Source: Medicago truncatula (lineage: Eukaryota > Streptophyta > Magnoliopsida > Fabales > Fabaceae). From it: a stretch of 64,000 bases of DNA. A model generated the notes under the pieces. The model was not told the origin of the DNA. It was given only the letters and a program-made list of their open reading frames with translations, and made no database searches. The stretch covers positions 9,920,001 to 9,984,000 of the forward strand of contig NC_053049.1 of assembly GCF_003473485.1 (NCBI RefSeq). The letters run 5' to 3'. Both the position numbers and the translations under genes were made by a program. Below are positions 1 to 64,000 of the stretch, in pieces. Position 1 is the stretch's first letter. The number at the start of each line of letters is the position of its first letter.

Positions 1-126
1 TAAAAAAAATCTACAATTGATTAAGTTATAACCAAACAAGGCAAAACTAAAGTTTAAATTCACATCAAGAGAACAATAAAGCAGCATCACAGGCATTTAA
101 AGGAATAACAAAAATGAAGTGCTTAC

Positions 127-1527
127 ACTAGTGGGAAGGCAGTATCCATGATCAATTGGAATCAAAACAGCCTGGCCATTTTTCTTCTCTTTGCCAAGCA
201 AAATATTCCCAGCATGCCTATCTGCATTTGCAAGTCTCATGTCCAGCACAGTAATTTTATGCACTTCCTTCACCGGAAAAGCGCCAGGTCCCATATCCTC
301 ACAACTTCCATTATTCTCCACGAACATTTGCAAGGAACCAAACTTAGCAGTCAAACCCTCTGGATGGTTAAATGCTTTGTGCAAGCACTTAGCCATAACA
401 GTCGGAGGAACACCAGCAAATCCTTTCTCATCACCAAATAATGATCGGCGGCCACTCATTGGATGATCCAAAATATAAGCAGCAACTTCCCTGAAAGCTC
501 CTTGGCCAACTCTTGTACCCTTTTTTAAGCCCTGGCCGTCTAACGACAAAGGTAAACCTCTAGGGTTATTCACAGCCATCGGCTCTTCATCCATAGGCTT
601 GAAAACCGATACATATTTTTGCCCTGTTGAGTCGAGCATAAAGTAAGCCCCACCTGTACCCTCTGCAGATCTGATTGGAGAATTACCACTATCTAGCCCA
701 TCATATGTAGTGTTTATCATATCCCAAACCTCTGAAGCTAGTTCAACTTTAGGGTTAACAATAACCGGCTCCAAAACAAGACCTCCACCAGGAGCTTTTC
801 TCGACATAATTCGTTCGATAGCTTCATACTCCTTTCTCGCATCTTCTTCGCTATCATATTTCCTCACGTAATCAGCTTCCTTGGCATCAGAATTCTTCGA
901 ATCATTCAATTCTTTTGCTTCAATAGACAACTCATCAAGCCCTGTACTAACATCCGCATATTTTGTTCTAACAAAAAGATGTATAACTGCATCATTATAA
1001 TTGCTACAGATATCATCAATAAGCTTCTGATCATCAAGCAGCTCCCCGTTACACACAACCTCCTGCTGCTCAGGATCAGCAAACTCTTTTTCCTTTTCCG
1101 CAATCTGTTTCTTAACATACCAAACATCCTTACACCTTTCAACCTGAAAGGAATACTCCTTCCCGGAACAAGTTCTCACACTGATGGTCTGTAGATCTGC
1201 CAGTCGAATCACCAAATGCAAAACATTCCCTTCTGTAACCCCATAATCCTTGAGTAAAGAATTGCTACGCGACAACTCACGGCCATTACAAACCAACTTC
1301 TGTTTGTTTGTCACCCCTTCATTCCTTTGAATTTTGAGCTTTACGGACTCGATTGTATCCGAAGGTAGCACACGCATCGGAGACAAAGACCCCGAATACG
1401 AAAGATAAACGAAAATAAAATCATGAAGATTCGAAGACAAGTGCAGCGGATTACATAATCCATTGGTTGGAGACAACAATTTCTCCCTTGAAACAGGACT
1501 CAGAATAGTTACACCAGCAGAAGACAT
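127..1527 (-). CDS. PI4KG4: Phosphatidylinositol 4-kinase gamma (UbL-kinase), first coding exon, cut by window edge
   Basis: The 467-codon exon starts MSSAGV, as in Arabidopsis PI4K gamma 4. Two ubiquitin-like domains cover roughly residues 40-110 and 112-187. The kinase domain follows, with a glycine-rich EGTGGAYFM near 290-300, a VFKP lysine near 311, the catalytic loop RLANADRHAGN near 431-441 and a DHG motif at 459-461. Family knowledge: these proteins bind ubiquitin-pathway partners, and members such as UbDK gamma 4 behave as Ser/Thr protein kinases rather than clear lipid kinases. The open frame runs on to 97, but a GTAAGC donor at 126-121 fits a splice after PIDHGYCLPTS, so the last nine residues of the open frame are intron. 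The remaining C-terminal exon lies left of the window. A possible leader intron (donor near 1880, acceptor near 1537) is suggested by GTAAGA and a TAG just upstream of the ATG; this is inference. Confidence 0.93.
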
Positions 1528-2815
1528 TTTTCAACTATTTTAATGAATGAAATCAAATTCAATGAAAAAAGCTAAAGGCTTTGACTTTAAGCCAAAAAAA
1601 ACCCTAATTATACCAATGTTACAATTCTAAAGCCATATATCTGTACAAATCACTGAAATTCAAATTAAAGCTTAACTATATCTGGGTGTGATGAAACACA
1701 CCAACCCAGAAGACCAAACCCAATCAAAATTAAATTTTTAATAAAATATCACAAAAAGGAACAATCTTTTTGATTGAAAAGGTGAAAAAACACAGACCCA
1801 GAAGCTTAATTTCTCATCTTTTCCTCAATAAACCCTAATTTTGTGATTGGTGTAAAGTGAAGAAAGAGAAATTCTTACCCAGGAGAAGAAGAAGAGTTGC
1901 TTGTTGTTGTTATTGGAATTCAAGATTCGGAAAAGAAGGGGTAAGGGTTTGTTATTGGAATTTGACTATGACCAAAAACGAGAGAGAAATTTCAGAGAGA
2001 GAAAAGAAGAATGAATTGTGGAACAAGATAGGAGCGCGTATTGCTCTACTTGCTTTTGCGACAAGAGAAAATTCTAATGGATTGTGTTCTACCCTTTGTA
2101 GGTTAAGGTCTAAATCTAAATAAAATATATAGATAGATTTAATTAATTCAAAACAATTAAATAAACTGAAAACTAAACAAAATTAGTTTTATTAGATTAA
2201 AATTAGATCAAGTATATGTTTGTTATTTTTTTTACTGGATATATGTTTTTTATTACTCTTTTTCCGATTCTTTTCAGGTTTCATTTTCGATTCTTTTCAA
2301 GTGCCAGTGTTACGGTAGATATTTGAAAGAAAAAAAAAACTATTATAACTTCATATTAATTCATCAATATGTGTATATTTTTCTGCACACATTTACTTTT
2401 CATTTGTCAAAAGAAAAACCTTTAGTTTTTGCACACATTCTGTTTCTTTCTCATAATAAATAATTGTCAATAATCTAAATATCATATATCTTTTTTTGGA
2501 TTAAATATATTTTTGGTCCCTATAAATATATCAATTTTTGTTTTAGTCCCTATAAAATATCTTTTACGCTCAAATGCATAAACCAATAAATCTCTCCCAA
2601 ATTGCTGCATGTTTAGGATTGAATTTAAATTTAAAAAATCTTGTTAAGTTTGCCGAGTTTTCTTACCATATCATTCAAGTATTTTTGGTATATGAGATCT
2701 TGTATTCATAAATGATTTGTTACTAATTTTTTACTTTTTTATAATATTTTAATTTATTTATGCCAAAAATAATAAATGCTTTTTTATATTAAGGGAATAA
2801 TAAAAAATGCTTATT
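1528..2815. other. 5' leader and promoter-side flank of the PI4K gene
   Basis: From 1528 to about 1880 is the likely 5' leader of the leftward PI4K gene. Beyond it is AT-rich DNA. Two similar motifs, TTGGTCCCTATAAA and TTAGTCCCTATAAA near 2512 and 2543, resemble ends of decayed DNA transposons. No gene is recognised. Confidence 0.5.
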
Positions 2816-2827
2816 ATTTTATGATAT

Positions 2828-4790
2828 ATATTTTTTTTAACAAGCGAAAATGAGATATATTAATACTGACACCGTAATTATTACCGCACAAGATGTGCCA
2901 AAACAATCACAAAAGTGTCAAGTTCCAAACAACAATACATCCAATCAGTCAATACCCAAACAAGAAAGCGGGCTCGACCACCACTGGTGAGTACCAAAAC
3001 TAAAAACAACATTACAAGCCTTTAACCACCACAAAGAAGTTGATTTCACTTTATCTAGCATTTGTGGCAAAGAACTTTGTCTATTTCTAAAAAGCCTTTC
3101 ATTCCGTTCATTCCACAACACCGAAACAACAAGCAGCCAAATCAAATGAAAGAAGGAACGTCGCCCTCTCGAACATCCTGCATAATTAATAAATTGCACT
3201 AAATGATCTGAAGTTGATTGAGAGTCAACCCCTACCACTCCAAGCCATGCTCGCACCAATGGCCATAAGGCACTAAAAGTTGCACAAGACAAAAACAAAT
3301 GATTGACATCTTCTACATTCCCACAACCAGAAACACACATCCGCGCCTCCAGAGGTAAAATGCCACGGTTTGCCAAATTATCTTTTGTAGGTAACCGATC
3401 CCTCAGAAGTCGTCATGCAAGGATAGAAACTTTGAGAGGAACCTGTGTATGCCAAATTAACTCCAAGTTTTGATGTAAGTGAGGCTGCTCCTGTGATGTC
3501 AGCATGTCATAGGCTCCACGAACGGAAAACCCATCATCCTGAGTTGGTAACCAAATCCATCTATCTGTCACTGATTCCTGCAATGAAACTGTTAGTAATA
3601 AAGCCCTAGACTCCTCTACCAACTCTTCCTCCCAAGCCCACAACCGCCTACGCCACCTCAACGCCTCCCCACCGACATCCACCCCCAACAAGAACATGTT
3701 CCTAACAGAGATTGGTTTGTTCACAGTCAAGTCATAAAGGCGACTAAACCATTCACACAATGGAACATCTCCACACCAACAATCCCGCCAAAAATCTGTC
3801 TCTGCACCGTCTCCCACCCTCCTCCTAACACAAGACCCAAACCAACCCTCTCCACCCTCACCTATCCCATCTCTAATCCTCACTATCTCCCTCCACCATG
3901 AAGAACAACTCCGGCCCCCATCCTCCAAACCTCCATCCGCCACACCATACCTAGCCACCAACACCTTTCTCCACAAAGCTTCCTTCTCCAATAACAACCG
4001 CCAACACCATTTATCCAACAAAGCTAAATTAAACTCTCTCAACCTCGTAACCCCCAACCCTCCATACTCCTTCCTCAAACTCAAAGTATCCCACCTAATC
4101 CATGAAATTTTTCTTTTATCCTCACCCCCTCCCGAAAAAAATTTATTAAACAAAGATTCAATGGAAGAGATTATACCTGACGGAGCTTTGAAAAAGGAAA
4201 GTGTATAGACAGGTAGAGCAGTCAAGACGGACTTAAGAAGAACCAAACGACCACCAAAAGAAAGGAATCGACTTTGCCAACCAGACAATCTATTTTTAAT
4301 GCGATTAACAACAGGTTCCCAAAACAATAATCGACGCGGATCGCCCCCAATCGAGAGCCCCAAGTAGAGAAACTGGATTTTACCTACTTTGCAACCCAAC
4401 ACGGAAGCCGCTTTTGACAACCACGAACCAGTAATATTAACCCCTACCAAAGAACTCTTATGAAAATTAACTTTCAATCCCGACATAGCTTCAAACAAAA
4501 TGAGTCCAGCCCTCAACGCCCGCACATTAGCCCAACTTTTATTCCCAATAAGAAGCGTATCATCAGCAAACTGTAAATGTGACACAACCACAGGATCCGC
4601 GCGCCCCACACTATACCCCTTAAACAATCCTGCGTCTACCAACGCTTTCATCAAAACATTCAATCCTTCTGTTGCCAATAAAAATAAAAAAGGAGATAAA
4701 GGATCACCCTGGCGTAAACCCCGTTCAAGAGAAAACTCATCAGTAGGACATCCATTCACAAGAACAGAGGCAGTAGCGGTTCCTTCTTTC
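2828..4790 (-). mobile_element. 5'-truncated L1-type LINE with 12-bp target-site duplication
   Basis: The minus strand encodes the second half of a plant L1-type ORF2. It has the reverse transcriptase part (RQGDPLSPFLFLL, then LQFADDTLLIG with the FADD active site), the thumb and linker region, and the C-terminal zinc-binding RVT domain (SGCGNVEDVNHLFLSC). The frame is open from 4792 to 3413 and again to 2945, separated by one nonsense change in a conserved Trp codon (TGG to TGA near 3411). The 3' end is a poly-A tail, seen as T's at 2831-2838. ATTTTATGATAT flanks the element at 2816-2827 and 4791-4802, so truncation happened at insertion. Endonuclease and ORF1 are absent, so it cannot move on its own. 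One stop and a perfect duplication suggest a fairly recent insertion. Confidence 0.93.
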
Positions 4791-4802
4791 ATTTTATGAT
4801 AT

Positions 4803-5712
4803 TAATTTTTAATATATCGTAAATCTCTAACTGTGAGATGGATTGAACATCGTTGGTCTCAATGATAATCAAACGAGTTTATATTTGCATAAAATTGTGT
4901 GATATATTTCATATGATATAAATTTACAATCTAACAATTAAATTTTTTTTCTTAAAAAAAAACAATTAAATTTCTAAAATCTATATCAAGTAAAACAATA
5001 CTCTCTCAAATCTTTTCTATAAGACACACTTTATTTTTTAGTAGTACATCATTGATGTAACATTTTTTTGACAAAAACATTGTAACATTATATCGTGTAA
5101 CTTCGATAATTTTTTTTTGACAAAAATATTGATGTAACATTATATGGTGTAACTTTGATCTCTCCTTATATATATATATATATATATATATGGAGTATTT
5201 TATTTTTTTTTGAAAGAAATATATGGAGTATTTGTTTAGCTTTCTTTTGAAATTAACAAACATTTAACCAACACACTTAGACTAAATGTCAAATGCTTAA
5301 TCATCAATAACGAATTATTTATAATAGTTTGAATTCGATTCAAACAAAGTCATTTCGCCAGAAAAATTGGAGATTAACACACAAACAAACTATAGGTAAA
5401 GATTGGTGAACATTTTTTTATTACAAGATGAATAGGGAAAATGCGATAAAGAGGATTTGGTGAGTGGATATATACTTTACAAAAGAAAAAACCAGCGTGG
5501 GCTTCCTGTCCTTATCTCTAATCATCATCATCCCACCAACCCTAATATTTTAATGCCGTTTTACCGTTACTCCCACCATTAGCAGCAACGACTACTAAAT
5601 GACGGTGATTGTACTACTTTCATTTTTCATATCTAACGTTCCATTTTAAGCACTATTCCCTTTGATTAAGAAGATTTTTAAAGAAGGAAAAGACAAACAA
5701 TTGTATATCTGT
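4803..5712. other. AT-rich intergenic DNA with (TA)n microsatellite and a small local duplication
   Basis: A TA dinucleotide run lies at 5167-5191. A stretch ending in TGTAACATTATAT.GTGTAACTT appears twice between 5055 and 5160. No coding signal is seen. Confidence 0.6.
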
Positions 5713-5823
5713 TATCGTTGGATCAAGATCACACAATCGTTTTTTAATGCAATTTTTATTATGTTTTTTAAAAAAAATATTGAGCATGAAATCTCGATTG
5801 TCGGATTTTGATCCAACGATTGA
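5713..5823. repeat. Small foldback (MITE-like) element
   Basis: CGTTGGATCAAGATC near 5716 is matched in inverted orientation by GATTTTGATCCAACG near 5805-5819, and ACAATCG by CGATTGT further in. The arms enclose about 50 bp of AT-rich DNA. No clear target duplication was found and the superfamily is not assigned. Confidence 0.55.
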
Positions 5824-7493
5824 GGACGTATGTAATGTATGACAAATTTGTGAATATGGGGAATCCTTGTCCAATAGTTTTCAACGAGCAACCCTCAATG
5901 ATATTCACAATGAGAATATGGTGTATATTGTTATCAATTTAATCAGGATCCTCCTTTTTCTATGAACGAGAGAGTGGACAAGATCTTTTTTTCGAGTTTG
6001 TATCAGATAAAGGTTGTATGATCAAAATAGATCTGGTGGGAACAATTTTTTCTCATGGACTTGCTGCGTCTTTTTATAAGCTACTTCAAAGAGTGTTTAC
6101 TGTTTATTGCTTATATTTTTTCTATCAATTTTATCATTATTATCTTGATCGAAAGAAATGAAATATTAATTAAAAATATATTTTTATGTCATTTTATATT
6201 CAATAGCTAGTTTAACTTCTAAATTTACTAAATACTAAACATTCAACCGGCTACCTTATTCACTATCAAGTAGCTTATTTGCTCTTGTAACCAAAAAAAA
6301 AGTTGTTTATTTGCTCTCCGTGATATGCTCATCCACTATCAGCTAGTTTATCAACCGTTGTTATTTTGCTTCAGATTGATTTGCTTCTTTTGCTCTTCAT
6401 CACACATGCTGTAATGAATTTCTTTATAGGAATGTGAAGTTCTTTGTGACTAATATTTGTATATATGATAATCAAGATGGACATATGGTGATTTTCTCTT
6501 GTATCTTTTTGGTATCTTTAGTCATTTCATAATGCTCATTTTGAATCTAGTCAGATTGCATCACATTAGTGATTGCAATTTTCATTGTCATTTCTTTAAA
6601 AGTTGTGCATTTTTTATTGACTTGTTTCTTTCTTTATAAAAAAGATGAAAACCTTTTGAAAAAGTGTAAATATTATGGTTGAGTGATCTTCTAACATGTA
6701 GTTTTGACCACCCTTTAGCATAAGATATTATTCTCTCTAAAACTTGATTTCTTCGTACTCAAGAAAGTTTATTTGACAGTTACTAAAATTCTGTTAAAAC
6801 TATATAAGTCTTTATATTTTATTTCTCAGTCAGAGTCTGTTTTGTGTCCCACAAATTCTTCATCTGCTGATATATGGAAAATCATTACATTATACTGTAT
6901 TAGACGCCTTAATGGTCAAAATTCAGTTAAGTACTTGAACCGCATCGCGGAAATATCATGTTAACAAGGGATTATAACACATTTGAGGATAACAAAAGCA
7001 TATTCAGAAGGCTTACAAACTTTCTGTTTATGAGACTCATTGCGTAAGCGGTCACATTTCACGCACTTATTTGGAGCTGTTAGATGAAGATGGCATGACT
7101 ATGATTTTAAGCTCGTCAAAAACGGGAAGGTCTTGATCCAACGGCTCCAAACGACAAACTGCATGAATGCTTGGAATGCGAGATGGTAGTGAATCCAAAA
7201 TCTGCTGCAGGGTCAAAATTGTGTCCCTACTTGCATTTCCACTATTTCTTAGCGAAAATTGTGAATTGCAGGCTTTTCTAATTTCCCTAAGGAAACCTTG
7301 CAATAAACACCTCAGATAAGGAATTCAGAAACAACGGCCAAACATTCCTATAAAAAGTGTACTATGGTCTGCACGAGTTTTGTTTCAAAATAGACCAATT
7401 TCTAACAAGCATTGATATACGGTTATCAGACGTTGGTCTAACTCACGCCCACCATTCTATATGCATTGCATTTGAGTATTATATATACTCAAA
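5824..7493. other. Intergenic DNA, nothing firmly recognised
   Basis: AT-rich DNA downstream of the CBL gene. It should contain the CBL 3' UTR close to 7493. A 78-codon minus-strand open frame at 7067-7303 is not recognised and has no visible neighbouring exons. Confidence 0.4.
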
Positions 7494-9342
7494 CTACGAG
7501 TGTGATTCTTCGGTTTCTGCATTCAGCATAAAACTGGGAAATGCTAGTGTTATGTCCCTGAAATTAGAATCAAAAAGTGATTTAGAAACAACTGTGTCAC
7601 TTGGAATAACGCAGCGATACCAAAAACAAAAGAAGACCGTTTAACTATTCATTTTGAGATCATTTAAAAAAAACATCATAATGCAATGAATGGATCTGTC
7701 ATTTAATAAAATTTAAAACTTACATCAGATAAGGTAGAGTCATGTTCTTGAGTAATGATGGATTTTTTCCAACATATTCACTCCATTCTTCCAAGTCAAT
7801 TTTTCCATCACCTTTTGTGTCTGTTTCTAGAAATGTCTGTTAACACCCCCCAAAATATATATAAGAAACATTCCATATAAAATTTATAAAATGATGATTT
7901 TATTTAGAGTCTGATAATGATAACAAACCTTGTCCACAATTGTTTCAACCACATCATCAGAGAGAACCAAATCAGATTCAACCAAAATCATCAATACCAT
8001 CTCCTTCAACTGTAAATTTTCATATCACAATTGTCATAAGAATCATACAAATATATCCTATAGAAGACCACAGGAGTATTTACCTCTTCGCGCTCAATGT
8101 AACCAGTATGCCTCAAGTCATATAATCTAAATGCATCTGCAAAGAAGAATTTTACGTGGTCAGTAATCATATACTTAACGACATCATCTTGAAATTTAAT
8201 ATGCTAATGAATACGATGTGTTCTAATGATAGTCACCAGATTCGTAATTCATTCGGTACGCGGTTCGCATTATGTCAAGAATTCGGTACGTGAGGGGGGT
8301 ATACAGAGTCGGTTCGCTTGGGTTCGTATTATTATACATGTTCATATCCTAATAATTATACTATCAACAAATTTTGGTCAAATTTTAAAAATAAAATATA
8401 AAATTAAATAGATTTTTTTATATCAAAATGACTTATATTTCTTACATTTTATTTTGTCTGCTCGAGGAGCTTTAGGATGAAAGATGCCCAAAGATCTGAT
8501 AAATTCACCAAACTCTATATGGCCGTTGTGATTGACATCGAAGAGATCAAACATCTGCATGTAAAGAAGATCAAACAACTATACTTGAAAAGCTCTTTAC
8601 ATGTGTACGAACAACAATAATTAGATCAACATACCCTATCGACAAAGAGGTTGCGTTTGTTTCTGTTTCTAAAAAGAGCAAAGTGAAGCTCTTCCTGTTA
8701 TACACATTACAAAAATCAATCGCAAGAAATGCATCTAAACAAGTACAAAAATATTGAATTTAAAAAATTACCTTTTGAATAAGTCCATTTTTCACAATAA
8801 CTGCGCTTAATTTTTTGTACAACTCCTTCAAGATTTCCACCTCTCTTACTGTAACTGCTAGGTACAAGAAAAGATCTTCAAAACAATGTACACTATTCAT
8901 ATACAATTGGTTGCAAAAATGAAAGGAACCATGTTTGTAGCAGCAAATAAGTGTTTATGTATAAGTTATTTCTATAACAAAAGATAAATTAAGCCATAAT
9001 CTGTTTTCATAAGCTATCCTATAGAACTTATTAAATCAAAATCAAAGTATATTTCTCTTGCCTATCTCAATGAATTATCTAAATCACACATCTACCTATA
9101 ATTTTACAGATTATAAGATTACAATTCATTGATCAAAACAAATTAAATTTCCAAGGCAACAAAAAAACATGAAAAGGAAGCTTTCTTTACTTACATGGTG
9201 TTTCAGAAGCAAGGATAGAAAAATCTTCAGAACAAGAAATAAGCTCATTTTCTTTTACTTGTGAAGGTAAATTCTTATCTTTGCCAACTTCTGAGGATCC
9301 ATCCATAATATTTTCTGCTACCTTTGAGCTACTGCAACCCAT
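7494..9342 (-). CDS. CBL4: Calcineurin B-like calcium sensor (CBL4/SOS3-like), 8 exons, 237 aa
   Basis: Assembled exons (minus strand): 9342-9195, 8857-8772, 8694-8635, 8554-8446, 8136-8084, 8009-7929, 7836-7724, 7557-7494. All introns are GT-AG and the frame closes exactly at 237 codons plus TAG. The N terminus MGCSSSK fits N-myristoylation on Gly2 and S-acylation on Cys3, so membrane attachment is expected. EF-hand 1 is the degenerate CBL type. EF loops 2-4 are [12 protein letters not shown] (104-115), [12 protein letters not shown] (141-152) and [12 protein letters not shown] (185-196). The C-terminal FPSF box (223-226) is the site phosphorylated by CIPK partners in the family. [12 protein letters not shown] resembles SOS3/CBL4, which acts with CIPK24 in sodium tolerance. 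About 50 residues precede the conserved core, somewhat longer than usual. The CBL4 assignment within the family is inference. Confidence 0.88.
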
Positions 9343-9671
9343 TCTTTATAACCAAAAAAACAGAAATTTGTTGATAGATAGATAGCTCTTTGAAGTAAAC
9401 TTATGTGAATGATGATGATAATTTAAAATGTATACTATTATTATACTTACACATTTTAACTTAGATTTGAAAACATAAGCTTAATAAGGGTGTTGGAAAC
9501 CAATGAAAGAAAAGTCAATTTTACAGCTATACACATAAAAAATTTATTTATGTTTAAGAGTTTTGTCCATATATGTAAATCATGTATATATTATTAATAA
9601 ATTAATGGATGAGATGATATATGTGTGAAATTTATATGCATTGAAGCTAGGTTCCTAATAGTTTACTTTTA
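9343..9671. other. 5' flank of the CBL gene
   Basis: AT-rich upstream region of the leftward CBL gene. It should hold the 5' UTR and promoter, but no specific element stands out. Confidence 0.4.
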
Positions 9672-10959
9672 TTAATTACACTTTTGGTCCTCGTGTTTTG
9701 ATCTACTCACGAAACTGGTCCTGCCCTTTTAAAACAGAACAAAACGGTCCTTCAATTATCATTTTTGTTGCATTTTTCGTCCTACCTCCTTTTTTCAAAC
9801 TCCAGAAACGCAGAGAAATGTCAGTTTTAGGCGGTTTTAGACCTACCCTTATGCTCAACCATGAAATCAACAAGGAATAAAACATGTAGGCACAAGGAAT
9901 CTATTTTATTCAGCACATTAACCAAAAAAACCCTAATTTAAAACATATCTTAGAAATTAGGTGAATTCTAAGGTGAGGGCTCTACTAAGTCCCTCACCGG
10001 TGGACCACTTGGAACAACTATTGAGAATCGTTAGATTGATCAAGTTCATATATGATATTATACAGTAGATCACACATTTCTTATTTATATTATTTTTTTA
10101 ATAAACTAATTATTTTTTCTTCCTCCCATCTAGTTCATGAACGTACCAAAGTTTGCATCCCCGAAAACTGCTGTCCACAAACCTCCACTATCGTTCTCAC
10201 ATATCCTATCTAAGATTATTCCTCTCATATTTGTCTCGGTTTTAATTATAAAGATGGAAGTTTCATTTTTTGAATTAACGAACAATTGCTAGAATGGATG
10301 AAAACAGAGGGATCATGCTATAAATATATCTTTTAATGAATCTTTACGTGAGAAGTGTTCTAAGATTGGATTAAATCAAGGGGTAACATGATATTATATG
10401 TATATTCAATCAACATTTTCAAAGATTATGCCAAATAATAAATTATTGTGATTGCTTGAATTTGAGATGAGTTTACGGTTGCTAAAGAAAATAAATCAAG
10501 ATTCAAAACTGTGCTTAGAAGATGGTGATTTGGGAGTTGATGGTGGTGGTTGAATACATGTTAGTGAGATCAAAGAAATAAGAAAAAAAATATTGTGTGT
10601 TGGGTACATCGTAAGATCTGGTAGGAAAAGATAATCCGATGGTTTTTATTCATGGTTCACCATAAACCACTTAGTTGGTGGTTCATCCTAGAATCCACCT
10701 AGAAATTAGGTTTTTTTGGTTAGTGTGTTGAATAAAGTGGATTTTTTGTACCCACATGATTTATTCCTTGTTTATTTCATGGTTGAGCATAGGGGGTAGG
10801 TCTAAAACTATCATTTCTCTGCGCTTTTGGAGAATAAAATGGGGGGTAGGACGAAAAATGCAACAAAAATGATAGTTGAAGGACCATTTTGTTCTATTTT
10901 AAAAGGGCAGGACCAGTTTCGTGAGTAGGCCAAAATACGAGGACCAAAAGTGTAATTAA
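9672..10959. mobile_element. Non-autonomous DNA transposon with very long terminal inverted repeats (Mutator/foldback-like)
   Basis: The left end (TTAATTACACTTTTGGTCCT) and right end (reverse complement of the segment ending GTGTAATTAA) match for roughly 300 bp per arm with some divergence. Shared motifs include GGTCCTGCCCTTTTAAAA, ATTTTTGTTGCATTTTTCGT, TATGCTCAACCATGAAAT and ACCAAAAAAACCCTAATTT. About 0.6 kb of non-coding DNA lies between the arms. No transposase is seen. Flanks read TTTACTTTTA on the left and TTTATTTTAT on the right, a possible decayed 9-10 bp target duplication as Mutator-like elements make. The superfamily assignment is inference. Confidence 0.75.
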
Positions 10960-11304
10960 GCCTTTATTTTATGCAAATTGCTATTAATGCTGCGAGACTC
11001 ATCTGTCCAACTCAAATGTCCCTTTTATAGTATCAAATGTGACGAACAGCTAGTGATAGAGAAATATGCAATAAATAATGTCATGAGGAAAAAACCTACA
11101 GGGGGGGGTACGTAATAATGTAAAAGTGTATTATTTTTCTTTAACGTTTGTTTACACAAACACACGTCTACTTCTATAAAGTAACTATATAAATAAATTC
11201 TTTTGAGGGAAACAGTTTGCGTATTAGACTAGATCCTCTCCAAGTCATTCCAGTAAATAATATATCTATTGCACATCAATTACATCAATCACTATTATAA
11301 ATAA
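10960..11304. other. Intergenic DNA
   Basis: AT-rich DNA between two transposon relics, with a G-run at 11101-11108. No gene or RNA is seen. Confidence 0.4.
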
Positions 11305-11655
11305 AAGATTTAATTGTATTTTTTCCTTTATCTTTTGTTAATTGTGCGATTGTGCACCCTTTTTTTGAGCGATTTTGCACCCTATCTTTTGCCCCCTTTC
11401 TTGTTAGATAGACCTTCTTGTGTTTAATTGCATTTTTCCCCTATATTTTTGTCAATTGTGCGATTTTGCATCCTTTTTCTTTTGTTTTAGGCGATTTTGC
11501 ACCTCATCTTTTGCCCCCTTTCCCCTCTTTTAATGATGATTTTGAACAAAAACACAATTGACAAAATATGGGGTGCAAACATCGCTAAAAAAAAACAGGG
11601 AGTGCAAAATCGCACAATTAACAAAAGATAAGGGGGAAAGTGCAACAAGCCTAAA
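11305..11655. repeat. Foldback repeat with internal duplication
   Basis: The block ATCTTTTGTTAATTGTGCGA with GCACCC and GATTTTGCACC motifs occurs near 11325-11375 and again near 11445-11515. It appears inverted near 11570-11640 (GCAAAATCGCACAATTAACA). This looks like a MITE or foldback element with a duplicated left arm. Boundaries are approximate and no target duplication is clear. Confidence 0.6.
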
Positions 11656-12830
11656 TAAAAATCTATATTTTAAATACATTCAATTAACGATGTATACGGT
11701 CTTTATTATAGACTATATACATCATCTAATTAATGAATCTAAAATATTTATTTTTGTTTATAATAATAATCGAAAAGATATAATTTATCAACTATAAATT
11801 CGTCTGCCATCCGCTACATTATCAACTATGCTCTATTTTTGTTAAAAAAACAGAGTCATAGTGTTATTCATTATCATTAGCAATTTGAATAAGTTAAATG
11901 GGTGATGCCGAAATTTCGGTAAAGTGTTAGGTGAGCATGCGCGTGTGCCTGTGTGGGTGTCGTTTGTTTGCTACTGGGTGACAAAACCACAAAAGAAAAA
12001 AGTTCAAAAGTTACTTGATTATTTAGGTCCTTGTCTTCATGATTTCATCGTATAGGCTACTAATTTGTTGTTGTAGATTATTCAAAATAAAAATTGTGTA
12101 AAATAAAAATGCACACTTAGGAAAAAAATGCCTACGTATAATGGACTCAAATGCTCATTACTGAGAAGTCAAGTAAGTTGAACACCTAAGTAAAAAACCA
12201 AATAGAAGGAAGCGGAACGCCACAATGGGTTGAAATAAAGAACGAAGACAAATTGTAATCAGGGAAAAATGAAATAAACAATAGAAGAAGAAAAATTAGG
12301 GAAGAAGAAAAAGAACCAAATGCTCCTTTATTTTCTTGGTTTTTATGTGGTTAGTGCATAATATGGTTATGAATGATGTGACTTAGTGGGATGGATATTT
12401 TATTTATTTTTTTTTGAAGAAGAGTTAGTGGAATAGTCATTTTCTTCTTTTTCTACATGATTTATTTTATTTCTTAATTTATTAAATAGAATGAGAGTTT
12501 TGGTGGGAAAATTTGGAGGGAAAAATTATTAGAGAATTTGTATGATTATAGTTATAAATGATGATGATAAGACCGGAGGCAGTAGAAGCAAAAATCCTAT
12601 TTTTTAATTCATTCAACAACTAATGAACTACTACTTATTAAATCTAATTTTTTTTTTTTTTTTTATAATTGAGATTCGGAGGAGTATCATTTAAGGTCTT
12701 TAATCAATAGCATTTTCCATAATTTCTTACAACTTTTAGTGAGTAGAATGACTTTTGTTGAATGAATGCAAAATCCACTCTTTTCACAGCTGGAGTGAAT
12801 ACTCTAGATTGATTTTTTTTTCTTTCAGAA
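11656..12830. other. Intergenic DNA
   Basis: AT-rich sequence with homopolymer runs (for example T's at 12649-12663). No coding frame, tRNA or clear mobile element is seen. Confidence 0.4.
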
Positions 12831-12847
12831 AATAATGCGGAGATATT

Positions 12848-13776
12848 TTTTTTGAAGAAGCTAAAATGGAATATATTATTGAACGCCTGAATATTTCAGC
12901 ACAAGAAGTGCTAAAAACCCAGCTGAAAAATATCAAATACAATCAAAGAAATCTGGGGAACAAAAACAGGAAAAACCAAAAAAAAGAGCTACCCTGTTAC
13001 ATAATAATTCCCAAGCAAGGTAAAGGATTTAACCACCAAGAATGGTAGGAGAAAACAAAACTAGGACGATTAGCTTTCAGCCACCAGTAAGATTGAAGCT
13101 TAACTTTATCTAGCAATTGATTAATCGAAGCTTCTGTTTGGTGAAAAACCCGAGCATTCCTTTCAAGCCAAATCACCCACACACAAGATAACCATATAAG
13201 ATGAAAAGCGGAGCGATTGTTTTTTGAGAAGCCTCCTAAGGTGCCAAATTGATACAAATGGTCTGGCACATGTTCAGGAAACACTATGTGGTAACTAAGC
13301 CAATGAGAAATACAATACCAAAGTTTACCAAAAAAATCACAGGAGAGGAATAAATGTTTTGCATCCTCCAGCATACCGCATCCACCCACGCATAACTGAG
13401 CATTTGGAAGTAAAATGTGTCTTTTAATTAGATTGTCCGTTGTTGGTAATCTATCCCGCAACAGGCGCCAAGCAAAGAGACTAATTTTCAGGGGAACTTC
13501 CTTGTTCCAAATTTCTGACGTGTGAGTTGCTGACAAGTTGTTGCTGATTGGTGTTAACAGATGGTTATAAGCACTTGTGACATTATAATTGTTGGAAGCA
13601 TGTAAGTGCCAAATCCACCTGTCATAATGATTAAGCTGCAAAACAATATTAGTTAAAATATCACAACACTCCCGCACCTTATCCTCCTCCCAAGCAAACA
13701 AACGACGCCGCCACTTCCAAGCTTCCCCCTCTTCTCCCCACCCAAACGAATACATTTCAGCCACCGTTGCCATTTT
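12848..13776 (-). mobile_element. 5'-truncated LINE (C-terminal zinc-binding RVT region) with 17-bp target-site duplication
   Basis: A 258-codon open frame (13773-12997) holds only the C-terminal part of a plant L1-type ORF2: RRRLFAWEEDKVREC, VPLKISLFAWRLLRDRLPT, then VGGCGMLEDAKHLFLSCDFF and VWVIWLERNARVFH. It ends PLPCLGI like the LINE at 2.9 kb, so they are related families. AATAATGCGGAGATATT flanks the copy at 12831-12847 and 13777-13793, and a short A-tail (T's at 12848-12853) abuts the left copy. The frame is intact although most of the element is missing. The apparent start Met is fortuitous, so this is not a host gene. Confidence 0.93.
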
Positions 13777-13999
13777 AATAATGCGGAGATATTAACTATT
13801 ATTTTCACTTTATCAATTGTTAAGATTTATAGTGGTAAATCTTAATCATTGATAATATAGAAATAAATTATCAAAACTCCACATGATTTCTCAATATTTT
13901 TCTTTTCTCAATTAAGAGATCAATTTCCGTAATATACCCGTGGCCTCCAAAAGGTAATCTAAAATCTATTATTTTTTGAAATGCTAACAAATATCTTAA

Positions 14000-14233
14000 G
14001 GGTGTGTTTGGATTGAAGGTTTAGGAGGAGAAAGGAGGGAAGAATTCACTTTTATATTTTAAATTACGAACAATGTAAAATATTTTTTTCAAAATAAATT
14101 AAGTATTTTTGAAATATTATATGATCATTTATCATGTTGTTAATTCAATTTTTTTAAAATCATTTTATAATGTCCAAATTTTAAAAAAGAAAAGTAAACC
14201 CTCCCCTCCTAAATTCTCCATCCAAACATACCC
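14000..14233. mobile_element. Tourist-like MITE (PIF/Harbinger type)
   Basis: The ends GGGTGTGTTTGGATTGAAGG and the inverse CTCCATCCAAACATACCC form terminal inverted repeats with AGGAGGAGAAAGGAGGG opposing CCCTCCCCTCCT. The element is 234 bp and flanked by TAA at 13997-13999 and 14234-14236, the 3-bp TWA duplication of Harbinger-type elements. A relative with similar ends lies at 63392-63950. Confidence 0.8.
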
Positions 14234-15388
14234 TAAAGGAATAATTTTTGGTTGGTCATAACCATAAAATTTGATCACACACACCTATAAAAAAAAAACA
14301 TCAGTTAGTTATTTTAATAAAAAGAAAAAAATGATTCTTCTCCTTTTACCTCTTTTCTTCTATTTATGCGAGTATGTTTAGATAATTTAGATTTTGTAAC
14401 CACTTGCGAGTTAAGGACATTTGTTAAGCAACTTAACATAATATTAGTAGTATTTTATTGAAGATTGTATAATCAACTTGTTAAAAGTTCGATTATCCTC
14501 TTTTGAACATAAAACTTTTCTTTTTATGTTTCATAGCAAATCTTCTTATGATACTTGTTAGCATGACTTCTTCTTTTTTCAAAGTAGTCTAAAATTAAAA
14601 TATTTGGATTTTTTTCCAACAACGATTAAAAAATATTTGGTTACACACAAATTTATTCAAAATTTAGTGATAATATTAAAATTATCCTGTCCATATACAT
14701 TTTCTAAAAACTTTTTTCATCTCTCGCATAAATTTTCATGGATATGTGACTAATAGGAGAGAATATGGATATTGAAAATTTAATTTCAAAACTGAGATAT
14801 TTGTATCTTTTCAAGGTGTAACAAGTTTTTTAAAGGACGTGATTAGACAAATTTAAATATTTCGTAGTGAAAATGTGAAATTATTTTGATATAAGTGAAT
14901 TTGTTGAAGTGTAATTTCTACATTTATGCTTCTATAGAAATATTCATTTATATGTAACATTCTTAAGTAGATGCACCCGAAGTAATCTTTAAGATCATGA
15001 AAGTAATCCAAGAAACCATAAAGTTAACAAACCTAATTTAAATTTATTGATTGATCGTAAGATTAAAAATATAGGTAAATTCTAGGTTGCATTTGAAAAA
15101 TTGTAAGTAAATTACACACAACTGTTTAAAACCAGTCGCATGAATTCTACTAACCAGTCACATAAACATTGTGATTGTGAAGCAGAATTCGTTTGCAATG
15201 AAAATATGAGGAAGAAGAAGTAGCATGGTTAGAAAGAAATAGAAGGGGGACTTTTCAGTGCGTTTTTTTTTATAAAGAGATGTGAGAATGAATTGAAAAA
15301 GTTATAGAGAGAAAAGTATGTTTAACCCGTGCCCCGGGGGCACCGGTTAGCAGGACCCAACTTTAAATGAGTAAAAGAGTATAAGAGA
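14234..15388. other. Intergenic DNA with a GC-rich near-palindrome
   Basis: Mostly AT-rich and featureless. At 15329-15343 GTGCCCCGGGGGCAC is a perfect inverted repeat around one G, standing out in this AT-rich context just before the duplicated U1 segment begins. Confidence 0.45.
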
Positions 15389-15615
15389 TGAGGAATGTGT
15401 TGAACGTGCAATATTCATTGAATCCTTTAATTACTTGTATAAAGTACTTGAAAGTTGAATCCCTTAATTAATTACATGTTGGTTGTGATACATTCTGAAT
15501 AGAGGTTTTGACAGCAAATCTTTGTCTACCAAACCCAGATCTCACCCTTTGAGATCAAAGAGGTTAGTCTCTAGCCTAGCTTTGAGAGTTGGTAGCTTTA
15601 GTCTAAAGAAGAACA

Positions 15616-16214
15616 TGTTGGAATATTTTATTATTTAATAATATTTCAATATGATTATGTGGGTAAATATTGTAATAATAATTATATTAGTTATTTATCA
15701 ATTGTGAGTCTTAATTGATTAGTGATCAAATTAAGTAATAAAGCTAATTAGATTTCTATTTTGGATAATTAATTATTTAATTTATTGATATGGACTCAAC
15801 ATGAGTGGATATCCGGATGACCCATTAACGGAATAATGGGAAACCTAATGGCCATCCAAATAAAAGAGGCTATGGTCCCCAATACACCGTACACGACAAA
15901 CTCTCTTCTCCCCATCTGAAGAGAACTTGAGGCATAAAGGTACCGATTGAGGAAGAACCAAATCAGCCGCCGCTAAATCTATTGTGTGTTTCAGATCATC
16001 TCCTCTCTTTGGTTATCGTTGTTGATTAGAGGGCTGCTATGAAAGCTTTATCCAGGTATTCCTAATACCCTAATTCTTAATATCCTTGATAAATCAAACA
16101 TGTCGTAGATCCGATCATAATCATATTCAATGTTTTGTTTGCTTCCGCTATTGATTCATAATTGTTGAACATGTTTTATGAAATCTGTTTTTATTAAGAC
16201 CTAAATTTCCAACA
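15616..16214. mobile_element. Solo LTR of an LTR retrotransposon, probably Ty1/copia-like
   Basis: A 599-bp unit begins TGTTGGAATATTTTATT and ends CTAAATTTCCAACA, the TG...CA form of LTR ends. It is flanked by the 5-bp duplication GAACA (15611-15615 and 16215-16219). No internal region is present, so it is a solo LTR left by recombination between LTRs. The sister segment near 25.86 kb lacks it. The perfect duplication suggests it is not very old. Family assignment is tentative. Confidence 0.88.
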
Positions 16215-16374
16215 GAACATAGCTTAGTTCAGCCAAAAACAGTATGCAGGAAAGACTATAGAAGATGAAGAATATATTTCCTTGGAGAATTCAATCTATG
16301 TATTATAGTGTCATGCCCTTTACAATCAATAATTGGAAAACGATGAAATTACACATCAAGCACATCATACATAA

Positions 16375-17504
16375 TTGGTACTAGCTTTTGGAAGGATAGA
16401 TGGGTTGGGGGAGCACCCCTCTACTTGTCATTCCCTAGACTTTTCGTTCTATCAAATCAAAAGGAGGCCAAGGTGGGGGAGGTTCAAGATGGGGGGTGTG
16501 AGTGGAATATTACGTGGCGGAGGGATCCGTTTTTGTGGGAGCTTGAACTTATCCATAATTTGATGGTTTTGTTGGAGGAGGTAGCTTTTGGAGGCGAGGA
16601 AGATAAGTGGGTGTGGACTCCGGAGGAGGACGGTTCTTTTTCGGTCAAACCAACTTATTCCATTTTGGAAAATCTCTTCCTTGTGGTAGACGATGTGAGT
16701 GCTATTTATGAGGGGGTTTTCTCCTCGATTTGGAAGAGTCCGGCTCCTTCCAAAGTAGTCACATTCTATTGGTCCCTACTTCTTGATCGTATTCCTACGA
16801 AGGATAATCTTGCATCTCGACATACCTTGGATTCGGGTGTGTCCTTACTTTGTGTTTGTGTGGAAGGTGTGTTGAGACTTCTACCCATCTCTTCTTGCAT
16901 TGTGATGTCTCCTCTTTAATTTGGCGTGGTATTTTAAATTGGCTCGGGATGAATTTTATTACCCCTCATAATTTGTTTGCGCATTTTGAGTGTTGGAATA
17001 ATGAGGTGGTCTCGAGAAGGCTTAGGAAAGGTTTTTTGTTGATTTGGCATGCCACTATTTGGTTGATTTGGATGGAAAGAAATGCACGGATTTTCAATCA
17101 CAAAGAGAAGGATGTTGGGGAGTTAGTGGATGAGATTGAAGCGGTGTCTTGGGTGTGGATGTTGAGCAGACTAAAGATAGCATCGTTCCTCTTTTATGAG
17201 TGGACTTGGAACCCTAGACAGTGCCTAAATAGAAGATGAAAGGTGCTGGCTTTTTTGGATCTGCTGCAGAGGCTTGAGTGGCTCGGTTTTATCCATTCTA
17301 TGTGCAGGTGGTTTTTATTGTTTAGGCTATAGGAAAGGTAATTATATAGTTTGTTTTTTGCCTTTTCCTGTGGCTGTTTTTGGCTGTGCTAGTACTGTTT
17401 TACTGCTGGTTTCTGTCGAACAGTTGGCTTCCTGCTGTTGTTTTTGCTGTAGCCATTTTGCACTTCTGGTGCGTGGTGTTATAATATTATGCCGATTAAA
17501 AAAA
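16375..17504 (+). mobile_element. 5'-truncated LINE with 17-bp target-site duplication
   Basis: The plus strand encodes the C-terminal zinc-binding RVT region of a LINE from a family different from the other two: EEDKWVWTPEEDGSFSVK, then DRIPTKDNLASRH, CVETSTHLFLHCDV and IWLIWMERNARIF. The frame shifts once near 16850, at the CXC segment between two open stretches (16425-16919 and 16850-17239). About 265 bp of 3' UTR ends in an A-run at 17498-17506. AAGCACATCATACATAA lies on both sides (16358-16374 and 17505-17521). The related sequence near 25.96 kb has no insertion, so the LINE arrived after the segmental duplication. Confidence 0.92.
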
Positions 17505-17956
17505 AAGCACATCATACATAAGTCAGATGCTATGAAGCACAGACTCACACAGAGACATTAGACAGACACGTCGACATCGATAATAATTTAAGAAAATGAT
17601 ATAATTCAATATAATCATATGTGTTGTGTTGTGTAGGCGTTGGATATGATATATATCGACACTGAGAGACGCCTAATCCGAAACGTATATCTACTTCATA
17701 GGTCAGATGTGAGGAGGAAACGATCAAACGACACATCATGCATATCATTCATGATTTATCTGTATGTTAACCAGCAAGATATTGATCATATATAGCACCT
17801 TGTATGTTCAAAGATACATTTACAAGAATTTGATATCACAGAAGCAACCTGTTCATAGTCATTTACCGTTGCTGGGGAAGAGCTTCGTTTGGTAATACAC
17901 AGATAAAATACGTGATACTTTAGTTAGTTAACCAAATTCATTATAGCTTATTATTT

Positions 17957-17967
17957 GTCCCACATCG
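17957..17967 (+). promoter_or_regulatory. USE of U1 snRNA gene A
   Basis: GTCCCACATCG is the plant snRNA upstream sequence element. It is 33 bp from the TATA box TATAAATA at 18001-18008, the spacing known for RNA polymerase II snRNA genes in plants. Confidence 0.93.
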
Positions 17968-18032
17968 CTCAGACTTAACATGCGTGAATGTTGAGGGAAA
18001 TATAAATAAAGAGCTATTTGCAACATTGCAAT

Positions 18033-18190
18033 ATACTTACCTGGATGGGGTCAATGGATGATCATGAAGGTCCATGGCCTAGGTTGGTGACCTCCATTGC
18101 ACTTCGGAGGGGTGCCTATCTAAGGTGTTCTCAAGTAGAACAGCCTACATCATAGTTTGTTGCTGTGGGGGCCTGCGTTCGCGCGGCCCC
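18033..18190 (+). ncRNA. U1: U1 spliceosomal snRNA gene, copy A
   Basis: The RNA begins ATACTTACCTGG, which pairs with 5' splice sites, 32 nt after the start of the TATA box. Loop I (GATCATGAAGG, U1-70K site) and loop II (ATTGCACT, U1A site) are intact. The 3' hairpin GGGGCCTGCGTTCGCGCGGCCCC closes with a TTCG loop. The Sm site reads AGTTTGTTG, whereas copies B and C have AATTTGTTG, so Sm assembly might be weaker. With USE, TATA and 3' box all in place, transcription is plausible. Confidence 0.9.
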
Positions 18191-18193
18191 TTC

Positions 18194-18207
18194 CAATAAT
18201 AGTTTAA
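18194..18207 (+). terminator. 3'-end box of U1 gene A
   Basis: CAATAATAGTTTAA fits the plant snRNA 3' box CA(N3-10)AGTNNAA just after the 3' hairpin. Confidence 0.8.
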
Positions 18208-18507
18208 TTATTTTTTTAAGAAACATTAATCATGGTTTTGCAAAAATATTTTCCAATTGCTTCAGCTGATCCGACAATCAATAAAATGAAAAAAAAAATA
18301 TTTAAGTTGATTTTTTTTTTTAAGAAGTTAAATTTGCCTTATTATGTGACATTTAGCCACAACTAGCATCACAAACTTAGTTTCCAAACAACTTGCCCCA
18401 AAATTCAATTAAAATTGTTGTACAAAGAAAACATTCATGATTTAGTAAGATGAGACAATTCATTACATTCAAACAAAAATGCAATTAAATATGAACACCA
18501 ATATCAC

Positions 18508-18722
18508 CTAGCGTCAGCATCTGCATCTCGCAAGTAAGCAATCAACGCATCGAGTGCCTTCTCATCTCTTGCACATGCGTCTGTTTTTTTTTTTTTTAAA
18601 TGACCTACCAAATTATAAATTCAAACACACAAAATGCAAAAACCTAACTAACCAAAAAGAGGAACACTAACTAACCAAATTGACGGATGCGAGGGTCTTT
18701 GAAGAAGATAAGCTAACCCACC
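18508..18722 (-). pseudogene. MOR1/XMAP215-like fragment, N-terminal exons
   Basis: Exon-like stretch 18580-18508 has an AG acceptor and a GT donor and reads RDEKALDALIAYLRDADADA, close to VQEKALDALIAFLRAADSDA in the first TOG domain of plant MOR1. About 100 bp further (near 18720-18676) is SSSKDPRIRQFG, matching TDPKDPRLRDFG just upstream in the same domain, ending at a GTTAGT donor. The start codon and remaining TOG exons are missing. MOR1 is a large microtubule-binding protein; this piece alone cannot make it. It lies about 300 bp beyond U1-A. Confidence 0.7.
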
Positions 18723-19074
18723 CAAATTGGTCGTGGAGAGAATGAAACATGAGACGAGGAGCACACTTCAAGGTCCCAAACCAATACCATTAGACCAACC
18801 CAAGTGGATTTATAATCGGAATATTTAAAAACTCAAAGTCCATGTGTTTTGACATTAAATTATTGTAATTTCCGTTTCAAAACTTTTTGAATTTTAAAAT
18901 AGTCCAAACAAAAGTAACATGTTTCATATTATAAATCTGAAATATGTATAAGTAACACTCAGAAATTACCAGTTCGATGATCACCGTCAAACATGCTCAT
19001 TTCAGAACATTAGCTTATACTCAGACTGAATCAGATATGGACCTCATAGGTTTCGATATCTGCTGGAGCGAGTG
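18723..19074. other. Intergenic DNA between MOR1 fragment and copia remnant
   Basis: Nothing recognised except that the LTR of the copia remnant starts at its right edge. Confidence 0.4.
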
Positions 19075-19535
19075 TTGTGTTATGTAAAAGTGTATTCTCA
19101 TTATTGAATTATGGTTTGATACAAAGCTCCTATATATAGCAAACTGAGTACACAACAAACTGAGTTACTTGAGAGCTAAGTAACTTCCACAACTAACTTC
19201 TAACTAACTTGTAACAAGCATATCCTAACAATTACTCTCCTAAACTGAACCTTATGACAAACAAATTTAGTTTACAGACATATATCACAAAGAATTAAGA
19301 CATTTCACAGATGCCTAGTTTCTCCCTCAATTTGCAAAAGGTTTCCAGCTTCAAAAGCCAAGTCATAATATCTGCAATCTGTTCCTGAGTACTCTCACCA
19401 CTCCTTCTTCTGTAAGATCTCTGAGAAAGTGGTATCTCACATCTATATGTTTGCATCTCCCATGCATCACTGGGTTTTTAGACAGTTTGATAGAGGAACT
19501 ATTATCACATAGTATAACTGTGCACTCAATATGGT
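19075..19535 (-). mobile_element. Ty1/copia remnant: LTR plus 3' end of pol
   Basis: A short LTR (19075-19230, TGTTGTGTTATG to TATCCTAACA in plus orientation) adjoins a purine-rich tract. The C-terminal RNase H part of a copia polyprotein is readable on the minus strand (for example NPVMHGRCKHIDVRYHFL). Only the 3' end remains; the element is broken, with several breaks, and looks old. Confidence 0.75.
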
Positions 19536-19769
19536 AACAAAGTTGAGTCTGGATGCCTTAGTTGCTTATAGGCGTGCTGAAAATGATGTATGTAACTTTC
19601 TTGGTCGACCATTGAGTTGTCCTCTAACTGGTCTATTCCCATGTAATCTTTATTCGAAAAATGTAATTGAGGGGAGGATATTTTTGGACTGCGTATTACA
19701 AACAAATTTGCAGCTCAAACATATTTCTTTCTCCCGATATTGTTGGTCCATCCTTCTCCAAATCTTCCT

Positions 19770-20010
19770 AATATGGAATTGATGTCGCCTTCATCTTCAG
19801 CAATGAGGAGGAGCAATCATCCTTTACAGTGATGTCCTTGAGAGAACCTTTCGTCGCAGTTAAAACAAAGCCCCTTTTCACGACGTTCAGTGAGTTCCGC
19901 TTTGGAAATTTGCCAGAATCTGGGTTCCGTTGCTGGAGTAGAGAGGAGCGCTGGTGTTGGTCGAATTCCGGTCTTGTTTTGACGCGGAGATGGTGGCGTC
20001 CATGGTTGGA
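19770..20010 (-). mobile_element. Ty3/gypsy gag remnant (zinc knuckle)
   Basis: The minus strand shows a CCHC zinc-knuckle segment (GLCFNCDERFSQGHHCKG) typical of the gag region of plant Ty3/gypsy elements. Only this internal fragment was seen, without LTRs. It is broken. Confidence 0.6.
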
Positions 20011-20327
20011 TATTTAAACATGATACATGCAGCTAACAAAATTGGATATTTAAACATCATTGTCTATGGTCTTAACTTGGAAAATCAATGAACGTACTTG
20101 TTTTACTCTTTAATATGCAGGGTACTTTGGGAATGAAAACATAGCATTCTTCAAATTTTAGTGCTTATAATTTGTTTTGCAAAAGCTAAATGAATTGTAT
20201 TAATTCAATACACAAGAAGTGAATAAGTGTATAGTCATTTACCATTGCTGAGGGAAAAGATTCGTTAGGTAGCACACATGAATCAGAGGTTTTAGTTTAG
20301 TTAACCAAGTTCATTATAGCACCATTT

Positions 20328-20338
20328 GTCCCACATCG
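20328..20338 (+). promoter_or_regulatory. USE of U1 snRNA gene B
   Basis: GTCCCACATCG, 33 bp before TATAAATA at 20372-20379: the same geometry as copies A and C. Confidence 0.93.
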
Positions 20339-20403
20339 CTCGGATTTCACATGTGGCAGTGTTGAGGGGAATATAAATAAAGAGGTATTTGCATCATTGT
20401 AAC

Positions 20404-20561
20404 ATACTTACCTGGATGGGGTCAATGGATGATCATGAAGGTCTATGGCCTAGGTTGGTGACCTCCATTGCACTTTGGAGGGGTGCCTACCTAAGGTGTT
20501 CTCAAGTAGAACAACCTACATCATAATTTGTTGCTGTGGGGGCCTGCGTTCGCGCGGCCCT
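20404..20561 (+). ncRNA. U1: U1 spliceosomal snRNA gene, copy B
   Basis: It begins ATACTTACCTGG 32 nt after the TATA start. Loop I GATCATGAAGG, loop II ATTGCACT and Sm site AATTTGTTG are intact. The 3' hairpin is GGGGGCCTGCG-TTCG-CGCGGCCC. With USE, TATA, Sm site and 3' box all matching consensus, this is the copy most likely to be functional. Confidence 0.93.
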
Positions 20562-20565
20562 CTTC

Positions 20566-20579
20566 CAATAATAGTTTAA
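20566..20579 (+). terminator. 3'-end box of U1 gene B
   Basis: CAATAATAGTTTAA fits CA(N3-10)AGTNNAA after the U1 3' hairpin. Confidence 0.8.
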
Positions 20580-20584
20580 TTTTT

Positions 20585-21915
20585 TTTTTTGAGGTATTGT
20601 ATTGTTTTTAAAGAGCATGAAATACCTTGCTCAAGAGAATTTAGAAATTTTTGTTATACTCATTTACATCTCTAATTGTGGATGAAATCATTTTTTTAGT
20701 GATTAATTGTTATTATATTTGTTAAAAGTGACAGTATTTCAAATGTTAAAAATAAATTCAATTACTGATTTTTTTTAGATTCAAGTTAATATATTTAAAT
20801 TATCAACAGTTAGCAAATTTATGATTTTTAAAATTAAGTAATTAATATTTTTACATTTAAAATATTAATAAATGTGTCAAATAATAATTTAATTTGAATA
20901 CATCATTGACTGTGTAAATTTATTAGACATGCATCCATAATTTGATTGGATGCATGTGCAATGTTACTGTTAGTACAACTACATAAAAATCAATCTCATA
21001 TGATAAATTCTCATTAAATAGCTAATTTGCACTACACTGCAACATTTCTAAAGAAAAAGAAGCAGAATGCACATGTGGAAGAGAATCGTGTAATATGACC
21101 ATAAGATGGGAAAAAGGAAGTATATATGAGTTTTGGATATAAATCTAGCAATTGAGGGGTTCATTCTGATTCTCATGATTGTCCTGAATTTCTTGATATC
21201 AGCCTCCAACGGTTCCTTTTCTGGTGAAGACTTTGGAGCTTCAGCTAGGCAGTACACAATCCCTTATACCTGGCCCAATTCGTAATCTGCTCCTTTAGAG
21301 ATTGGTACTACGGAATTGAAATATGCACGAAGAAACTAAATGACGGCTTCAGCTCAGCAGCATATTCTTCTTTTTTATTTGAACGGTGTATCGTCTTCAA
21401 AAACTTAAAAAAGAAAAAGACAAGGCACAACAGCCAAATGCATATACTTCAAGCAGCCACAAACTAAATAAAAGACAAACAAAACAGCAGAAAAGATTTA
21501 TTCGACAGAGTGAGTTACCAATTTTGGCTATACTTTTTAAAGGAGTAAAATATAAGTATAGATCTAAACTTAGGTCCACATTGCTCATTCTCCATCAAAT
21601 TGACAAAAACGATTTTAAGTCTGTACAATATTTTCATGTTGAGCACTAGCATTAAAGACTGTCTAAGGGTCCAAACCGCATTATGACATCTGAATGCACA
21701 AATCTCTGGTAAATATTTAAAAACAAAAATACATAACATATACAAATATCACATCTTAAAAAGAAAAATGGAAATACGGATAAAATAAAAAAGACGTAGA
21801 GAATGAAGATACGAAGAAAAAAGAATTAGAATGCTCGTGGATTGCCACACATTATGGCAATGTCCGGTGAGCATAAAAAGGATGTTCTCAATGCACTGAA
21901 AATTCAGATATCTAC
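20585..21915. other. Intergenic DNA with an unrecognised possible exon pair
   Basis: AT-rich up to about 21.0 kb. Around 21180-21345 the minus strand gives SVVPISKGADYELGQ before a GTATAA donor-like site, and EAPKSSPEKEPLEADIKKF after it. These look protein-like but I do not recognise them, and they do not match the MOR1 segment expected next. The rest holds nothing recognisable. Confidence 0.4.
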
Positions 21916-22421
21916 CTTATTCTGCGGCTTGGCTTTGCTGTTCCCGTAACATTTACAACTTCTGCTTCCCACTCTTTTTTCTACAGAAAGAAAGAGAGAG
22001 AATTGGATACATTACAATTTACATTAGGAGGAGAATATAACAAATCAATCACTAAGAAGACCAGATAAGCCTACCATTGTGTCTCTCATTTTCTCAAATA
22101 AGATTGATTTTACATTATCTTTACAGACCTAGCGACAAAGTTCAAGAGTCAACCATTTAGAGGATGCACTGACATTTTGATCTTGGTGATCAAAGAGTTC
22201 CGGAAGAACCTTCAAAATTCTTTTTGGGGGCACGATTTTAGCTCCAAATTCACTAGCAGTATGAAGACAGATAATTATATCATTATATGAGAGCAACAAA
22301 ACAGACACAGCTAGTATAGATTTTGCAACGCAATTCCAAACCTTAAAGCTTGAAACATAACATCTATTGCAGGCACCACCGCTTTAGCAAATTTTTTCTT
22401 TATCACTTTCTCCATTGCATC
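21916..22421 (-). pseudogene. MOR1/XMAP215-like fragment, three exons with an in-frame stop
   Basis: Three consecutive exons with GT-AG borders and matching phases: 22421-22342 (DAMEKVIKKKFAKAVVPAID...), 22252-22075 (EFGAKIVPPKRILKVLPELF... to ILFEKMRDTM) and 21980-21916 (KEWEAEVVNVTGTAKPSRRI). They match plant MOR1 TOG1 through the following linker almost residue for residue. In the middle exon the Trp of the conserved LCRWIGKD is a TAG stop. No further MOR1 exons were found on either side, so this is a decayed fragment. MOR1 organises cortical microtubules. The order relative to the N-terminal fragment at 18.5 kb is reversed, so the two come from separate copies. Confidence 0.85.
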
Positions 22422-23329
22422 CTAAAATCACCAAAACCTTAATAAAGAAATGGTCAAAAAACATGACTAGTAGATGCGAAGTTATTGATGTGTAAACTAA
22501 ATCCCAAAGAACCTTAAGAAAAAGAGAATTCACCATATCAAAAATATTATGAACCAAAACAAGGAAAATAGAAAACACTAAAACAGGGCTAAATGAAAGC
22601 ATAAGATATATAGTTTTGACGAAAAGAATTGCCTTATCAGTCGGGGCAATGGAAAACAGGACTAATTGAATTCAGAAGTTTCATAGACTCATAAATATGC
22701 AACAGAAAGTGAGCTGTATTTCTGCGTGTTCCAATATAATCAGGGCTCTACAATAGACTTTCATCAAAAAGAAATTTCACATGCCATACCATTACTCTGG
22801 ACAATCAAACATCAACAATATCCATCCACTACCGTCTCACCTTTTCCATTTCTAGGTTCTACAAACTCAATTCCTAAACTTGCATCAGTTTACAACCTCT
22901 AGATTTTGAGCAAAATTACAGAATAAAGCAAATGCAGCCGTAAATGTCAAAATATTTACAGACCACAATATGCAATACATAGTACAGATTTTGCAAAAAC
23001 CCACTACCAGAGGCCAATCACTCAATTCAAAAACCCACTATCATCAATTTTGAGACAACTATATATTGGTTAGAAACAAATCTTTTAGTACTAAGAATTT
23101 CAGAGTTGGAAATCGAGATATACTAGATTATGAAATTCATTGGAGATATATTTCATAAGCTATTGAATTAGTATAGTTCAATCAAGTACTTACTAAGTTT
23201 TTGCAGCTATATATTTTCTTGTCTAATGTAAATGACAGTAAAGTGTAGTTATTAAAACACCAAGCTAACAAGACAACCTTTGTTGATAGTGCAACAACTC
23301 ACAAAGTAAAGTAATATGAAATGAGGGAA
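22422..23329. other. Intergenic DNA upstream of the MOR1 fragment
   Basis: Probably former intron sequence of the MOR1-like copy. No earlier MOR1 exons could be found here and nothing else is recognised. Confidence 0.4.
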
Positions 23330-23885
23330 AAGTGTATTCATCTTATTCAATGTTTAAATCTGAAGTACAATTGACATATACACACACATTGTTATGGTAC
23401 TGCTAAGCTACATTGTACTACACTTATTGTCCTACATTCAGATAACTTGTACTGCAAGTTATTGATCAAAACTATCTCTCTTAGTCTTATTTAGCTCATG
23501 GTGTAATATCCCCCCACATGTTGGAGGCTGGTAGATATCTATCATCCCCAACTTGGATAGCAAATTGTTGAATGGTTGTGGAAGCAAAGCTTTGGTGAAA
23601 AAGTCTGCAACTTGATCTTTGGATGAGACTGATAGTAACTTGAGGATGTTGGCTTGAAGTTTCTCTCTTACAATATGGAAGTCTATCTCCAAGTGCTTTG
23701 TACGCTAATGAAAGACAGGATTGGCAGCTATGCGGATTGCACCCTGATTATCAGAATAAATGACAGGAACTTTGGGACAATTGATTTGCAAATCCTTGAA
23801 TACATATAAGATCCATTGGAGTTCACAGGAAGCTGCAGATGCACAGAGATAACTTGCTTGGCAAGGAAGATGATTTCATTCCTAT
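23330..23885 (-). mobile_element. Ty1/copia remnant: end of pol and part of the 3' LTR
   Basis: The minus strand carries the RNase H to C-terminal end of a copia polyprotein (for example SSKDQVADFFTKALLPQPF and YQPPTCGGI). LTR-like sequence follows to about 23330. It is a different family from the remnant at 19.1 kb. It is broken, with at least one break in the visible part; no 5' half is present. Confidence 0.85.
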
Positions 23886-24780
23886 TTACAGATTACAGAA
23901 AACGATCTTGTTAAAATAATTCTTCTGCTTAGAAAAAGAATAAAAAATCTTACAAAGAAACAAATGAATGTGTTTGTGTATATATTTATGCCATTGCTCC
24001 TTCATGATGATGGCTCTTCTTGTTTCATTCTTAGCTTTGCTTTAACTTCATATGCAATTCCAGGAATTTCTCACCATCCTTGGTGATAATAGGAACATGG
24101 AATTTTTTTATATGTGCTAGCATATAGTTGATAGTTCTAACTCAAAATAATAATTTAGAAAATGTTATGTTATCTTGAAGAAAATCATTTTCCTTATAGT
24201 AACATGCCAAAATCTGCTATATGTTGGCACATACCCTTGTAACTTGAAATAACCTCAGTTAGAGAATGTAATCCATCTATCTATTAAAACAGACTCTTGA
24301 TCTCAGCAAAAATCTTATGTGGCACTTCACAAAACATTTTATCCCTTTGTTTCATTCCATTGTATTATATTTCATTCTATATACTTGTATCTATTGTGAG
24401 TGTTTGTAACCTATATTTATTTATTACCACTAATTGTCTCTACGTTTATTTTCTATTCTTTTACAAATTGTATCTAGATTACTCCATAACCCACAGTCTA
24501 CAAATTTTTCTACCGTTACCTAACCCTTAATTATGTTTCCATTCAATTTGACCCCACCACAAACAAGCTTAATCTGAAATCTCATACACATTTTCCTTCT
24601 ACTTCTACTTCTACAAAACAAATATATCTTTTTTGTTCAATATGACTATAGTGGATTTCTAGAGAAAGAAGTCGCCACATCCCTCAAATAAATAATTTGT
24701 AGGGTATCGATAACTAAAAGAAAGACAATATAAGGGAAGAAAACAATAGACTTGAATAAAAATCGCAAAAATATGATTTA
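23886..24780. other. Intergenic DNA before the tRNA genes
   Basis: AT-rich. A minus-strand stretch near 24095-24030 reads VPIITKDGEKFLELHMKL, but no gene context was found. The T-run just 3' of the tRNA-Asp gene (A's near 24764-24773 on the plus strand) can serve as its Pol III terminator. Confidence 0.4.
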
Positions 24781-24852
24781 CGCCGTTGCCGGGGATCGAA
24801 CCCGGGTCACCCGCGTGACAGGCGGGAATACTTACCACTATACTACAACGAC
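24781..24852 (-). tRNA. tRNA-Asp (anticodon GTC)
   Basis: The 72-nt gene GTCGTTGTAGTATAGTGG...ends GGCAACGGCG. The cloverleaf has loop CTGTCAC with anticodon GTC, a B box GGTTCGATCCC and a discriminator G. CAA lies immediately upstream (ATCAACAAG) and T-runs downstream, as usual for plant Pol III tRNA genes. Confidence 0.95.
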
Positions 24853-24962
24853 TTGTTGATCCTTGAAAGAAATTAACAATACATCTCCCTAAACGATGGT
24901 TGAATATAAAAACACAAGTTATATATTTGTTTAAAGGACCTGCAGGACAAAAAAAATATTGT

Positions 24963-25047
24963 TGGGGTGAGAGAGGCTCGAACTCTCGACCTCAGGATCA
25001 CTCAGAAGCTATGAGACCTACGCGCTAGCCAACTGCGCCACCACCCC
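24963..25047 (-). tRNA. Elongator tRNA-Met (anticodon CAT) with an 11-nt intron
   Basis: The gene starts GGGGTGGTGGCGCAGTTGG and ends CCTCTCTCACCCCA. After the anticodon CAT and the next A, the 11 nt GCTTCTGAGTG interrupt the anticodon loop; removing them gives CTCATAATCCTGAG, the normal plant elongator Met sequence. Introns in tRNA-Met and tRNA-Tyr are typical of plant nuclear genomes. A T8 terminator follows. Confidence 0.95.
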
Positions 25048-25655
25048 AATGATGTTTTTGTTCAATGTCAGAGAACTCATCGGTTAAAACGATTTAATCT
25101 GGTGTTGTACTTATTGCTCTTATTTTTTATTTTATTTTTTGACAAAATGTTATGCTCTTAATTAAGAAGGGGTAAGTGAGTAATAATCCATGAGTACCAG
25201 GCTTAATGCTTTTAACCTGGGAAAAAAGCTCTTCTCTCAACAAGTTTTGCTCATTTCCAACCAAACTTTCGAAAAAGCCCCTGACGTGGGTTAACTCACA
25301 CATGTGTTAATCCTGCGCGAGTTAGCTCACGCTGCGTGTTGTTTTCAAGGCCAGGCAGAACCTCATTTTCTCATTTTCCATCTAAAATAGAAGAAAGACT
25401 AATGATTGATACCAACACAGCCACTATTCTCAAGAGTTTCTGATTTACCTATCCATTGTTGTGTGTCTTGCAATATCACTTGGACTATCATGCTATTTTG
25501 GATAACACTTACAATTGCTCATCATCTTGGCACTTCAATTTCCAACCATTTTTGTACCGGTACAAAAACATTTAGTTGTGCACTATAAATGTCACCCTAT
25601 TTGTATAACCATGTTGTTATAAACACAGTACTAAAATACTAATTTTACTAAGGTA
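25048..25655. other. Intergenic DNA
   Basis: No gene, RNA or mobile element recognised between the tRNA genes and the duplicated segment C. Confidence 0.4.
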
Positions 25656-26375
25656 TGAGGAGTATGTTGAACGTGCAATATTCCTGGAGTCCCTTAATTA
25701 CTTATATAAAGTGCATGAATCCCTTAATTACATGTTGGTTGTATACATTCTGAATAGAGGTTATGACAGCAAATCTTTGTCTGCCAACCCCTGCCCACAC
25801 CCTTTGAGATCAAAGAGGTTAGTCACTAGTCTAGCTTTGAGAGTTGGTGGCCTTAGTAAAGACTATAGAAGATGAAGAATAAATTTCCTTGGAGAATCCA
25901 ATCTATGAATTAGTGTCTTGCCCTTTACAATCAATAACTGGAAAATGATGAAATTACACATCTTACATAAATCAGATGCTATCAAGCACAAACTCAGACA
26001 CAGACACAGACACGACACAGACACGTCGACATCGATAATAGTTTGAGAAAAAATGTTGTGTCGGTGTCAGACATGATACATATCCGACACCAGGAGACGC
26101 CTTATCCGAAGAGTATATTTGCTTCATAGGTTAGATGTAAGGAGGAAACGACACATCATGCATATCATACATGATTTATCTATATGCCAACCAGTAAGAT
26201 ATTGATCATATATAGAACCTTGTATGTTCAAAGATACATTTACGAGAATTTGATATCACAGAAGTAATCTGTTCATAATCATTTACTGTTTCCAAGGAAA
26301 GAGTTTCGTTTGGTAACACAAATAAAATATGTGAGACTTTAGTTAGTTATCCAAGTTCATTATAGCGTATTATTT

Positions 26376-26386
26376 GTCCCACATCG
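26376..26386 (+). promoter_or_regulatory. USE of U1 snRNA gene C
   Basis: GTCCCACATCG, 33 bp before TATAAATA at 26420-26427. Confidence 0.93.
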
Positions 26387-26451
26387 CTCAAATTTCACAT
26401 GTGGGAGTGTTGAGGGGATTATAAATAAAGAGGTATTTGCATCATTATAAA

Positions 26452-26614
26452 ATACTTACCTGGATGGGGTCAATGGACGATCATGAAGGTCTATGGCCTA
26501 GGTTGGTGACCTCCATTGCACTTTGGAGGGGTGTCTGCCTAAGGTGTTCTCAAGTAGAACAGCAGCCTACATTATAATTTGTTGCTGTGGGGGCCTGCGT
26601 TCGCGTGGCCCCCC
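26452..26614 (+). ncRNA. U1: U1 spliceosomal snRNA gene, copy C (possibly defective)
   Basis: It begins ATACTTACCTGG at the expected 32 nt from the TATA start. Loop I, loop II and Sm site AATTTGTTG are intact. Two differences from A and B: a 3-nt insertion (CAGCAGCC for CAGCC) in the stem III region, and a C-to-T change in the 3' hairpin (GCGTGG), giving a G-U pair. No CA...AGTNNAA 3' box follows (TTCTGCTAGAGATTTT instead), so 3'-end formation may fail. Confidence 0.88.
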
Positions 26615-26640
26615 TTCTGCTAGAGATTTTTTTATTTTTA

Positions 26641-27275
26641 TCTTGTAGCTTCGCTTTCCTCCATAATTAAAAGATAGAAAATCCTATTATAATGTGGTAA
26701 AGATAGAAAATCCTTCCATTAATAAATTAGATAAACATACTTAGTTAAATATAACTTTATTTTTACAACAAATATCATAGACATGGATGCTCATGTAACA
26801 TTATTCAAAAAAAAAAAAAAAAAAGATAATTTAATAGAAGCATTTTAATCTCTGTCCTCAAAGTTCTGTTGAAAACCCTCAAGCTAGCTCTATCCATTTA
26901 CCCTTAATGTATGATATGTATGTTCACCCACAACGATTCTGCTCTGCATCCTCAAGTTTTATTCACTAAATTCTTCCTATCTAACCCTCAATATCATTTT
27001 GTTAAAAGGTACGTGCAAATGCAAATCAATAAAAATTATCATTGTCTATTTATAACAAAAACATATCAGTGAATTCTACTAAACCGTTTTAGTCAACTTA
27101 GAAATGAGTATTATTTATTGAATAATCGTTAGAACTTATTTTGGACTATTGCTGCAAAACTTGAACAAAAAGAAGATAATGATGAAGCATAAAAGTTTCA
27201 AAACGTGTGTCGACACACTTAAGTTTTAGTTCCGATTAGCACCCACTAGTTTATGTCAACCTGATGCAAATGGAT
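26641..27275. other. Intergenic DNA
   Basis: AT-rich, with an A-run at 26808-26824. Nothing recognised. Confidence 0.4.
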
Positions 27276-27283
27276 ATGCTAGT

Positions 27284-27652
27284 CAGGGGCCGTTTTTTTG
27301 GGAGTGCAAAGAGCTCAACCGAGCTGGATCTCCTAAAGTGATGGGCCTCAAGAAAAAAATCATTGCTCAATATCCCCACCCCCACTCAAAAAGAAAACTA
27401 AACATGTTTCATGTTTCAATTTCTAAGTAAAAAAATCAGATTCCATGTTTCTATTTTTAAGTTAAAAAAGCACATCTTTAGTAAAAATAATTGGTAATTT
27501 TGATTTTGGTGGTTAATAATCATTATACGAGTGTTATTTTCAATTTAAATAGAAGATTAATCTTTTAAAAAAATTGTGTTTTTTTTTTTTTTTAATTAGG
27601 GACCTATTTTTACTACGAGAGCCGAGCCTCTAGTTTTGTAGGGACGACCCTG
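27284..27652. mobile_element. Non-autonomous hAT-type element with 8-bp target-site duplication
   Basis: It starts CAGGGGCCGTTTTTTTGGGA and ends GTAGGGACGACCCTG; the ends are short inverted repeats (CAGGG). ATGCTAGT flanks it at 27276-27283 and 27653-27660. The 369-bp body has no coding capacity. An 8-bp duplication with CAGGG ends is the hAT signature. Confidence 0.88.
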
Positions 27653-27660
27653 ATGCTAGT

Positions 27661-28460
27661 GAATATCCATCAGGATACTTTAAAAAGTATCCTTGATCGT
27701 GAGTTCGTGAGTTGAATATTCACACCAAGGATCAATTATAGTTCACAATATAAAGTTCTCTCATTTACTCTCGTGCCTTAAAAAAAGAATAAATGATTAA
27801 CTTAGAATTATTTTCGCAGAATTTTGATTCAAAAAATATGATTTCTGTGTCTATTTTCTACTTTTTTCCATGTCTATTTTCATATGATTAATTTAGAAGT
27901 ACATTCAACAATGGTTACAACGAACAGTTAATTAGTAATAACGTTCACAGTTATTCATAATAGTTGCAATGGTTTGTTGATAGGTGCTTGTCCTCTTTCC
28001 CTCCATACAAAAATTTACATACGCGCGCACACGCACACTCACACTTTTTTCTTTTTGTGTAACTTAAATAAATAGATAATCCTCAGTTGATCCTTTGATT
28101 CATATGATCTCCCTCTTTCATTTTTCCATCAAAATTCTTAAGTTCCTTTCTCATTTCATTTCCTACATCTCTTACACAAAAACGCCATTTCTTAATCCCA
28201 CTGACAATAACTTTACATTTTTGTCTGCTTCAAAAAAACTTTACATTTTTGTCTGTTAATTTAATATTTTTGTTTTTGTCCGTTTATTTAATTTATTTAA
28301 CAAACAAAATTTTAAAAATGTAGAAAGTTGTTTTCGAACTTACAACTTCTCATTAAGGGCAAACAAACACAACAACCATAACAATATATATCGGTAATAA
28401 CCTCTTCAACATCATTTCTCAAAAATAAAAACCTCTTCAACATCATAACAATATATAGAT
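27661..28460. other. 3' flank of subtilase copy 1, partly duplicated
   Basis: The part from about 27995 resembles 32440-32900 (for example CGCGCACACGCACACTCACAC, and TTTAACAAACAAAATTTTAAAAATG against TTTAACAAACAAATTTTAAAAATT). The duplication unit therefore included downstream DNA. Confidence 0.6.
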
Positions 28461-29884
28461 TTAGGATTTAAATTTGAGGGTGGTGACCACAACAGGACTC
28501 CTAACCACATGACTCACATCCATCCAAGTTAGATATCCGAAATCCAATTTCTTTAATCTTGTCATGCTTCCAACTTCATTCCTCAACTTAAATCTTAGCT
28601 TCTCATTCTTCTCATGGAACACCAACTTGTTTGGGATAACACTGACATGAAACCCTTTGATAGGAGTAATGTTGGCAACATAAACTGTTTATGCCTCACC
28701 AACATTGGTCACTGTTTTGTGGAACTCTTGTATTCTCCTCCAAGAAGAATTTCCACCATTGAAGAAAGCAATAAAAAAAGGGTGGTTAATATCCAATGAA
28801 GGTTTAGAGCAATCATTGAATGTGGATCTTGTAATGGTAGTGATATGTTTCTGTGTGAAGTTAAGTCCATAGAGAAGATTAACATAATCTTGTGCACCAA
28901 CGTCATAAAGAAGACCGGGGTCAAGCGCTCTAGTAGTATCAACATAACTAGCTCCTAATGCAAGAGGAGTTGCAACTTTGTTACCTTCTCCGATGTCTTT
29001 GATATGTTCCTTAGCATTATCAAATATGGTTGATGTTGTCATAATTGCTGACCTTATAGCTGCAGGGTCCAATCAGCATGTGCTCCTTTCAAAAGTGCTC
29101 CAACACCAGCAACATGAGGGCATGTCATAAACGTTCCACGCAATGTTGTCAAAATCGCGATCTAGATCCCAAGATCGTACGATCTTGCGAGTCATGATGC
29201 CTCCACCGATCTGGAGCGGATCCAAGATCAGAGAAGATGAAGGAGCGGCCGGCGCGCCGCGTAAACACGTTGAATCGGCGATTTTTTTCGCGTCTGGGAA
29301 AGTGGCTGATTCGGGTGCGACCCGTCTGACCCGACCTGTTCGGATTTGACCCGATTTTTTTAAATACGAGCCCAACCCCATTCTGGCCGGGAACGACCCG
29401 TTTTCCACTCTAAAAGGCCAAATTCACTCATTAATTTCAGTTTTGGGACTTGTTAGTGTTTAATTCAATAATTAGGTTAGTAAATTGGGAATTTCTTTAA
29501 AATTTTGAATTTTTTTCATCTTTTGTGAAATTGTAATTCTTCAATTATCATCAATTCCCTTTCATCTTTTATAAATTTCTCTTGCTTGTGCTTCCTCTTG
29601 AATAAGTTTTTTATTTTTTATTTTTATGATGTTTAGGATGATGCTTTGTTTTGTATCAATGTTTTTAGATGTTTAAGATAATGAGAATTATGATTAATAT
29701 AAGTTTTTTTTAAAGGTTATTTTTCTTAGTTTTTTTTATAATTCTGTCTATTATATGGGATCTTACGATCCCTGTTACGATCCTACGATCTACGCTTTTT
29801 CTATACCTCAACGATCTCTAGTGGGATCTCGATTTTGATAACCTTGGTTCCACGTAAAACATTAAACTAAGTAAGGAAATACTT
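28461..29884 (-). pseudogene. Subtilisin-like protease pseudogene, copy 1 (C-terminal half, split by a hAT element)
   Basis: Plant subtilases (S8 family) are secreted serine proteases. The minus strand reads CPHVAGVGALLKGAHADW, then PAAIRSAIMTTSTIFDN, ATPLALGASYVDTTRALDPG, QDYVNLLYGLNFTQK, the Fn3-like domain (FHKTVTNVGE, ANITPIKGFHVSVIPNK) and a natural stop at 28461. Defects: a one-codon-scale frame shift before PAAIRSA, a TAA stop after TNVGEA, and GTSMACPH read as GTFMTCPH, so the catalytic Ser is Phe. The N-terminal half (Asp and His of the triad) is absent. A 706-bp hAT element interrupts the catalytic motif. Confidence 0.88.
29141..29846. mobile_element. Non-autonomous hAT-type element inserted in subtilase pseudogene
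   Basis: The ends CAATGTTGTCAAAATCGCGA and (inverse) CAAGGTTATCAAAATCGAGA form imperfect terminal inverted repeats. They are rich in GATC/CGATC words, as in known plant hAT MITEs. GTTCCACG is duplicated at 29133-29140 and 29847-29854. No transposase is seen; a 111-codon open frame inside is not similar to anything known to me. Confidence 0.9.
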
Positions 29885-30930
29885 GTTGGAGAATTTCCAA
29901 AATAGGTCTCCTAACCACATGTTTTACATATATCAAGTTATAGATATTGAAAAGTCACCTTTAATTTTGTTTTTCTTCCAACTTCAATCATTAACTTGAT
30001 GCTTACTTTTTCGTTCTTCTCATGGAACACCAACTTGTTTGGAATAACACATACATGAATACCTTTAATAGGTATAATGTTGGTAACATAAATCATTTGT
30101 ATAATAATGAGGTTTTGGTGTGAAGTTAAGTGCACAAAGAAGATTAAGATAATGTCTTACACCAACATCATAAACAAGACTAAGGTCAGAGCTCTACAAG
30201 GATCAACACAACCTCCCAATGCAAGTGGGGTTCCAACTTTGTTACCTCTTCCAATGTATTTGATACAATTCTTAGTATTATTAAATATGTTTAATGTTGT
30301 CATAATTGTTGAACTTATCGTTAAGGGTTTTAATCGGGATCATTAATGTATGAGATATTTGATATGAAAACACCTCCAATAACATTTTATTGAGAAATAT
30401 TATAAACTTGATTAATTAGATTTCCATGCTTATCTTCACAAATCACAATTTTTCTATTCACATTGTTTAATTCTTTAACATTGTCACACATACTCATGAA
30501 AACAATTGAAAAATCGTTAGCAGATAAATTTTCTAAATAGGCAGACAAACTAACGAGTGATAATTCATTACCAAGTGTAAGCATCACACAAAATTCACGA
30601 TCCAAAGTACCAGTAACAATAATTTAGATCCATGATGTTCCATTAATGAGAGTTTTAAAGCACTGACCCACATTACCTGCTGCTACAAAAGTGGCTATTG
30701 CAATTGGATCTTTATACAAAGATACAACACCTAAGTTTACTGATATCGAAAAGAACATTAACACCGTCTAATATTACGATATCAATTGTAGCTGTTACAT
30801 TAGATAAAAATACATTTATAGGTTTTTCCCATCTAATCTTGTACATAGCTACTCTAGACAATGTAATTATTTCTTTTGTAGTTCGATTTACATAACCAAA
30901 GAAAAATGCACCATCAACTTGATTTCAAGT
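29885..30930 (-). pseudogene. Subtilisin-like protease pseudogene, copy 2
   Basis: From C-terminus to the middle of the protein: Fn3-like end (TNIIPIKGIHVCVIPNKLVF, 30070-29960), central region (near 30330-30190), PA-domain region (LDREF-like MDREFCVMLTLGNELSL and VFMSMCDNVKELN, 30605-30387) and part of the catalytic domain (SRVAMYKIRWEK, near 30860). Frames change repeatedly and the catalytic-Ser region is degraded, so it is more decayed than copy 1. It sits directly behind copy 1 in the same orientation, which indicates an old tandem array of subtilase genes. Confidence 0.82.
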
Positions 30931-31262
30931 TGTTGTTAATGAAGTGTGGGTCTCTTAATCATATGTATGACATGTAGTATTCACAATTGTTGTATTAATG
31001 ATTGCTCTCAAGAAAAAAAAATTGTTGTATTAATGATAAAAAAAATTCCAAGAACAATTTGTTTAAGATGCTAGCTCCAATGATTTTTTTTTTTTTGCAA
31101 AAATATAAATCATTGGTATTTTTAAATTCACCTTCCAATTTTGAAGAAATTATAACCATCCCATTATTACTTAAACTTTCACTTTCTTGTCAAACTAAAA
31201 AGTCAACCACAAAAAATTGGAAGGCCGATTTTTAGCTAGATTTATTTTAATTACGTTTATTA

Positions 31263-32090
31263 TGTGTTATATGTGCTCGTGTGTGATTATTCATCATTGG
31301 GTGTATTTTCATGGGTTTCCGTGTTAGAAGGGTATTTTAGTCATTTTGGACTTTTGTTATGTTTGGAGATTACCCTTATGTTGGGATTTTTGAGATGCAT
31401 CTATGTTGATGTAATTATTGATTCATGACATGTATATTTGGATTACTCTGGTTTATATTCTGCTACTGTTGAGGTTTATATACATGCTTATTGGTTTTGA
31501 ATTTTGGATGATGGCGTAGCCTCTATTTCTTGAATAAATGTATTATTCGCATGTTTAATTGCTTTAATAGAAATAGGAGTGTTACAAGTTGGTATCAGAG
31601 TCATGGTCAGTTGTGTCTAGACTAATACTTGTTGTATTTCCCTGTTGTGTGCGAGTGGTAGCATAGTACCTTCGACATTTGCTTTGTTGTGTTGTTTTCT
31701 TATCAGTGAGTTGGTTGTGTAGTGCTGAGATGGCAGGTGGTAGAGACGATGCGGCAATTGCACAAGCTTTAGCGACTATGGCACAAGTGTTGGCCCAGTC
31801 GAATGAGAATGCGGTGGCTAACCGTAGAAATGAAGGTGAGGCCGAAGAGAGGAGGCTCGATAGGTTCTTGAGGAACAATCCACCGACTTTCAAAGGGAGG
31901 TTCGATCCAAAGGGAGTACAGACTTGGGTGCAGGGTATGGAACAGATTTTCCGCTGCTACTGTTGAGGTTTATATACATGCTTATTGGTTTTGAATTTTG
32001 GATGATGACGTAGCCTTTATTTCTTGAATAAATGTATTATTCGCATGTTTAATTGCTTTAATAGAAATAGGAGTGTTACAAGTTGGTATC
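31263..32090 (+). mobile_element. Ty3/gypsy remnant: LTR, primer-binding site, gag start, second LTR end
   Basis: An LTR (about 31263-31586, ending GGAGTGTTACA) is followed by TTGGTATCAGAG (31589-31600), the usual primer-binding site complementary to initiator tRNA-Met. A gag start (MAGGRDDAAIAQALATMAQV) and the beginning of a gag domain (PTFKGRFDPKGVQTW) follow. From 31960 to 32090 the last part of the LTR and the beginning of the primer site appear again. Everything from mid-gag to the 3' end is missing; the element is broken. The two LTR-end copies are very similar, so the rearrangement may be recent relative to the element. Confidence 0.85.
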
Positions 32091-32934
32091 TTGACCAAAC
32101 TCAAAGTTGACCATGCTTCATTAAATGGATTAAGACCAAGGAATTATGGTGAACACGGTTTTAATATGCAAATATGGTTACAAATATTGCGGTTGTAGCT
32201 AATCTGTTACTATGATTTCAATTGAGGACATTGCTTCGTGTAAAACAATTATATTTGCACCAAACAAAAAAAGTTTTACAACTGTTATAATTTTTATACA
32301 TATTTTATTTATAAATTTGAATATATTTTAAGACCTTTTATCAAATTTATAAATATTTTAGATTTGACATAATTAACCAAATTTAATCTAACACTTCCCC
32401 GTCCCACCTCTATTTAGTAATTTTTTAACCCAAAATTTCAATTTCCTCAGATCAATTTTTCATTTTCCTCTATACACAAATTTACATAGGCACGCATGCT
32501 AATGCGCACGCTCACACACACTCCCACTTTCCTTTAGTTTTTTGCCACAATTTTTTCATTTCCCTCTTCCATTTCATTTCCTCCACTCCTCACACAAAAA
32601 CATCATCTCTTGATTATTGACTAGAACATTTTGTTTTTGTCCGTCAATTCAATTTATTTAACAAACAAATTTTAAAAATTATAGAAAGTTGTTTTCAAAC
32701 CTACAACATCCTGTTAAGGGTAAACAAACAAACACAACAACAAAGTTCTCCATCAACTTGTTATATTTTATGAATCTTACTATTTATAACTACTTGAACA
32801 AATGTAACTTTCCAAACATTTATTTTCGAAATTCTCCATCAAGTATTTCCTTAGTTAGTTTACATTTTTCACTTAATTCATATGCTAATAACCTCTTTAT
32901 CGTCATAACAATATATAAATGTAGGGTTTCAATT
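32091..32934. other. Spacer between gypsy remnant and subtilase copy 3
   Basis: From about 32440 it resembles the 3' flank of subtilase copy 1 (27995-28440). No gene. Confidence 0.55.
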
Positions 32935-33500
32935 TAAGGGTGTTGGCTACGATAGGCCTCTTAACCACATGTTTCACATCTATCCAAGCTATAGATACAT
33001 AAAAGTGACCTTTAATTTTGTCATTCTTCCAGCTCCAATCATTAACTTGAATATTACCTTCTCTTCCTTCTCATGGAATACCTATTTGTTTGGGGTAACA
33101 TTGACATCGAACCTTTTTATAGGTATAGGGTTAGCAACATAAATCATTTGTTTCTCGCCAACATTGGTATCTGTTATGCGAAGTTCTTGTATTGTCTTCG
33201 AAGAAGAACTTTCAACATTGAAGAAAACAATAAAAGAATAGTAGTTATGATCAAATGAAGATTTCGAAAAATTATAGGAAGATGATCTTGTAATGATACT
33301 GGTGTTTTTTCTTGTGAAGTTAAGAGCTAAAGAAGATAAAAATAATCTATTACACCAACATATAAAACATGACTAGGGTCAAGTGCTTTATTGGAGCTAC
33401 AACTTTCTTATTTTTTAACAATGTCTTTTATCAATCCTTTCTAATATTAAATATTTTAAATATTATCATTATTGTTGACCTTATAGCTGTCGGGCTCTAA
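32935..33500 (-). pseudogene. Subtilisin-like protease pseudogene, copy 3 (C-terminal piece)
   Basis: DNA similar to copy 1 throughout: the plus strand has CCACATGTTTCACATCTATCCAA, then TCTCATGGAATACC and ACTAGGGTCAAGTGCTTTA in the same order. Translated pieces of the Fn3-like end are recognisable on the minus strand, but frames are interrupted many times. It ends near the codon region for PAAIRSAI. It is the most degraded of the three copies. Confidence 0.75.
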
Positions 33501-33509
33501 TCAACATAG

Positions 33510-33696
33510 AGTAACGTTAGCAACACTCTCTTTGAACACTCTCTTAAATACTCATTATCTTATTGGTTTAAATCATTGTGGGTTTACACTTTGAAAATTG
33601 AACTCACACAAAGTGGTGGGACATGCATTGATTTCATCCAATAAAAAAATGAGTGCTAGAGAGAGTGTTGAAAAGTAAATGTTACTAGCATTTCTC
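33510..33696. mobile_element. Short MITE, copy 1 of 2
   Basis: Inverted ends: GTTAGCAACACTCTCTTTGA at the left against AGAGAGAGTGTTGAAAAGTA...ACTAGCATTTCTC at the right. The core carries TTATTGGTTTAAATCA and AAAGTGGTGGGACA. A second copy in the same orientation lies 0.9 kb away. About 185 bp, non-coding. Confidence 0.75.
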
Positions 33697-34432
33697 ATCA
33701 ACATGTGCTCCTTTGAAACTTAAGTGTAAAACAGATAATCACTCATTGTTTCTCAATTTTGATAAGAGAATTTTTATCAACATCTAAATAATTAATAAAT
33801 TAATTTCTATTAACAAATAAAGATTAAGTTACATATAGTTTGATGGAGATATATTGTTAGTCTAAAACATTTTGTTTACCATTTTGGGTTTGGGGATTCT
33901 AATTTTGAAATAAAATCATGGTGCATTCATATTAGTGTTAGACTGATAATTGTTACATGATGAATATGCAAATTACACGTTTGATGTTTTGATTAATATG
34001 TTATATAATTTGTTGTTATGTGTACAAGACTTTTAGAATAGGTTTATGGGTCATACAAGACTTGAAGATGCAACAAATTCATATAGTATAGTGAGCTAAG
34101 ACATAAAGTAAAATTATGCGACCTGTAATTGCTACCAATATCATTTGAGAGTGAAACTTCTACCATTATAAAGTAGACAAAATTATTTACATAATAGATA
34201 CAATAAATGTTGCATTACCTTAAGTTTGGTAGGAGTAATCCATGTTGCAATTTGGGTAAGAGTTTCTACCATATTTCTGTATCTATGCATGTTCTTTAGT
34301 TAAAACGAACTAATTGTATACTTAAACCCAAAAATAAAAATTATAATTATAATTTAGACATTTTAAATTTTATGGGAATTTTTTTTCTTCTCAAATCAGA
34401 TGTTGTTTGGTATTTTAATTAGTTACTTGAAA
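33697..34432. other. Intergenic DNA between two MITE copies
   Basis: AT-rich; nothing recognised. Confidence 0.4.
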
Positions 34433-34608
34433 GAGTAGTGCTAACAACACTATCTCAAACACTCACTTTTTTATTGGTTTAAATCAAGGTGAATCTCACA
34501 CTTTGGAAATGAGTTCCACTTAAAGTGGTGGGACACACATTAATTTCATCCCATAAGAGAGTGAGTGTTAGAAAAAATGTTTAAAAGAGGGCGTTCCTAG
34601 CATTCCTC
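34433..34608. mobile_element. Short MITE, copy 2 of 2
   Basis: Same family as 33510-33696: GTGCTAACAACACTATCTCA, TTTTATTGGTTTAAATCA, AAAGTGGTGGGACACACATT and GAGTGAGTGTTAGAAAAAAT. Confidence 0.75.
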
Positions 34609-35386
34609 TAGTTGAAATTGAGGTTAAAGTACCGAAGAATAGAATTTTGGATTTGAATCGATTCAAGTACCCCAAATTGAGAAAGAAAAAAACTAATTTT
34701 ATGAATATAATCCTTTCCTTAAACCTTAGTTATGTATCTTGGAGTATGTCACAACCCTAGGATTTCATTTCTTTTTATAAGACTAAATTGAAATAACGTG
34801 AAAGTAAATGTTTTATCTAAATTAGTATAATTTAGAGGGTATCAATAAATCAATAAGTATTTATCTAAATTTTAATATATTAATTATAATTTATTATAAA
34901 AATCATACGCGGGACAAATGTATATCAAAAATAGGGTTGATATTCAATTTGGTCTCTAAAAATGTAAGACGGTATGTTCATATCAATCAAGTCCTCCATA
35001 TTATAAATATTTTAAAATTCTCTTTAAAATTAGTATAATTTCAGGTGCCAAATTAAATATCATACTTTAAATAAAAATTTCTCTATTTCTTAAATATGAC
35101 ATTCTTGATTTAAAATGTTCATAGTTAAAGACAAGGATAAATTTGGTAAAAAAATATATTATTAAGATGAAAGAATTGTTTATGAATTTGCAAGTTAGGT
35201 TGCCTTAATATATTCTTATGAGAAAAGGGGCTTTGTTATGCATAGAAAACTAGTTTTACACTTGAGAATCAATAATATTATAGTTATTTTTATGTGACAA
35301 TATATATGATAAATTTTCATTAGGGTTCTGTTTGGTTCAACGAAGATAAAAAAAAAAGTATAATTGTATTTTTCATAATTGTATTA
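34609..35386. other. Intergenic DNA
   Basis: AT-rich; nothing recognised. Confidence 0.4.
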
Positions 35387-35660
35387 CTTCCTCCGTTCCT
35401 TTTTAAGTGTCACTTTTGGAGAAAAATTTTGTTCCTATTTAACTGTCACTTTCAAAGTTCAATGCAACATTAAATGTTGTTTTACCAATATTGTCCTTAG
35501 TTATTTATTGCGGAGAGAGAAATATATGAAATGAGATATTAAATGAATAAGGTCATTATGGTAAAAGTATAACTTATTGCATCAAAAGTAATATCAATTG
35601 TTGATTGTCTTGGTTTATGTAAAATGTTAAAATATGACAATTAAAAAGGAATGAAGGTAG
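35387..35660. mobile_element. Stowaway-like MITE (Tc1/mariner type)
   Basis: The ends CTTCCTCCGTTCCTTTTTAA and (inverse) CTACCTTCATTCCTTTTTAA are flanked by TA on both sides (35385-35386 and 35661-35662). The CTnCCTCCGTTCC end and TA duplication are the Stowaway signature. 274 bp, non-coding. Confidence 0.85.
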
Positions 35661-35662
35661 TA

Positions 35663-36541
35663 TTTAGTAAGACAACACTAGAGTTTAGCCTCTAGTTCAA
35701 TGTGGTTGCTTAACATTTTAAGGTAGGTATTTGATCATGGAGCCATACTATTTGAACACAACATGTAGAGACATTGTACACAACAACAACACAAAACACG
35801 AAAGTCAAATGCATGGGAAAAAGTATTTAAAAAGAAAGGCTAAAATTGTATCTCAACCGTATATTATACAATGTTGAGTGTCCAATCTTGTGTTCCCCTA
35901 GTATTTTTCATTGATTGTGTAGTGAATGATCTCTTACCCTAGAAATTAAGTCCCTCTTTTAGTGTCTCCTCTAAGATTTTCTCCGCTCCTGGGCTCTCCC
36001 ATTATTATCATGCCCAGATTCATAGGAGACATGAGTTTCAAGGTATATTATATCCTTAGGTGGCAAAAATTGGATATGATACAAACCGTTCTACATGACG
36101 AGTGGAGAATGGTGTGTGATGACCGACTTACCCTTCAGAAGCTATGTGAGTCTTAGGTTGGCCATCCAATCTAAGGACCAATTGTTGGATTGGACACCCT
36201 CTCCATTGCATAAGTTCCTTTGTCTCTACAACTTGGTCATCTCATAGTATCTTATTGATCCCCTCCCTTTTCCTTCCTTCATAATAATTGAATCAATCAA
36301 ACTACTTATATTTAAAATAATATTTCCCATCCCCACCAAACACAATCTCCAATTTGCACTAGTGCATTTTCTTTAAACTCTATACAAATTTGGAGTTAGA
36401 CCCCCCGTTCATTGGTCTCTATTGTATTTTAACACTATCGCTAGATTGATTTAATGGTTGAAAAACAAAACGTAAAAAAAAATCGTAAAACCAAAAACAA
36501 AATAAATGATGTTTGATAACATAATTTTTTTTATTTATTAG
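35663..36541. other. Intergenic DNA
   Basis: A 64-codon open frame at 35962-36156 is not recognised. No other feature. Confidence 0.4.
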
Positions 36542-36555
36542 ATTAATTTTAAGAA

Positions 36556-36727
36556 AACAATGAAGATTGATTCAATTGATAAAGAGATGAGTTAATGAAA
36601 GGTGGTGGGTTCAATTCTCACTTTCAATGTAAGAACTTTTTGTTTTTTTAGGACGTCAATGTGAGAACATTCTGATAGATAATCTATAACTACGCTTGGA
36701 TCTCTAAACTTTATGTAACCAAAAAAA
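36556..36727 (+). mobile_element. SINE with 14-bp target-site duplication
   Basis: A tRNA-derived head shows an A-box-like TTCAATTGATAAAGAG and a B box GGTTCAATTC. The body ends in an A-run. ATTAATTTTAAGAA flanks it exactly at 36542-36555 and 36728-36741. At 172 bp with no coding capacity it fits a Pol III SINE; mobilisation would depend on LINE enzymes. Confidence 0.83.
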
Positions 36728-36971
36728 ATTAATTTTAAGAATAATAAAACAAAACAATTATTCCCTAAAAAAAACAATTATATCAATCTAACGGCTCAGG
36801 TTGGTGCAGTATCAAGTGTAGTAGGGACCACTGAAGTAAGGGCAATGTAGTCAATAAACATATAACAGAAAAAAACACGGGAAATTTTGTAACTAACATT
36901 TGGAAATTTTCAACAGCTTCTTCTTCTTCTTCATTTGGTGATTCAATCTGAAAAGCTTCGTGTGAGAGACA

Positions 36972-39900
36972 ATGGAGAATCTCATACAATTGGTGAACAA
37001 AATACAGAGAGCTTGCACCGCACTCGGCGATCACGGCGAGGAGAGCGCTTTGCCTACTCTTTGGGACGCTCTTCCCTCCATTGCCGTCGTTGGAGGACAG
37101 GTGTTACTCTCGATCTAAAAGTTTTTACGGTGTAGAATGAATGATTCTTGTTATGCACTGATACTTCTGATAGAAAGCATGTCTTATGTCCGACATGTCC
37201 AACATGTGGTATCTACACTTATGATTACGTCTAATTAATTATTATTATTTTCAAATTTTTAAGTTTATGTGTGAGTGTCATGTCTGGTGTGTGTCAATTT
37301 TTCATTTTCAAATTTTAATTTATGTGACCGTTCTTTTAGTGTAATATTTTCTTTTGATTTCACTATTTCTATTTTAGAATTGAAATTGAAATTCTCGGAA
37401 GTTGTTTTTCTTCATTATTGTTAATTAGGAGTGTATTGGTTTGTAAAATGTTACAATGCAATGTTCTTTTGTTATTTGTTTTACCTAATGATCCCGATCA
37501 CAATGGTACTTCTAATTTACGTGAGTTGTTCTGCTAGACCGTTTGAGAGAACTTATGAAAATAGTTTATGGCATTGTTCATAAGTAGTTTTCAGCTTATT
37601 TTCATAAGTTCTCCAAGATAGATTATGAAAACAACTTATAACTTATAGGAAAAATAAAACTTTATTTTATCTTTTGTTATAGAAATAGCTCAAACATAAG
37701 CGTGTATCATGATAAGTGCTTGTGCTATAAGCTACAAATAAGTTGTTTATCCAATCATGTAAAATCTATTTGTATTCGGATTTTATATACTGGGTGCTTT
37801 GTCTATTTATCATTTGTTTTCTTACTATGTAGCACCGACACTACACATTGCAAAAGCGTCCTTGTCTATGTATGACAAGTGGTTACATTCATTTGTTCTA
37901 TTTTCTCAAATTATTGTCGGTATCAATGTTGTGTTTTTGTCCGTGTCAATGCTTCATAGGTATTTTATCATATAATTTTAACAACATGAATAAATACTGA
38001 GATGAATAAACAGTGAGATGAATCAACTTCTTTTGAGTTTAACAAATACATTTCCAGCGTAAACAATACTTAAATGTATATTTAATCATATATTATATCA
38101 TATAGTCACAACATAACATATTTGTGGAAATTATATTATAATGTGGTAAGATGATGAAATCTGATTAAATGTCTCACTAAAACTAAAACACTACAATATT
38201 TTTCCACATTAGTGTTTCCTTTTTATCTTCATGTTTCAAATGAACATATTCAAGTAGATTTATCCGTTAATTTTAATTTTGCAGAGTTCTGGAAAATCTT
38301 CAGTGTTGGAGAGTATTGTTGGAAAGGATTTCTTACCTCGTGGATCCGGTAATTTAATTTGCTAATTGATGTATATATACGTGTATGTGTTTACTTAGTC
38401 ATGTACTGTACAGCTTTATGGTTTGCTTCTCCTCTTTCTCGCTCTCCATGATACGAGTTTTGGATAACTTAACCCCGTTTCTGTATGCAGGGATTGTTAC
38501 TCGACGTCCTCTTGTTTTGCAGCTTCACAAGATTGATGAAGGGAGAGAATATGCTGAATTTATGCATGCTCCAAGGAAAAGATTTACTGATTTTGGTATT
38601 CTCATACATAAAAGATTTCCTTTCACTCACTTTATGGTTTTACTTACATTACACTTAATACCTTTAAGGTATAGCGAAAACTAACTAGTAACTTCATCCA
38701 TTTTTGGTTAAAACAAATGTTGCGTACCGGAAATGTTATTATATTTGCATTTTCTTTAATATTCTTTACTGCTATTGTTTCTCCGGTAGCTACTAATTTC
38801 GCCTGTTTTGTAGCTGCTGTTAGGCAGGAGATCTCTGATGAGACTGATAGAGAAACAGGTCGCTCCAAGGGTATTTCATCCGTTCCCATCCATCTGAGTA
38901 TCTACTCCCCTCACGGTGAGCTACATTCAGCTTATTAGTACTTGGTATTTTGTTTTTTTTTTTAAAGGAATAAATGTTATTGTTTGAGTCTCAATTTTAT
39001 GCATTGAATTTGTTGCTTGGCAGTTGTGAATTTGACATTGGTTGATCTTCCTGGACTTACAAAAGTCGCAGTTGGTGAGTTTTTTCATTCTAATATTGTC
39101 ATTTACTTTGTTGGTTAAATTTCTAAGAACCACCACATTATAAATATGGGGTTAAATTTCTGCAATTGCCTGGAAATTGCAGAGGGTCAAGCAGAGAGCA
39201 TTGTGCAAGACATTGAAAATATGGTTCGGGCCTTTATCGAAAAGGTAATGATTCTATATAAAACTAAATGATTTCTGATGCATATGAGAACATTTATTTG
39301 TTATGAGGTGAAAAATGTTAAAGGCAATAATTAAAGACTTGTATTAAAAGCTCAGCTTTATGCTCACAAAACTTCATATTCAATTTAAGCCATTCATGAA
39401 CGTACCGTAACTTATTCCTTATTGCAGCCGAATTGCATCATTTTGGCAATATCTCCTGCTAATCAAGACATTGCCACCTCAGATGCAATTAAGATTTCCC
39501 GTGAAGTAGATCCTAAAGGTGAGAATAAGCTGTTGGCCATAATTTTGTTTATAAAGTAATTGTTTGGAGGAATGTGTTATCTGAAGTTAACTGTATTAAT
39601 TTCATAAAATAGCTAAAGCTGAAACTATAGATGTTTAAAATAAAAGCATAGCTTCATAACTTTTACTGCACAGCAAATCACATTGTTATCATGTCTCTTG
39701 TGTCGGGAAACTTGGATCATATTCGTATAAAATATCAGATATAAGTTTGCTTGATAATATAATTGTTGGCATTAAAAGAGGTAAATTTAGCTTGGTTGAA
39801 CACCAAATTATGTGACAAAGATTCTATGTAGTTATAGTTCTAAAATATATATTGTATTAAATTACATGCTTATACAATTTTTGGCATGATTTGGATGGGG

Positions 39901-42900
39901 TGTTATAAAATATAACAAGGTCGTCAAATACACAGACTAGTAGATGAAATTTGAGAGATACAGTTGGCGAGGTTGGTTATATGGATCAAATGATACCATA
40001 ATATTCTATCATGTTTAAATGGGTTTTCATTAGGAATAGTTCATGATTGTACATTATAACTTCATTTAATCTAATATCTATGTAACTGATCGGATATAAG
40101 CTGACAACTTAAATTATTATTACAAGCAATTGATCGGATAATGCCTGGATAAAGATCAGTTTGTGAATATTGTTTGACTTTTTTTCTTCAGGAGATAGGA
40201 CATTTGGAGTTTTGACAAAGATTGATCTTATGGACAAGGGCACTGATGCAGTGGATGTAAGCATTATGTCCCCTCTCAATACAAAAATTGTGGGCTACAC
40301 TGAAAAGTTTGCCTCAGGAATTATTTTTTCCCTTGAATTGACGTTCCTTTGATACTACCATTAGTGGTGTGGACATGTCTGTGTCGTATATGGTGTGTCT
40401 GTGTTAGACTCTATGCTTCGTAGAGTATAACTATTAAGTAAACAGTAAGATATAGGTAGACAAGTAGGAAACTGTCAAATAGGTAACATCATTTGGTGAT
40501 TGAAAGAACTTTTGTTTTCCTTCTGTTGGATACTTTGATATCTACACACTGTGGAATGGAATATACGGGGATAAAATATCTTTCACTTCTTTGGATGCTG
40601 TTATGTTTTGGCCTATATTTTGCCTTTACATGTTTCTACAATTGAGATAGAACTTACGAATCACACAAACTTTGGAATTCAGATTTCGGCATCTAGTTAA
40701 ATCACTGGTCAAATCTGTCAAATTTATAAACTGACTTCCTCGAATTTCCTTTTCTAGATCCTTGAAGGGAAGTCATTTAAGCTAAATTTTCCTTGGATTG
40801 GTGTTGTTAATCGCTCCCAAGCTGATATTAACAAAAATGTTGACATGATTGCTGCTCGGCGTAGAGAAAATGAGTATTTTGCTAATACCCCAGAATATAG
40901 ACATCTAGCTCCGAGAATGGGCTCTGTGCATCTAGGAAAGGTTCTATCTAAGGTATGTCGATTTGTGATCATAAAGTAATACTTAAAACTCAATCGACAT
41001 TTCCCGAGGAACAAGTTATAGTTTCCAAAATCACTGAGTTGATTAACTTCTTTTTTTATCTTTTATTTCTAGCATTTGGAAACTGTCATCAAGTCTCGTA
41101 TCCCAGGACTTCAATCACTTATTAACAAGACAATTATTGAGTTGGAGACAGAATTGAACCGTATTGGAAGACCTATTGCTGCTGATACCGGAGTAAGCCA
41201 CTTCTTCTCCACTCCTCTTTCTCCCTTTCACATTTACAAGTGAATGAAGAATTTATGTTCTTTCTCCATTTGTAGGGGAAGCTGTACATGATAATGGAAA
41301 TATGTCGAACCTTTGATCAAATTTTTAAGGACCGTCTTGATGGCATGTATAATCCTTTTCCTATGTTACTTAGTCTATAATATGAATTAATGTATAATTA
41401 TTTCATAGCAGAGAGATCCTATTTAACCTTTGGAAATGATTTATTATCCACAGACGGTCTGGCGGTGAGAAAATCTATCAAGTATTTGATAATCAATTTC
41501 CAGCAGCTCTAAAAAGACTGCAGTTTGACAAACATCTATCAATGGACAATGTGCGGAAACTAATAACTGAAGCTGACGGGTATCAACCTCATCTTATAGC
41601 TCCTGAGCAAGGATACCGGCGTCTTATTGAGTCTTGCTTAGTATCTATTAGGGGGCCTGCTGAAGCAGCTGTTGACGCGGTACATATTTATACAAAAAAC
41701 TAATCTACTTTTGCTATCAGCAATGTTTTAAATAGCAGCCGAAGTTAGAGTTCTGATATGGCGCTGCCCTTGATATAGCGAAAAATCCAATCAGATACCG
41801 GCTATAGTTATGGTTGCATTGTGGTTACAGATACATAAAAAACTTTGACGTTGAGGTGAAAATTGTGGATGCAGACCTTTTTTAAAACCTTGGTTGTGCA
41901 TTCCAATTTTGAACATGCTCTTTTAAAGAAACTATAGTGAGAAAATTGCGGTTCACTTCTTCATCCTTGCTCTTTTTACACGAGTAGCTAAAAAAATCAG
42001 ATTGTTACTGGCATTTAGGCTTAAAGAAAATCTGCATTTCTTTCCCTGCGAAAGTTAACAGCTGTAAAAGCTTAGCCTGGATTACATTATTTAAGGCAAA
42101 GTTGAAGTTAAATTTAGAAATTAGAAAATAGATATAAAATTTATTCTTGTGTTCTGTTATTCACTTACTACATTACTTTTATAATGTTTCAGGTTCATGG
42201 AATTTTGAAGGATTTGATTCATAAGTCTATGAGTGAGACAATGGCAAGTACTATATTAATTGTTTCATCTTTTGTATGCATAGTTCGCTACATGTTTATG
42301 CTTTCAGAAGTTGGTATATTTTTTTTAGTATCTTAATTGTTGCAGTTTTCTGTTGATTGTAGGAATTAAAGCAGTATCCGACCTTGAAAGCAGAACTCGG
42401 AAGCGCAGCTATTGAATCATTGGAGAGGATGAAAGAAGAAAGTAAGAAAGCAACACTGTTGTTGGTAGACATGGAATATGGTTATTTGACTGTTGAATTT
42501 TTTCGCAAACTTCCCCAAGATGCAGAGAAGGGTGGAAATCCAACTGTCTCACTTTTTGACAGATATAACGATGCTTATCTTCGTCGAATCGGTAAGCAAC
42601 TGTAATTTAAGAACATCATAGAACATTTTATTTTCTTTGCAATCTTTTATCATTAATTCAAATAGTAAATAATAAATGAGTTCATTAGCCACCACAACAT
42701 ACATGTCATGAGCATATCACAGTTTTTAGTCCCTAAAATTGCAGCTCTTGACAATAGTTATGAAATTAACAAAATTTTAAAATGATTGTTGAAATCGAAA
42801 ATTTCATTTACATTAGTTATTTTGGATCGGTTAGTCCCTAAAATTGTCATTAATGTGATCGAGCATTTTTTTATTTTAAGAATGATTTTAGAATTTCATT

Positions 42901-43450
42901 AATCTAAGAGACCAAATTACACGAGAGTTTGAGAACAAAATTGACGATTTTCTCCACGTATTATAGTATATATTCAACATATATTACGTTACTACACCAC
43001 ACATATTTGTGAAATTAGAGGCGTCATTTTCCCCGGTTTATTCCTTACTGAGACTCCTTTGTACGTTAACAGCTACGACAGTCTTGTCCTATGTGAACAT
43101 GGTATGTGGGACTCTCAGACACACTATTCCCAAGTCCGTAGTATATTGTCAAGTGCGCGAAGCTAAACGCAGTTTATTGGATCACTTCTTTACAGATTTA
43201 GGAAAAAAGGAGGTAAACTTTCTTACTTGTTTCCTTGATGATTGAAATACATATGCATGATGTCTGATAATAAAAAAAAAAAGAGCCGAGTTTTGTTTTA
43301 CGTGTATTACTTTTGCAGGGAAAACAACTAGCTTCATTGTTGAATGAGGATCCAGCAATTATGCAGCGTCGAACCTCGCTTGCAAAGAGGCTTGAGCTGT
43401 ACAGAAGTGCACAATCAGATATCGAGGCAGTTGCATGGGATAATAAGTAG
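36972..43450 (+). CDS. DRP1A: Dynamin-related protein 1 (DRP1A-like), 16 exons, 610 aa
   Basis: Exons: 36972-37100, 38285-38348, 38491-38595, 38814-38915, 39024-39074, 39183-39244, 39428-39518, 40192-40256, 40758-40952, 41073-41192, 41276-41346, 41454-41679, 42193-42243, 42363-42591, 43073-43212, 43319-43450. The frame closes at 610 codons, the length of Arabidopsis DRP1A, and the start [20 protein letters not shown] matches it. GTPase motifs: P-loop GQSSGKSS (42-49), switch-1 T68, DLPG (141-144), TKID (210-213), NRSQ (241-244). A middle domain and C-terminal GED follow; there is no PH or proline-rich domain, as in the DRP1 class. DRP1 acts in clathrin-mediated endocytosis and cell-plate formation. 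All introns are GT-AG except intron 13, which starts GC (ATG|GCAAGT). Introns 1 and 12 contain MITE-like sequence (about 37520-37742 and 41721-41892). Confidence 0.95.
41721..41892. repeat. hAT-like MITE in DRP1A intron 12
   Basis: The ends CAATGTTTTAAATAGC and (inverse) CAAGGTTTTAAAAAAG resemble hAT termini. No clean 8-bp duplication was found, so the call rests on the ends only. Confidence 0.5.
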
Positions 43451-44041
43451 ACGGCCACTGGTTCAAGTTCTGGAAATTCGTTGAAGAAGAGGGCTTTAGT
43501 GCAAAGAGGCTCTATTATTTTATTTTTAGGGAGATTTTTTTTTGTTCATGATTCAATTATTTATTGAATAAGATTAGGAAGAGTGTAGTTTTTTGACAGT
43601 GATAGTGAAGTCAATTTCACTGGCCTAATGAGAGGTTTATGGTTTTGTTGCAGATGTGTTTCAATTGTATTTAACTGATTACTTTGTCATTAGTTAATTA
43701 ATAATGCATTATTCATCTATGTTGGTTCTTTTTTGACAAATTGAAATTGTTATATAGTTAAGTTGGATTGATTGAAGAGAAACACTACCTAAACTTCAGT
43801 ATAGTTAATGATTAAATGGACGTAATTATTATAATTTGAACCTAAACTCTTAAGAAGGTAGATACATAATTCATATTTATGTGGTACAATGATGCATTTC
43901 AAATCAAAATCAAATAAAGAAGAAGAAAGAAAGTATATTATCCATTTGGTAAATTAGAACACAGAATTGCAGATTTTCCATCACAAAAAGGGTAAAATTG
44001 GTACATAAGAGAAAAAAAATAAATTAAAATGATGAAAATTA
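43451..44041. other. 3' UTR of DRP1A and spacer to the tRNA gene
   Basis: The first few hundred bases should be the DRP1A 3' UTR. Minus-strand TTTT near 44035 can terminate the tRNA-Ala transcript. No gene. Confidence 0.5.
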
Positions 44042-44114
44042 TGGAGGTGCGGGGAATCGAACCCCGTGCCTCTCGCATGCGAAGCGAGCGCTCTACCATA
44101 TGAGCTACACCCCC
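44042..44114 (-). tRNA. tRNA-Ala (anticodon CGC)
   Basis: The 73-nt gene GGGGGTGTAGCTCATATGG...ends GCACCTCCA. The stem CTCGC-TTCGCAT-GCGAG places CGC in the anticodon. The acceptor stem has the G3-U70 pair, the identity mark for alanine. The B box is GGTTCGATTCC. Confidence 0.95.
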
Positions 44115-44456
44115 TTTGATTTTAAATTTGTTTTGTTTATAATTTTGATAGTTATTTGTTATACAACAAATAATCAATATTGTTGAAATGTTAACATTCT
44201 TTTTGTAGAGCAAAAACAGAATGTATCTGATCTAATTAAGACTGTAATTTCAGTATGATCAAAACCAAAAACAAATGCATCTAGTTAATTTCAGTATCAT
44301 GGCGTTCTAGAGATCTTGAAATTCTCGTAAAAAATGGAGTATTTTTAATGAAAGAACTTGCATATAATTTCTTATGCAACATCCGGTTTCCAAAAATCAA
44401 GCAAAACTCATCATATCATCTGATTCTATAATCAACGTGTAATAATAATAAGAGAA

Positions 44457-44622
44457 ATGATATTTGTACAATAATTTTTTGACAATTTTCTCTCATCATA
44501 CTCACATTATCCTCTTATTTTATCTCTTCATTTTTCTCTTTCCATTGTTTTTAACCAATGAAAAGAGAGAAAAAAAAGTTATCATCAAAAGTTGTATAAA
44601 ATGGTTGTTCAAATATCACTCA
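44457..44622. mobile_element. MITE with inverted ends
   Basis: ATGATATTTGTACAATAATT at the left opposes GTGATATTTGAACAACCATT (inverse of the right end). The interior has pyrimidine-rich TCTCTTCATTTTTCTCTTTC opposing GAAAAGAGAGAAAAAAAAG. About 165 bp. The target duplication is unclear. Confidence 0.65.
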
Positions 44623-46217
44623 TCTAATAATAATTACATATTCTCAAGAAACATTTAGCAAAATAGAGGTAAAGTGTTGTAAGGCCAATAATTCTCTTCT
44701 ACTTTACCATGTATTAGATGCTGGAACGGAGATGAATTAAGTTTAGGGGAACCAAAATGAATGATTTAGTGGAAAAAAATAAATAAATGTTTTTTTCGTT
44801 ACAAAAACAAATATCGCGACCAATAAATCGTTGGTAGTGAGCAACCAAAATTGCAGATAGTGTTTTGATCTTTCTAAACAAAATTGTAATGAGGAATCGT
44901 ATATTGAGATTCTAGTTCAGGATTAGTTAGGGTTCTTCTCTAAATTTAAGACAAAACCTTTATTTTTTGTTGTTAAGGATTTTAGTTAAATATTAGTGCA
45001 ATTAAGTCTAGATATCATATGAAGCTCACAAAAAATATATATAGACCAAAAATATTTGCATACTTGTATATTTTTTTAAAAAGTTCGTAACCTCTATTGA
45101 TCCCCTTCTAGCTTCATCTCTGATGAGATGTACAAAAGCTGCGATATTCAAAATTAAATTTATTTTTTATATTACGGTGGTTGAACAAAAACACGACAAA
45201 CAACAAAGGTGGCTTTTACAAAATCAAGATGATTCACCATAATTTTCACAAACCTATTGACCAAAGTAACATTAAATATCGAGAAGAGACTATAACAGTA
45301 TACAGTAACTCATTGCGCTTCTTCAACAAAACAGTATAACTCATTGCATCGGTCATCAGAGGAGTCTTCAATCTTGCTTATATTAAAAACATGTAAAACA
45401 GCTAATTGAGATATAAAATTTCAACGAGCCTTAATTTCCTTAATTTCCATTACACAAATATTCTTATACAATTTTTGAATCCGTAACGCTTTTAGTTATA
45501 GTGCTATAATTATTCTTCATTGTGATTAAGTTTTTTTCAGTATTTGTTATAGGCATGATTAGAGCTCTAAAATTTCAACTTCAAGCGTCCCTAAGACATG
45601 AAACACACCTCATATTGGACAATATATAGAGTTGAAATAGTGACTAACTCGACAATTAGGCCCTTTGTCGTTTCATTTTTACTTCGAAGTACACACTCTC
45701 TTCATTGATTTCAACAAATCTACAAAATATGTTGAGAAAATCACATCTGTTATGATTGTGATGAGACGCAATCTTTATCTTCTACAAGTTCAATATCAAA
45801 ACAACCTCAACTAAGGTATTGTGGTAGATTCTCCGTGCATCTGACTTGAAATTCAAACTATATACTGTTTTTTTTAATACTATCTAAAATTATAATGAAT
45901 GTTCTTCATTTAATTGTTTTTCCCCTAAAAATATATGAATTTTAATATGTGTAATAATATATTTTCTTTTTTTTTGTTTACTGATGATTAGTAATATTTG
46001 TTAGAAATCTAGATTTTTTTATGACAGTTGAAAAGTTAGATATGAAATCAAGGTCGCGTGATAATTTGATGAAAGTACTCTTCCTTCTTTTGGGGTTTGA
46101 TAAAAATGTTGCAAGATACAATCTAATTTTATGTATGGTTGTATCACTTGAGTATGTGTTTGTTTCCACGGTGAGGCAATTGCAAACATGTGTTTCTCAT
46201 TAAACTACACATTGTAC
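44623..46217. other. Intergenic DNA
   Basis: AT-rich; open frames here are short and unrecognised. Confidence 0.4.
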
Positions 46218-46371
46218 ATGTTTGGTATAACGGCAATTTTATCAAAATCACCCACTTTAATTTTGCAAAAGCTACAAAGTCATTGTAATTTTTCAAAAGC
46301 TACAAAATGTAGCTTCTGAAAATCAAGGTGACTCATTGTGATTCTGAAATCCTCGTAATGGTAACAAACAT
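46218..46371. repeat. Foldback MITE
   Basis: ATGTTTGGTATAACGG at the left opposes ATGTTTGTTACCATTACG (inverse of the right end). The arms continue with CAAAAGCTACA against TGTAGCTTCTG. About 155 bp. The superfamily is not assigned. Confidence 0.6.
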
Positions 46372-47467
46372 GCACTTTGTAGCTTCTTGTTATCACAGTG
46401 GAAATGGATTTCGACGAGCGTTTTCCTTCATTGGACGTGAATCATTTCTGAAGATGCTCTAATGTTTTCCCTCAGTGAACCTTTCCTAGAGTACATATAG
46501 GGCAAAATGTAGACGTTACCAACTAGAAGTTTGATTAGTTTGACAAACTCAGTGTTAGAATTTCGACTTAACAGGATTGAATTCTTTTGCTTTCGTTTTC
46601 TTTATTGGGTTTCTGCTTCTTGGTCAAAAATGTAAATGATAATTCCTAAGTGCTTTTGTTTAAAGAAGTTACATCTAGTAATTTGCAGGTTTTCCAGAGA
46701 CATGTTTTTTAAAAGTTACTTCCTTCAAGACATTGATGATGCTCTATGGAAATGAAGAAGACAAACAATATACCAACAATCTTCGTCAATATGTTCCATC
46801 ACATTATTTCAGTTGCACAAATTCAATAACAAATCAACTGACAAAGTAGTGCCACTATCACCTAACAAAATATTACGAATGTATATACAATTGAAACAAA
46901 TTAGTTATCAAAATTATTGAAATGGCTTGACAAAATAATAATAATTATTAACTGTCTCTTGGTCGCGTTATTCATCATATCAAAATTGTCTAACTACATA
47001 GTAAAACCAAATTCACCTTGAAGGTGCCTCTGAAACCTCAAAACTGACTACAATGAACCCGCAGACTGAGCAAGATGATTAGCATGAATGCTGTTCCTCA
47101 GGCAGTTTCAACAATATTTAAGCACGAATAGTGACATCTGCAATATTTCATGAATTTGAATGGTTTTGTCAGTCAATTATGATTTGCCTGGTGAAAAGAA
47201 TTCATTGATTCATAGCTTTTTCAAACTACAAATATACTGAGTTAGCTTCAGCAGATAAGAAGGTATGGAATTGAAAGACCTACCGAAAACATCCAAAAAA
47301 GATAGTGGCATACTGCAGCTATAAAACTGAGCTCACGAGGCAGAGCAATTTGTAATGAATCCACAAATGATGAAATACCGCGATGCTTCACGAGAACTTT
47401 TGAGGTAGAGTTCTTCTATATCCACAATAATTGCTACAATTCATTAGCAACAACAAAGTACTGTGGG
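46372..47467. other. Intergenic DNA and 3' UTR of the CLU/TPR gene
   Basis: The part next to 47467 should be the 3' UTR of the leftward CLU/TPR gene, possibly with an intron. Nothing else is recognised. Confidence 0.45.
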
Positions 47468-50400
47468 TTAAGCAGTAGCTGTACAATGTTTACTAGAAGA
47501 GAAATTCATGGACCTGGGAGAATCATTTCCTCTAACGACACGGTTATAGATAACCTTAAACGACTGAGAGCCATGAGGTCGAGTAAGCAAACTTATTGGC
47601 ATTCTTAGTGTTTGCTTTCGGTTTCTTCTTCCCCGAATCAAAATGCTGAACGTTTTCTCATCATCCATGTTCATTTCGCTACTGCTGGTGCTAATGTTGG
47701 AACCGACAATTTGATTTGGATCGTTCCCAGCATTGTCGGTCCCAGGAAAATTTGGATTGCCATTTTCTTTTATACTTTCTGAACCAACTCTCACCGTTTC
47801 ATCTTCACTCATCTCTGATGCTGAAGTTTTTACCTCTTTATTCAAATCCCCGACCTTATCAATGTCATCAGGCAGAACTGAAGCTGGACTTGGACTTTCA
47901 ACTGCATGAAACTGCACTTGAGGCTCTAAAATGATATCAGGGATTGGTTCAACAATAGGTACTGGACGAGGATATTCAACAGGATGACAACCAGTCCAAA
48001 CAGCACCAGGACCAAACTTAGATATGACAGGATTCAAATTACATTGCCATGTAAAATGATTGGCATGAAAGCCACTGCTGGTTTGTACTGATTGAGGTTG
48101 AGTATAAGGAGGATACATGAATGGCAATGGTTGTAGCATGTTTGGTGTTGTTGGAGGTGACGGATATGCATGGTGAGGAGAGGAACACATTGGGTTACCA
48201 GCAGGTAGCACAGTAGCAGGTCCAGGGTGAACATTCATGTTTACTGGCCAGGGGCCAATAGCTGGAACAGGACCGGGACCAGAAGGATGAGACATATTCA
48301 TGGCAATAGGGGCAACACGTGCAATGGCAGGTGATGGGTTGAATGGAGCTGCTGATGCAGACAATTTCTTATACGAGATGCCCCCAGCTTGGCTTTGACT
48401 AGGTGATAATAAATTGACCCCTAAATCCTCACCACCATGTGGACTAGAACTTGTATTATCAGAAGGTTCAAAACTGCAAGGCAAATCACTTGCAACAAGT
48501 TCTTGTTTGTAAGATTCCATAGCATCTTCAACTGCATCAATCACTATGCTGTTATCAACAGCTCCTTGTGCTTCAACATCCCCAGATTCAAGCCCCTCGG
48601 CAGTTGCACAACTATCTTGCACAACTTTATTCAACTGAGTTTCTTCTTTCTTCTCAGTAGAAACTACAGTATCATCTTGTGAATCTTCTATAGAATCGGA
48701 CAAAGAATCGTCAGACTTCTCTTTAAACACGTTATTCGCCTCTTTTGGGGTTGGATCGATGTTTCTATGAGCTTCAATATCTTCCTCTTCATGTTTTCCA
48801 ACATCATGTTCCTGACTAACAGAAATCTCATTTTGAGGATTATAGACCTGCAACTTGGAGATTGTCCCAGGAGGAGCCAAGGCTACTTCCTTGTATGAAG
48901 GACTTTTACCAAGACTAACTATAGAAGTCTTAACAGGATTAACCTCAATTGAATCAACTTCTTTATCACCAACAATTTCTAATGTCTCATTTGCAACAGT
49001 CTTAGAAGCAGATGGTGTAGACTTGACCCTGTACGCAACAGCCTTGACTGCTTTCCTTCCGAATTTAGCGCCTTGGCTGATGTTTACAGCACGGTTATCA
49101 GCACCCCCATGGTGTATTGTCCGCTTCTTCAAGAAATAATACTTGCTATTCTGATTAGCACTCTTTACCGAAGAATGTTCAGTGCCAACTTCCACATTCT
49201 TCTGGTAACTATAAACTTTGCCATGTGTTGCCCGTCTTTGTTTCAGTCTCCGACCATATGAACCAGCTGATCTTGGTCTTTGTACTGATTGCCATCCATC
49301 ATCTCCATCGGGATGTGCTTCGGACAATAATTCATTAGAAGGTTGTGGCTTTTCATCCAAGATCTTTTCTAAAATTGGCTGTTCCGGATCAGGTGCTGAG
49401 TTGCTCTCATTCTCAGAATCTGCACTACTTGCTGGTTCAGGTATATGTAGCTCTTCATCTGAAGCCTCTTTCTGAATTTCTTTTGAAGACTCATCAGAAC
49501 TTACTGACACATTGTTCTGGTAGGATATTGCCCTCACCTGACACATAATTAACAAACAAATATGATTTGTAGTACAAAATATGGAGAGGTAAGCAAATCT
49601 CAGTTCTCACGTTAATGTGATGAGTAATTGTTTAAGCGCTAGAAAAATTGCATCCAGAAGACTTATTAAATTGATCTTGAAGCACGTCCCATATTATTTA
49701 CATCTCATTATAGTATAAAGAAAATACAAAAACGAAGATGAATAAGTTTTACGTTCAATGTTACCATGTTACCATTTATAGTTTACACAATGAGTACAAT
49801 GTACAACAATTATATTGATGGTTATTCCTTCTTCAAGATAGACCATTAGCCAGATTTCTCTCGATCCTTTAGCAAATTACCAAGTCATACAACAACCAAA
49901 CCTTATCCCACTAATTGGGGTCGGCGAATGAATCAAACGATGCCATTATGTTCTTCACATATCATATCCCTATCAAACTCATTGATCTCTAGATCTTTTT
50001 CAATAGTATCTCTTGTAGTGTTTCTAGGTCCGCCTCTAGCGATTTGACTATCATCCATCTAATCTACTCTCTCTACTACAGAATCTACAAATCTTCTGTC
50101 TAGCAAATTACCGAGTCAGGTATATTAAATACCAGACTACTCCCTCTGTTCATTTTTCTCCACTCAGAAATGAAGTTACCTATTTGAATTAGTATTTTTG
50201 CAATACAGCGTAGGTAACTCCAAATTTAAGATTAAAGATTGGTTTTATTATTGCTGTCTGTATCAGACAGACTTAAAGCAATCCTTAAAGCAGAGAGAAA
50301 GAATTCGCATTAGCCAGAGAATAGCTCCACAATAATAAAATATCCCTTTCATGGGTTATGGACAAGTTAAAGAATAGCTCCACAATTATGAAACTCTAAA

Positions 50401-53400
50401 ATGCCAAGATAATCAATCAATCATTCAGAGCAATATCAGAAAATGTATATTTAGACAGAAGACAGCAGCATTCATAAATTAGACAACTCTTTTATATCTT
50501 TTTTGCTAGGTCTTAAAGAATTGAACTGATGAGAAGATTATCAAGTCCAGTAAATCTGGGGAACTTTTGTTACCTGGTTTCTTCTCTTTGCTGCTGCATC
50601 TCTCCCTTTGGCATCGTGATTAGGATTAATGTAGTCAAGAAGATCCGACACACTGACAAATTCCACGGAAATATAGGAAATCATTACAAATGGTGTATGT
50701 GAATGTATCATATACAAATATCATATGCTTATATATAAAAAAAAATATATACAAATATCACACACACACACAAATATATCAGTTCTTTCACTGAAATTAC
50801 ACGCATCAATGTTGACAATTCAAGAGGATAACATAGCCCTCTACAAACGGCACACACATAAAATAGGAGTTATATCTACTTCGGGCACATGTGACATGCA
50901 CATTAAAGTTTGCTCTTTTGCAGTGTCTATGTTAGATTTTGCTCTGTTGCAGTGTTTATGTCTGTACTGTGTCCAATGTATTCTTAGAATTGACACGAAG
51001 TTGTTTTTTTTTTTTTTGGTGAACAAAGAGGGCCAAAGCCCAACACGAAGTCATTTTCAAATGTCAAGTATATCCATGATTGCATACGATGTACAAGAAA
51101 TAATTTCTTCATTAGTCAAAAACATTTAGATAGTTCTACTAGCCATAAAAACACCAAGAGAACTGTATTAACGACGGTCATTGACCACAGGCTTCAAAGA
51201 CTGTAACAATATTCATCTCAGAATTACATATTACATTAACTGTAAAAAAATTACTCCATCAAATAACACCAAGGGAAATATCCACTACACGAGTACTTCC
51301 TGAAGCAGAAACTAATCAATTAAGTATCAAATTCAAATTAAAATTCAGAGCATAATTTCACTATACCTTAGATGACCTTTGCTAGCTATTGATGCATCAG
51401 GTTTTCTCGTACCATTTCGAGCAGCTTCTTGCTGTTCAAAAGCCTTGGACTCAAAATACTCGAGCCAAGCTGCAGCGTCCTGTAGAATTCATCAAGAAAC
51501 TATAGATTATGCAAAACAGTTATAATTCTGTGTACATTATTGTTTTAAGAAAAAACAGAAGTGATACTTTTAGCAACACACAATGTCACACATATTCATA
51601 ATGATAATGATGATGATGAGAACTATTCAAACATTGTCCTGTGACACCATTTAAGACTTCAATCAACCAGCTATAATATTGTCGATTACTAGTTTACTAT
51701 TCAAAAAAAAAAATTGTGACATCATTTAAGAATTCAATATACTGACTAAAATACTGTTAACCACTAACTTCTGTTCTATTATGTTTGATACTACTATATT
51801 TTTTAAACCAACTAGAGTTTGCAGAACATAGAACTTGCTTAATGTGACAATTTACCTGTGTTCGCAAGTCATCAGGGCCAAGCTTTGCCCTCAGAATTTG
51901 CAAAGTTGTTTGCTCATGCTGCACACTCAACGGATATGCTTCCATCAACGAGAGTGCTATTGCTATTGCATGGTAACTTGCAGCTGTCTGCAAATAATCA
52001 GCATCCAAAAAAGATGCAAATGTTATACACAAATGAGAAGCTTTATTACATAAGTAATGCAAGCCTATAGGTTAATATTATTACCTTCTTTATATATTTT
52101 GAGTTAAAATTATTAAAATTGCCAAGAGTACTAAAATAGTAACATCATCAGCATTTAATAGTAACGCAAAATCAGCAATTTCAACCTACTAACTTCACTC
52201 GTTACTATAAAGCATATTATGACAATTATGTGTTATGAAACATTCGACATAGAATTTAAGTAAAATGTAGGATTACTCGGAAATAAAAACTTCAAACTAT
52301 GGCAAAAACAGGAAATAAAATGAAATAAACTAAAACCTGAATATGATCTGCACCAAGTAATTTTTGGTTGCACTTTAATGCTTTGTGAAGATATCTGAGA
52401 GCAATGTGTACATTTCCCAGACCTTCCTCCATCATAGCAACATTAATGTAAGTTGCGGCAGTATTTGGATGAGATGGGCCACATGTCAGATGCAAAAGGT
52501 ATAAAGCACGCTTCACATATCTGATTGCAGAGACAAGCAGTAAAACAATAGATCAGAAGAAAAATTGAAAATAACGCTATTATTATCACAAAACATCAAA
52601 ACTTGTCTTTACAATACTTTTGAAGATTAATTTAAATATAGTTCAAATAAGTAGGGAAATAAACCTAGACAGTCCTGTTAGATAGGACACAATAAGTAAG
52701 GGTATTCAATCTTCCTCTTTTGTAAACATTGTTTTCTCTCTTTATAAATTATTCTTCTTCAAGTTAAAAAAAGTATAAATCAAACTTAAAAAACTCAGTT
52801 AAATCTATACACCACAACATTGTACAACGTTAAACATACTTAAGAGCCAGTTCTGTGTGTTGAAGTCTGTAATAGAAAACAGCAAGATCCCCATAGCTCT
52901 TCATGGTATCAGGATGATCCAGACCTAACTCTCTCTCATTGATATCCAAAGCTTTTTGTTGATAGATCGTAGCCTGAAATAAAGTAAGAAACTTAATGAA
53001 CTGAAATCAAATTTTGGACTTGACAAAAATAGAAAAAGTAGATCAGATTTTTTGGTGTAGATGCATTTTTATAGACAAATTGTTACTAGTTAATTTGTTG
53101 GGGGGAGGGGGGGTTGTTAGTGCAGGGATCAAACCATGGAGATCCTATATAAATACTTCTGTGTCCCAACCCATACAACTGGACAACTTCTTCAGGGATT
53201 GGTATAGATGCATAAAAACTATATCTGAAATAAATCTATGGTTTGATGAAATAATGTCTACCAATACCAAAACATTAAAGATTAAAATAAACCTGATTAA
53301 AGTCTCCGGTATGATATAAAACTACAGCAAGGAGGCTGTATGCTCCTGCTGTCATCCGATGGTAGGGACCACAAACTGCTACGAGCTTTGCAAGAGCCTG

Positions 53401-56400
53401 TTACCATAAATTAAAGCGGATAACATATGTCAATTTCAGAATGAAAGATATTGAATGTTGAAAAACTTTTTCAACAATTTGAAGATTTCCAATTAAAAGG
53501 TTCAGGCTACAGATACCTTTGTCCCATAGGTAACAGCATCTTCAAGCTTTCCCTTGTCTAAAGCTGTTTTGGAGGACTCCAGAAGCTGCCTTCCATCTGC
53601 AGATGAGCATGCTGCTTGCTGCAAAGGATCAGCATAAGAAATGCACAAGTTAGGGCATATTCAATAATCTTCAATACATTATGTCAGAGAACCTATGTTC
53701 AACATGTCGGCTACCTTGTGAACTGCAACCAAGCTGACAATATCAGATTTTTGGAAGGGAAATGGAGAATCCATGTCAAAGTCCCTTGGAACGAGCTCAA
53801 TTCCCACCTAAAACAGAAAACAGTGATAAGAAACAAACTGTCAATGATCGATAACTCATTGATTAATGATAATCTTAAGCCCAACATATTGACTGATTAA
53901 GTCGGTCTCAGATTAATCTATATGTACCTGTATGCACATATGTTGTACAGGCAAACATGAATGTTTTCTAATAAAAAGAAGGGAAAAAACAAGGACATAC
54001 AACAGATATTAGATGTACACAAAAATGCTATGAGAGCTGTTGCAGTTAAAGGAGGAAAACAGGTTCACTTGTTTCACGACAAGAGTGACATACTCTTTGT
54101 ATGGGATGAAAATAAGACCTTCTTATGTCAATAAGGTAATAAAGGTAGCATATAAGCATGTAAAGTCCACTCTTCAAAAGCTCCAAATAATTACTTGAGG
54201 CTATTTCAACTTCACAGAGAAGTAAAACTCAAACTCATTTTCTTTAATGTGTACGGTGACAATATTAAAGTGTAAAATTCAGCTTACCTAATACCTCAAC
54301 AGGTCCCTATCTACTTTTATAGTAACTGAACTTATAACCAACCAACAAATACTTGCCAAAATGAATCACAAAATCTGGCACAGTATATTACTTCATAACA
54401 ACGTAATCTGTAATGCAAGAGCAAGTAATAACAGAAACCAGAGTTTTTATCAACTATTAACAATTTCCAGACTCCAGTACCTTGTGACACAAGCCGCGTA
54501 GAATTGCAAATTTCCGCACATCTTTATAGTTCAACCTGCTAAGATCCCAGTCAAATCGTTTCTTCAAAAACAACTCTAGCCATTTCCACACAAGAGGGTG
54601 GACATCACATGATTTATCTGATTCTTTATTTTCAGGAACACCAAGCAGCAAGTTCAATGCACCAGCTATTGATGAAGCCATGTTTTCCTTGTCAACAACA
54701 GAAGAAATCACTGCCCTCAGGATGTGCTTGAAAGCTCGAACTATCATCTCATGAATGCAAAGTGATTGCACATGTGAAAGTTTTTCAGAAAGCTTGACCT
54801 GTGAAGATAAGCAAAATGCCAACATCATACAACATGGAAAAGCTCACATACAATATCAGAAAACTAAAACAAAATCCCGCACAAAACCTTCTAAAACATA
54901 TGTGGCAGACAGTAAAAGGGAAAAGACAGAAAGTCCAATCCAAATATAAAGCATTTTAGTTTGACCAACATTTATAATCCCTAAAGGCACATTTTCAGAG
55001 CTAGTTATGCTATTTTAGAGATGTCAATGAAACACTAACATAAGCCATTTTGTAAATGTTGACTGTAGAAGAAGCATGAAAAAGAATACTCTATTTGATA
55101 ACAAAGAGGACAAGTAAATAAAGTTTAGAGCACTGACAACATGTCCAAGAGATCGCATTCGTAGACCCCTAGTATGCATAAAATCAGTTAGCGTGCGGCC
55201 ATCAACTGGAGAGAGTTCCAATGAGCCAAAATCTGCTACCTGTATTGCAAAATTAATAGTATCATAAAAATCGTGAGGGTCATATTAACAAGAAAGCCTT
55301 GCAGCCAACCAATGAAATAAAATTCTATAATTACCAGTTTTGGGATAGCAACATCCATGTAATATTTCTGAGACAAGTCGATCAAATCTTGCATAGACTG
55401 TTAACAAGAAAAAATAGTTTGGTTTAGACACCGGATGAAATAGATTGGTTTTGTTGCTATGGAACTTGAAAATACATTGTTACACCAAGAGTATTTACCT
55501 TGCAGTGAAGTCCAGTTCCTGATTCTTTCAATCGGGTAAAAGCTGCCTCAGATAACATCCGTTTCAGCACAAGCTCATTGTCAACTGCTGCAGTTTCATG
55601 TTGGGATTCACTTGAGGACAATGCATCATTTTCACCCTCGAGGTTAGATTTTGAATGTTCAGATGCACAATTAGTATTGGTTGAATCAGATTTCTTTTTA
55701 TTATTCTTGAGAGCTTTGAGGGGTTTCCCAAGACCCTCAACCTTCATTTCATTGTTAGCCTTCTCCAAAGATGGTTTCTTATCTTTTTCTGTACTGTTTT
55801 GGTCTTGCAAATGCTGTACCCAGCACGCTCCTAGTTCCCATCTTACAAAATAGTCCGAACTTAGTTCCTCTTCCTCAAGCTTAGCAAGGCTTTTTTTAAT
55901 CAGCTTTTCCACAAAAGCATCTGTACCACCAAGCTCTTCACTCTCAAACATTTGTATCTCGTTCATCTGTTTATTGTTCTCTGGCAGGGCTGTGCTGTGA
56001 AGACGAAATCTTAAACTGCAAGGAACAACAAAATAATTACACGCCCTATTATCATTGGATCTGGATAAATGAGAACTTACTCAACCAAAGGAAGCTAAAA
56101 CAACTGTTATGAAGTTTCAAAAAATGCAGAAATATAATCAAATCTATAAAATAATAACAAAAGCCTTTTCCTACTAGATGAGATCAGTTAGATGTATAAA
56201 ACAGCGTCATAATGTATATCTAAAAAAAGAAAAACGCAAAAGCTATAACCAAAAAATAACTGTAAGTCATCCAAACATCGAGGAGTACAGTACACTATGA
56301 AAATAAATTTCTACGTAAAAGTGAGGAAAGCTCAAAACTTCATCAAAATAAACTCCCAGCAAAACTTCATGAAGTATATACAGTATGTAAAGCCATAAAC

Positions 56401-59400
56401 TAGAAAAATTGTATAATGCAGAAAACAGAAGGGTTCAAGAACCTGTTAATATTTAGTGCGTTGGCACCACCCTCTGGCTGATCAAACACTTCATTATTTT
56501 GATGAAATGAAGAATTGGCATTGTCATTAGCTCCACCTTCAACTTTCACAACAACCACATAACCACAATATCTTACATAAACAACACCTAAAGTGGTAAT
56601 ATCCTGCACATTAAATGTGACATATATTAGTTCTATGAAAGGCAAAGTAGCATCCAAAGAACCAATTTAACCAATCTTTATCTATATAAAAAAAATCATA
56701 CATGGGCGGCAGTATTTTCATCTGCAGTGATCCCTTTCAGTAAATTCCGCTCGACTAGATCCTTTTGATTTACTCCTGTAGCTTCAACTCCATCAATTTT
56801 GGAATCAATCTTACAGCTTGCAACAGAACCGTCTTTCAAGACTCTAACGCTCAAGTCACCTACTCTCTCACTGTAAATATCATTTTCTACTGCTGAGCAG
56901 TTAAAACTGGGATCTTCCAAAACATGTTTAACAGCCCTAATTGCTCTGAAAATGGCAACGTCAACAAACAGGCTGTGCAGAAGAAATGCTTTTCTATCAC
57001 GGCCTTGCCTTTCTTCTGCTGTCTTGCAGGGCATAGATGCAATAAAAGAAAACTTATTGGCCCAAGGAATCAAATCATACTCTCCGTCTCTTCCTAGACC
57101 ACCACCATTTCCTCCCCAATTTTCATCCTCCACGGGAAGAGGAGGAAAAAATGATGGTGATTGAGCTGCAATAGGAGGAACGAGCCAAGTGTTCGATCTG
57201 AAGCCATATGGGAGATTTCCAAACTGAAGACAGAAAATGAGGCAGAGAGCATAAGTAAATACAGTGTTAGTTGCAACAAGCAGCATTTACATGCGCCAAT
57301 CAAAGCCATTAACATGTTTTCTGCTTCTTTTACCTAGTTATGTCAAAATTTGAATTGTAGATAAGAAATGCAAAAAAAAAAGGAAGTTGTTCAATACCTT
57401 GTTACGTTCTGAAAATGCCTTCAAGAGATCATCGTACGCCTGAAAATTTAGAAGAAATTTGTTAATTTTACAAAATTAGAATAGAAAAGTGCATGTGTTT
57501 AAGCTTTTAATTTTTTTTTTGAATTTTTTTTTGTTCAAATCATACAAGAGCACGGACATAATTTCGAAATCTGAAACAACGCATGTCAAAACTTAAAATA
57601 CCGAATTATATATTTGATTAGAACATTTGAAAATTCAATTACCAAGGAATAGAGACTTCACAAATAAAGCCTAAGGATTGGCATTCGATTGTTGTTTTCT
57701 GTATTTATATGTTTACAATTATATATGTACCCAATGTGTCTATGATGTAGCATCAGGAGGACTATTAGCTAGTGTCTATCAACTTACAAGAATAGAGTAT
57801 AGTTTCAAAAATTAAAGCAACACGGGTTAACATTTAATTTTAATAGTAGATTATATATTTCACAGTAAAAGTTTTTTTTTTGACAAAATACTCCACAGTA
57901 AAAGTTGTTTAAAACTAAATTAAATTAAAGAGACAAAAAGTGGAAAGAGCACAAACATTGTCAAAAGCTCTGCTAATCTGTCTCAGCAAATCAACAAGAT
58001 TATGACACAGAATCCTCTGCTTCCCAACACTGTAAAACCCCTTTCTGCAAGCCTCAACGTGCACCACTTTCCCGTTGCAAACCTTCACCTGAGAACACAG
58101 CACAGCATAAGCATGTTTGGCAAAAATGGAAAAAATTAGTTTGGAAGAGATACATTTAATAATTGTAAAGATAAATGTTCTCCTTGGCAAGTCTGATCTG
58201 CTTGCTTAATATCACTCGATCGGCTTATAGTATTTTTTGACTCACTTATAACTTTTTTTTTATGTTCTAATACCCTATCCAAGAATTAAAAATATTTATC
58301 AAAATTGTTTCTATCTTTAACCTTACTATTTAAATTACATTCTTTCTCAACCTTATGTTAAACTAAACAAAAAATCACATCATGTATAAAATAAAATAAA
58401 ATAAAGAAAGAATAATAATAGAGTATATATTTTACTAAAACATAAAATATATAAAATTATTATTTCATTATCTTATCACATTTCGTTTATATGAGTATGT
58501 TAAAATAGAATAAAATTAAAAAAATAAATAAATACTATTCAAATTTTCAAAGTGATGAATAAATAAAATATTAAAGGAGAGCAATATTTTAAAATAGATA
58601 ATATAAAACAATAAAATCATATAAAATTGAAATAAATATGACATTTTACATGAGTAATATTTATTTATTCTTTTCATCGTTAACTACACTAAACATTTTA
58701 AAATTAACTAGTTATTATGAATTAATATACCTTCACTTCCCTCAAAAAAAAAAAAAAAATACCTTCACTATTTTTTCATTTTTTGTTGATAAATTTCACT
58801 TTTTTAAAAGAATAATAAATTTTACTTAAACTTACTGTCAAAGCAAAAACACATCCCTAAAATCACTTTAATCCAAATTCATTTTAAATTATTTGGTTTC
58901 ACTTGATTTCAATTGAATTGATATTAGAAATATGCTTATGAAAAAAAATTACATTTAAAATCACATTAAGAGATAAAAACAATAAATTCAAATCTAATTT
59001 TAAAAAAAAAAAATCAACATATTAGTTTTGTTTTTAAATCAATTTTGTCTTTTGTTCAAAAAAAATAATAAATCCAATTTTTCTATTATTAGGAGTAATA
59101 AAAACGAGAAACCAAACATTCACTAATCAAATCAAATTTTAAAAAATGCAGACAAACATGGACACGCGCGTGTTTTTAAATTTAACGCGCGACGAGAAAA
59201 TGAAAAGGCGCGAAAAATACTTACATCGAGCGAGAAGAGATGATCCTCCTCCAATATCTCCTCCACATTTCGCTTGGAAGCTTTCTTCACATCTACAATC
59301 ATCAATTCACATTCAATTTCATCGCATCAACCATCGGAAATCAATGAACGAAAAAGCTTGAAAGAAGAAGAAGAATTGTACATTGAAGAGGAGCAGTGAG

Positions 59401-61417
59401 ATGCGAAAGAGAGAAAAACTCGTAGAAACTCTCGAGCTTAGGACATGAGTGGCTTATATCTCCGTCAGCGTCCGCCGCAGCGGCAGCTTCTTTCTGCAAT
59501 TGCTTTGCCGGAGGCGGTTGAGATTTGGTCGACTTCGCCGCATTCTTCGGCGGAGACGACGGACCGAAGCTGGTGGTGCATGCAACGATGTCCAGAAGTC
59601 TTCGCACGTGTGCCACCGCTCCATCTGAATCGTAATCCTCTGCAAGTGTAAAATGTAGATGTAAAAGATTAACTAAACGACGTTGTAACCGTTTTTCTTA
59701 TTCTACTTTAAAAATAAATAAAAAATGAAGAGAGAGAAAGAGAAATGAACCTTCAACTAAAGTGAGGAGACATGGCTTCAATGCGGACACATCTACCGTA
59801 TCCTTTAAACGTACACCTCTTATCTGTATTATCATCATCACATAAAGAGTTCTATTATGAGTTATCACAATCAAAATATACATATTCTAATATAAATAAA
59901 ATTTTATAATTTCATTCTATATAATTATATATTATATTTATTTGCTTTTTTTATCTTATTTTGTTTAGTGTACATTTGTTATTTTTATCACCTTGAATTT
60001 TTAAGTTCATCTAGAACAAGATTTTAAATCCAAGGTTCTTATGTATATTATATTGGAATTCATATATAAATTATTAATCTCCAAAAATAAATTTGTATGT
60101 GCATGATTAAGTATCATTCTATAACTGACAAAAAGTCGTTATCTATATTTTTCATGAGGTCCATATTTATACTTAAAAAAAATTTAAAAATAGGTCGATA
60201 TCTATTTGAGCTTAGGTCGATACTTTCTAGAGACAAATATACATTTAAATTTATTCTTTTTTATTTATGTTTTTCTTAGATAACGATTGGTGTTTTTCAC
60301 TGGCTACCAGTTTCTAGATTTGTCAAATAAAAGTCAAATGTAGTTTGTTTGAATTTACAAAATACCACACACATGTGTAACACATAGGTGACATAAAAAT
60401 GTGTGAAAAAATGTTAATTTTAAATTAAATAATATGATAATTAATTCAAGTTTGATAATCCTTATATTGTGTCGTTAAATTTAACTAATTTTATCTCAAT
60501 GATAAAACGTTAAATTAAAATTATATAATCTATGAATGGTACACAATTTTTTCACCTCATGTGATAGTGAAAAGTTGGTGATGTAACACGTCTCAGTATT
60601 CACCGATAAAAGCCGACGAACATCTATTATTCTATCCGTTGATATCCCCTGCTTCAAAATATCAAAAAATTCATTTAAATATAAAGTTTGTATAAATAAT
60701 AAATAAAAAAACAATAATAAAGTCGTGAAAGCTAAAGCAACTTGAAAATGAGAGAAAACCCAAATTCTTCATGGTAAGTGGAACTATTCACCAATTCAAG
60801 CAACATAACAGAAAATTGCAAAATTGGGTTTGTTGTTTTGTTGAAAACAGATACATTCATATTTTGTCTACATGTTATATCGTCAAATTATCATTCCATA
60901 GCCACACACTTTGTATTCTACCAAAAATAAGCTATAAAGATTTTATAATATAGCTAATGGTTGAATTTAATTATTAATAATCTATCTATGAGGTATAAAG
61001 TTCAGCACTACTAGCCACAATTTAGTTAAAATATGAGAAACATAACAAAAACCTGCATAAAGTTGTTGACAATGCACAAAAAATAATAATAAGCTATTAG
61101 AGCAAGAACCATGACACTTATACCAAATTAACTATTTTTCAATCTCTTCACAAATTAATTAATAAACTTAAACAAACCTTGAGAACAACACTAGTTTCAT
61201 CTGGAAGGTTCACTGTGATATCCATGACAACAGGAAGAACTGCAAAATTACAACTAAGTTAAGTATATGATTATTTAACAAAGCTTTCAAATTAAGTGCT
61301 TATATTATAACTTAATTAATTGTATAAGAATAATTCAAAATTAGAAATTTTGTTACCCTTCTCTTCCTTCTTCTTCTTCTCTCCCTTGGCCTTTCCACGA
61401 CTGTATCTTGGGGCCAT
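47468..61417 (-). CDS. CLU-domain TPR protein of the REDUCED CHLOROPLAST COVERAGE / TSS family, 23 exons, 1827 aa
   Basis: Exons (minus): 61417-61357, 61239-61178, 60648-60556, 59823-59751, 59639-59382, 59292-59225, 58088-57957, 57439-57398, 57223-56702, 56603-56443, 56015-55499, 55397-55335, 55239-55138, 54798-54481, 53807-53715, 53618-53517, 53397-53293, 52973-52840, 52520-52337, 51987-51856, 51479-51367, 50652-50574, 49537-47468. All introns are GT-AG and the frame closes at 1827 codons. The N terminus ([20 protein letters not shown]) leads into a CLU N-terminal domain ([14 protein letters not shown]). The CLU domain centres on residues 264-437 ([18 protein letters not shown]), an eIF3 p135-like region on about 664-825, and TPR repeats on 856-1080 ([19 protein letters not shown]). 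A long low-complexity tail follows. Family knowledge: REC proteins set the fraction of cell volume taken by chloroplasts, and TSS is linked to growth control. Which paralogue this is remains unsettled. Introns 21 and 22 hold retrotransposon scraps. Confidence 0.94.
49888..50100 (-). mobile_element. RTE-type LINE 3' fragment in intron 22 of the CLU/TPR gene
   Basis: On the minus strand the end of an RTE reverse-transcriptase ORF is recognisable ([16 protein letters not shown], then decayed PTSGIR-type end), followed by a TTGTTG tail. TAGCAAATTACC(A/G)AGTCA flanks it at 49870-49887 and 50101-50118, an 18-bp duplication with one mismatch. The copy is about 213 bp and heavily 5'-truncated. Confidence 0.85.
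51002..51042 (-). mobile_element. 41-bp LINE 3'-end insertion in intron 21 of the CLU/TPR gene
   Basis: A T-run followed by GGTGAACAAAGAGGGCCAAA, which on the minus strand is a LINE 3' end (TTTGGCCCTCTTTGTTCACC plus A-tail). ACACGAAGT is duplicated at 50993-51001 and 51043-51051. It is an extreme 5' truncation. Confidence 0.75.
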
Positions 61418-63101
61418 TTTCAATTCCTTTGAGATTGAAATAAGAAAAAATAGAAATTAAAGCTTTATAAGAATACACAAATGCATAAGTTAAGATAATT
61501 TACACATTAGAATTGCTATATAAGGTAGTAATATATTTTTTATTCACTATATGTTGCACAAAGAACAAATTAAAGGTTATCTAGAGAATACTTTAGAGGT
61601 GCAAAGGAATTTACCAAGCAAGTGCTTTAAATGAACTTTGAGGTTGAAGATGACAGAAAGAGAAAGAGAGGGGGGGTTCTTTAATGTGTTATTGATAAGA
61701 ATATAAAGTACAAAATGAAAAAGAGTGATAAATGAGGTAGGTTGAGAATGAAGATAATGAAGTGTGCAAGAATGAGGAAAAATGATAGAGGAAGAAAAAT
61801 AGGAGAAGGAAGCAGAAAGATAATATAGAGGAAAGTGTGGTATGATAAGGAAGGAAGGGCTGAGATTCAATGGTCAGAATCATAGATTGGCATTTTATGG
61901 CAGCTTGCTTATAACAGGTTAAGTATCAATTTGCAGGGTATATCATGTCTATATATACACCTATACCTTCATTTTCATTTTTTGTATTAATTTTTATTTT
62001 TATAAAAAAAAAAAAAATAAAGCTTAATTTGGTGTAAACGATTCAATGAAAACGTGTGATATTATTCATTTAAATGAAATGCAATAATAATTGCAAAATA
62101 TTATATTTTCATTAGACGTCTGTCTACGACTAATTTACATCGACGATACTTCTCTCTTTTTTATTTTAAAATTTAGAACTTTTTGTTTTTTTATTATATT
62201 TTTCAAATCCAATAGCGGAAGGAATTAGTGGTGATGAAGAGGGGGACCACGTAGTATAGATAGGGTATAGGGAAGCCTTATTAGCATCATAAATCGCTAT
62301 TAAGAAATTAAAGAATGCAAAAAAAATCGATAATACAACTACAAGGTTGAATTTGCATTACAACGAGAGTATGGTCTTTTGTCAAAAAAAAGAGTATGGT
62401 CTTCCCTCAAAAAAAAAAAAAAAAAAAAAAAAAGACTATGGTCTTATTAACCTTCACAATATTGCTCAAAAAAAAAAACCTTCACAATAAATGCATGGAT
62501 TTTGAATGAAATATTGAAACAATATACTTATTTTAGTCAAGGTTCATAAGCTTGAATTGGCAATGTGTTGCACATTTTTTTCTTGTCAAAGTTCACTCTT
62601 TTCATGGTATTGTTTCAACCTTTTTAAAATGCAAGAAATAGAATTGTTTGCCTTTAATGAAATTATTTCCGCTAATTTGGATTTAGGAGCATAATATGTT
62701 GGAATTTATAAAAATTCAAACAATGGGTAAGTTATTTTCATCGACAAAAATATTTAAGGAATGAAGTAGGCTGATTAACTTGATTTTTATAAAATTCAAA
62801 ACTAATTGTGCATAAATACATTTTTCTACGTTCTGTATTTTAGGAGTATTACTTCAAAGTAACAAAATGATACACGTGAATGCACAATGTTCTCATTATC
62901 CATTTTCTAACATTTTAATATTTCTCAATACAAATTTGATTAAACTGGCGGAAGATTTTAACCCTTAAATAATCAATGGTTCGATATTTAACTCTTACAT
63001 ATAAAACAATAAACTGATTTGTTGAGGAGAACATATGTACCTTGTGTATTCCATAAAATTGCTAACGGAGATTAGTTACTTGCTAATCAACTACGAAATC
63101 T
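61418..63101. other. 5' leader and promoter side of the CLU/TPR gene, then intergenic DNA
   Basis: Up to about 61880 the minus strand is pyrimidine-rich (TTCTTCC and CTCTCT runs), as usual for a plant 5' leader and promoter, possibly with a leader intron. A 24-nt A-run lies near 62410-62433. No gene is seen further right. Confidence 0.45.
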
Positions 63102-63391
63102 TCTGTAATATCCCGCTTAAAACTTTTACGGCATCTTTATCGGTTAATTGAGTTGAAAAGAGTGTATAAAAGGGCAAATTGGTAATTTGCACCTAAAAGG
63201 GTATAAATATAACACAAACTCACAATTTCTTCATTTTTCTACTTCTTTCTCTCTCTAAAATCAGATTTTTCCTCCTCTCTCTAACTCACTCCCTCTCCTC
63301 TCCTCACTCAATCCACCAAAACTCATCATTTCTTCATGTAATTCATCATGCTTTAGTGTTTTCATGAACTTTAAAAGAAATCGAACCTTTA
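63102..63391 (+). mobile_element. Start of an LTR, probably Ty3/gypsy (partial)
   Basis: TGTAATATCCCGCTTAAAAC resembles the start of plant gypsy LTRs. A TATA-like TATAAATATA near 63203 and a CT-rich leader follow, as in LTR promoters. A MITE begins at 63392 and the window ends soon after, so neither the rest of the LTR nor a target duplication can be seen. Age and state cannot be judged. Confidence 0.4.
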
Positions 63392-63950
63392 GAGCGTGTT
63401 TGGATGGAGAATGTTTTAAGGTAATGTAATGTTTTGAGAGAATTTAAATATTTTGAGGTGAATTCCATTGTTTAGATAATAATTTGAAGAATTTTTAAAA
63501 TGATGAAAATTTATGAAGTATTTTGTTCAAGTTAAATTTAAAGAATTTCAAATGACATCTAAAAACTAAGAATTTGAAATTTCTTTATTCTTATAATTTT
63601 TCATTTAGGTCCTCAATTTTCAAATTTACCCCAATAAATTTACAAAAATTGCAATTTCAGCCCTAATATTTTTATGGAAATTACAAATATTCCCCTCAAC
63701 TTATTCAAAATTATAAATTGACCCCTCAAAATTTTTAAAAATTACAAATTGACCCATAATTTCAATTTCCAAATTTGGCCCAAAAACATTAAAATTTATA
63801 AAAGTTGCCCAAAAATGATGACAATGAAATTTTTTATTTTTCCATCCAAACAAGGATATTTAAAAATGAAATCAATTCAATTGAATCATTTGAATTGATT
63901 AGAATTCTAAATTCTTCAAAATTTCTCAATTACCTCATCCAAACACACTC
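63392..63950. mobile_element. Tourist-like MITE (PIF/Harbinger type)
   Basis: The ends GAGCGTGTTTGGATGGAGAA and (inverse) GAGTGTGTTTGGATGAGGTA form terminal inverted repeats. TTA is duplicated at 63389-63391 and 63951-63953. The 559-bp interior is AT-rich with words such as CCCTAATATT and GACCC. It is related by its ends to the element at 14000-14233. Confidence 0.85.
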
Positions 63951-64000
63951 TTAGACAACTTGATCCTTCTATTTTTCATCTTCTAAGAAGTTCATTCAAA

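Follow-up and report, generated by a model that had tools for sequence, protein, structure and literature searches.

U1 is the RNA that marks the starts of introns. In Arabidopsis, the ASRG survey (PMC545797) describes a multi-copy family of 14 U1 genes, of which 10 were judged active and some are likely pseudogenes, with USE and TATA promoter elements, a CA(N)3-10AGTNNAA signal and small snRNA clusters; those clusters that contain U1 are U1-U4 pairs 180-300 nt apart. Plant snRNA genes read by RNA polymerase II (Pol II) follow a rule by which the USE and the TATA box lie about four helical turns apart (PMC9845283), and mutations of the 3' box greatly lower cleavage-complex activity in Arabidopsis (PMC5079582). 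In human U1, variant Sm-site letters alone lead to a defect in 3'-end processing (PMC10801842).

In the window, that is, the whole 64,000-nucleotide stretch of Medicago truncatula DNA analyzed here, we find what is very probably a compact group of plant U1 snRNA genes that arose locally by segmental duplication, with copy 2 predicted to be normal and copies 1 and 3 to be impaired. Three full-length matches to the Rfam U1 model (RF00003) were recovered, each over model positions 1-166 and with scores of 135.8-145.5 bits against a gathering score (the cut-off) of 69.5 bits. The initial annotation had placed U1 genes at 18033, 20404 and 26452 and proposed this scoring, with low scores as a refuting outcome that did not arise; its coordinates hold to within one base, its range of 17957..26614 stopping one base short of the third copy's end at 26615 (Table 1). 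The Rfam search also returned two MIR5269 matches. Like the Arabidopsis genes, the copies belong to a multi-copy family with USE and TATA elements, the CA(N)3-10AGTNNAA signal, some likely pseudogenes and small clusters; genome-wide we count 40 U1 matches, 9 below the cut-off and 31 over it, the latter figure comparing with the 14 genes of the Arabidopsis survey. Unlike the U1-U4 pairs described there, the window cluster has no U4: a search of window positions 14000-29000 for such a partner found none, even with a permissive cut-off (E up to 0.1). Searches by title in the literature on Medicago truncatula U1 snRNA, plant U1 gene copies, snRNA copy number and concerted evolution, and plant and pea snRNA variants found no prior account of these genes among the titles listed; papers on pea U1 variants reportedly appeared around 1991.

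Table 1. Features of the U1 cluster (positions in the window)
Feature	Position	Strand	Detail
Copy 1 USE GTCCCACATCG	17957..17967	+	exact match
Copy 1 TATA box TATAAATA	18001..18008	+	33 bp downstream of USE
Copy 1 U1 snRNA	18033..18193	+	142.9 bits, E 2.5e-36; 0/46 stem pairs broken
Copy 1 Sm site AGTTTGT	18154..18160	+	A-to-G vs AATTTGT
Copy 1 plant 3' box CAATAATAGTTTAA	18194..18207	+	7/7
Copy 2 USE	20328..20338	+	
Copy 2 TATA box	20372..20379	+	
Copy 2 U1 snRNA	20404..20564	+	145.5 bits, E 4.4e-37; 0/46 stem pairs broken
Copy 2 plant 3' box CAATAATAGTTTAA	20566..20579	+	7/7
Copy 3 USE	26376..26386	+	
Copy 3 TATA box	26420..26427	+	
Copy 3 U1 snRNA	26452..26615	+	135.8 bits, E 2.8e-34; 0/46 stem pairs broken
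Copy 3-specific 3-nt insertion CAG	26560..26562	+	3' side of stem-loop III; placement ambiguous within CAGCAG
Duplicated segment, copy 1	17508..18190	+	83% identity over 694 columns to 25957-26612
Duplicated segment, copy 2	20231..20589	+	88.5% identity over 366 columns to 17855-18217
Duplicated segment, copy 3	25957..26612	+	homology ends within a few bases of RNA 3' end
Further upstream part of unit	25649..25962	+	common to 15382-15609 and 16248-16357

All three copies carry the USE GTCCCACATCG and the TATA box TATAAATA 33 bp apart, with the RNA start 32 nt past the start of the TATA box, just as the initial annotation had described. With up to one mismatch allowed, GTCCCACATCG occurs three times in the window, each time exactly, compared to 0.19 occurrences expected in shuffles. 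The 33-bp gap agrees with the spacing of about four helical turns in all three cases, and judged by promoter layout the window copies are plant Pol II-type U1 genes. The idea that shared geometry sets the locus apart did not hold up: a 33-bp spacing is seen in 27 of the 40 U1 matches, with an exact USE in 22 of the 27, and the exact USE-33-TATA layout is found at 299 places in the genome. The geometry is thus a rule of the whole genome rather than specific to this locus.

The RNA bodies likewise show the common 5' start and kept protein-binding loops that had been claimed for them, as each begins with ATACTTACCTGG, has GATCATGAAG as loop I and opens loop II with ATTGCAC; in other species, these two loops bind U1-70K and U1A. 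The end that pairs with the 5' splice site, ACUUACCUG, is present in all three window copies and in 25 of the 31 over-cut-off copies. We evaluated pairing on a 46-pair structure, namely that of Rfam drawn on copy 2 with stem-loops III and IV redrawn; the set is unbroken in 14 of the 31 copies, including all three in the window, although being drawn on copy 2 it favors that copy's close relatives. Taking the 31 copies together, the paired share of cells is 96.3%, as against 92.2% for shuffles and 43-47% for slid controls. Pairs changed on both sides number 17, a value that none of 500 shuffles reached, while the observed level of further pair types, one of five covariation measures, was reached by 60 of 500. 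Single-strand folding gave the canonical outline for copy 2 only. The three copies differ from one another at 14 body positions and by one 3-nt insertion, with no stem pair broken. All 15 inferred body changes are transitions and none breaks a pair; when 15 changes were placed randomly, all pairs stayed intact in 1.9% of simulations. The cluster falls into a minority U1 lineage (8 of the 31 copies) with GTTCT/AGAAC as the inner stem of stem-loop III, versus CTACC/GGTGG in 14 copies; three of these five pairs differ on both sides, so pairing has been kept. In a tree of 27 copies, the window copies grouped together in 44% of 200 bootstrap trees and hence not firmly as one group.

Copy 2 is the sole window copy that is canonical in every feature tested. 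The Sm site AATTTGT, found in 27 of the 31 over-cut-off copies including copies 2 and 3, carries in copy 1 an A-to-G change that is unique among the 31. The initial annotation had noted neither this change nor, in copy 3, the loss of the 3' box and the 3-nt insertion. Copy 1 thereby resembles U1v15 and other human U1 variants, which are also U1 paralogues with non-standard Sm-site letters; in the human variants the effect was measured (PMC10801842), whereas for the single-base change in copy 1 it is predicted. Sm accessibility from folding (copy 1, 0.57; copy 3, 0.61; copy 2, 0.85) proved not diagnostic for copies 1 and 3 and was set aside, as two related copies with intact sites scored 0.59 and 0.61.

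For the plant 3' box, CA(N)3-10AGTNNAA directly after the RNA was scored out of seven positions. Downstream of the copy 3 RNA, no recognizable box was found (best score, 4/7), and we therefore class copy 3 as a U1 copy whose gene is incomplete. Its score is the lowest of the 31, tied with two weaker copies, and lies below the mean of 4.9 for 3000 random downstream stretches. The box is not strictly kept across the genome, given that 15 of the 31 copies have it exactly and 22 score at least 6.

The shared flanks (Table 1) indicate that the three copies arose by local duplication, which is ordinary for U1 genes in plants. The copies are mosaic: copies 1 and 3 are closest in the distal flank, 2 and 3 in the promoter, and 1 and 2 in the body by a gapped count, while an ungapped recount of the body put pairs 1-2 and 2-3 level at 8 changes each. 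Counting ungapped substitutions on the multiple alignment, with a one-sided Fisher test, we found a lower rate of change in the body than in the near flank (-180 to -77) for two of the three pairs, namely copies 1-2 (8/161 versus 14/96, P = 0.008) and copies 2-3 (8/161 versus 22/99, P = 3e-5). For copies 1-3, the body was not significantly slower than either the near flank (12/161 versus 13/102, P = 0.11) or a longer one (12/161 versus 47/405, P = 0.09). Gapped pairwise counts with free ends (P = 0.001 for copies 1-2, 0.02 for copies 1-3 and 1e-5 for copies 2-3) were dropped; the one for copies 1-3 had missed some body changes near the 3' end. Gene conversion could account for part of the slowness of the body, and three short copies cannot separate it from selection.

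The initial annotation had also called this an expanded U1 locus, but as such it is neither unusual nor the largest in the genome: the C7 cluster (25.980-25.996 Mb) holds five over-cut-off and two below-cut-off copies within 16.5 kb. That cluster likewise consists of local U1 copies on one strand but, unlike the window, has the GTTCT/AGAAC stem in none of them and includes some altered 5' ends. Some U1 matches of the genome have many broken pairs.

With a USE followed by a TATA box about four helical turns on, the plant snRNA promoter of each copy would direct RNA polymerase II. Copy 2 would yield normal U1 RNA that enters the spliceosome. Copy 1 would probably be transcribed and cleaved normally but, because of its A-to-G change, is predicted to load the Sm ring poorly; at copy 3, transcription would probably start, and cleavage would probably be poor because the 3' box is missing. 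Both predictions are drawn from work on human U1 and Arabidopsis snRNAs. These defects in two of three copies may impair function, and together they cast doubt on equal output from the three genes. A rather unlikely alternative is that the three genes are equivalent and work fully, raise U1 dosage and tolerate both changes. Promoter layout, 5' ends and unbroken pairs are indeed alike, and an exact 3' box is missing from further copies as well, among them the best-scoring U1 of the genome (6/7); the uniqueness of the Sm change and a copy 3 box score that ties for lowest and falls below the random mean argue against equivalence.

It is much less probable that all three are decaying duplication pseudogenes supplying no U1. 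Changed functional elements in two copies, the below-cut-off and pair-broken matches elsewhere in the genome and body and flank rates that do not differ significantly between copies 1 and 3 would fit such decay, but all stems are intact, the other two pairs show a body slower than its near flank, and copy 2 has every element tested. Least credible of all is a locus that acts as a source of U1 variants altering splice-site choice. The initial annotation's 'source of U1 sequence variants' fits the body differences and the insertion but is weakly supported: the splice-site-reading end and both protein loops are unchanged, the inferred changes are transitions that leave every pair intact, and altered 5' ends occur elsewhere in the genome rather than here. 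There is also a very slim chance that both copy 1 and copy 3 persist as working variants and that, genome-wide, many uncatalogued short RNAs are driven by this promoter layout. Copy 1 would then be a U1 able to read splice sites but weak in its assembly with Sm proteins; copy 3, having no 3' box, would be a U1-headed transcript running past the normal end.

Away from U1, U2, U4 and U5 matches, 67 of 80 examined places with this layout matched no known RNA family. At these 80 orphan loci, 3' box enrichment between +20 and +160 of the predicted start was not clear (13 exact, versus 11 on the opposite strand), with exact boxes at 4, 6 and 3 of the 80 in three other stretches. A search by title found no account of plant ncRNA genes with this promoter among the papers listed.

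Overall, the cluster, read as local U1 duplicates of which copy 2 is normal, illustrates the copy-by-copy spread and decay of the plant U1 family. Changes strike the Sm site or the 3' box and spare both the promoter and the RNA fold, so that counts based on promoters or covariance scores alone may give too high a figure for working U1 genes, and copy-specific bases let RNA reads separate the three copies.

A search of the window with the Rfam U1 model returned three full-length matches (copies 1, 2 and 3, in order along the window), all far above cut-off, and each is preceded by an exact GTCCCACATCG, the upstream sequence element (USE) of plant snRNA promoters, followed by 33 bp, then TATAAATA, with the RNA start lying 32 nt past the TATA start. 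The window, which lies at C8:9920001-9984000, contains three USEs, compared with 0.19 expected when one mismatch is permitted. The three U1 genes with a common promoter geometry described in the initial annotation are thus present. Comparison with the rest of the genome (430 Mb), which holds at least 40 U1 matches, at least 31 of them above cut-off, does not support treating this geometry as a special mark of the locus, or the proposed expanded U1 locus as an unusual expansion. Of the 40, 27 have the 33-bp spacing, with the USE exact in 22 and carrying one mismatch in 5; among the 31 above cut-off the figure is 26. The spacing is therefore the rule for the U1 genes of this genome. Contig C7 carries a larger cluster, with five above-cut-off copies inside 16.5 kb versus three in the window. 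According to PMC9845283, USE and TATA are separated by four helical turns when a gene is of the Pol II type; in Pol III-type genes the distance is one turn shorter.

Coordinates of features in the window
Feature	Position	Details
U1, copy 1	18033-18193	
U1, copy 2	20404-20564	
U1, copy 3	26452-26615	
Duplicated segments, copies 1/2	17855-18217 vs 20231-20589	88.5% identity
Duplicated segments, copies 1/3	17508-18190 vs 25957-26612	83% identity
Duplicated segments, copies 2/3	20215-20560 vs 26260-26611	87% identity
Extra stretch, copy 1 unit	16358-17507	
Reading frame with zf-RVT match	16347-16919	
tRNA-Asp (GTC)	24781-24852	minus strand
Second tRNA match	24963-25047	minus strand
Two 137-bp direct repeats	31460-32090	98.5% identity, ~360 bp between
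MIR5269 precursor family match	33563-33641	83.6 bits (cut-off 60)
MIR5269 precursor family match	34474-34553	60.1 bits (cut-off 60)

Self-comparison of the window revealed that the copies reside in duplicated segments, with additional pieces farther upstream common to copies 1 and 3, whose upstream DNA is also found outside the window at C5:36380341. Homology of copy 3 to copies 1 and 2 ends within a few bases of the RNA 3' end. The copy 1 unit contains an extra stretch that is bordered by a direct repeat of 11 to 13 bases, has an A run at its end and a zf-RVT match, and from its sequence looks like a LINE insertion. In a tree of the 27 U1 copies scoring 100 bits or more, the window copies clustered with three others sharing their stem III type, and their grouping as a set of three was weak (44% of 200 bootstrap trees).

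The RNA-coding body changed more slowly than the near flank (-180 to -77, the USE-to-start stretch being excluded) in two of the three copy pairs, as judged by per-pair substitution tests: 8/161 versus 14/96 between copies 1 and 2 (P 0.008) and 8/161 versus 22/99 between copies 2 and 3 (P 3e-5). Between copies 1 and 3, the body was not significantly slower, either against the near flank (12/161 versus 13/102, P 0.11) or against a longer flank (47/405, P 0.09). USE-to-start differences per 76 positions numbered 12, 13 and 6 for pairs 1-2, 1-3 and 2-3, respectively. Gene conversion could contribute to the slow body change. When 15 inferred body changes were placed at random, all pairs stayed unbroken in 1.9% of simulations, and the listed essential single-stranded sites took at most one hit, as observed, in 14.9%. 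No window copy has a broken stem pair among 46, as is the case for 14 of the 31 copies overall, in a structure biased toward relatives of copy 2, since Rfam's was aligned to that copy and stem-loops III and IV were redrawn by us. Across the 31 copies, 17 of the 46 pairs are altered on both sides, compared with 8.6 in shuffles; further pair types, one of five covariation measures, were not distinct (equally high in 60 of 500 shuffles). The stem III inner helix reads GTTCT/AGAAC in eight copies, including all three in the window, and CTACC/GGTGG in 14, with both sides altered in three of five pairs.

Folding alone did not separate good from bad copies. Copy 1 departs from the Sm site AATTTGT shared by 27 of the 31 copies: it reads AGTTTGT, a change unique among the 31; three other copies deviate at different Sm positions. 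For human U1, PMC10801842 describes variant Sm-motif letters as sufficient for a 3'-end processing defect. Copies 1 and 2 carry a perfect 3' box, CAATAATAGTTTAA, and copy 3 reaches a best score of 4/7 and has a 3-nt insertion within stem-loop III. Genome-wide, the 3' box scores 7 in 15 of 31 copies and at least 6 in 22, versus 45 and 580 of 3,000 random downstream stretches. We predict copy 2 to be the main contributor.

Elsewhere in the window, the two MIR5269 matches lie ~0.9 kb apart inside a 77% identical duplicate, the direct repeats could form a miniature LTR element, and the second tRNA match, given as cata by ARAGORN with no amino acid name, is possibly an intron-containing tRNA-Met. 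U4, U2 and U5 are likewise multi-copy in the genome, with 25/27, 46/46 and 42/42 matches above cut-off (counts are lower bounds). U1 and U4 matches occur on the same strand, ~2 kb or less apart, in three places (C5:9231381/9232351, with U4 upstream of U1; C5:9389962/9391409; C5:12604547 and 12607790/12606378), resembling Arabidopsis U1-U4 pairs but spaced wider.

The exact USE-33 bp-TATAWA arrangement occurs 299 times in the genome. A spacing of 28 bp gives 14 occurrences, one of 38 bp gives 3, and spacings of 23 or 24 bp give 134, many among those listed forming a single tandem array. Of the 299 places, 100 were examined, taken along the contigs from C1 into part of C3 and therefore not a random sample. 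Eleven lay at a U1 (6) or U2 (5) match, U4 and U5 matches also being checked, and 80 of the remaining 89 were retrieved (L047-L126). At the gathering cut-off, Rfam recognized one known RNA, U11 at L093, and no family in 67 of the 80, with 12 set aside because of withheld letters. The 67 fell into 25 BLAST groups, 16 of them singletons; in groups seen aligned, the promoter was more similar than downstream sequence. At least one locus, L059, looks like a retrotransposon end, judging by a motif, and there was no clear 3' box enrichment at the 80 loci. The genome possibly holds many uncatalogued snRNA-type transcription units.

Finally, the locus had been proposed as a source of U1 variants, and the window has none that would read other splice sites: the 5' end is altered at nucleotides 3-11 in six of the 31 copies, all outside the window. 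Such ends, which include ATACATACCTGG on C7 and TTACATACCTGG on C5, would pair differently with the 5' splice site. Three U1 loci carry A for T at nucleotide 5: L028 (C7:25990869), with an exact USE and no TATA under the pattern used, and L033 (C5:40304743) and L040 (C5:39794218, under cut-off), each with a one-mismatch USE and a TATA 33 bp on. A U at +4 of the 5' splice site might improve pairing with these three.
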